Of a stretch of 64,000 nucleotides of DNA, positions 1 to 64,000 are shown in pieces (the first letter of the stretch is position 1; each line of letters begins with the position of its first letter). The DNA comes from Hypomesus transpacificus (taxonomy: Eukaryota > Chordata > Actinopteri > Osmeriformes > Osmeridae). The DNA lies in the NCBI RefSeq assembly GCF_021917145.1, contig NC_061064.1, positions 636,785-700,784 on the forward strand. The letters run 5' to 3'. Below the pieces are notes generated by a model that worked only from the letters and a program-made list of their open reading frames with translations, was not told the origin of the DNA and searched no databases. A program made the position numbers and the translations under genes.

Positions 1-7593
<7,593 letters not shown>

Positions 7594-10500
7594 CAGCGAG
7601 CCGCATGACCAATCACTGGACCTCTCCGCGGGCCTGTTCCCTGGAGAGCCCGCCCCATCTTGGTCTAGTTATCTCTACTACTGTACCATTTTATGATGAT
7701 AGTTTCCGTTGCCATGCTGACAGTCTCCCAGATGTTGACATGGCAACGGGTGGCAAATAAGCATCATTTGATAATGTTTGGAAAAACAAAAACGATATAT
7801 ATATAAAAAATAACCCTTTTTTTTGCCTCCAATTGATTTAGTTTTTGCAGCATATATCTATAACACCCCTTTTTATTCATATTTTTTGAAATTCACAAAA
7901 AAACAAAAAAAGATCTTCTTAACTTTTTTTTCAACAATCCTAATCAGGTTTTTGATTCTGTGGATGGAAGCAAGTCATAAATGTATGGTGAATTAATTAT
8001 TCTGTTATTTTGTGTTATATTATAGCGTAGGCTTTGCTAGTTTTCTTCTCCTAGGGAAACAGGCTATTTTTCTTCTGTTTTTATCATTTCTTCATAGCCG
8101 GATTGGCATTGTGTGTATCATGTAGCAAGCCAACAACATAAGGCTGAATCTTTTCCTTTACTTTTGGGATTCCTCTCCAAAAATGATTGACTGTGAGGAT
8201 TGTTTTTGGCCTTGAAAACCTTTTTAGTGAAGTAGTTGAACTAGCCGCTGGGAGCCGTATGCTCCCAGATGTAGATTGTAGGGTAGTGATGACACAATGT
8301 CTTTGTCATCGTGTTTGCTTTTTTCTGTGTGTGGTTAGGAATTTGTAGAAATCGGGACTGGAGTTTGAAACCGCTAGATTAAATTAGAAATTGGATCATG
8401 CCAAAATCTTCCCCATGATGTCTGGAGGCGATGGTAAGAGGCCTCAGGTGGGTCATGGAGTCATATTAGGTGGGAAGTCTGAAACCTGAACTAAGGGTTT
8501 TTGACATAGCATGTTGTTGTCGCTAGCGGTCTCTTTCAAACTGGTGGGGGCGGGGTGGGGGTGTGTGGTCATGTTGTGTCGTCCTGTCTTTGTGTGAGAG
8601 TAGGGGAGAGGGGGGGAGGAAGTATTGAGGTTAGTGATGGACATGCTACAATTTAAACTAAAAGCCATATTCTCTATTTAATGCATGCTTTGTATACGTG
8701 GTGTGTTGATAGGCTTGAGGTGCTCTCCCCACACATGTCAAGACGGTAGCCTCGGGGTGTATTTGGACGTGGGTTTTTGGTTGACCTTCAGATTTTCTCT
8801 GGTGCTGTCTGATGCTCAGATGGCCCCCCCCATACCTCCTCCTATTCACCGGTGTCCTCCACCACCTGCGCTGGTCACCACGATACCAGCTGCCGCTCAA
8901 CGATGGCGGCGTCGTTGTTTACATCGGCATGACGACATACCCTCACCGGATGTTGCTATTGTTCTACGCATTCGAGGGCTCCCTAGCTTGTGGAAATTCA
9001 CCTGTTCTCTGTGCCGCGCTACTGGTTGAGGCGTTGTCAAAGACCCATTGTGGTGTGGCTGTATGCTCCGGTAGAAGCAGTTGAATACCTCGCAGTTTTG
9101 TGATCTGTCGGCAGTTCACCCCCTCCAGAAATGAATTGGTTGGAGAGAATACAGAGGAGCTGCTGTTATCATTTGAACAGGATCGTTTCAGAGCCAGGCT
9201 TTCTAAGGACCTGTCAAGCCGTTCTCTGACGATCATCTTTGATTTAGCGTGAGTTGCATCCACACACTGTAGGTTAGTTTGTAGTCCAGTGTTGTTGAAG
9301 ATCACCGGCTGATCAAATCCATCCCATTTAGGTTGACGTTTTGTGCTCGTACTCGACAGAGATCTTTCCCGGAACAGCCTTTATTAATGGGCCGGTTATT
9401 TTTCTTTTCATATGCAAACGTTAAGGGCTTCTGGCACTCCATCCACAGTAACCCGAAATGACCCAGATCTCAGTTGTGTTGCCTTAATAAATGATTTAAT
9501 AAATGACGGACCAGTAAATTGAGCTTTCGACTGTTCCTAAGTGTTGTCCTACCCAACCAGAACATACAGATCAGTGAACAGCCCAGTTAATACAGTTACC
9601 TTCTAAACCTTCAAAACCAGGAAGAACCAAATACAGGAAGGTATATGTTCATATCCTTTTGACCTTCCTAGTGAAGTGGACGAACCAACTATCACCGGAT
9701 GTTTGATCCTGGAGGTGTTCTGTTCTGGTAATATTTGCTCAGCTCTCTGGGCGTCGCCTGGTGTTCAGACCTTGCTAAAAGGATTAAAATCATGTATAAT
9801 AATACATGTTTATACCGTTAACGAGTGTCCCTGGACAAACCTTACCCTTCAACAGCCAGGAAGTGGACCAACATGTACCGGAAACCCCTGCTCACTTATT
9901 TTTGTCAAATAAGCCCCCCCACCCACCTTCAAAGTAATAGTTTTCTCTCTAAGTTGAAACAGTCAAGCACTCATTTACTGGTCTATCAAATACAGCACAA
10001 CCTGCTTTTCCTGCTGCAAAACCAAATTGTCAACACTTCGTTTTCCGTTACATGTATAGCTACACATATGCAATGTGTTTTGTTGCATGTGTGTACGTGT
10101 ACAAGACCTATGGTTCAATCCATGACATGCTTGATCAACGGCTCACAAACTATTCGTAATCTTTTAAGAGATAAAAATACATAAATGGTGCTATCAGACC
10201 TCTAGTTGGGGCGGTCACAGGTACTGTGACTAGTCATGCGGACCCATCTATCATATCGACTTATTATCCTTGATATATGCAGATCTGTGTGAACAGGTGT
10301 TTTTTTCCTACCATTGTGGGTTGTAACTTGTGCAAGTGTGAAAGGACAGGAAGTCAATGATTTAACATCCCTTCTCCCCTTATTTGCCTCATGGCCTGGA
10401 GGGCCAGAGCTGCAGTACGTCATCTGGTAGGTAGTAGCATCATGGAGGGGGTTCTTTCCCAGGCTGGTGTGGCCCCTTGGAAGCTCACAGACAGAGAGCA

Positions 10501-12090
10501 AAACAGTCATGTTTCCCTTACACTCATCCTATACCAAGTCCATTTGATCTGACCTGTAATTTAACCATCTGAACAGAGTTATTGTTTTTACCAGTTGTGA
10601 GAATGTTATAATACGGAAACAAAATGTGCCCTTTCGGTCTAAAGAACATTTATGCCCCAGCAATCATTACCATCATGAATCTTGAAACAAGGAGGGTTTT
10701 AGTGTAAAGGTATTCTATAGTGACAGTTGGGATTTGGTTCCATACCAGTTTAGGATTATTAGGCCCAGCATTCACTGTGTCCATGCATGTATTTTCGTGG
10801 AATGCCCACCCTCAATTACCTTTGTATGTTTGAACCAACCAAAGATGCCTCCGGCCATTTCTAAATGCTGCTGTTCAGGCCTGGCTTCCTGTCCTTTCAA
10901 AAACAACCTACCACAAGTCAACATGTCTCTCCCCCCCCCCCCCCCCCCCCCGTATGTTTCTTTCTCTTATGTTTTTTTCTTTTTTTTGTACAATTCCTAA
11001 CCTGTATTTTAATTTCTTAAGCGACCTGTTGTATTATGAGTTGATTCTCTCTGTGATGCCTTACTAGGCATCAAGGACAATACAATTACATGGTTGCATA
11101 TCTAGTTTGTTTTATTGTCACTTGTTTTCTTTATTGTTGTTATTATTATTATGATTATTATTGTAATGTTACAAAAAAAGGAAATCCCATAGCGTGCCTC
11201 CTAGATTTATGGGTTTTTAAATGTTTTTCCTGAAGACCAGCAGTTATACTTTATATAAAAGATGAGTTTTTCCCTTGTTTTTTATGCCATCTAAAGATGA
11301 AAAGCCTGTTTTCTTTACTCTGGACCCAGTAGCTGCACTGGTATACAATCGCACTGATAGATAAAAAATAAATACGTATAAAAATTAAAACTGAATCAAG
11401 TAATCAATAATAATAATGATAATAATGACAAATGAAATAAGTACTATGAAAAACTTGTTTGGAACTTTTGTAGAAAATGTACTTCATGGAAAGAAAAAAA
11501 AAAAAAAAAGAAAGTACAAAAAAAAAAAATATGGAAAGAAATGTCTGTTTTTGTAAAATCAAAATCAATTCTTTTCAAGAAATATTTTGGATCTAGTTTT
11601 TAAATTATTTGAGTGGTTTTCTATGTAGGGAGGTGTTCTGCTGTGGCACTGTGCAGAGGGATGGTCTCTGGTGAGGTATCATGTACCTGGAGTAGTCCCT
11701 CACAGCAAGTTTTTATTTCTTTTCATTTCTCTCCCTCTGCTTTAGGAACTTGAAAAAAAAAAAAAACGTTGATGGAATAATACGAACTGGGAAATAAAAA
11801 TGAAAAAAATCCCTGTAGAGTTAGATCCTTCCTTCCCATTGAATTGCTGTTTAGTGTGATGAGACTTGGGCATTTATGATTAGTATGGCTAAAAAATAAA
11901 ACGGGAGAAAAAAAATGAAAAAAGTTAAAACAACAAAAATTAAATGAAGTGTGGGATGGGAGAAAAAAAATCATATATATAAATATATATATAGATGGGT
12001 GGGTATGTGAGGAGGTGGAGATAATGTAGTTTTAAACATTGTTATTACCTTTTAAAATCATTTATCCAATAAAAAAATACAAAAACATTT
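7594..12090 (+). other. ammecr1: ammecr1 3'UTR
   Basis: AT-rich, repeat-poor sequence after the ammecr1 stop. No splice-consistent ORF is seen. It contains poly-A and poly-T runs, a poly-C run at about 10931-10951, and several AATAAA motifs (around 11370 and finally 12068). It is interpreted as one long terminal exon of about 4.5 kb. Human AMMECR1 also has a long 3'UTR. ORFs on both strands at 8.6-9.3 kb have no recognisable content. Confidence 0.6.
12068..12073 (+). terminator. ammecr1: ammecr1 poly(A) signal (candidate)
   Basis: AATAAA followed within about 40 nt by a GT/T-rich stretch (GTGTCTGGTGTTTTTTT), as expected of a downstream element. Earlier AATAAA copies upstream could give shorter isoforms. 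Confidence 0.5.
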
Positions 12091-12219
12091 GAAAAGAGAA
12101 ACGTGTCTGGTGTTTTTTTATATGGACCTTTTTTTGTATGATGTTGATTTACCATTTTTTTTTTCATTTAGCAGACGCTTTAATCCAAAGTGACGCAAAG
12201 ACAAAGGAATAAACACCTT

Positions 12220-12225
12220 TTTATT
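12220..12225 (-). terminator. tmem164: tmem164 poly(A) signal (candidate)
   Basis: TTTATT on the + strand (AATAAA on the minus strand), giving tmem164 a 3'UTR of about 1.4 kb (13654 down to about 12200). It lies only about 150 bp from the ammecr1 poly(A) signal on the other strand. Confidence 0.4.
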
Positions 12226-13654
12226 CTCTTTACAGAACAAGAGCACATTAACCTGGTAAAAAGTACAAAAACGTAACATCTCATTTTCTTTTGAAACGTG
12301 TTCTCTTTCAGTTACGAACAATAGAATCTCTCGCCGTCCAATAATCAGAGAGCTCATTACATCCCTTAAAACAGGGTTCCAAAAAGACTTCCCTATCAGC
12401 TTTTCTCACATCAATGGTAGCAGTTTATCCAATACATTAAACATACAATGTGATTGTATAACATATGGAGTACTTAGACTGAAATTGATCAAGACGCTAC
12501 CAATGTAGATTTAAAGTACAACGTATGACAAGCCCAGTTCACGATTCGATAAAACCGAGTTTCATGTCAGTATGATATATACATTGTTACATTTATATCT
12601 ACATTTATCTGAAGGTCATATCCTTTAAACATCCCTTTTAACATCCATGGGTCTCTCAGCAGAGTATTGATTCTGAAATGACTAAAAGAAAGTACCGGAA
12701 GGTACAGTCCTCCTGCTCCTTTGCTTCAGTTTGGGTTAATAAATAGCGTTATCCACCGTGAGGGGACGTTCTAGACAGGGGTACAGGTTCCCTGTGGATG
12801 TTCCGCTTCCCTCAGCCTTCTGGGGAGAACTCTACCCACCTTTGCTACACAAGGTGAAAGGTTCTCCTTCCAAGGTTCTCCTTCCAAGGTCCTGAGGTTG
12901 TAACAGACTGATCACAATTTTCTTGAACATTGCTTCTAATCACCCATTACATATCATAGTAATGACTTGGAACAATTATGCTGTTGACATTAAACAGCCA
13001 TCTGAGATGTCTATGAGATACAAACATATAATAGCAACTGGCATGGCTAGCTAAAATTAAGAAGTGAAAGTATTACAAAGATAATACAGTTGTGACATTT
13101 GGGTTAGACCAATTTCAGTCTAACCCAATATAACCTCAGTCAAACAAATATAACTTCAACAAAAGGCAACTTAAGACAGTATAAATTTGTGAAAACACAA
13201 CTCTTGGAAAAAAAGGCAGTTTCTTTTCATCTGGCTATCCACACACTAACACGTAAGCAGTCTTTACGCTGTGTGAGCACGTATGCAAGCCAGCTGGAAC
13301 GCTAACTAGAATGACAGCGTTTCAGTTGACCCTGAAAAGGTGTTTTGTTGTCATTGTAAAAACAAATATGATAAGGAGAACATGGTGCATTAAGAATGCT
13401 GATATAACATTTTCCAACATCAGAACAGGTGTTTGGAGTGAAAGGCTCTATCAGTGTGAGTGTGTGCGTTATATGCAGCATAGCAGTGTGTGTATTCACC
13501 TAAACGCTTCTATTCAAAGCGACAGTGTGTGTGTGTTACCTGCAGTAAAGAGCAGCGTACAGTGAGGCAGTGTGTGTCCCAGGTCTCTGTGTGTGTGTGT
13601 GTGTGTCCCAGGTCTCTGTGTGTGTGTGTCACAGGTGTCTGCCGACATGCGTCT
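12226..13654 (-). other. tmem164: tmem164 3'UTR (inferred)
   Basis: Non-coding sequence between the tmem164 stop and its candidate poly(A) signal. It contains GT microsatellite at about 13592-13629 and no recognisable ORF. Confidence 0.45.
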
Positions 13655-16600
13655 TCAGTCGACCTTCTTGCTGCGTAGCCGGGCCGTGTCCAGCATGTAT
13701 CTGCAGGTGGGGCCGGTGTGGTGGGACAGCAGGGTCAGAGCCTTCCCGTGGACCAGGGTCAGCAGGGTCTGGTGGCCCGTGGCCCACACCCGGTACCAGG
13801 GGCCATAGAACGGGTCTGACACCGCCGGGCACAGCATGTTGTTCAGGTTCACCTCCGTCACCTGGAGACAAGGACGGTCACGGTAGTCAAGGAGACAAGA
13901 CAAAGGCTTCCCTAGGGGAGTTTTGTAAGCGTCATTATGACATCAGAGAGAATTCAGACGTGTCTAGTCATACTTGACTGTCATTTGTGTTTACATATCA
14001 TTATATTCTATTATTTATTTAGGTGAATAATATATATATTTTTTTTGTAGGTAAACAGTAAGCAAGTTTCTAATCAGCCTTATGTTAATAATACTCCAAA
14101 GCGACATCATTTTCAGAATGAACGTGCAGCTGGTGTCCAGCAGGGGGCGTGTGTCTTACCAGGCCCAGGCTTTGCAGGAACAGGAAGTGATAGAGAAACA
14201 GGATGCCAGTGGAGAGGAGTGCCCACCACATGTCCCCCAGAGGCTCTGGCTTGTACACGCCTGCAGAGAGGAAGCACAAACACCAGCCTTATGACGAGAG
14301 CATGGCCACGGGCTGAGAACACACACACTGGATCAGCCACAGCTGGCAGGATGGCTGCCCCAACTACTGTTACACAACCATGGATGGAACTACTACTGCA
14401 AGTGTACTGTCCTGGATAGACAGTGACTATTTATTTTACGATCGGTTAGCAGGGAGGGGCAGGGGGGAGGAGAGGCAGAGAAAACAAATCACACCCTTCA
14501 TGGTTCCCTGAATCCCCTGACATCCTAATGATAAGAGGCCCAGTGCCAAACTCATTCTCTCCCCCAGCACCATGGCTGCACTAGGCCTCTGCAGCTGTCC
14601 CCTCTCCCTCCCTCTCCCTCCCTCTCCCTCCCTCTCCCTCCCTCTCCCTCCCTCTCCCTCTCTCTCCCTCTCTCTCCCTCTCTCTCCCTCTCTCTCCCTC
14701 TCCCTCTCCCTCTCCCTCTCCCTCCCTCCCTCCCTCCCTCCCTCCCTCCCTCCCTCCCCCTCCCTCCCCCTCCCTCTCCCTCTCTCTCCCTCTCTCCCTC
14801 TCTCCCTCTCTCCCTCTCTCCCTCCCTCCCTCCCTCCCTCCCCCTCTCCCTCCCTCCCTCTCCCTCCCTCTCTCCCTCTCTCCCTCTCTCCCTCTGACCA
14901 GTGGAGCCAGAAGCAGAACGAGCAGGATATTTCCTGTCTTGTTTTAAAAAATTGGGGGGGGCACTACGTCAGAATTTCCATCCTCTAATTCACATCTGAG
15001 TTTCATTACATGTGTTTTACCGCTCTGCGGCATCTAAACTCTCAATAGCGGGGAGGTTTTTGTATGTTTTAAAAAGAGCCTTTCTCTGACTTGTGGCCTG
15101 GACCGTTCCACTTTCCATGTCCAATAGGGGTGGGAATCTTTATAATGTCCAAACAATCGACTTTGTTTCCGTGAAGCCAACCTAGTGTTTATTGCCAATA
15201 ATCAATTTCTTGTCCACAAGTAGGTTATTGTTAAAAAGGTAGAGTATACACAAACAAAGATTTAATGAATGATAATGACCACAAGTAATAAAGAAAATAT
15301 TAGCAACTTCTGCACACTAGGTGGCAGTATGTCCCCGCTGGAGCTTCACACAACCAGGACGCAGTTTGATGCCAGTGTGCAGAGCAAGTGGAGCCTACCT
15401 CCTTTCCTGAACAGGTAAACAGGGACCAGATACAGCATGGAGTGTTGGATGTAATAGATCTCTTTCTCAAACGGCAGCTGGAAGGGAAACAGAGACAACA
15501 GCTTTTAGAATCTACCCGTACCCCTTACAATCTGGTCAATCTACCTCTATTGTAGCACTTTACAATCTAGTGAATCTACCTCTACTTCACCAGCAGTCTG
15601 GAGACCCCCCCCCCCTCCCGTGGCTAGAAAAACAGCCCTGCAACTACGTAGTGACAATCATCACTGATTACAGGGTCAGGCATGCACTTCACAAGAGAAA
15701 GACGCAGGGTTCGAATGAAACTTGGGATGGTTTTCCGAGGGACAGTGCGGTCTTAAAAGAATACAAAACAAGATATCAAGTATCAATCAGACAGATCATC
15801 GCGTACGGTACGTGAGGTGATTGGATGACGTCGCTGTGGACTGTCTGCCAGAGCCCTCTCTTCCCAGAGGAGGGAACCTGTGAGAGAAGGAGGGTGTAGC
15901 GACACTGCCTTTGCAGCCCTGCCATGTGCAGCCCTGCCATGTGCACAAACAGGATCGAGAGGCCACGGACTCGCTGGGAGGAGCCAACAGGAAGGAAGAG
16001 GGTAGAAGGGGAGGCCCACAGCACCAGCCTGGCCTGAGGAATGAAGGAATACAACCTACACTTCCCCTACCCAGGACACGTACACTGTACTCTCCAGTTC
16101 AGGGGCCCCTATGGAATCAGGAACGCAGCCTGTGTAATGCTCATTAACTGCATGCATTACGGTGGTGGGGGGGGGGGGGGTTGCTTCATTTTGTCCTCAA
16201 AGTGGATTTATTTGGTTTTCGTTATGTAACATGTCACTGAATTAAACAAGATTTTTTGGACAAAATGCGGATAACTTGGTTTTAATCTCTTTTCCTGGAC
16301 ATGAATCCTGTACTCTCATCTCAAGGGGCCACCTCATTAGGCCCCTGGCTGGAACAGTTCACTATGACATCATCAATCGTGCAGACACACTAAATCAATA
16401 CCAGTCTGCCTGAGGACAGACATGGCTCGGATCTCTAGAATAGCTCTCTCTTTAAACCCTCCAGAGGCAAGTGTCTGTTGGAGAGACACTACTTTGAACA
16501 GGATTCCTAAGCACGGTCACGTGACGGGGTTACCAGGACAACACAGTAAAAGCTACGTGTTGGACTGGCTGCCAGGCAGTAAGAGAGGCTGTGATTGGTG

Positions 16601-19600
16601 GACAGTGACTGGGGGGGATTCAGGCGTGCTCAATACGAGGGAGGGGAAAGCCACTAAATGAGGCTTACGTAAGTTGCCTTTGTCTTTACTGCTGTTAAGA
16701 CTCCCTCTCCTTTCCATGTCATACAGTTGACGGCAACACTTGACAGCAGGCCTTGACAGACAGTGCCATTAGCAGACGATAAACAACTTGGCAAGGTTTC
16801 TTGAAAAGACTTCACCGCAATTAATTAGTTCCTTGTCCGCTGGTCTTCAGGCTGATGTTCCAGCTACTGCTATAAGGAAACAGCGCTAGGTTAGAGATTG
16901 TTTACCTTTGTGATCTTGTCTTTAAAGGACAAGGAAAAGGATATTTTGAGTGTAGAGCTTTTAGGTATTTTTGACAATGGAATACCTTTTTCGTACTTTT
17001 TACGTACGTAGTGTACGTAGTTTTTCTGGTTAAAGACCTTGATCAAAAGGTTGACTATCAGTGAGTAAGTTTATAGCAATAATTGTGTTTATTTGCGACC
17101 TCCTGATCTGAAGTTGCTTTCCCCCTCATGTTCTCTTCAGATCCCTGATGAACGTGACTTTGACCTGAGAGCTGTGAGATGAGAGTGAGACAATAACAAA
17201 TCTGGAATGAGAAAGCTGAGTGTCGTCTTCCCGGCTGCGTACAGGAACACAACCTGAACGCAGAGGCAGCGACGAACCCCTGCGCTACAGGAAGGACGAG
17301 GAGAGGGAACGTTCGATGTACAGAGGGGGAATCGAACCTTGATCTGAAGTCTCAAAATGCTCCACCACTGAGCTCCACCCATTCCCCATGGCCTCAGTGG
17401 CCCAGTGTAGGGGTGTAAGGTACAGTTCAGGAGTCCAGATTACTCACCAGTCGGGTGTTGACTACAGGGAAGACGAGAGCCAGTAACGCCCCGTTAAGCA
17501 TGTGGACCTGAAGCCTTGAGGGGGGGGGGGGGGGGAGAACACAGATTAGAACACCTTTCACACCAACAACACGAACAGATGCAGCATTATTTTCCCTTCG
17601 TTTTCTTGTGGGTTTTTTTAAGCATATGACCCACTTTTACAGTTCTCTAAAGCCATTTTACTTTTGCTGTCGGGAAAACGACACCTTGGTGAGTCGTTGT
17701 GGTAACTAATGTGTCCGCTGGAAGAATTCTCCCCCGACTCCCCAGTACAATGACCCGGGCCATGGGAACACAGTAGGGCCAGCTAGTGTGGCTCCAGGCC
17801 CACGCTCTCCCAGTTTCCCCAGTGAGAGTGTCAGGCCCTGGGCCAGTTTCCCACTGAACTCCCCTCCCCTCCCACCAGCACCCATCTTTCTTTTTCACCC
17901 AGTTCCAAACCTCTGGTACATCATATAGTTAAGACCCTGCACACAGTATGTACAGCAATTAGGTGCAGTTATGTAAACGATAGAGAATAGAAAGATGGAT
18001 GCATAAAAAGGTGCCCTGCGTCCTTTATCTAAACAATTATATTCACTGACAACTATGAATAACCATTGTATCTGGAACCATTGTTTTCCGTCAGAAGGGG
18101 ACTGTGTGTCTTCCTGCACGATGAGGTCTAAAGTGAGAAGGACTAAGAGAGAACTAAGAGAGTTCCCCTTTTCTGTTCTCTCAATGTGTACCAGCATGTT
18201 AGGCGGCAGGATGGGGCTGCTTCAGGAAAGCGGCAGTTGACCACACGATTGCGTTTGACGTTTAACACTTTTGACAGTTAAACAAACATTAAAATGTAAC
18301 AGGAAATTCCTCAAAAGTTACAAAATTACAAACAACCAAAATCCACACAATGTAGCGTATGTCTGGGTAGAGTAACTAAAACTCTTAGACTTTGGTATTT
18401 AAGTTTATTCACACAACAAATTGTTGTGACGTCTCACGTTACACCGTTGTGGCTCTCTGCTCCCGTTTCTCACGGACAACTGAGGAGAACAGCTCAGGTC
18501 TCTCGACACCTGAGCGCACAGGCCAGAGGCTTGTCCTGTTTCTGTCAGTCCAGAAAACAAAACGCCTTGCGTCAGCGCGTTGGAAACCACCGGGCACCAA
18601 ACAACTCACATTCTAGGAACGCCTCTGCCACTTAGAGACCAGTTACTCCCTCAACACTTTCTAAACATGCCGGTGGTTAGATGTGTTAGCTAGCTCAGCT
18701 GTTAGCCAGCTCAACGGTTAGCTACAGCTGTTAGCTTGTTCAGGAATAGGCAACATAGCTGTCACCCTCCTCTTGACTAGCTACATAGCTAGTCATTATT
18801 GAGTTGTGCACTGGGACTCTGTCAGTGTTGGGGGGGGGGCTTCACTCAGCCAGCGTGTTCAGGCTTGACTGAACAGCACAACACAACTGCATGTCTCCCA
18901 CTGTGTGGAGCTTGGCTTCGCCTTCCTCCCCTCAGCGGGCCGAGCCCTGGGGGACGCTCACCTGAAGCTGGTAACCACGGAGACGTCAGATGATGACATG
19001 CAGGAGATACACCGTCATCATGTGGATTCATGATTATTGTTGTCTTTGACTGGCTGTACACAACGTGTCTTTTACAGGTGAGACATTCCACACTGGCTTC
19101 CTAATGTGTCAAGATTGAATCTTAAGTCTATAAAAAGACATTCGCAAGGTGAGAAATATCTCCCGCAGGCAAGTCAAGACAGACTTGATCGTTTGGAGAA
19201 AGCAGACATTACTCCCCCCCGGACCAAAAAAAGCAACAAACTCTTTCTACAAATGAGTACAAATTCAAACGAAGAACAACACATCAAGTTTCATGTTTCT
19301 GCCTCATAAATACATTAGAATGTGCTCCACCATAATAGGCACTCAACCAAAAAGTGGCTAATATCAATACTCGTGGTCAGCGAGGGGTTCCTGTCCTCTG
19401 TGGAGAGGAGAGAGCTGGGCAGAGCTCAGAAGACGCACAGGAACATCTCAGATATCCATTTCCTTCTCTCTGGTCCACATGAGAACATGACTTTAAAGAC
19501 GTTCAGCAGCCACTAATGTGTTTAGTATATATTCTGAGCCATGACTGCAGTCTCCAGGCCTCGTTTTGCCTCCCTCTCCCCTACTTAGCCAGCTAGACAG

Positions 19601-22600
19601 ACAGGTCCTAAGTGAATCGATTAAAACTAACTGCTGGAAAACCTCGGCTGCCCAATCAGACTGAAATGCAACCATGTCCCAGAGCTGAAGGGTCAGTCGC
19701 TTTATATCTATCTCTCCATCAATCTGGCTAGTGTAAAAGGCAAGTCCCTCTCACTCTCTCCCTCTATCTATCTCGCTAACTTTCTCTTCCTCCATCTATC
19801 TATCTGGAGCGTGTAAAAGGTTAGTATCTCTCTCCCTCTGTCTGGCTTCTTCTGCTGGTGTAAAAGGTTGGTCTCTCCCTTTCTGCAAGCCAGCGTGAGA
19901 AGTCACACAAAGTGTCGACGGGGTGACAGGCTATTTTGAGAAGGATTTTGACAGTTGGTTGAAATAAACCCTCACACAATTCCGCCCGTGGCACTTGTCA
20001 CTGTCTCCAGTGTATTCCTGCATAGCTCAACCACCGCTCTGTGCTAGGTGGAGTGTGTGTGTGGAATGTACTCACCTAAAGATGACCATGGCTGTTTTAC
20101 ATGGTGGGCAGGCCAGAAGGAAAATCTGTGAATGCAAATGAGACAATATCAGTGGTTAGAGTCATGCAGCAGTTATTCTCATGCTAGACTTATTTCTGTG
20201 AGTTATGAATCCTAGTGATAATACAGGTTAATCAACACACAAGGCCTTACAAACCCCATCAGAACTCTTACATCAGAGAATAACAGGCCTTCTTATATGC
20301 AAAGCAAACTTCCTGTATGTTTGATACACGTGTAAGATACACCATGAGATGAAAGCAATTCTTAACATACTAAAATATTTCCTCAAACTTAATATGTAAA
20401 GTAATTATCATTTCCTAATCTGGGTTAAATGGCTAGAAATAATACTATCCTTATCAACCTTAGTGTGCACTGTGCAATGCCATGATTTCTTGACAGGGCG
20501 GTTGTTGTTTATCTGTTTTGTGAACCAGTGGTGAAGTGTTCAGGACATTTGATGTTGTTGTTTTTACTCTGCCACAGTACAATGTCCAAGGGTCTTATCT
20601 ACTCTATTGAGAAGTCCATCGGAAGTGTAGTAAAACACAATCATCCCAGATAAGATTAATTAGATTAGTGATTGAACTTGGTGAGATGATTAGTGAGGCC
20701 ACTGCCAAGTTCAACGAGTCCTAAAGGGCTATTTAACCCGTGTGTGTGTGGGGGGGATCTGTGTAGCTAACCTGATTACAAGGATCAGTCACTCTCTCTA
20801 AGCTTCCTGTCTCTAGGTAGCCATGAGGGGGATTGGCGTTGGTGCAAAGGTAGGTAGTGGGAACGGTGCATTCTCTAGAAGTAAACACAGACCATCTGCG
20901 TAACGTGAAGCCACTAGCCGAGGAAGAACCGTCTAATTACAGCTACTGGACAGATGGGGAGGAGGAGGAGGGAGGTGGAGAAGGAGTTGGGGGTGGAGGA
21001 GGCAGGGAAGGTGGTGGAGGGAAAGTAGGACAAGGAGGAAGAGAAGAAGAGGGGTAGTAGGAAGGGTGGAGGGAGAAGAGGAGGTACAGATGAGGGAGCG
21101 GGGGAGGGGGTGGGATAGTAAGGGCAGAGGGAGACAACAGGATGGAAGAGGAGGCAAGGAAAGAAGAGAAGGAGAAGAGCAAAGATGAGGAGGAGAGGGG
21201 AGAGGAGGCTGTCAGCAGGAATCCTACATGAGTTAGTAAAACCAGAGCTGATCGGGGAGGTTACATAACCGGATCCCAGCCTCTCCTGCTCCGCTCAGAC
21301 CCGTAGTGAGAAGACCAAGATAGGCCTTCCCCTCGGAGACAGACACCCCAGCTGCCAGTGTGCCTGCAGCTGTGGACACCACCACCCCAAACAGCGCACT
21401 GGAAGGAACTGCAGCCTCAGACCAATACATACCCCAAGAGTAATCTTTTACAAGTAAAAAAAAAACACAATGTTCAGAGAGCCCGCACTGCAAGCAAAAA
21501 CTAAAGTTTCAACCCCCCCCACGCCCACCCCAAACACAAGAAGAAAAAAAGCTTTGAAAGCAAAACATATCGAATTCAGTCCAACAAACATTTCCGGTTA
21601 CTTCACTGTCGGAGCAGAGAGCCAGCCAGCTGCCTGGCTGCCACAGGATAAGGGGATGCATGCAGCCTCTGGGGTCAAAGGGCAAAGCTACAGTGTGAGG
21701 CCTGTTTCTCCCTGACAGTGAGCAGGGCAGGCACACAGGCTCTAGGTGGTCAAGGGCACAGCTAGGGTCTCGACAGACCCCGCCAGGAAAGAACAACATG
21801 GGAAACCTGCCCGGCAAGAAACCCAGTAACTCACAAGTAGTGCCAAACCACACGTTTACATAAGACTCTTTACAACTGATGAACAGCCTTTTGTTTGTTG
21901 TTCCATTATGCAAATATAATTAAAACAGGAACTAGGGATGCATACAGTATGTCAGTGGCAACTCTGCACATTCAAATGGGGATATATCCCACATCACGTT
22001 GTGATCACAGGGTGTATACCTGCACACAGGCCAAAGCAGATGACTGCATACCAACCAGGTACCAAGGCCCAGAGCGACAGGCCCAGAGCGACAGGCCCAT
22101 GCCTGTCCTCCTCCAGGCTATGTTAACCCCTCCGGAGAGGCTGGCCTGCTAGGTAATGGTATGCTCTGCTATGTTGTAGATGCGTGCTTAGATAAACAGC
22201 ATCATTAAATCCCCAAGCTGTCCTACTGACCCTCTGGGTACATTACAGATAAACGACCCCCCTGTGACTGCCTTGAGTGTGAAGGTAAACTGCTCCCAGG
22301 TAGACATTCAGTCAAACACAACCAAACATGTTGAGACACTTCTGAAATGATTTTTCCAGTCATCTCGGGTGTTATTAAGGGGCAGAGCTGTTGTTGGCTG
22401 CTTAGTTGAGTTGGAAGAAAAGGAGGAGATGAAAGGCGAGAGGGTAGAAGAGAAGGAAGCGGAGGAGAAGGATCAGACTAGACAGAACTTTATCCCCGAA
22501 GGCTAATTCAGATGCCACAGCAGCGGCACAAATACCATTTACACCAATAACATCAATATAGAGAAGACAACAAATAATAATTGCATAACTAAGTTCTGGT

Positions 22601-24771
22601 GGAACATTTAAGAAATGTGCTGATGAGAAAGAGGCATGGCTGAAATCACCAGAGACTGCTATGAAGAAACTCAGGTGTTTGGTTTGTAGATTAACAAAGA
22701 ACTGAGTGGATGACACATTGAGAGGGAAAAGAAAAGGAGGAGAGGGAACAGAAGGAGAGGGAGGAGGAGGAGGAGAGGGAGGAGGAGGAGAGGGAGGAGG
22801 AGAGGGAACAGAAGGAGAGGGAGGAGGAGGAGAGGGAGGAGGAGGAGAGGGATGAGGAGGCCTCTTCCAAGACCAGCAGGACTAGGAAAGCTGTTTTTGG
22901 TGCTCTGCTGCTAGGGGGAAAAGAACGTGTTCTACTGGTCCAATGAAGCAACGGTGTAGTAAAACAAACAGGAAGTTTACGCAAAACAATCCACATATCA
23001 ATGGCCAGCGGTCTGAAGTAACAACCGTTTATATTGTGGACCACAGTCTTAATACAGAATTAAAATACTACATACAGCGCATAAGGTGAAAATCAGGATA
23101 ATGAAGTGGATGCTGTGCATTGCTTCGGTGAAAGGAAGTGTCTTTTAACACATATCATGACAGTACAAAGACAGATTTGCCAGGGGACATAGGGCATGGG
23201 TGTAGCTGCACCAGAGAGAAAGAACTCTGTTGTTGCTTTGCTCTGGTTACCATAGAGAAGGCTTACCCCACCTCCAGGCAGAAACACAGGAGCTCGTCCA
23301 GACTCCTCTGCAAAGCTAATGACAAACAGATGGCTTCTACTTCCGGGAGCCCCACCCTTCCTTACCATCCATATTTGCTGTGATGTCTTGGGCAAACATA
23401 GCTGAAAGTGCATTACAGCAAGATATTGGCTTCTTCCGAAAGACACTGGATGTGTCTTGGAGGCTATTGTTCCCTAAACAAATGGAGCTCTAGGCAAACA
23501 TGGCTTGTTTAGTTAGCCAGGTAACCAAAGACCTTAATGGGCCCTTTAAGTCTTTGGAAGTCTTCGAACTAAATAATTATAATTAAAGAAGAATTAAATT
23601 CTACCATAGTTCTTGGGGCTACAGAGTCTGCAGGTTGAACAGTGTTGATGTTGGAACTCCACAACCTCTACTCATTATTTATCAGATATTTGTCTAATGC
23701 AAACAGGCCATGTCAAAGTCTAACAATTGGCAGTCTATGGAATACGGTTTTAATTTCATTCAATCCATCAAATGTGACAGATTGGTTGTGTGTTTATTGT
23801 GTTTGATGTGATAATTGAGACACAGAACCTGTTACATGTGATAAGAAGTCTAGCCTTGCACTTTTGAGGTCGTTTCATGTTGTTTAATTTGCATATGTTT
23901 AACTACATGCTCTTATGTTTCTTCCCATTGGCATTTATTTGCTCTTCACAATTTTATGCTTCATGTTTTGGCTACCCACAATGTTTTGGGGCAATCTCGT
24001 TGTTTATGATCATTGACCTATGCACTTTTTGTAAAGCATTCTCTTGGAAGTTGCTTTGGATGAAAGTGTCTGCTAAATGAATACATGTAAATGTAGCCAA
24101 CACTTGTTTGATTCCCCTCCAGGGCCATGGCACCTTAATCAGTCTAGCAACATTAAAGCCAATTTGCTCGCTGAGTTACCTTGAGTTGAGATCAACAACA
24201 GCCGAAATAAGTGACTGTATGCAATGTTAGAATGTATTAAAGTTTTATTATCTGACTTAAACAAGAGTGATTCATAAATACAGTGATTCATAAATATGAG
24301 TGACAAAGTTCAATTTGAATAACAACTACAAACCCATATACATTGTATTTACAAGTGCACACAAATAAAATAGCATTGATGCATTCTCAAGAACTGTGGT
24401 CATCTTACCTGCACCATTGTCATGACATGGCATGGATTCAGTAGGTATATCACAGTCTTGGTGGCGAATTTGAATCCAACTTCTACTCCAAAAGTCATAC
24501 ATAGAGCCACCAGCAAAAGGTTCTTTCCTAAACTGTCTTGTCTTGTCTTGGTCCGATCTTTTGCGACATATTTGTGGTCTTTAGAAAAGTTAATTTTCCT
24601 TAGTGCAAGGAGAATCTCCACGATTGAAATCAGGACTATGACAAGACTTTCGCTCATACGCTGTTGAGGTGCCAGGAAGGCGGCACATTCAGGTCCCCCG
24701 TTGCCCTCGAACTTTGGATCCACTCCACCATAAACCCAGTCTAAAAGACTGTAGATGTTGTATCTAGACAT
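13655..24771 (-). CDS. tmem164: TMEM164 multipass membrane protein
   Basis: Six coding exons on the minus strand: 24771-24409, 20125-20076, 17514-17448, 15477-15399, 14260-14160 and 13861-13655. They add up to 288 residues (human 297). It starts [12 protein letters not shown] and ends RLRSKKVD, as in vertebrate TMEM164. Conserved blocks include [34 protein letters not shown] and [20 protein letters not shown]. Human TMEM164 is reported as an acyltransferase making arachidonoyl ether-phosphatidylethanolamine and as a factor in ferroptosis-linked autophagy, needing Cys123 and His181. The matching residues are Cys114 (NPCH) and His172 (YIQH), both offset by 9 because the loop near residue 70 is shorter. 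Several hydrophobic helices are seen (about 41-58, 84-102, 122-137). In human the gene is also next to AMMECR1. Confidence 0.95.
14137..14151 (+). promoter_or_regulatory. CTCF-like motif
   Basis: CCAGCAGGGGGCGTG matches the CTCF core consensus closely. It sits in the tmem164 intron, just past the donor of exon 14260-14160. Motif match only. Confidence 0.3.
14599..14894. repeat. CCCTCT-type low-complexity tract
   Basis: About 300 nt of CCCTCT/CCCT/CTCT repeats on the + strand, purine-rich in the tmem164 transcript. It lies in the intron between exons 15477-15399 and 14260-14160. Confidence 0.9.
16516..16525. promoter_or_regulatory. GTCACGTGAC palindrome (CLEAR-like)
   Basis: Perfect copy of the TFEB/TFE3 CLEAR core in a tmem164 intron (between exons 17514-17448 and 15477-15399). 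Motif only. Confidence 0.3.
17318..17382 (-). repeat. tRNA-derived SINE head
   Basis: On the minus strand it reads GGAGCTCAGTGGTGGAGCA, then TTCAGATCAAGGTTCGATTC, which are clear A- and B-box-like segments. There is no isolated tRNA structure and the family recurs elsewhere in the window, so it is called a SINE and not a tRNA gene. Confidence 0.55.
20954..21218. repeat. GGA/GGGA low-complexity tract
   Basis: Purine-rich imperfect GGA/GAGG repeats (pyrimidine-rich in the sense of tmem164) in the large tmem164 intron between exons 24771-24409 and 20125-20076. Confidence 0.85.
22721..22863. repeat. GGAGGA/GAGGGA low-complexity tract
   Basis: Tandem GGAGGAGGAGAGG-type repeats with an internally repeated GAACAGAAGGAGAGGGAGG segment, inside the same tmem164 intron. 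Confidence 0.85.
24035..24098 (+). repeat. SINE 3' tail
   Basis: Contains GCTTTGGATGAAAGTGTCTG followed by CTAAATGAATACATGTAAA, the tail of the local tRNA-SINE family. Located in a tmem164 intron, antisense to the gene. Confidence 0.6.
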
Positions 24772-27700
24772 ATTCCTCTTCTCGTATTGGAAAAGGTACG
24801 AACAAGACGGAATAAAAGATAATACACTGACTTCTTGTCGAAACATGAACTGCAGGATTGCAACTAAGGGTTGACCCGTTGAGGCAGAGCGGTAGAACTC
24901 AATCCACCGCAGTTGCCACACAACCCAGTCCTATTCCACACACTGACAGGTAGTAGTAACAACCAGCGAACTCGTTAACAAGCTAGCTTGCTGAAATAGC
25001 TAACGTTAACAGTCTCCTGTCCCAGGCTTGCGCTAACAGGTTGTTCCTGTCTGAGTTTTATCAAAAACTGGAGCTGTAAAAACTAGCTGGCCAGCTCGCT
25101 TGCAAATATGAAACAAAATCAGTGAAACATTAAAAGGATTCAATGATTTCTTAAGGCAGCCAATGCTTCAATAACCTGCTATCGGTTAAAACTGAAGATT
25201 AACCCGGCTACAAACTTCGTTAACAGGCAACTTAAGTTGCTAATGTGTAAAGCCAAGAAAGCACATTATTTCTTGGCCGTCCAATGCACTGCGGGACAGC
25301 TGCATCAACTCCGTTAAATAACGTTTGATAACGGAGGTTATGACCAGCCACGTGAATGATAAACTAGTCCAGCAGAAGGCGTGTATATATTTTTTTCCTG
25401 GACTAGCTAGAGCTACGATTATTGTCTAGACCCAGTAGTGCTAGGCTAGGTTATTTGCGGTAGTACGCTGCAAACCAATTATATAATTAGCTTCAGCTAG
25501 CAATAAGGTGGCTAACTAACAAGCATACAGTAGACTAGATGGCATGAACTGCTAGAGACTAGAACCGTGGGATGATGCTGCAATCCAACCAGCTACACTC
25601 ACGTTATTGAAAATCTAGATGAGCCCTATTCAGATGCAACATTCTAAAACGCATAGCAAAAAAGTACAAAACCCCCAGTCTCGACCAGTACAGTAGCGAA
25701 TTAGATCTCCATCAACAGGCGCGACACATATGGTATCTATTTAAGGTTTGGCACATTCCAAAGCTAGTTGTATTTTTCTCACTATTATTCCATTAAGTCC
25801 TGGATCGATGTATTTTTGATTCGTTGGTAATCGTCTTGTTTTTTTTACGTGTAGTTTCCGCGGTTTGTTTCTCTACATAAATAGGACCCGTGTTACTAAC
25901 TACCTATTTCTTTCAAATCCATACAGATTTTCACCTCGAACTAGCCAATTAGTCGTAAAGCACTTCCTGTATACAGGGGAGCGTCTTCCTGCAGTGTCTG
26001 TTATAGAGCAAGGGGCCGGGTATCGGGTAATTTCCAAATCAAAATGCTCAAAAAAGCTTATCTTTCTTTTTTTTCTACAAATTATTCGTCATAATATACA
26101 TCATATAAGATTGTAAATTGAAGAAGAAAAAAAATCCTTCAGTAAGTTGCAATATTGGCTATAACTGCTGTTTTGTGCAACATATTCCTTCAAATTTAAT
26201 GCCAATATTCTGTTATTGAAACAAAGTATAGGCCTATGTATGTCGTAATAGTTTGTTATTTGTAGCTATAATATCTAGGCTTAATCAAAACTTAGTGTGC
26301 ATACGCCCCCCAGTGGATTTTAAACGTATGTGGGAAAACACCAACCCCATGTTTGTGCTCTTGTCCTCGGTGTGTATAACAACCCTTAGAAACTAACTTG
26401 TTTCGTGTGAAATTGGCTTCTTTTGTAGCAATTCTACACTAATCCAATATTAATCCAATAAATGGAGTTGGATATGAAGGGTGGGGAAATTTTAAACTGG
26501 CGAAGAACAAGTGAGAGAGTCAGTGGGTGGGGAATGTTTATGAGGATTGCCTTGGACTCATTTCAGCTGGATGGAGACCACGGGGAAGGGCAAACTACAT
26601 CTAGGTAACCACCTACAGCCCTCTCTGTGTTAAAGGCCTCCAACTGTTTGGTGTACACAGACTCATTTATATTGAATTCTAGTTAGTTGTTGAGCTGTAG
26701 GATCAATACATTTGGCACTTGGCACTTCCTTAGGTAAAGGGGCTGTGCAATCTCTGCCTGCAGCTTTAAATACAAATGAGAAAAGAGGGGAGACTGAATT
26801 CATTTCCATAGAAATGGGGAATTTGGACAAAGTAAATCACCAAATGGAAATGTTGTGAAATGAGGACTCACGTCAGTAAATCTGTCAAAAAATGTGAGAG
26901 TGCCACTCTCACTCAGTGTGGCACTGAAGTGAGTGGCAGCAGAGACAATGTCTTGGGTCTTAAAATGATACCAAGTTTCCCCTCAATGAATGTGGGTGAT
27001 TTACCAAAATGCTTATGCAAATAAGGTGCTGTAGATCATTGGAAAATGTGATTTCCTGAGTAGATTATGACATCAATCAGACCTACTTTTTGACTGAATG
27101 GCATGGCTGGATAATTGATATGCAGGCCACACCCTTCACAGATAGTCATACTGTTCAACAGTGAACACGTTCTGTCAAGCCATATAACTAAAATTTGATT
27201 CTGTAGAACATTAAAATGCAGTCTATTTCCTGACATATGATGAAACAATTTTAGTCACATTGGGGCATTTTAAGGGAAATGTGTTTGATTGGGCTAGCAT
27301 GAACGCACCTCTCTTTAACTCACACACTTCTTAAAGAGACGTCAATGAACCTATCCTCTTGACATAATATTTTATTCGACAGCAGCAGAACAGACTGAAT
27401 GTCAGCGGCTGAGGAAGTAGCTTTTTCATCTAAGATTCTTAGAATTCAGGGCCGACTGAAGCAGGAAGGAAGTGGAGCAATAGAATGCACACACGCACCA
27501 AATGAGGACTTGTGTGGAAGGCAATTACAGTACACATTGAATGCAATTTTCAATCATATCCCAATGGATATGCATTGCATGGTTTCATGGTGAGAGGAGA
27601 AATCTTATCTGATCTGTTTCTGACTTGATCTTGGCTAATTGTACAGGAATACATTGAAGGTAGGCTATGTACCATTGTGCCCTTTTACATTAGTCATGCT

Positions 27701-28625
27701 TTCAACACACATGTTGATTTTCTTGGTTATTAAAACATGAATTGTCTGGTATACAGATGTGGATACTCAAAAATGAGGACACTGTAGTCTGTTTACTGAA
27801 AACAAATCAAGAAAAAAATATTTGCAAATATTTTGAGAATACTTTTTTAAAGCAAACTGATCAGTCTGATAAACGAGTTCGATAAAAAATAATTCCTTCC
27901 CACAAACTCATAAGTATGTACTCTTTCATTTTTTGTTTCACGTGAATTTTTAATTCAACAAATGTCCATTTTGTTTTCACAGGCCATTTGATTGCTCCCG
28001 ATTTTAATTAATTGCTACCTGGCTGAGATCCCTTTTCGCACGGAGTTCCAACCAAGGTGTCCATGGCTCACTCAGTAATCAATGTATGATCTGTGTGAAC
28101 AAGATACAGCTACATTTATTTACTGGGTCAGTAATGGCATCATAACCTCCGTTAACAACCTTCACATGGACCCATGAGCAACATCTCAATTTAATTTAAC
28201 AAAATTCAATAAACATCTGCGTAAATTGTTTTATGATGGTGCTTCAATATTCTCTGAAATATGGCTTGAGTTAAGGTACACACCATTAATAATTCAGGAT
28301 GTACATTCATGATCAAAAACGTATGAGAGTCTCATTATACAACCCATAACTTTATATTCATTATTGAAGACAATTCTGTCGAATATGTTCAAGCCGTAAA
28401 ATCATTTTACGGACAGGATCTATTGGTTAGTCAATAGGTGCGTTCTAGTTAATGCAGCATGCATGAAGTCAGCATGCATGAAGTCGAACACACCTTTTGC
28501 TACAAACCAAACTGCGCAGTTCTGATTCTCGCGAACAACCCCTGCAATGAGGTGCGCTGTTTATGTACGTCCGGGCTGAAACAGTAATTCCATGACATCA
28601 TTCTCAGTTTATTTATTGAGGAAAA
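24772..28625. other. tmem164/fundc2 divergent intergenic region
   Basis: About 3.85 kb between two start codons pointing away from each other. It must hold the 5'UTR and promoter of tmem164 (left) and of fundc2 (right). Rich in short AT tracts and GCTAGC-type words. No ORF with recognisable content. A short imperfect duplication (GCATGCATGAAGTC twice) lies at about 28456-28486 near fundc2. Confidence 0.6.
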
Positions 28626-30683
28626 ATGGCTGATAAGAAGAAGAAAGGTGAGAAACAAGAACGTTAAATAATTTTCTTGCTAAACTGAGAGGTTTCTTAA
28701 CTGTCTTATTTTGCTTCCAATTACACTTTCGCCTTAAATGAGCTTAATGACAGGTTAGCCAACTAGCTTGCTACTTACTGTCCAAGCATGTCGCTCCTGT
28801 CCTTCAAGAAGTTACAATAGCAAGTCAACTTTCAGTTTGACATATACTAGTGCAAATATTTAATCTACCTTTCTCAACTATATCTATATTTCATCCATGT
28901 CTATAAATGTATGCAAGTTCACACGTTAAAATAGCCGACTACTGAGAATGTCGCACATTCCTACAGAGGCATTATCAGCCAAAACAGCTAAGCTATGCGT
29001 ATCTGACTCATCTTTTAGGCATGTTGTAAAATGTACATCGGGCCCCTAATGCCACAGTAAAATGGTGCATGGTGGTAATCTCGTTTATTTACAAGTAGCC
29101 AACAACATTGGCCTAGGCCTTATAGCCCATTACACCGCCCAAGAGCCTTTGAGAAATTCACTTGCATCCTAGGAACTAGGCTGGCCCTGGCACTTCCTCA
29201 AATAATATTTAACCTACTGTATATTTTCATAATATATTGATCCCAGTTTGACCGTTTTGACCAATAATGTATATTAGCAGGCTCACCATTACAATTTAGC
29301 AATCTGACTGTAAGTGAAACTAATACCCATCTTAGTTGAAATGAGTGGGCTATTTTGGTCTGTCTTTAGAGGTGCCAGAAAGCTGGACTTGTGAAGGTCG
29401 GTGTTGCAGCCTACTGCTGTCTGGCATCTAGAGTGAAAGTTTCATAATAAAAATGATGTATTATATTATATATATATATACATATTAATACAGTATTAAC
29501 AGAAGCTAATGTCTCTTCTGAGGCACCTTAACTGACCAGAGCAGAGGCTGTGTGAGCCTGACTAGGGTTTTAATTAAAACATTCCTCACAGGGTAGCCCT
29601 AGACCTGACAAAACCGCACAACTGTTCTGACTTCCCATTGGTCATTTCACCATCAGATGAGACGTTTGATGTCATGGACCTTGCTGAATATGCCAAGAAA
29701 CAGAGGTGGTGGAATCGAGTCTTTGGCAAGAACAACTCGGGGCCAATAGAAGAGAAGTATACTGTTGCCACTCAGCTTGCTATTGGAGGTGTGACTGGAT
29801 GGTGAGTCGAGCTATTTGAATGTTTATTTGACAGTTGCCTGAGCTGATCCTCATTACATCTGAGGACAGGGGATGGGTGTAGAGCAGATGACTCAGTGGG
29901 AGAGCACATGACTGCAGATCCAGTGGTCTCAGGTTCCAATCGACCCTTGCAAACTGTCTCTGGATGAAAATGTCTACTAAATTAATACATTGTTGTTGTT
30001 TGTTGTTGTTGTTGTTTGTTGACTTGGATCTGTCCTCCCTCGTAGGTGTGCTGGGTTTCTGTTTCAGAAAGTTGGGAAACTGGCAGCTTCTGCTGTTGGA
30101 GGAGGTTTCTTTTTGCTCCAGGTATGTGGATGTTTGCCATTCTTATAACGGCAATGATTTAATTTGTAATTTGATGTTTACATTGTTGTTCTATGATCCC
30201 TAACGGAAATACAACCGAATATTTGACCTGAAACAGTTCCTGAAAATGAAAAATCGGATAGTAATCCAATCACATAATCCTTACGAATGGTTTCTGTGTT
30301 GTAAACTCCTTCAGATTGCAAATCACACAGGCTACATACAAGTGGACTGGAAGAGAGTGGAGCGTGACGTGAACAAGGCCAAGAAGCAACTGAAGCTTAA
30401 TACAGAAAAGCCAACCAAGGAAGTCCGAACAAAGATAGATGAGGTCAGAGGAGCATTGAACATTCAGTATAACCAATGTATCAGTATTATGAATGTTTTT
30501 TCAGAAAGCAAGCAACTTTAGTTGATTTAAAGTTCATCTTAGAAGATGAGCCAATATGTGCATTCTTTCTACCTTGGCCTAATATTGTATTTTATCTTTA
30601 CCCAGGTGCAGACATTTGTGAAGAAGAACATTGTTCTTACAGGAGGGTTTGCTGGTGGGTTCCTGCTGGGCCTGGCCTCTTAG
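28626..30683 (+). CDS. fundc2: FUN14 domain-containing protein 2
   Basis: Five exons: 28626-28647, 29657-29801, 30046-30121, 30315-30443 and 30606-30683 (TAG), giving 149 residues. The FUN14 domain is unmistakable: [47 protein letters not shown], then the C-terminal membrane segment [43 protein letters not shown] and FVKKN match FUNDC2 more than FUNDC1. FUN14 proteins sit in the mitochondrial outer membrane; FUNDC1 is a mitophagy receptor, and FUNDC2 has been linked to lipid binding and cell survival. The first exon is tiny (MADKKKK plus one base). The ATG has A at -3. In human FUNDC2 also neighbours CMC4, on Xq28. Confidence 0.95.
29876..29990 (+). repeat. tRNA-derived SINE with tail
   Basis: Head: GACTCAGTGGGAGAGCACA and TCTCAGGTTCCAATCGA (A- and B-box-like). 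Tail: CTCTGGATGAAAATGTCTAC followed by TAAATTAATACA. Lies in fundc2 intron 2, whose 3' end is also a (TTG)n run. Confidence 0.7.
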
Positions 30684-31530
30684 GAGCATTCTTTTGTTTT
30701 ACGTCATATCTTCATGCCAATGTGTTGGCTAAATCTTAATACTAAGCAGCAAAATTAATACAATAGTGCATCTCTAACTTGTGTGCTATTTCACCTGTTA
30801 TAGTTTGGGCTTAGTATATATTTGGTCTGTGCAGCTAGTTGCAGTAGTGTTCTGTATGTTAAGTTTTCAATTGACTCTTGTATTTTTTCCTATACATTGT
30901 ACTGTTTTGGTACACACTGCCTCTCATTTTATTATTCATTCAAAGATGGTGGTTAAAGCGACAGTGCCCCTTATGTTTATATTGTGTAATTTTGGCTTTT
31001 TGTGACTATAAAGTTGTATGCTCAAGTTCACCCTAATACCAAAGTGACTATGTCCAACAACCAGATATCAATTAGGTGATCTATTTTCATATGTTGAGAA
31101 ATGTTCTATGCTTGAATTGTATTTATTTGAATAGACAATCATGTTCTGTGCATTGGCTGGCTATTTGTACTTGATTCATGCCTATGGAGTGCAAGTTTAG
31201 ATTCTGTGTGAGTACCCAGACAAGTATATCATCACAAACACTGCTCCAGTGTTAACCACCCCAAACAAGGAGTCATCCTCCAAATTAAAACACTTTTCAA
31301 ATTGTCAACTGACAGTTCTGAACGGATATCTGAAGGAAATGCACTGACAGAAATGTGAATCCATTTGTTCTCCATGCAACTTGTGGCCAAACAAAACATC
31401 AGAAATGTGCTGTACTCGGATTGTTTTATTTAGCAAATGATACATGGTATATCATTCTAATCAAAATAAATTCTGAATGACAATTTCCAGTGACTCCATC
31501 AATATACACCACAGTCCACTAAGGCATATC
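30684..31530. other. fundc2 / cmc4 convergent 3' region
   Basis: 3'UTR sequence of fundc2 from the left and of cmc4 from the right. Candidate fundc2 poly(A) signals are ATTAAA at 31284 and AATAAA at 31465. A candidate cmc4 signal is TTTATT (minus AATAAA) at 31425-31430. No ORF of interest. Confidence 0.5.
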
Positions 31531-31838
31531 CTATAAACTGGGAGCATCAGTAGACTTCAGGTCCTGCACAAACCCAGAGCAGCAGACAGAGTTCTCGGCG
31601 TGAACCGAACAGCAACGCAGCATCTCACGCATGACATCTTCGCACCTACTTTCAATATACTTGTTCGCTGAAATTAGAGGACAGATACACACAGTAAACG
31701 TATCCAGACATTAAGCGTCAGTCAAAATAGTTGCTACCTAAATACAATTTCGGAAAGTGCAATACATTCCCTGTCGTCACCTTGTAGACACTTCTGAATT
31801 TCGCATGCTTCCTTTTGGCAAGGGTCTTTCCGTGGCAT
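31531..31838 (-). CDS. cmc4: CMC4, twin CX9C mitochondrial protein
   Basis: Two exons on the minus strand, 31838-31781 and 31667-31531, encode 64 residues starting MPRKDPCQKEACEIQKCLQ. Cysteines at 7 and 17 form the first CX9C motif and those at 28 and 38 the second. Two further cysteine pairs (38-39, 53-54) resemble human CMC4 (68 residues). Twin CX9C proteins are oxidatively folded in the mitochondrial intermembrane space by the MIA40 relay; the precise role of CMC4 is unknown. In human, CMC4 shares its locus with MTCP1; no MTCP1-like exon was seen here. Head-to-head with cdca5. Confidence 0.93.
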
Positions 31839-32341
31839 TTTGGTAAAGCTATACAAATGAACACCGGTGCAGTAGACTGACTACTGCAATCAGCGTTATT
31901 TTTGCACTAGCTTTTGGATCAATTAATCTAGCTTTAGCTTTCTAGCTAGACGGAGGTTTGCTGCGTAGGCGAGAGAAGTTCAAAGTGCATGGGTTGCCAG
32001 TCAAAATAACCCTCCGATTAAATCCGGTCAATTCATAAGTATGTGGCATGCACTAATATGCTCTGTAACTTCCATGTTGGGAATGTATTATAAGAAACGT
32101 GACATATGAATAGGTAACAGCAGAGGTATTTTTTTTGTCAACGTATTCAATAAGTAAACCAATAAAGGCAGACTTACTGAAACTGGCAACCCTACCGGAA
32201 ACGCTGAAGGTGCACAGAGAGGCACGAAGGCGGGCATTTTAGAAAACCTGGGTGCAAGTTATTACAACAAAATCTCTTATAACAACTTGTTACCTGGATT
32301 ATATATATGCTTTGTATGTGTGACTAGGAGAAACGACCAAG
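31839..32341. promoter_or_regulatory. bidirectional cmc4/cdca5 promoter
   Basis: 503 bp separate the two divergent start codons, so both core promoters and 5'UTRs must lie here or in 5' non-coding exons. Motifs seen: CCAAT at 32159-32163, an ETS-type CCGGAA at about 32195-32200, GGCGGGCA (E2F-like) near 32230, and TTCAAA at 31979-31984 (the inverse of the CHR element TTTGAA used by G2/M genes). These suit a cell-cycle gene such as cdca5, but their function is inferred. Confidence 0.5.
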
Positions 32342-33729
32342 ATGAGTAACAAAACACCCTTATCTGTTACGGATGGTCAGTATTTGTAGTACCTTTTTAG
32401 CTAGTCTAGCTAGTTCATTATTGAAATACCTAGCTAGCTACATTAGCTTCCATTTGTTCAGTCATTGCGCCAAGGACCAACCTAGCAAAACATGTCGCGC
32501 AAATTTAGCCGGCGATTCGTGTCATATTAAAACTATTATATTTCTGTTGTCCAGATACTAATTGTCCGCCCCGAAGACGATCAGCGCGGTTATCTTCCCC
32601 GGGTGAAAACATTGCCAAATCTGTAAGTTTCTATTTGGTGTAAGTAGCTAGCAATATCCACAGCTAGCAAACCTGGCAGACCCTTACAACGGAAAGATTA
32701 TTATTTTCGCTAAACGTTCCCACCACGATGACCATCTCAACAAAATAATCTAGCTCTCAGGTCTCAATCACACATATTGTTAATGTTTTTTTTTTTACAC
32801 TACTTTTGTTAAACGTCCACAGGCTCCTCTGGGTGTTGCGAAACGGTCTATAATTGTAAGGAAGATTGCACCTCGAAAAACGAATGTAAGTGTGACATAA
32901 AATGGTTCAATGACTACTCGTATTCAAAACAAATATTTCCCACCGTCAGAACCAAATTCACAAGAAGGGCGACTTGTCACTAACCCACGCCAAATCATTA
33001 TCTTTCAGGTTGTTCCAGAGGAAAACAAAGAAAATGAACACAGACAATCAGGCGGAAGTCAGCAAAAGAAGACAAAAAAGTCCACACCAGGACCCGCTGA
33101 TGCTCTGCCACCGAAGACTACCGTCCTCTCACCTATCCTGGCCCCGTCGTCACCTTGTCCCCAGGCTCCAGCAGAGCCACAGGACTTGGTATGGTCAAAC
33201 AAGGTGCGTCGATCTTACAGCCGCCTCAGTCAAAGCGACCAGTCATTCGAAAGCTCCTCCCCATCCCCCGGAGGCCGCAGGTCTCTATTTGGCTTTGAGA
33301 AGCTTCAGACCCCAGAGGTGATACGGAAGGTGGAACGTTCCAAAGTGGGCGCTGAGGTTTCCCGGTCACTCTGTAGCCTTCTACAGGCTTCTAGTTCCTC
33401 CACACTGCTGGAAGCAGATGACAGTGCATTGGCCTCCATTGAACCAGATGTAAACATCCCAGGAGTGGCCTTGGTTAAGGTGAAAAAAAGGAGGAAGCGA
33501 GTTCCTCAGCTCAAGGTAAATGAAAGCACCAAGATGCCTTTTCTGTCGTCTGTTGCTTAAGGTCCTCTGTGTATAATCTACTTATTTTCTGTGTAAGTGT
33601 ACCTGAGCGCATGTACTGTATTTACCTGTTCATCTTCCTTCTTATCAGCTTACAGAGGTTGACAGTCTCGCAGCACAGATGAACGCAGAGTTTGAAGAAG
33701 CGGAGGGATTTGAGTTAGTGGTAGAGTGA
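32342..33729 (+). CDS. cdca5: Sororin (CDCA5), cohesin-stabilising factor
   Basis: Five exons: 32342-32375, 32555-32622, 32823-32885, 33009-33515 and 33649-33729 (TGA), giving 250 residues (human 252). Landmarks: a KEN degron at residues 62-64 (EENKENEH), the conserved KVRRSYSRL block at about 120-128, an FGF motif at 149-151 (RSLFGFEKL), a basic patch KVKKRRKR near 213-219, and the C-terminal sororin domain AAQMNAEFEEAEGFELVVE. Sororin binds acetylated cohesin through PDS5 and opposes WAPL from S phase until mitosis. The KEN box serves APC/C-Cdh1 destruction and the FGF motif the PDS5 interaction. All expected elements are intact. Confidence 0.94.
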
Positions 33730-34332
33730 ACTCCTGAGTTCACACAAAGACTTGTTGGTCACCTGAGAGCTGAATTGCCAAGACTGGAGAAAGAAATGAC
33801 TTGCAGACGCGTTCTGTTTCATCATTGAAGTGCCGGAAGAGGAGAACAGTGGTTAATAAGTGGAGCATTTAAGAATCTACCATATCTGTACTTCTGGCAC
33901 AATATTGATCTCTGCTAAATGTCTGTATGTTATACAGTAAGGGAACATGGAAAGGAGATTCACATCAGAGGGTCTTTTACTTGTCTGTTTGCTAAAATAA
34001 TTTGTATAGTGTTTTGGAACCTCATGTTGATCTATGCTGTACTATTGTTCTGCAATTTGATAAATTGATGTCAGTTATCTTGGCATATTTACTGGTCTGT
34101 TATCCCTGTTTTAAGATGAGTCTATAAATATTTGTGTTTAACTCCTGTTTAACACCTGTTAAACACCAATTATGACCTGACTGTAGTTGTTGTCAAAATA
34201 GTTTTCTCTTTTTGTGGCTTTGTCTTGTATTAGCTAACATACATTTCACTATTGAATCTTTTTTTAGAATAGTCAAGTCAGAACCCTAATGAGAAATTGT
34301 TTGTTCTCTGAGTTGGTTAGGGAATTCTGATC

Positions 34333-34338
34333 AATAAA
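34333..34338 (+). terminator. cdca5: cdca5 poly(A) signal
   Basis: AATAAA about 600 nt after the cdca5 stop; T/G-rich sequence follows. Confidence 0.55.
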
Positions 34339-34339
34339 C

Positions 34340-35790
34340 AAAAATGTTTGAATATCAAACCCAGCCCCATTGTATATTTCAACCCTTCCAATTTAACTGT
34401 GCTTTTCACTACTAACGATTCCCTGGTAGTTGAAGTAACGATATGGGGGTGTTAACTGTGTTTACACTCGTGTGCGACTGATGGGTGGTCCAAACGTGTT
34501 TTCAGAGTTACATCATCAGTGTTCCCTCTGCTCCTCTGCTTTAACCTTCTGTTCCCTTTGCTGGAGGGACAGGACCGTGTCAGGATGGCATTGATCGTGG
34601 GTGGAGGGTGGTGCTGCATCACACCATTGATTTGGGGAAAGCTGCTCCAGGGTTAGGTTAATGACCAATGAAACAGTTTTATGTCTGTAAACTCTAGGTC
34701 AATGTCTTACCGATTTCAAACAATTGAAGATTTTTTTTATTTTCTGTGCAAAGTTTATTATGAATCCACAGTTTGCAGTACTGTCTGATATAATTATACT
34801 GTTTTTAGGAATGGTTCAGGGACAGGCAGTTGATATGTGGTTGCACGTGTCATATTATTGGAGTTCAATACAATTTTGGATGACTCCATCTTGACTGAGT
34901 TATATCAACCCACGCAGTGACACAATAGGGACGGGTATGTCAATAAGCAGGTTGGGAATGACATTTTGCTTAGCACCAAAGGCTTATAAGCTTATTAACA
35001 TGGCTGTTTGGAGAACATCATGAAACTTTACACAAACTTTGTACTTGGATTTAATCCCAAATGAAAACTCATCTTCAGGGAGTGACACGTTTTCCATGTA
35101 TTTTTTTAGTTAAATGTACAAACTGAAAAAGCTTCTTTGTTTTGTAGCTCAACAACAATAATTAAAAAGAGTTGCTTTGTTTAGCGAATACCTTCTCACA
35201 TGGCTTCTAAAATAGATAACATGTGTCCAGGGTATGGGATGGCTGCTGAGGACTTATTGACTTGCGAAGGTGACTTCACACGCGCTCACCCTGGTGCAAT
35301 TGGAAAACAGTCTGAGTGGGTGGAGGGAAGGGGAGGGTGGATTCCCAGTACAAAACTTCAATGGTCATCGCAGTCTGTGTCTTTCCTGTGGTCCCTCTGA
35401 GAATGTAAGTCCTGATCTTGTGCAGCCAGTCTGTTTGCTTCTGTTTTTTATTGACAAAAGATTCATGCTTGTAACTCATATACTTAATTGTTTGTAACTT
35501 GATGATGCTTTTATATTTTATTCGAGACAACAAATCCATTACATATCCTAATGTTTATTTTATTTGTATTATTGTTACAGTTATTATTAACAGTATTATT
35601 TTTGCCTTACTGTTAACACTGTTTGGCACAGGTCATTGCAATATTTAATGTTTTTGTTCTCATGCAAGTATCTTTTCATACAGTTGAGCCCATTTTACTG
35701 GAAGGCAAAGATATTATCTTAAAATTCCCACCCGGAATTTGGAAAGCAAGGAGTTTCTAGCAATCTCAACCTGGTGGTTTATTACTCCAG
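34340..35790 (+). other. intergenic region with putative 5' exon of the histidine-rich gene
   Basis: No recognisable coding sequence. A strong donor (AAT|GTAAGT at 35404/35405) is in phase with the acceptor at 35790, so an exon ending at 35404 is plausible. No in-frame ATG exists in its open stretch (35261-35404). A different-frame ATG at 35200 opens a 66-codon ORF ending just before that donor; it would be an upstream ORF if the exon is 5'UTR. Confidence 0.3.
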
Positions 35791-35841
35791 TGGGAATCCT
35801 ACACCGAAGCAGTGAACGTTGGTCGCCTGAGAAAGCAGCTG

Positions 35842-38800
35842 ATGATGGAGAAATTCTCCACACCCGTGCCACCTAAACATGGAGCTAAAGGTCAGAAGGT
35901 CAGCAAGCCCAACAAACAAGAGAAGGAGAACAGCAAAAGGGTTAGTCAAAAACCAAACCACCACAAACATGAACCTCACCACCACCACTCTAACCACGGT
36001 CATCATCACCACCACCGTCCCAGCCTCCAGCACCATCAGGACACGCATTCATCAGATGACCAGGATAGTAAAAGGTGAGTTTTGTGAAGAGTTGAAGTAT
36101 TCCTGGTGATACTAGTTGTTTTTATTATGGATCTTATTCATTACAGACCATTTTTTAATATGATTTTTCAAAAACCTTAACTTCAAAAAGGCAAAGAATG
36201 TTTTGATTGTCTTACAAACCCGTATTACTTACAAAACAGTATTTATTAATTAACAACAGAGCGGAAGCAGGGTAAAGTATGATTCTGACTTTATTATTGC
36301 AGAGAACTGAATATTTTACATCATTCTCTTTCGCCATAGCCCCCAATCTAAAACAGAGGACAGCAATGTTCACCCCCATCACCCCAGGCATCCCAATCAC
36401 CCCCACCGTCAGCACCACAGTGAAAAATCTCCCCCTGATCATCACCATCACCATCATCACCATGACGACCATACTCCAGATGTCGGTTCCCACCCTGAGG
36501 TGACGGCCACCTCTTCTAGCTCCTCCTCTAGTTCCTCTGCGTCATCCTCTTCCTCCTCTTCATCCACATCCTCCTCTTCCTCCTCGTCCTCCTCTTCCTC
36601 CTCTGGCTCCTCCTCTTCCTGGTCTTCTCAGTCCAGTATTGACAGTGAGTGTCTGGAGGACAGGAAGCCCCGACAACCTCAGCACTCGCAGTCCTGCACC
36701 GACATCTCCAGGCGGAGGGTCTGTGATGAAGAGGAAGAGGAAGATGACACCATGCCTTTGATAGATGCTGAAGATCTGTTCAACCATTCGGCAAAGGAGA
36801 AAACCAAGAAAGACACATCTTCCCGTCAGCCTCGTTCTCACAGCACCCTGAAGAAAGAGAAAGTGAAAACCAAAGGTTCCTCCGGGGTGGGAAAAGTCCG
36901 CAAGGCCAAGTCAATGGAGGCCCTCTCCCGACACCATGACAAAGAGGCAGGGGACAGCCCTGTAGAGGAGGAGGAACTGGGGAGGAGGGAGGAAGAAGCC
37001 AAGAAGAAACTGGTGAAAGAGAAACTGCAGTTCTCCGCTTTCCTGAATGAGATAACTCGGCAGGTGCTGAGTCCCTCCAGGCTGAGCTATCTGGGGGTCA
37101 CCCAGCCCAACCGCCCCAGTAGCCCAGGCCAGGCCTCCCTGAGGTCCACCAGGGTGGAAAACACAGTGGTGGACAAGACCAGACAGCAGAGAAGCCGTCC
37201 TGCCAGTGGAGACTCACTCACATCCAGCAACCAGTCAACCACCAGCAAGCATTCCCTGGTCAGCAAGCATTCCTATTCCAGCAGGCACTCTCACAGCCAC
37301 CGTGGGAAGCATCAACACCACCACCACCACCACCACCATCAGTCTGGAAGAGAGACTGTTCCAGTCAAGCACCGCAGTCCTAGTAGCCACTCTGATGGCA
37401 GCACCAGTTCAGTAAGTAGCTCCACCCTGAGGCATCATTCTCCATCTGCAACACCTCAGCGTTCCCGTTCTCCGTCTCAGCATCACCAGCATCACCACGG
37501 AGACCACCACAGCCCAACTCATCATCATCACCACGGAGACCACCACAGCCCAACTCATCATCATCACCATGGAGACCACCACAGCCCAACTCATCATCAT
37601 CACCATGGAGACCACCACAGCCCAACTCATCATCATCACCATGGCGAGCACCACAGTCCATCTCGTCACCATCATCGTGGAGACCACCACAGCCCAACCC
37701 ATCACCATCACCATGGAGACCACCACAGTCCATCTCGTCACCAACACCATGGAGACCACCACAGTCCAACTCATCACCATGGCGACCACCACAGTTCAAC
37801 TCATCACCATCACCATGGAAGCCACCACGGTTCAACAAATCTCCATGGAGACCACCATAGCACAACTCCTGACCATCACCATGGAGATCAGAACAGCCCA
37901 ACTCATCAGCATCACCATGGAGACCACCACAGCCCACTTCCTCACCATCCCCATGGAGACCACCACAATTCAACTCATCACCTTGGAGACCACCATAGCC
38001 CAACTCCTGACCATCACCATGGAGACCACCACAGCCCAACTCATCAGCATCACCATGAAGACCACCACAGTCCAACTCCTCACCATCACCATGGAGACCA
38101 CGACAGTTCAACTCATCATCTTGGAGACCAGCTCAGCCCAACTCCTCACCATCACCATGGAGACCACCACAGCCCAACTCATCAGCATCACCATGAAGAC
38201 CACCACAGCTCAACTCATCACCATCACCATGGAGACTACCACAGTCCAGCTCATCACCATCACTCTCGAGACCACCATAGCCCATCCTCGCACCATCACC
38301 ATCGGGGCAACCACAGTCCAACTCATCACCATGGAGACCACAGCCCAACTACTGACCACCACCATGGAGACCACCAAAGCCCAGATCATCACAATCACCA
38401 TGAAGACCACCACAGTCCAACTCATCACCATCCCCATGGACACCACCACAGCCCAACCCATCACCATGGTGACCACCACAGTTTAACTCATCACCATAAA
38501 GAATCCCATCATTCCTCTCCCGCAGAAGCCCATCACCACGCTTACTCCCCCACCAACTCCGAGAACCACCACTCCCATCACCCTGAATCTCCTCACAACC
38601 CAACTCATGCCTCACTTGCAACGCAACACCACTCCCACCAACATGACGATCACCACAGTCCAACTCACCACCATCACCATGACGATCACCACAGTCCAAC
38701 TCACCACCATCACCATGACGATCACCACCAACTGGCAGCACTCATCATGAAGCCAGGCTCTTCCAGCTCCTCCAGTCAGGACGAGCAGCAGGCCAGCTGC

Positions 38801-41468
38801 AGAGGCTCTGCTTCATCATTACATAAGGTAGAGCTGGCATCAAACTCAATATACATTTGTGTTCCTTCTTTAAATATTGACAACCTATTATTGATTTTGA
38901 TATTGCACACGCAGGCATGTATTTACGCAATCCTGGCGTGTGACAGTAGCTTTTTTATTGGTTATCCATATTTAATTTACTTTGTGTTTGAATTGGTTCT
39001 AGAATCGATCTCAGTTTGTTAATTTCATATTATGTCTTGTTTTTCAGACACAGGATAAAGCCTCTGAGATAAAAGGAATAATGTAAGTTTGTTTTAAATC
39101 ATTAATCTTTATTTGTCTGGGTCTGGCCAATTAAATAAAGTAAGAACAAATGATTTAACATTCATCACCTCAGGGGTTCACTGGAGTGCACAGCAGCGAC
39201 TCACAAAAGTCATTTTCTCGTCCCTCCTTCCTCTCAGGATGCTTCAGGAGCAAAACCAGGAGCTGCATCACAGTCTTCTGCAGACGGCCATGAGGATGGA
39301 GTGCATGGGAGAGGAGTTCAAGAGCAGTCACGAGCTCCTGGAGTCAGAACTGCAGAGGACCCACGTGGAGCTGAGCAGCCTGCTAGATAAATTCAAAAGG
39401 TCAGAGCTCAGTGGAGGGAATAGCTTAGTGGTTAGAGCATTTGATTGTAGATCAAGAGGTCACAGGTTAATCACTGTTGCATTATATGAAAAAAGTGGAC
39501 TAAATTAATCTTTTTTTTACTATTATTATCAAAGTGAACTATAGATGTAACAGCATAGATAAAACACATAAGAGTTTTGAGACAAGAATCAATGCAGCAA
39601 ACCAGTACTGTCATAAAATACCACAATATTACTTCAGATGTACTTTGTTGTCCCTAACACATTGCCTGTCTGTCTGCATCCACAGACTCCAGGATAACTA
39701 TTCCTCCACCCAACAGACCAACAATCTCCTGGAGCGTAAACTGCATTCAGTGGTGAGCCAGCAGTGAATCATTTTCTTTATTCATATCTCCAGATTTCCC
39801 ATCATGTAAATCAGTTCTTTCCGTGGAACCCTGTATAATCTGTGAAGTTTCCTTCCGTGGAACATGGTTTCTTATGTGAAACCGACTCTATTTTAGGAAC
39901 CGGTTCTCCCTGTGAAGTTTCCCTCCGTGTGTTCTGCAGGCTCAGAACATGGATGGGGAACGTGAGCGTCTCAATCAGCGCATCTTGGTCCTCACGGATC
40001 AGCTGGCCAAAGCCAGGATCACCATCCACAGCATGGAGAGCATACACGTGAGAACGCCCTCCCCTCCTCCTGACCAACACAGCTAGCTGAAACAAGAGAC
40101 AACCCAGAACGCGTGGAGCGGCAAAGTACAAAGACACACACACACACAGTAGATGTTAGTTAACAGCAAAACGAGTTGAAGTGATGGAACCTGTGATCCT
40201 GGCCTGCTTGTCTTTGTCGACTGTTGAACTGTTGATTGGCTTATTGAAAATCAAATCGGATTAATTTGATTTCAGATGGAGTCTGGGTGGTCACACTGTT
40301 GACAATCTGTTGTGGTTTGACCTTTTCTGGTCAAATGATGAGTGAATGCACTGTGTTGCTTTGCACTGTGCCTGGTAAATACAGACTGTTCCTTGATTCT
40401 AACCACCAAAACACTGTTATAACTACACTCTGATGCTTGAAGGGTCCCACTTTGTATGTGCACTATTTGTATGTCGCTTTGGATAAAGGCGTGAGCTAAA
40501 TGAATAAAATGTTAACTGTAATGAATGGATTTATCCCCCCTCCCCCTTAGGTAACGCCAGTCCTGCAGGAAGCCCTTGAAAAGCATTTCCAGTCCGATTC
40601 CATCAATCAATTTGTCATCCCTGTGGCCCCTCCTCCACCTCAGTTCATGGACGGCCGTAACTATGGAAAGGTCATGGCGATGGGCGAGGACCAATACCTG
40701 GGACCTGTTCCAGAGGAAGAGGAGTCTGATTGGTCAGAAATGGGGGAAGAGGCTCCTCGGTGTGGGTTGCGGGGGTCAGGTGTTGGTTTCCATGGGAACA
40801 CCGCATTTTTACCCTGGAGGCAGGCGCAAGGCCACTGGGCGGGTCAGGGGGAGGGCGACACTGACAGCGAGTCTGGGAGTGAAGATGTCGTCAAACAAAA
40901 CCCTCCGACCTCCCTGAAGATACCACACCTCCAGTTCACCATGCACCCTGAGAGTGCCCCAGGCCCAGGGACGGAGGGGTGCTCCGCCGGCTCCAACAGC
41001 CCGCCCGCCAGTCTGAAATGCGAGGGAGGGTACAGGGTCTCCACCATCCGACGACTAGGCTCCCCTGTCCGCGTGCTGTCGGCCAGCCTGGAGGAGATCT
41101 CCATGGGCAGAGCCCCACATCACCGCCCGGGGGAGCAGGGCCTGCTGAGGGGCACGGAGGCCATGCTGGACCTCCACCACCCCGAGGAAGGAGCCATGGA
41201 AGACTTTGACGACGACGAGATCATCCACAACTGGAGGACCAGGGGAGACCGGGGCCTGGGGGGAGAGGGAGGGCTGGAGGTCAGGGAGGCGGAGGACGGG
41301 ACCAACCTAGTCAGCCTGCAGTCGGCCCAGAGGATGCTCAACCACTTCATCTCCCAGCTGCAGCCCGGGGAGGGGGGCGGGGAGGAGCGGGGCCGGGGGG
41401 GGGAGGAGTGCGGCTGGATAGGGGGAGTCTCAGACGAGGTGTTGAACGGGGAGAGGACGCAGCTGTGA
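35842..41468 (+). CDS. TJAP1/BEGAIN-family coiled-coil protein with giant histidine-rich repeat region
   Basis: Seven exons: from 35791 (coding from ATG 35842) to 36074, then 36340-38827, 39048-39082, 39238-39399, 39686-39752, 39940-40047 and 40551-41468 (TGA). Phases chain perfectly, giving about 1336 residues. In order: His-rich segment (about 30-65), poly-Ser (about 135-176), acidic/basic linker, a non-repetitive island FSAFLNEITRQVLSP (about 305-330), His-rich tandem repeats (about 465-798 and 846-875), coiled coil (about 919-1031), acidic tail, C-terminus GERTQL. The coiled coil aligns by eye with TJAP1 and BEGAIN (LLESELQRTHVEL, DKFKRLQDNY, TNNLLERKLHS). TJAP1 is a junction/Golgi protein and BEGAIN a PSD-95-binding synaptic protein, so a scaffold role is inferred. 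The start is uncertain: the frame stays open to 35791. No established name is recognised. Confidence 0.8.
36509..36630 (+). repeat. poly-serine coding run
   Basis: About 40 residues, almost all serine, encoded by mixed TCC/TCT/AGC/TCA codons, immediately before SSIDSECLED in the histidine-rich gene. The codon mixing suggests the tract is kept as protein rather than being a fresh slippage product. Confidence 0.85.
37499..38500 (+). repeat. in-frame histidine-rich tandem repeats, about 29 units
   Basis: Protein unit GDHHSPTHHHHH (36 nt) or the shorter GDHHSPTHHH (30 nt), with variants GDHHSPTHQHHH, EDHHSPTPHHHH, GDHHSPTPDHHH, GEHHSPSRHHHR and GNHSPTHHH. Units differ mostly by substitutions, with lengths almost always a multiple of 3. 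DNA core GGAGACCACCACAGCCCAAC. The large ORFs in the other frames over this block are by-products of the repeat. Confidence 0.95.
38643..38731 (+). repeat. second block of histidine-rich repeats
   Basis: Three further units of DDHHSPTHHHHH type (the last cut short to DDHHQL), separated from the main array by a less regular His/Ser/Pro spacer. The first two are nearly identical at DNA level, suggesting a recent duplication. Confidence 0.9.
39411..39480 (+). repeat. tRNA-derived SINE head
   Basis: ATAGCTTAGTGGTTAGAGCA, then TAGATCAAGAGGTCACAGG and TTAATC. It begins only about 12 nt after the splice donor at 39399/39400 in the histidine-rich gene. Confidence 0.65.
40360..40522 (+). repeat. SINE body and tail
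   Basis: Contains GCCTGGTAAATACAGACT, TTCCTTGATT, TGCACTATTTGTATGTCGC and TTTGGATAAAGGCGTGAGC plus a TAAATGAATAAAATG tail. Related to copies at 51855-51985 and 63590-63690. It ends about 28 nt before the acceptor of exon 40551-41468. Confidence 0.65.
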
Positions 41469-42590
41469 CACAGGGTCACGCCGGGCAGCAGGTTCTTCTC
41501 ATTCGCGGAATAAAACGTAGGAAAAGTGATTTCTTTATTTTTAACTAACCTTCACAATTGGTGTCTGGGCGTGAAGATAACACAGGGGGGGTCTAATTAG
41601 CTGCATGGCTGAGAGAGTTTCACAGAGCCGAACGCCGCTCAGGGAAAAAAGATGGTATTTCTAACCCTTATCGAGCCGACAGTTGAGCCCTTGCAAAGAT
41701 CTGTAAACTTAGGCTGGCCGTGTAAGAGATCCTGATCTCCGCTCTGTTTTGGCTCCATTCTCCATCAAAGATGTGTCTTAAGGTTTTCTTTAGAGCAGTA
41801 TGCAGAGAGCAGCTTTGAAGTCCTCCTGAGGTAACATCAAACAAAAGGCTCGTCTCTTTGATTCCTCTTCTCTCCACTTGCGGCTCCTGTCCTATAATTC
41901 AGTCTTATCTCATCGTAGCCAGAGACCAAGCCTCCCTCCCGTCTCTGTCTCCCAGATAACAAGCCCCTTTGAGGAGCTCTCGTGAGTACTTCTAGATATT
42001 GGTGTGTGTTTTTGCCAGGATCCATTTTTGTTGAAGAGAGAGGAGAGGACTTCTCTGCACAGACTGTGTTTGTTCTGTAGTGGGCTGTTCAACCAGCGCT
42101 AGATACGCCTGTGAACTTCTTGGTACAGTCTCTGTTTCTCAATGTACATGCCCAACGAGAAAAAGAGAATGCTTCAATCTAATGAAAACGCATTAATTGA
42201 GAACTTAATGTGTTTGTTATTTGAATCTTTTTTTCTTTTCTCTTTAATTGGAATTGTACTTGAAATGTACTGATTTGGTATATTTACAAACTTATGGACA
42301 CATTTAATATATGTAAGTATGTTTGTATTTTACAAACCTTACTTTGTAAGGACACTTCCAGTATAATATGTTTTCGGCTTGGGTATGTCTTTACATTTTA
42401 TTTATTAATTTAGCAGAGACTTTCATCGAAAGCTACACCTGACATGTACATAAACAGCGTCTTCTAAACAAACATCATGGATAGATCTAGACTGGGCTGA
42501 GTTCCCAGAGTCAATGTCTTGTCAGTAGACCTGAAATGTTCTCTCATTGAGGTACCTCCATCACGTTAGCTGGGATAAGAGTACACCATG

Positions 42591-42773
42591 TTACATTTAG
42601 TCATTTAGCAGACGCTCGTATCCAGAGCGACTTACAGTAAGTACATTCCCCCCGAGGCAAGTAGGGTGAAGTGCCTTGTCATTTTGACAACGTCATTTTG
42701 CACGGCGGGAAATCGATCCGGCAACCTTCTGATTACTAGCCCGACTCCCTCACCGTTCAGCCATTTGACTCCC
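42591..42773 (-). repeat. tRNA-derived SINE, near full length
   Basis: In reverse it reads ATGGCTGAACGGTGAGGGAG, GGGCTAGTAATCAGAAGGTT, GCCGGATCGATTTCC, CAAGGCACTTCACCCTACTT, then TGTACTTACTGTAAGTCGC and the GTCTGCTAAATGA tail. Very similar to 45364-45555. Confidence 0.85.
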
Positions 42774-43162
42774 ATCTGTCTGTCAGGGCCTGCCTGTGCG
42801 TCCAAGGTTAACATGATGCAGGGTCAACGAGAGACACATTCACACGGGTCCCAGGTGTTTTGGTGCATGATTCCATCTGATAGAAAGATAAGGTTTAATC
42901 TTTGAGTGCTTGTTTAAATGTACAGAAAAAAAACTGAAACCTTTATTCACTTCATATTTCAACGCATGCAAATTGTAATTTTGTTTTAGCTACCTACGTA
43001 ACTGTATTTACCCGTTGCGATCCCACATTAACCACCTACTGTATTTGATATAACCAAGGGCGTTGAGAAATAGATTTAAATATTTGTCAAATGTATAGAA
43101 ATGTGTAATATAAGTGCATACTGCCTACCTACCCTCAGTCTTTACCTATATGATGAGATCTG

Positions 43163-43168
43163 AATAAA
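43163..43168 (+). terminator. candidate poly(A) signal of the histidine-rich gene
   Basis: AATAAA followed by T-rich and GT-containing sequence; an alternative lies at 43342-43347 and a proximal one at 41509-41514. Confidence 0.35.
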
Positions 43169-43437
43169 GTTGACCATTTATTCCTGTATGGCGTTTGTCA
43201 TTAAGGATTAACATTGTCATTATTTATGTATTTATTTCTAGACACATGAGATGTAGTTGTTCAGTATATTAAAACTGTTAAACTGTCTAATTATTCTTAA
43301 CGATTCCGTATGTACTTGCCATGTATGCATCTTTTAAAACCAATAAAACAAAAATGACAAAATCATCCCCGTTGTCTTTGATGTTGTCTGAACTCGTCTT
43401 CTCCGTTGCGATGAGTTTGGTGAGGTTTTGTTGTCGA

Positions 43438-43451
43438 CCAGCAGATGGCAG
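43438..43451 (+). promoter_or_regulatory. CTCF-like motif
   Basis: CCAGCAGATGGCAG fits the CTCF core. It lies between the 3' end of the histidine-rich gene and the photoreceptor gene. Motif only. Confidence 0.25.
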
Positions 43452-44184
43452 TCTGTTTCAAGGTACAGTGTTGTAGTACCCTGCACAATGAACATTTACA
43501 CTTAGGATTGGTCTTGGGGACGCATTGCTGTATAATGCATTCACTAAAAGGAAAGATTACACAGTACAGCAATATAAAGAAACAGATACAAGAAAACAGT
43601 GAACCGGGGTAGCAGTAGAGGGTTTAGAGACCAGGCAGAACCAGCCAAGGACTAGACAGAAAGCTGGAGGCCATGGATAGTTATCCACGTTGGAGGCTTA
43701 AACTCACCTCACTGAGCCTCTTCCAGGAGCTTTGCTGGAGATTATCCACACTTTCCCTCTTTACTTCCCTCCCCTTCTCCAGCACGGCTTCATTAAACTG
43801 AAGAGGAGCTATGGGAAATGGTTTGGAACAGAGTATTAAAATCAGGAGATGTGCACTCCAGTCCTGCATTTCTTCATCTCCCATAGTCACCGTTCAGGGA
43901 AAGATTGATTCCGTCATTAAGTCTTTCAATTGAAATGTTCCTGTCATCGAGTTGTTCATCTCGAACCGCGTCCACTGGTTGAGGATGATCTTGATATGTG
44001 AAATACATCTGAAAGCATCTCTACATACAGTTTTACAAACATAACAGTACCTGTGTGTCATGTGACTTGTCCGTCTACCTGTCAGGTTCAATTTGATGTG
44101 TCAGAGCTCATCCAGGCATCACACCTGGAGTGTGAGTGTCGCAGGCTTTGCTGAGCTGACAATGGCCCAGATTCCCATTGGGAA

Positions 44185-44231
44185 GGTCACTTTAATTGGA
44201 TAGGTCACTTTAATTGGATAGGTGAGGATTA
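44185..44231 (+). promoter_or_regulatory. duplicated homeobox-type module upstream of photoreceptor gene
   Basis: An exact 18-bp tandem duplication (44185-44202 and 44203-44220, GGTCACTTTAATTGGATA). Each copy carries TAATTGG, the complement of the Ret-1/PCE-1 type CAATTA. A GGATTA CRX/OTX core follows at 44226-44231. About 520 bp upstream of the start codon. A retinal role is inferred from the downstream gene. Confidence 0.35.
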
Positions 44232-44749
44232 CTAGTAAGACCCAGTACACGTCCAGAGCTGGCCCAACCCAGTGTGTCTCACCCAAGCATGGGCACACAG
44301 GTGCAAAGACAGAGGACAGAGGTCTGAGGGGGGTGGACTTCTAGACTTATTTTGAACACTTTTTAGGGGGATCAATCACATGAACTTTGACACCACCACA
44401 AGAAAACCAGGAAATACAGTTTGGAATACTTAACAGGCGACTCTGTTCTAAATTCTACTTCTTCCACTACATCATTTCATCCTTATTCGTCATCGCTTTT
44501 GGATGCCACTTCTTTTTTTTTCACTGGAAAAAAACAGAACCTTCTCTTTGAAGAACTAAACTTCTGCAACTTCTTTTGCTTCCTGTACGTTTACGCTTCC
44601 AAATCGATTTTTGTTCCCTGACCATACTTCTGTCTTCCCTCTCCAAGCAATCCTCCTCAATCCAGCCTCCGCAGTCTCATCCATCCCCTCAGACCCTCTC
44701 AGTTTCCCCCCCCTGACCCTCGGACACCCCCGAGGAACCCAACGCCAAC

Positions 44750-47700
44750 ATGGTGCTGATGAAGATGGCGTTTCCCTTTGAGAAGAGGGTGAAGCTGGCC
44801 CAGGGGCTGTGGCTGCTGTCCTGGTTCGCCACCCTGGCTGGAGCCTTAACCTTCACACTGGGATGCTTCCTTAAGACGGAACTACGCCGGAGGGCGGAGG
44901 TACCCTGCAAACTCTCACACACATTTACAAACACACTAAGAAATGTACGGACACGTGCCATTAAAAATGTACAGACTCACACCTGTACACGCGTAGCACA
45001 CACTCAAACACAGACTCACACACAAACTTCTAGACTTGAAAATACTTCAGGGGTCTAGTCTGTGTTTTAGGAGTACTCCCATGTGGTACTGTACCTCAAG
45101 TACATCAAATATTCAGAATCTCGTCTTCTATTTGAGTTCTGAATCTCAGTACTGGAATTGTCTGAAAGTCCTCTGCAATATTTTATGAGATTTGAAAAGC
45201 ACTTTTGTTGTTTGTTTAGTTTCTCTTCAGACAATGAAGCGCATTGGGAAATAAGTTTCACAAAGCGCAGTGTTTATGCTGAATAGATATGAAAGGGAGA
45301 CAACTGATCTCCTTGTGCCTGTGAGAATATGATGCACAGAGTGATAATAGGGATTAGATGGGAGTCAGATGGCTGAGTGGTGAGGGAGTCGGGCTAGTAA
45401 TCAGAAGGTTGCCGGATCGATTCCCCGCCCCGCCAATATGACGTTGTGTCCTTGGGCAAGGCACTTCACCCTACTTGCCTCGGGGGGAATGTCCCTGTAC
45501 TTACTGTAAGTCGCTCTGGATAAGAGCGTCTGCTAAATGACTAAATGTAAATGTAGATGGCTGAGCGGTTAGGGAGTCGGACTATTAATCAGAAGGTTGT
45601 TGGTTCGATTTCCGGCTGTGCAAAATGACGATGTGTCGTTAGGCAAGACACTTCACCCTACTTGCCTCGGGGGGGAATGTCTCTGTACTTACTGTAAGTC
45701 AATGACTAAATGTAATGTAATTAGGAACAATCTTGGAAATGAATTAACCTAAATGAAATGATCAGGTGACTAATGGCTAATCCAACCAATGGTGCATTGG
45801 ACTTCTAGGCAGCCATGAGTACAAGAATAACTAGCCATGGGGCCCCATCGACCTGTACACGTGTGACATAAACTGAAACACTGTGTCTGTGCATGGATCA
45901 AGATGATGAATTGTTGAAACTGTGTGGTCTTTAGAGAGGGTAGACAGCCTGAGCTGTTGGATGTGACTCATGATTCATCTAAACCCTTCTCCGCAATTCA
46001 TAATGTCTAATCGTTACCAACACAATTCCACTGAGCTTTTCGATTTCACTCCCTCGTCTATTACAGTCCTGACAAAAAAATATGAAAAAGAAATGACATC
46101 GAGATTATTGCATTGATAATGTGACACGTTTTGCTCAAAGGGGGTATTTTGCGAGCACGTTCTGGGATACTGAATCAAATAATGAGAGGTGGGAACGTCG
46201 TCGTGCAGTTTTGACGCATAACCAATGCATAGCGTCTGTCTACAGGTGATGGATAACACCGAGATCCACGCTGTGCCCAACACCCTCATGATTGTGGGCC
46301 TGGCGTCTCTGGGCATCAACTACTTTGCTGGCCGCATCTGTCAGGTGAGGGGAAATCTTTGCCTTGCCCTGGACTCCAAGTCACGTGCAGGTGAAGATAC
46401 AGGCCTCATCTGATCTGTTCAGGTTTGGGGCTTGAGATGGATCCAGACCTCTGACAGTAAAGGAATGCTGTTTTTATGGAGAATAACTGATTGAAGTTGA
46501 TCAATTTCTTAACCAAAATGCTTATTATTTAATGTATTTTCTATGTTCAAGTACATCCTTTTATGTAACACTGATATTTGTCAGAGAAGTGACATCACAC
46601 CATTGCTGTGAGCCTTCTCTCCATGCTTGATTAAACTCTAAATGATCTCACCACTGTATCCACTGAGTCTTGAACATCATTGAACCCCGACAGGACGCCC
46701 TGGACGCCGGTCGATTCCCGCGCTGGAAGAGCTTCCTGCAGCCGTTTTTCGGCGTGTCTATTTTCTTCAGCTTCCTCATGTTGATGGCAGTGATCATGAG
46801 CTACGCCATGAAGGGCAACCTGGAATCCTCCCTGAAGATAGGCCTGAAGAACGGCATCCGCTTCTACAAGGACACCGACACCCCCGGAAGATGCTTCCAG
46901 AAGCAGACCATCGACCGGCTGCAGATGGAGTTCCGTTGCTGTGGGAACAATGACTACAGGGACTGGTTCGAGGTCCAGTGGATTAGCAACCGGTACCTGG
47001 ACTTCAGCTCCAAGGAAGTGAAGGAGTGAGTGAAGCATGAAGGAGGAGGATGGGAAAGGCAGCGGGGGGGAGGAAGGGGGGCTGGGGTGGAGTGAAGTTG
47101 TGAACTCTCCTCTCCTTTTTTTCCTCCCCTTCTCTTCCTCTCCATCTCTTTCCTCCTCTTTCTGTCTTCCTCTCCATCTCTTTCCTCCTCTTTCTGTCTT
47201 CCTCTCCATCTCTTTCCTCCTCTTTCTGTCTTCCTCTCCAGCCGCATCAAGAGCAACGTGGACGGCCGCTACCTTGTGGATGGGGTCCCGTTCAGCTGCT
47301 GCAATCCCAGCTCCCCTCGGCCCTGCATCCAGAACCGGCTCACCAACAACTCAGCCCACTACAACTACGAACACCAGACCGAGGAGCTCAACCTCTACAT
47401 CCGAGGCTGCAGGGAGGCCCTGGTCAACTACTACATGGGCCTGATGAACACCATTGGGGCTGTGGTGCTGTCTGTCTTCCTGATTCAGGTACTGTGCAGT
47501 CATTAGACAGGGTGTGAAAGTAGATGTGGTCTTGTGTGGTACTGTGAGGTTTAAGGGATGTTCAGGCTGGACATCTGGATTGGCTGATGTTTGAGTGGTG
47601 GCGATTTCAAAGTAAGGTTGTGTGAGGTTCGATTTTGAGATATATGTCCTACGTGTGTTCAATCTCTTCATCCTCCCTTTTCCTCCTCAATGTCTTCCTC

Positions 47701-48187
47701 CTCTCACCCCACCTCCTCTTCTTCCTCCACCTCTTCTACATTTCCATTTATTTCCCCTCCCCTTCTCCTCCCTTGATCATTTTTCTATTCCACCTTCTCC
47801 TCCTTCTTCTTCCTCCCTCCCCTCCTCCTCCTCCTTCCTCCCTCCTCCCCTCCTCCTCTACCTCTTCCTCCCTCCCTCCCCTCCTCCTCCTCCACCTCTT
47901 CCTCTTCTTCCCTCCCCTCCTCCTCCTCCTCCCTCCCTCCTCTACCTCCTCTTCCTCCTCCTCCTCTCCAGGCGTCTGTGATCGTGAGCCTGCGGTACCT
48001 GCAGACTTCCATGGAGGCCGTGGCTGGGCAGGAGAACACGGAGATTGAGACCGAGGGCTACCTGCTGGAGAAAGGGCTGAAGGAGACCTTCATGGAGTAC
48101 ATGAACCCCGTGCTGACCCTCCTCATGCTCAACCAGGTGTCCAGCGAAGAAGGGGCGGGCGGGGTGGAGGCTGGGACTAGCAGCTAA
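44750..48187 (+). CDS. Peripherin-2/ROM1-family photoreceptor disc-rim tetraspanin
   Basis: Five coding exons: 44750-44899, 46246-46344, 46694-47025, 47242-47488 and 47972-48187 (TAA), giving 347 residues (human PRPH2 346). Membrane segments at about 17-42, 62-82, 97-121 and 256-283. The large intradiscal loop holds the diagnostic CCG ([11 protein letters not shown]), [19 protein letters not shown] and [18 protein letters not shown]. Cys150 (PGRC), the covalent dimerisation residue, is present, as is the N229-N-S sequon of PRPH2. The tail [10 protein letters not shown] is closer to ROM1 (GYLFPSGLKD). These proteins shape rod and cone disc rims. Neighbours cdca5 and rps6ka4 favour rom1, but the loop is PRPH2-like, so rom1 versus prph2-like is left open. 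Human PRPH2 encodes exons 1-3 here as one 581-nt exon. Confidence 0.92.
45364..45555 (+). repeat. tRNA-derived SINE, full length
   Basis: GATGGCTGAGTGGTGAGGGA, GGGCTAGTAATCAGAAGGTT, GCCGGATCGATTCC, then TTGGGCAAGGCACTTCACCC and TACTGTAAGTCGCTCTGGAT, ending in the GTCTGCTAAATGACTAAATG tail. Lies in intron 1 of the tetraspanin gene. Confidence 0.9.
45556..45722 (+). repeat. tRNA-derived SINE, second copy in tandem
   Basis: Begins where the preceding copy ends, in the same orientation (AGATGGCTGAGCGGTTAGGG and following). Its tail lacks the CGCTCTGGATAAGAGCGTCTG segment (internal deletion). Confidence 0.85.
47126..47239 (+). repeat. pyrimidine minisatellite at splice acceptor
   Basis: About three copies of a 32-nt unit (TCTGTCTTCCTCTCCATCTC onward) ending directly at the CCAG acceptor of tetraspanin exon 47242-47488. 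Confidence 0.85.
47690..47968 (+). repeat. CCTCCT pyrimidine tract at splice acceptor
   Basis: About 280 nt of CCTCCTCCT/TCTTCC repeats running into the acceptor of the last tetraspanin exon (47972). Confidence 0.85.
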
Positions 48188-48270
48188 AGAAGAAATGTCT
48201 AGAGGGTTCCAACAGGTTGTCAAGGGGACACAGATGGCACGGTTGACAGTCTGCACTTGGCAACACAGTA

Positions 48271-48276
48271 AATAAA
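48271..48276 (+). terminator. poly(A) signal of the tetraspanin gene
   Basis: AATAAA 84 nt after the stop codon. A short 3'UTR is implied. Confidence 0.5.
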
Positions 48277-51141
48277 ATGAATCATGTATTTCTATGACAT
48301 CCCATTCCTTTCAGATACTGGTAATTGTACGTATATGACTTGTGTTGCTCTGAAATGAAGGAGCTGAATCCTGTAATCTGTTTCAGTTGCACTTGAGAGC
48401 ATATATATTTTTGTATCAGTCATCAGTATCACTATCAGTTATCAGAGTAAGATACAAAGTATTACCAAAAACACTTGGACAAGGATTCATACCACCGAGG
48501 TCGATTATATTCACATTTAAGTAGATAAGACACACATAACACACAGGCTTACATAATAAACAGTAATCTCACTCCAAACCCAAATAATTTCCTCTATGAC
48601 TGATAGACTTGTTAGACTTGTTAAGTTGAACAGTCTAAAAAATTCTGATTGGTACATGTTTCCTTTTAAGGTACAATGAGATACAATGTTCATTGACCAC
48701 ATTTTTACTTTGTTTTACCAGCTCAATGATTAAGTTAAGACGGATACAATGTTGATCACATGAAACTCATTACCTGCAATGAGTTCACCAGTGTATTGCT
48801 CAGAAGAATACAGCAGAAGTATGACTGAAGCTCCAAAAACAGATAATTAAACATTTATGGTGTGTTACCCATTTTTTTTCTTTTTTAAAAATATATAAAA
48901 TAATAATATAAAATGCAAACAGCAGTGTAACGCTGACTATAGAGAGACAATGCTGAATGCTCTGCTACGTAACCCTCAGTTAAAGGACATACTACACTGC
49001 ACTGCACTACCTACTACGACAGAAAACCTATTAAAGTTGAAAGTTTTTAATTGCTTCGTGGGATTTTGTCACTTTGTTGTCTGTGACTCCCAAGCCTTTC
49101 ACACCCTACACACACATCCTCTACTAACAAGCTCTCTATCTCTTTCTCCCATCTCTCATTCTGCTCATGACACGCTCTCCTCCCATCGTTTCTCTGGGCC
49201 TCGCTAGCTGCATGAGTGTGCGCGGGGGGACTGGGATTACGGAGGCTGGTGACTGATGTGTGTCATGCAGTGGAAGCTGTGAGCAGGTCTGGGAGGATTG
49301 TCCTCTGTCCTGACACCTTTCAAAGTGCTGCTTATCCCAGACATTAATGCAGCGAACTGCTGACCTAGCAGTCGTGGAGCTGCTTACACGGTAAAGTCGG
49401 CAACGGGCTGACATGGACACTCACTGGCTGCTGCTCTACTCACTGTCAATCATCTTCAACTGTGGTTACAGTTTGTTTACAGTGACACACTTTGACATAT
49501 CCCAGCTGTGAAGCATTGAGTTAAGGATTTTAGATAATGAGGAAAGGACTACATTTAAATATATCTAAATGTGTTATATATTAATAAATGAGGTATGGAG
49601 GGAGGGGGAAAGTTGTTGAGAGGAATGCAGTGTATGTGAGGCGATGGCAGGTCAGCATTTGATGTTGGTGTTGTAGGACAATTGTAATCTCGTTAAGTCA
49701 TGGACCTTAAACAAACAGTAGGTGAGGAGGAAGAATGTTTGAAATTTGTGTTCCAAGTTTGAGACATTTGTTTAATACTTTTAATAATAAATATAGTTCT
49801 GATGAGTCTACGTTATGGGACAGTTTGATATAATGACAGTGAATTCAAACACGGACTTATTGAATAAGTTATTCGCACTTTTGCAGTTGGTGATACCTTT
49901 ACGGCGATAACAGAATCGCAAATAGGCTACCAATACTTAAGCCTACATATCACGACCCGTCGACTGTACCAATTGACAGAATGCTATATAATTACTACAG
50001 GGTGCTGTCCCACAGTTTTCTAGATTCGAAAGTGCTTGGCAAACTGTGCCAATGAGGCATCCGTACAACATAGTCCTCAAACTCAAACCTGTCTAGCTCA
50101 CTAGCTAGCTACGATACACATCTGCCAACTAGCCCACTGCTACTTTTCAGTCAGCAATTATAGCGCTAAATGAAAATGCTACTAAAATATGGAGTGTATC
50201 GATTTTACATTTAGGTATACATCCTCTTATCCGGACGAAATAAGAAAATAAAGTGAATCTCGAAATGCCACTGGGAAAGGACAACAGCACTGTAAATTGA
50301 TAAACAGACAACTGCTGGTTAGAGAGCTAGCTAAACTGCGATTTGTACCAAGTAGTACTAGCTAGTGTCACTGCTAGCAACAAAGTTACTGTAGTCTAGT
50401 GTGGCACAAAGCTTGTTCCTTGTATATTATTGGAAAAACAGCTAAGGCGGGTAGACTCAGTTTCTGAGTAAATAGCTATAGGCGTAGCTAGTACTATTAG
50501 CTAGAGTAGCTCATTTACCGCGTTCCCTGGCCTTACAAACGTTACGGGTTTAGATATATCAATTCAGGCCAAAACGCAGTATTCTCGGATAGCACAGATT
50601 GATGTTATTAGTTTGCTAGCCAACAATGTTAGATGGTATAGCTAACAGCTACAATGCATTCTAACGTCGGTAGACTAGCTAACTTTGACGTTACAGCTCG
50701 TTTGACAGGTATAACGCGTTAGCATCAACAGATTGTTTTACTAGGACGTAAAATCCACCGATTGCTACATACATTGTTTTATTAGCAGAACTACTAACGC
50801 TAAAGGATAGCTAGACACTGCCCTATTCTTGCAGACCATTAACTCGCCGACTCTTTCGATTTATGATTTTGGTGGATTTTTATTGGTCGCCAGCCCCCGG
50901 ACGCCGGAGTGAAAAGCAAAAGATTAGCTAACATCAACAGGATGTCAAAGGGATTACATTTAGAAAACAATACAGCAAAACAATGTTTACAATCATTGTT
51001 ATAACTCAATACCGCTTTCCGTCAAACTAATACAGATCAACCGATACTTTCTTGGTCTTACTTGGAGCTGTCCACACATCGGTTAATTTAGCATCCACTA
51101 CTGTAGTTGTTTATTTGAGTGTAAACAACGATTCGGACATT
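48277..51141. other. intergenic region and rps6ka4 promoter
   Basis: AT-rich sequence with many GCTAGCTA-type words. No ORF with recognisable content. The part nearest 51142 must include the rps6ka4 promoter and 5'UTR. No TATA box or CpG island is obvious. Confidence 0.5.
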
Positions 51142-58114
<6,973 letters not shown>

Positions 58115-58561
58115 TCTTGGGAGGGGGAGGAGGAGGAGGAGGAGGAGGGGTGAGAGATAGTGGGAGGAGAAATACAAGCTTGTTCAGTCCGCCAAGAGTT
58201 TTCTAGTGTCCAAAGTGAAGCAGTCTCCAAATGACGGAAACTTCCGAAAGAACAAATTTAAAGTCGTCTATTTAAGTGAGACATAAGGGCATTGATGGGT
58301 TTACAGCGCTGTTATAAAAAACATTGCTATTAGTGTTTTCACCTTAACACAGTTTGTTTGTATTTACCATCTGCTGTGCTTTTGCACTAAGAGGCAGAAG
58401 CATCTTGTCATTTAACGAACCTGAATTTCAGAGCAGTGTTCATAGAGGATATGGATCGATGTGATGGGACTTTACATAGTACTGTACATGTGGTTTAATC
58501 ACTTTACCAGACCCATGCAGTAGGAGTGAGATCCTGACTGCTTGTTTGGTCTCAGAATGGC

Positions 58562-58657
58562 GGGTGTGGGTGGGGGGCTGGGGGGGGGGGGCTGGGGGCT
58601 GGGGGGGGGGGGGGGGCTGGGGGCTGGTGGTGGGGGGGTCAGGGGGGTCAAGGGGGT
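58562..58657 (+). repeat. G-rich tract with strong quadruplex potential
   Basis: Many runs of 4-16 G separated by CT, T or TCA, on the coding strand of the rps6ka4 3'UTR. Confidence 0.85.
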
Positions 58658-59790
58658 TAGCATAGACTCAAGTTCACAACATTAAGGCAGAAAGGGAAGT
58701 TACAAGCCATGTGTGAGAACAAGCCATACCCTGCGAAGGCTCTGGAGGTGTCTGTGGAGCTCTGGTGGTGATGTCCTCTCCAGGAAGCAGGCTGGGGCTG
58801 GAGACAGGCCCTGGCTTAGCTACACTGAGGCTGGGGAGAGGAGAGGGGATACTGGGCACAGGAGAGGGGGATGGACAGGAGATGGAGAGTGAGGAAAGCT
58901 CTATTTCTTCAGTGAGACACAGTAACCTGGTTGGTGTTAAACACCAGCTGACTGGAGCGTGGTGTATCATTCCATTGGGCAGGAGTTCCCAGTGTTGGGT
59001 TGTCAGTTGGGAACTGTTGGGTCACTGGTTATCTGGAGTACACCTGAGAGTCTAATTTGATCAATCTGTGTAGTGAACCCGGTTCTGACTCAGTCAGAGA
59101 AGACTGTTAAACATGCTTGTGATTCATTCGGTGAAAAGTTTTAAACATGATTGTGACCTAGTCTTAATCATGATTGTGACTCAGTCAGTTAACAGTTTGA
59201 ATCATTGAATGTCACACTGATGAATTTGAAACTTTTCGTTTTTACTGGATTTGATCAAGTTGTTGATTTTTACCTGGATGTCGCACAAATGTAGTATTTT
59301 AATCAGTGATACACATTTCAGCTTTAAACACAGTGATTCTTTCTAGTATTTATTACATTTCCTGGGTTTTGATGTTTCATTTTTTTCTAAAGTTGTGTTT
59401 GTGTATTCTTGAGTGGGTGTGCAGTGTTTGTCAGTGTATGAGTGGGTATGCAGTGTTTGTTAGTGTGTGAGTGGGATGTGAATGGGTGTTCTGCATCATT
59501 GTTTAGTTACTGTAGTAAGTTGTTTTTCTTAAAAAAAACAAAAAAAACTTTTTAAATACACTTCCTTTATTGGTCACTATACTTACTTTAATGTTGGACT
59601 GCGCTTTCATGACTGTTGCTCTTGTTTGTAAAATTTGACTATCGATATACCGTGTTGTCTTTTTGAGATACTTTTGAATGATCTGTATTTCTTTTTTTGG
59701 TCTTTTAGCTTGCAAGTTTTTTTTTCGATATTGGAATGCACTGTCAAGTTTTAAGATTGTTTTTATCGGAAGCTTGAAAATATTGTGCGA

Positions 59791-59815
59791 AATAAATATT
59801 GCTTTACAAAATAAA
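59791..59815 (+). terminator. rps6ka4: rps6ka4 poly(A) signals
   Basis: Two AATAAA motifs (59791-59796 and 59810-59815), each in AT-rich context, about 1.7 kb after the stop. Confidence 0.55.
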
Positions 59816-59920
59816 ACCTTAGTTTATCTCTTTTAATCAGCTTTAGCAAACTGCGTGGACTGCATCACAGCATAAACAGTGTAGGCGGACACCAACTGTC
59901 CTGCAGGGTTTACTCCCTAT

Positions 59921-59933
59921 CACCAGGGGGCAG
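59921..59933 (+). promoter_or_regulatory. CTCF-like motif
   Basis: CACCAGGGGGCAG, close to the CTCF core, about 100 bp beyond the rps6ka4 poly(A) signals. Motif only. Confidence 0.3.
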
Positions 59934-61245
59934 AAGAGCTGCAGCCCCCCTATAAAACCACTGAAAACCAATGGATCATAGCCTACAATGCAACTGTCAT
60001 TGAGCCATTAATCAAATGATCCCTGAGTGGATGATTTGCATAGGAAATTGTGATATATTGAGCATGACACAGATGGATATAGATGGAACGCTAAATCAAA
60101 ACCATTCCATCAATTACAATCAGGTCTTGGAAGTGACCCAAGGCAGGAGCCAGTGGGTGGCAAGTGAATACACGCACGCACACGCACACAGTATCGGTTG
60201 AGATCGGTTGAGTCTGTGTGTGGATACACCACTCTTCTTCCACCTTTATGGGAACATGGAAACTATTCCTCTTAGCCACGAGAACAGACCTCACATGCAG
60301 ACTTTATTGCATTCTTCCACTCAGCTTCTGAATAATTAAACCAGCCGAGAAAGAGACAGAGAGGGGAAGAGCAGCGCTACTAGTGTCAGATGATGTGTCA
60401 AGGTTGATTTCATGCCAGATCCTCCACTTTCTACTCCTTCCCATAAAAATTTAATTAGAGCTTTTCCCAAAAAACCCCTTCTATTATTGAGCAGTTAAAC
60501 ATGATTTCTGCTATACAACCCACTCGGAGGCTTGCTGGTCACCCACTTCCACACGCGCCGGTCAGGCAGCAGGAACCGCACAGCTCTTTAGAGGAGCAGG
60601 GATCGGCCTTGCCCAAGGTCAGTCTGGTTCTAGGCTGGTGCACACTTATGACACAAAACGCTGCAGTCGCCAACATAAAGGCTGAAGTGTTAGCAGGATG
60701 GAGAGGGCATTCGTACGCCCCTCTCTCTCTGCTTGGAAATGTTTCTGTAAGAAACGTTGGATATGAATGAAAACGCTTTATAACGCAAGGACGTTTTACA
60801 GTTGATGAAAGCGTAGAAAGTTGTGCGTGTGTGGAGTTTGTGAGGGTGAGCGTGCGTGTCTGTGGGTGCATGTGTGAGTATGTGCGTGTGTGTGTATCAG
60901 TGGACGCTTGTGTGGGTGCTTGTGTTTGCGTGTGTGTGCATGTGACTGTGGGGGCATGTGGGTGTGGGGGCATGTAACTGTGTGTGTGTGCATGTGACTG
61001 TGTGTATGTGTGCATGTGACTGTATGTGTTTGCGAGTGTGGGTGGTAGTGTCAGGGCCCTTATGCTTTGGGAGATAGCTTACTGAATACTGCATTAGCCA
61101 GCTGCCATGTGAACGACAGGAAGTAAGAGTGATCCTTGGCGTTTGTCCCTGTTCCCTCTCTCTCCTCCATCTCCGCTCCTCCTTTGCCTACCATCTCTCT
61201 CTACTTCAATCTCTACCCTTTCTCCTCTCGCTAGCTCTTTCTCCC

Positions 61246-61350
61246 GTCAAGGTCAAGGTAAAAATCAAAAGGTCAAAGTGCTTTATTTATCATGTGCACA
61301 GTACAACACAGTTCATTCTGGACAGTGAAATTGTCTTTACAAGCAAGCAA
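61246..61350 (+). repeat. interspersed repeat fragment
   Basis: TCAAGGTAAAAATC and AAAGTGCTTTATTTATCATG, then GTGCACAGTACAACACAG and GGACAGTGAAATTG. The style is that of common fish retroposon 3' ends. Family not determined, and no second copy in the window. Confidence 0.3.
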
Positions 61351-63060
61351 ACGGCCCTGTAGAGGCATGAAAGACACATTTTGGGGGAAATATTCATTTG
61401 AAATGTTGGTCCCCTCCATTCCTCACACTCCCTCTCTCTCTCTTTCCCTCCCTCTCTCTCTTTCCCTCCCTCTCTACTCCTCCTCCTCCCTCACCCTCTT
61501 TATCCCCTGTCCCTAGTCTTCCTCTAATTCTCTTTCCCCCTCTTCCTCTCTCGTTTCCCCTCTACCTCAATGACATTTACACAAGGCACTTTAATATTGC
61601 AACAGTCAACATCTGCGAGTAGATCGCAGACATCTGACTCGGTGTGTATATTTATGCACGCACAATCACACACTCACACACTCTCACACTCTCCTCTGTC
61701 TCTTCTCTGTCACCCAAGTGAAGATCCACTTCTCACAATGGTTGCTAATAGCTTTAGTGACAACAGATGTTCCATTTGTTTTCATAAAACGTCTTTTGTG
61801 TTCCTGAACGTCTTATGATTATGCAGGATCAATGCTTCATACTGAAGTTGATGCTGAGAACAAGACTGCCAAAAAATGCGTCAATTGTTTTGTGCGTGTC
61901 TATGTGTGTGTGCGTGTGTAGAGGGAAGTGCGTTTGTGTGTGTGTGTGTGTGTACGTGTGTGTGTATGTGTGTGTGTATGTGTGTGTGTGACTGTGACTG
62001 TGACTTGTGTTTACTTGAGCTGGCAGCTTCACATTCTCAGTTGGGGGTCCTTGGGCGTTGATTAAATTTATTGTTTAGCCTTTTAACAGATTAGACCCTC
62101 TAATTCTACTACTGGGGGCAAATTAATCATTCTCTGACCTTCTAGAGGCCAAGCCTGTTCACTACAATAAACCTGGGAGTTTCAATCGTTGATTGGTCTT
62201 TGAAGGGGGAGAACGTTCACGAGTAAAGCTGCTGTGATTCGTCATTGGTGTGAGTCTGCTTAACCAATCACAGCCTTCTGTATGTCTGGGACCCCACAGA
62301 AATGTGACAGTTGAATTTAATTTCCTAAAAGTCAATAGGAAAGACTTGATCCTACTATTGGGCTCCCTTTACCCCCTCCCAGCCGCCTCCACCCCCCATC
62401 CTCCCCCTACCCCCTCTACCAGCCCCCCAGCCCCCTCTAACCCCCGCCCTCCCCCCTCCCTGACAGCGACAACCTCTCAGACAGGGAATCAGTGCATCGA
62501 TTCGACGGCTAAAAAGGCATTTTCAATTCACATGCCATTTCAACCCCCTCCCGTCCCTCCCCTCCCCACCCCCTCTGCCCCCTCCCTCGCTTTACTCCAA
62601 TTCCATTAACCTCGCCCTCCCCTCCGGCACAATCCCTCTTTGCCCTGCTCCCTCTCTTTTCACCCCTTACCCTTTATTCTCATCCCCTCATTTCTGGTTC
62701 ATTTGAGAGAGAGAGAGAGAGAATGAGAGAGAGGGGATGACCTCTGCGTCTTTTCCGTCCTCTGCCCCCCAGCTGTGTTGTTGCACTGACCCTTGACCTT
62801 CATCCCTAACACCAATTATCCTCATCTGGCTGCTCCGAGTCCCCCCACCCTAACCCTATTACTGCTCACTAACACTTTTATTAAGTTACTGGAGATGTAA
62901 AGTATTTCCTGGTGTTCTAAACAGATACTCAGATCTCTGTACAATGTCCTGCATGGTCATGTGAGCCACCTCATAGTCACCCAGCTAGTCGTGGGGGTGC
63001 TGTTAAACGTTGAACAAAAATTGTGAGAGGTTTCAGCATTTCAGTTTGGACTCCAGATTG

Positions 63061-63172
<112 letters not shown>

Positions 63173-63589
63173 GGCAAGGAAGCAGGCACCGAAGAGAAGA
63201 TGAGACTGCTGTCAAATACGTCAAATTAAGGGATTTGCAGTGAAAAGAGAAAGTGAAAAAGAAAGTAGCAAAATGTCAGGTTGGTGTTCAGAGAGTGTGC
63301 TGTTTGGTATGAGCTGAACAACCATCGTTCCTGGGAGAACCACTCATCTCTGCCTCTGCCTCTGTCTCTGCAGCACCCCTGTCTCCCATCTGCAGTACTC
63401 CTGCCTTTCATCTGCAGAGCCGCCAAGAGTTGATTAAAATGTAAACGTTCAGAATGAGCTTTTCGTGTCTTTGCGCTGTACTAAGTAATGCTGTAGTGCA
63501 GATGTTCGAGTTGCAGTGATGAATGTAATACTGGAGTTGAGATTTGAAAGTTGTGAGAGTTTACCTCCTAGTTGAGATGCTATTTTGTA

Positions 63590-63690
63590 CTTTGCCTGAT
63601 AAATACAGACATTTTTTGATCCTTGATTTTCAGCTGGACTTTTTACATGCATTATTTGTATGTCGTTTTGAGAAGGGAAAAGAAAGCAGT
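63590..63690 (+). repeat. SINE body fragment
   Basis: GCCTGATAAATACAGACATT, CCTTGATTTTCAG and TGCATTATTTGTATGTCG match the body seen at 40360-40522, without the usual tail. Confidence 0.5.
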
Positions 63691-64000
63691 GAATGCTGAG
63701 GGGGCAGGCCAGAGGCAGACAGTGATGTAGTGCTGCAGGCCACAGACACTCAAATGAACAGCGTGTCTGCAGGGGACAGTGAGCAGTCAAAAGGACAAAC
63801 CAGCCCTGCATTGTAGCATCCATTTGTGATTTTGGGTCAAGCGGCTTTCATCTGTGCGTGTGCATTCAAGACGCTGGAGAAAGGAGAGCGATGACGCCGT
63901 TTAAAAAGCAGCACAATCGACCGGCTTGTCTGGTTGTCGCTGCCCTGCCCCGGATTAGGGTTCTTTCTACGATCCTGTGTATTGAACCACTGCTGGAGCT

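Follow-up and report, generated by a model that had tools for sequence, protein, structure and literature searches.

Whether the stretch at 35842-41468 encodes one protein that joins a histidine-rich N-terminus to a coiled coil, and how such a protein is related to TJAP1 and BEGAIN, are the two questions raised by this locus. The window, i.e. the whole stretch of DNA that was analyzed, covers 64 kb of the 437-Mb genome of Hypomesus transpacificus (C5:636785-700784). In the initial annotation, seven phase-consistent exons were proposed, and this gene model holds, with exons at 35842-36074, 36340-38827, 39048-39082, 39238-39399, 39686-39752, 39940-40047 and 40551-41468. Joined, they form a continuous reading frame of 1,336 aa closed by one stop at its end, GT...AG ends are present in six of the six introns, and the previously named exon edges at 38827, 39048, 39082 and 39238 are correct by splice and frame check. 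Across 36620-37470, a part without repeats, the gene frame is free of stops, versus 4-13 in the other five frames. Relatives in the same genome are denoted below by their contigs: C11 (tjap1), C3 and C26 (presumably begain-type genes) and C1 (a sister copy of the window gene). The parts of the window gene are as follows.

35791..36074, plus strand: first coding exon, with acceptor 35790/35791, ATG at 35842 (or 35845) and a His-rich end
36340..38827, plus strand: giant exon with His tracts, Ser-rich run, helix motif and 12-residue His array, ending at a phase-0 donor after ...LHK
36512..36625 (approximate bounds), plus strand: Ser-rich run that ends SSSSWS, 35 Ser in 40 residues
37013..37105, plus strand: conserved helix motif VKEKLQFSAFLNEITRQVLSPSRLSYLGVTQ, from tblastn of tjap1 against the window, C3, C26 and C1
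37469..38731, plus strand: tandem array of 12-residue His units HHHHHGDHHSPT, residues 455-875, 192 His in 421 residues
39048..39082, plus strand: mini-exon TQDKASEIKGIM, 35 nt
39238..39399, plus strand: coil exon 1, 162 nt, equal in tjap1 and the two begain-type genes, 129 nt in C1
39686..39752, plus strand: coil exon 2, 67 nt, equal in tjap1, the two begain-type genes and C1
39940..40047, plus strand: coil exon 3, 108 nt, equal in tjap1, the two begain-type genes and C1
40551..41468, plus strand: tail exon, 305 aa, ending RTQL, without the Pilt domain

No stop interrupts the frame between the acceptor and the ATG of the first coding exon, and the C1 counterpart of this exon is also preceded by ...CCCAG, with its ATG two bases inside. 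A non-coding 5' UTR exon upstream of 35791 is therefore likely, and the protein start at ATG 35842 is provisional. The giant exon is not a clean cassette because its skipping shifts the frame. The intron after coil exon 1 holds a tRNA-like stretch at 39414-39484 (Rfam tRNA, 32.7 bits, E 0.0059), at which ARAGORN predicted no tRNA gene; it is probably a tRNA-derived SINE.

The coil had been assigned to the TJAP1/BEGAIN type, and the comparison with the relatives bears this out. It was aligned without gaps over 113 residues to the coil of the tjap1 gene of the same genome with 36% identity (E 3e-25 in a 3-sequence comparison), and introns cut it into 162/67/108 nt in the window, C11, C3 and C26 alike. 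The C11 gene was found by a genome search with the window coil. It is tjap1 by the Pfam Pilt domain (PF15453) in its tail (E 4.9e-155, 516.7 bits), and its N-terminus KPYRKAPPQHRETR supports this identity when set against residues 9-22 of human TJAP1, KPYRKAPPEHRELR, which the excerpted text of PMC10820826 gives as the Mint PTB-binding peptide near the N-terminus. The same excerpts describe three parts of TJAP1: an N-terminus without structure, a coil for which AlphaFold2 predicts homodimerisation, and a C-terminus rich in proline. The protein binds the Mint1 PTB domain with a Kd of 20.9 uM and is reported to bind ARF6 and Dlg2 (PMC10820826). A genome search with the tjap1 coil revealed further relatives on C26 and C3, a lone fragment on C9 and a match on C8 (E 0.04). 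The C26 and C3 genes are taken by us to be begain-type from the BEGAIN C-terminus; Pfam gave no family for the C26 tail. The fragment at C9:13034677-13034796 is a lone piece of a tjap1-like coil exon, matching at 78%, and at 91% over 34 aa in a second comparison. It sits among frames that resemble transposase and reverse transcriptase (labelled by eye), and neither other family exons nor the FSxFLxE motif described below (tblastn) were matched in the 40 kb around it.

C1 carries another gene like that of the window, beside a copy of the tetraspanin gene of the window and in the same order and orientation. Its first-exon stretch GKRQVMEKFFTPV aligns with RKQLMMEKFSTPV of the window over 12 residues, at an E of only 0.23. 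Its long frame of 534 aa contains His tracts, a Ser run and then QFSAFLDEITRQVISPSRL (E 6e-9), an order identical to that in the window gene. Coil exons 1 and 2 match those of the window with E values of 1e-5 and 2e-6, and the best tblastn piece between the tail exons has an E of 0.091, with aligned islands EKH, TAFLPW(R/K)Q and SAQR(M/I)L. Identity between the two coils is 44% (111 aligned columns, 12 gaps). The coil exons of C1 measure 129/67/108 nt, with an in-frame loss of 33 nt from the first, and thus the coil is not under absolute constraint. A total of 47 His were counted in the 534 residues of the long frame, including two runs of six. Three words of the array had no matches there, versus 30 in the window protein, and the 12-residue array appears to be limited to the window copy of the two sister genes.

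The FSxFLxE motif lies N-terminal to the coil in all five family genes with the coil cassette (window, C11, C26, C3 and C1). The long exons of the window gene, C1 and tjap1 share the islands RK(A/T)KS(M/A)E(A/V/M)L and (Q/K)FSxFLxEITxQV(L/I)SPSxL, and SSSWS follows the Ser-rich part in all three (SSSSWS in the window and C1). The window gene is thus like TJAP1 in its coil, its 162/67/108 coil exons and its long N-terminal exon with SSSWS, RKxKSxExL and FSxFLxEITxQVLSPSxL, and like BEGAIN (C3 and C26) in the coil, the same exon lengths and the LKFSxFLDEV motif. A genome search with 63 motif-region residues returned the window, C1, C11, C26 (E 0.28) and a weak match at C22:12596609-12596767 (E 0.47), the last possibly by chance. 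The motif of C3 is surrounded by an open frame of 623 aa. That of C26 lies in an open frame of 76 aa only, with stops around it; introns may divide this copy, or it may have decayed. AlphaFold2, run on 91 residues as a single sequence, predicted a helix over residues 24-59 followed by a short helix (block pLDDT 92-98 for residues 31-60 and 73 before; mean pLDDT 74.6, pTM 0.43). A PDB sequence search with the coil and the motif returned nothing meaningful (best E 0.92 and 9.3). The motif seems to belong to the ancestral make-up of the family and not to be the oddity of one gene. Both C1 and tjap1 carry KGILK, which we take to resemble a PP1-docking motif, upstream of their helix motif. PP1 docking through KGILK upstream of KLxF was considered and dropped, as KGILK is absent from the window protein.

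With these relatives at hand, the possibility was weighed that the locus comprises two unrelated genes, a His-rich one at 35842-38827 and a coil gene at 39238-41468. The two halves do differ strongly in composition, and no convincing counterpart of the linking 35-nt mini-exon was found between long exon and coil in tjap1 or C1. However, the KPYRKAPP... peptide and the helix motif of tjap1 are encoded in one exon, upstream of the coil exons and in the same orientation, C1 repeats the order of the parts, and the window gene, C1 and tjap1 all close the long exon with a phase-0 donor that follows a K. We consider two genes very improbable and treat the locus as one.

The relationships within the family were examined from the coils of this genome. 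The window coil is 35.7% identical to tjap1, 31.2% to C3 and 34.8% to C26, and the tjap1 coil is 45.5% identical to C3 and 50.0% to C26; the two begain-type coils share 83.9%. A maximum-likelihood tree was built from the coils of the five genes under LG+G4 (200 bootstraps, 113 columns, unrooted). The window gene and C1 stand apart in it from tjap1 and the begain-type pair, with support of 100 at both inner branches. The Pilt domain (Pfam) and the Mint-binding KPYRK peptide of TJAP1 are missing from the window protein. So is the RKDSL of the C-terminus RKDSLT(R/K)AQ, which is found in C11, C26 and C3 (RKDSLTKAQ in both begain-type genes). The post-coil exon, RYRQDCNLA in tjap1 and LYRKDCNLA in the begain-type genes, is present in C11, C26 and C3 and missing from the window gene, and no remnant of it was seen by eye in three frames of the window intron 40048-40550. 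Because these four features are absent, the window gene is neither TJAP1 nor BEGAIN, and judging by sequence it constitutes with C1 a third branch of the family. The junctional or synaptic role suggested initially is hypothetical, and the features through which the protein would be linked to Mint, a known partner of TJAP1, or to the C-termini of TJAP1 and BEGAIN are among those missing.

Pfam detected no family above the cut-off in the coil plus tail, the first exon or the middle of the window protein, and the best match below it was NUDE_C (E 0.0035, 18.3 bits versus 30.9 needed). The window tail and the C1 tail had no Pfam family at E<=0.01 in a run with the tjap1 of this genome as positive control, through which alone the null is informative for the window tail. 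Between the window tail and the tjap1 tail there was no detectable similarity (best E 2.5). A third TJAP1/BEGAIN paralogue was not seen among the PMC open titles and abstract starts listed, and one may be annotated elsewhere; two papers in that library name TJAP1 and BEGAIN together.

Fish often keep two copies of a gene after duplication. The window gene might accordingly be a fast-evolving extra copy of tjap1 or begain from the fish genome duplication and not a third branch. Rate effects are possible with a coil only 31-36% identical to the others, and the tree is short and unrooted. Nevertheless, the begain-type genes already form a pair (83.9% between their coils), the window gene and C1 are themselves a pair, separated from the remaining three at 100% bootstrap, and the window gene is devoid of the Pilt domain. 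An extra copy of this kind is quite unlikely in our view, and a third early-vertebrate paralogue is favoured.

The neighbourhood of the gene bears on its origin. A family was assigned by Pfam to three of the seven window frames searched (sororin, tetraspanin and protein kinase), and two copies of a LINE element were annotated by Rfam.

32901-33560: middle region of sororin (CDCA5), Pfam 1.1e-13
44750-48200: tetraspanin gene, N-terminal coding part at about 44750-44900, Pfam Tetraspanin at 46667-47029 (1.1e-12)
55824-56753: protein kinase exons, Pfam 2.6e-31
3361-3414, minus strand: UnaL2 LINE 3' element, Rfam, 64.9 bits
45493-45546, plus strand: UnaL2 LINE 3' element, Rfam, 64.9 bits

The tetraspanin is presumably of the peripherin/ROM1 type and the kinase presumably of the MSK type. 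Together with the paired begain-type genes and the pairing of the window gene and its tetraspanin neighbour with C1, this content indicates a vertebrate and probably a teleost genome. The tetraspanin copy on C1 is 77% identical to that of the window over query residues 35-105 and 53% over residues 1-49. The closest kinase paralogue in this genome, among the 150 of 352 candidates scored, is located on C3 at 4.67 Mb, with pieces of 65 and 71%. C3 also carries its begain-type gene at 13.18 Mb and a tetraspanin paralogue at 2.30 Mb (53%); no tetraspanin match was found on the tjap1 contig, C11. Since the same three families occur on C3 and within the 64-kb window, paralogous segments are suggested, and this is suggestive only, the members on C3 being megabases apart. 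In the viral contigs, two pattern matches were obtained and neither was confirmed. A further-reaching proposal, rather doubtful and offered tentatively, is that the gene is a forgotten third ancient paralogue of TJAP1/BEGAIN on a segment with an MSK-type kinase, a peripherin-type tetraspanin and sororin, perhaps lost from mammals judging by their gene maps, in which the disordered arm of the family would have become a condensing arm, rich in His and switched by pH or metal, on a dimeric scaffold.

The N-terminal arm is the most unusual part of the protein. The huge His-rich N-terminus of the initial annotation is confirmed by 269 His in 1,336 residues, 251 of them within residues 1-907. The serine run of 40 residues noted there is indeed a Ser-rich stretch, but not an uninterrupted one (35 Ser in the best 40, longest pure run 12). 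It had also been claimed that this N-terminus is without parallel in TJAP1 and BEGAIN, which is right for the His content and the 12-residue array. For the long arm as such it is not, as the N-terminal exon of tjap1 encodes 505 aa and the C3 frame 623 aa; in the C1 sister, too, there are His tracts, a Ser run and the motif, arranged as in the window gene. The long exon of tjap1 is far poorer in His (23 in 505 residues), and a short His tract, HYHHHHRHHHQQ, occurs in tjap1 too. Repeats of Ser, Gly and Leu abound in the C3 frame, in contrast to the His of the window arm. As far as these sequences tell, the novelty of the window gene is not the long N-terminal exon but the His load and the 12-residue array.

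The array was split here into 34 pieces, 22 of which have exactly 12 residues. Tandem Repeats Finder reported 36 nt x 28.3 copies, plus a second array of 2.6 copies. All 98 occurrences of six repeat words keep one codon phase per word, and the spacings between GA[CT]CACCA copies are multiples of three in 23 of 23 cases. Comparison of the 22 twelve-residue units gave a pN/pS of 0.46 for the gene frame, versus 0.68-2.03 for the other five frames. Under a random-placement model, 32 synonymous changes were observed against 21.4 expected when all changes were counted (P=0.0017), and 14 of 54 against 11.9 expected when distinct changes were counted once (P=0.24). Selection on the units themselves is weakly supported in view of the latter value. 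The array may therefore be a neutral in-frame minisatellite without a role of its own, with the helix motif and coil alone mattering. We hold this to be a real possibility, though not the one we would choose. It fits the absence of the array words from C1 and the weak signal of selection. On the other side stand the ratio of 0.46 and the shorter upstream His tracts, which are present in C1 too; the constant phase and spacing also count against it, although by themselves they show only that the frame was kept.

Clustered His-rich repeats are found in histidine-rich glycoprotein and other His-repeat proteins. The window protein shares such repeats with them and differs from histidine-rich glycoprotein in its TJAP1-type coil; the likeness is one of repeats, without a claim of homology. 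The net charge of residues 1-907, computed from textbook pK values (His 6.0), is -13.8 at pH 7.4, -0.3 at pH 7.0 and +103 at pH 6.0. Because the arm passes from near neutral to strongly positive, sensitivity to pH or metal is plausible, as judged from computed charge.

His tracts allow a different reading, in which 8-His tracts direct the protein to nuclear speckles and the gene acts in the nucleus and not at membranes. The window protein has two runs of eight His, i.e. a homopolymeric tract of at least five is present, and C1 has two runs of six. A repeat of six His was sufficient to send a heterologous protein to speckles, paralogues without the repeat do not reach them, and such repeats were proposed both as speckle signals and as a means of diversifying gene duplicates, according to the excerpted text of Salichs 2009 (PMC2644819). 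Accumulation was reported there, however, for 15 of 22 nuclear proteins, and TJAP1 is reported at the Golgi and tight junctions (PMC10820826), more precisely at the cis-Golgi in the excerpts of PMC13305319. A speckle protein is unlikely on this balance.

We are reasonably confident that the locus is one intact gene of the third TJAP1/BEGAIN branch, most likely encoding, by analogy with TJAP1, a dimeric intracellular scaffold. The 113-residue coil would pair two chains. The N-terminal helix KLQFSAFLNEITRQVLSPSRL would dock a partner common to the family, and among the parts of the protein it is the strongest candidate for a docking site. The His/Ser-rich arm would form an extended multivalent segment. 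With a computed charge close to zero at pH 7 and strongly positive at about pH 6, it could attract acidic partners, take up divalent metal ions or aid clustering. The His tracts and Ser run predate the split of the window and C1 copies, and afterwards either the window copy gained the 12-residue array or C1 lost it.

The TJAP1/BEGAIN scaffold family of this genome thus appears to have a third branch. The helix motif N-terminal to the coil offers a concrete, testable candidate docking site, and the His-rich arm may serve as a natural experiment, in which a disordered arm was recomposed wholesale and the motif and coil were kept.
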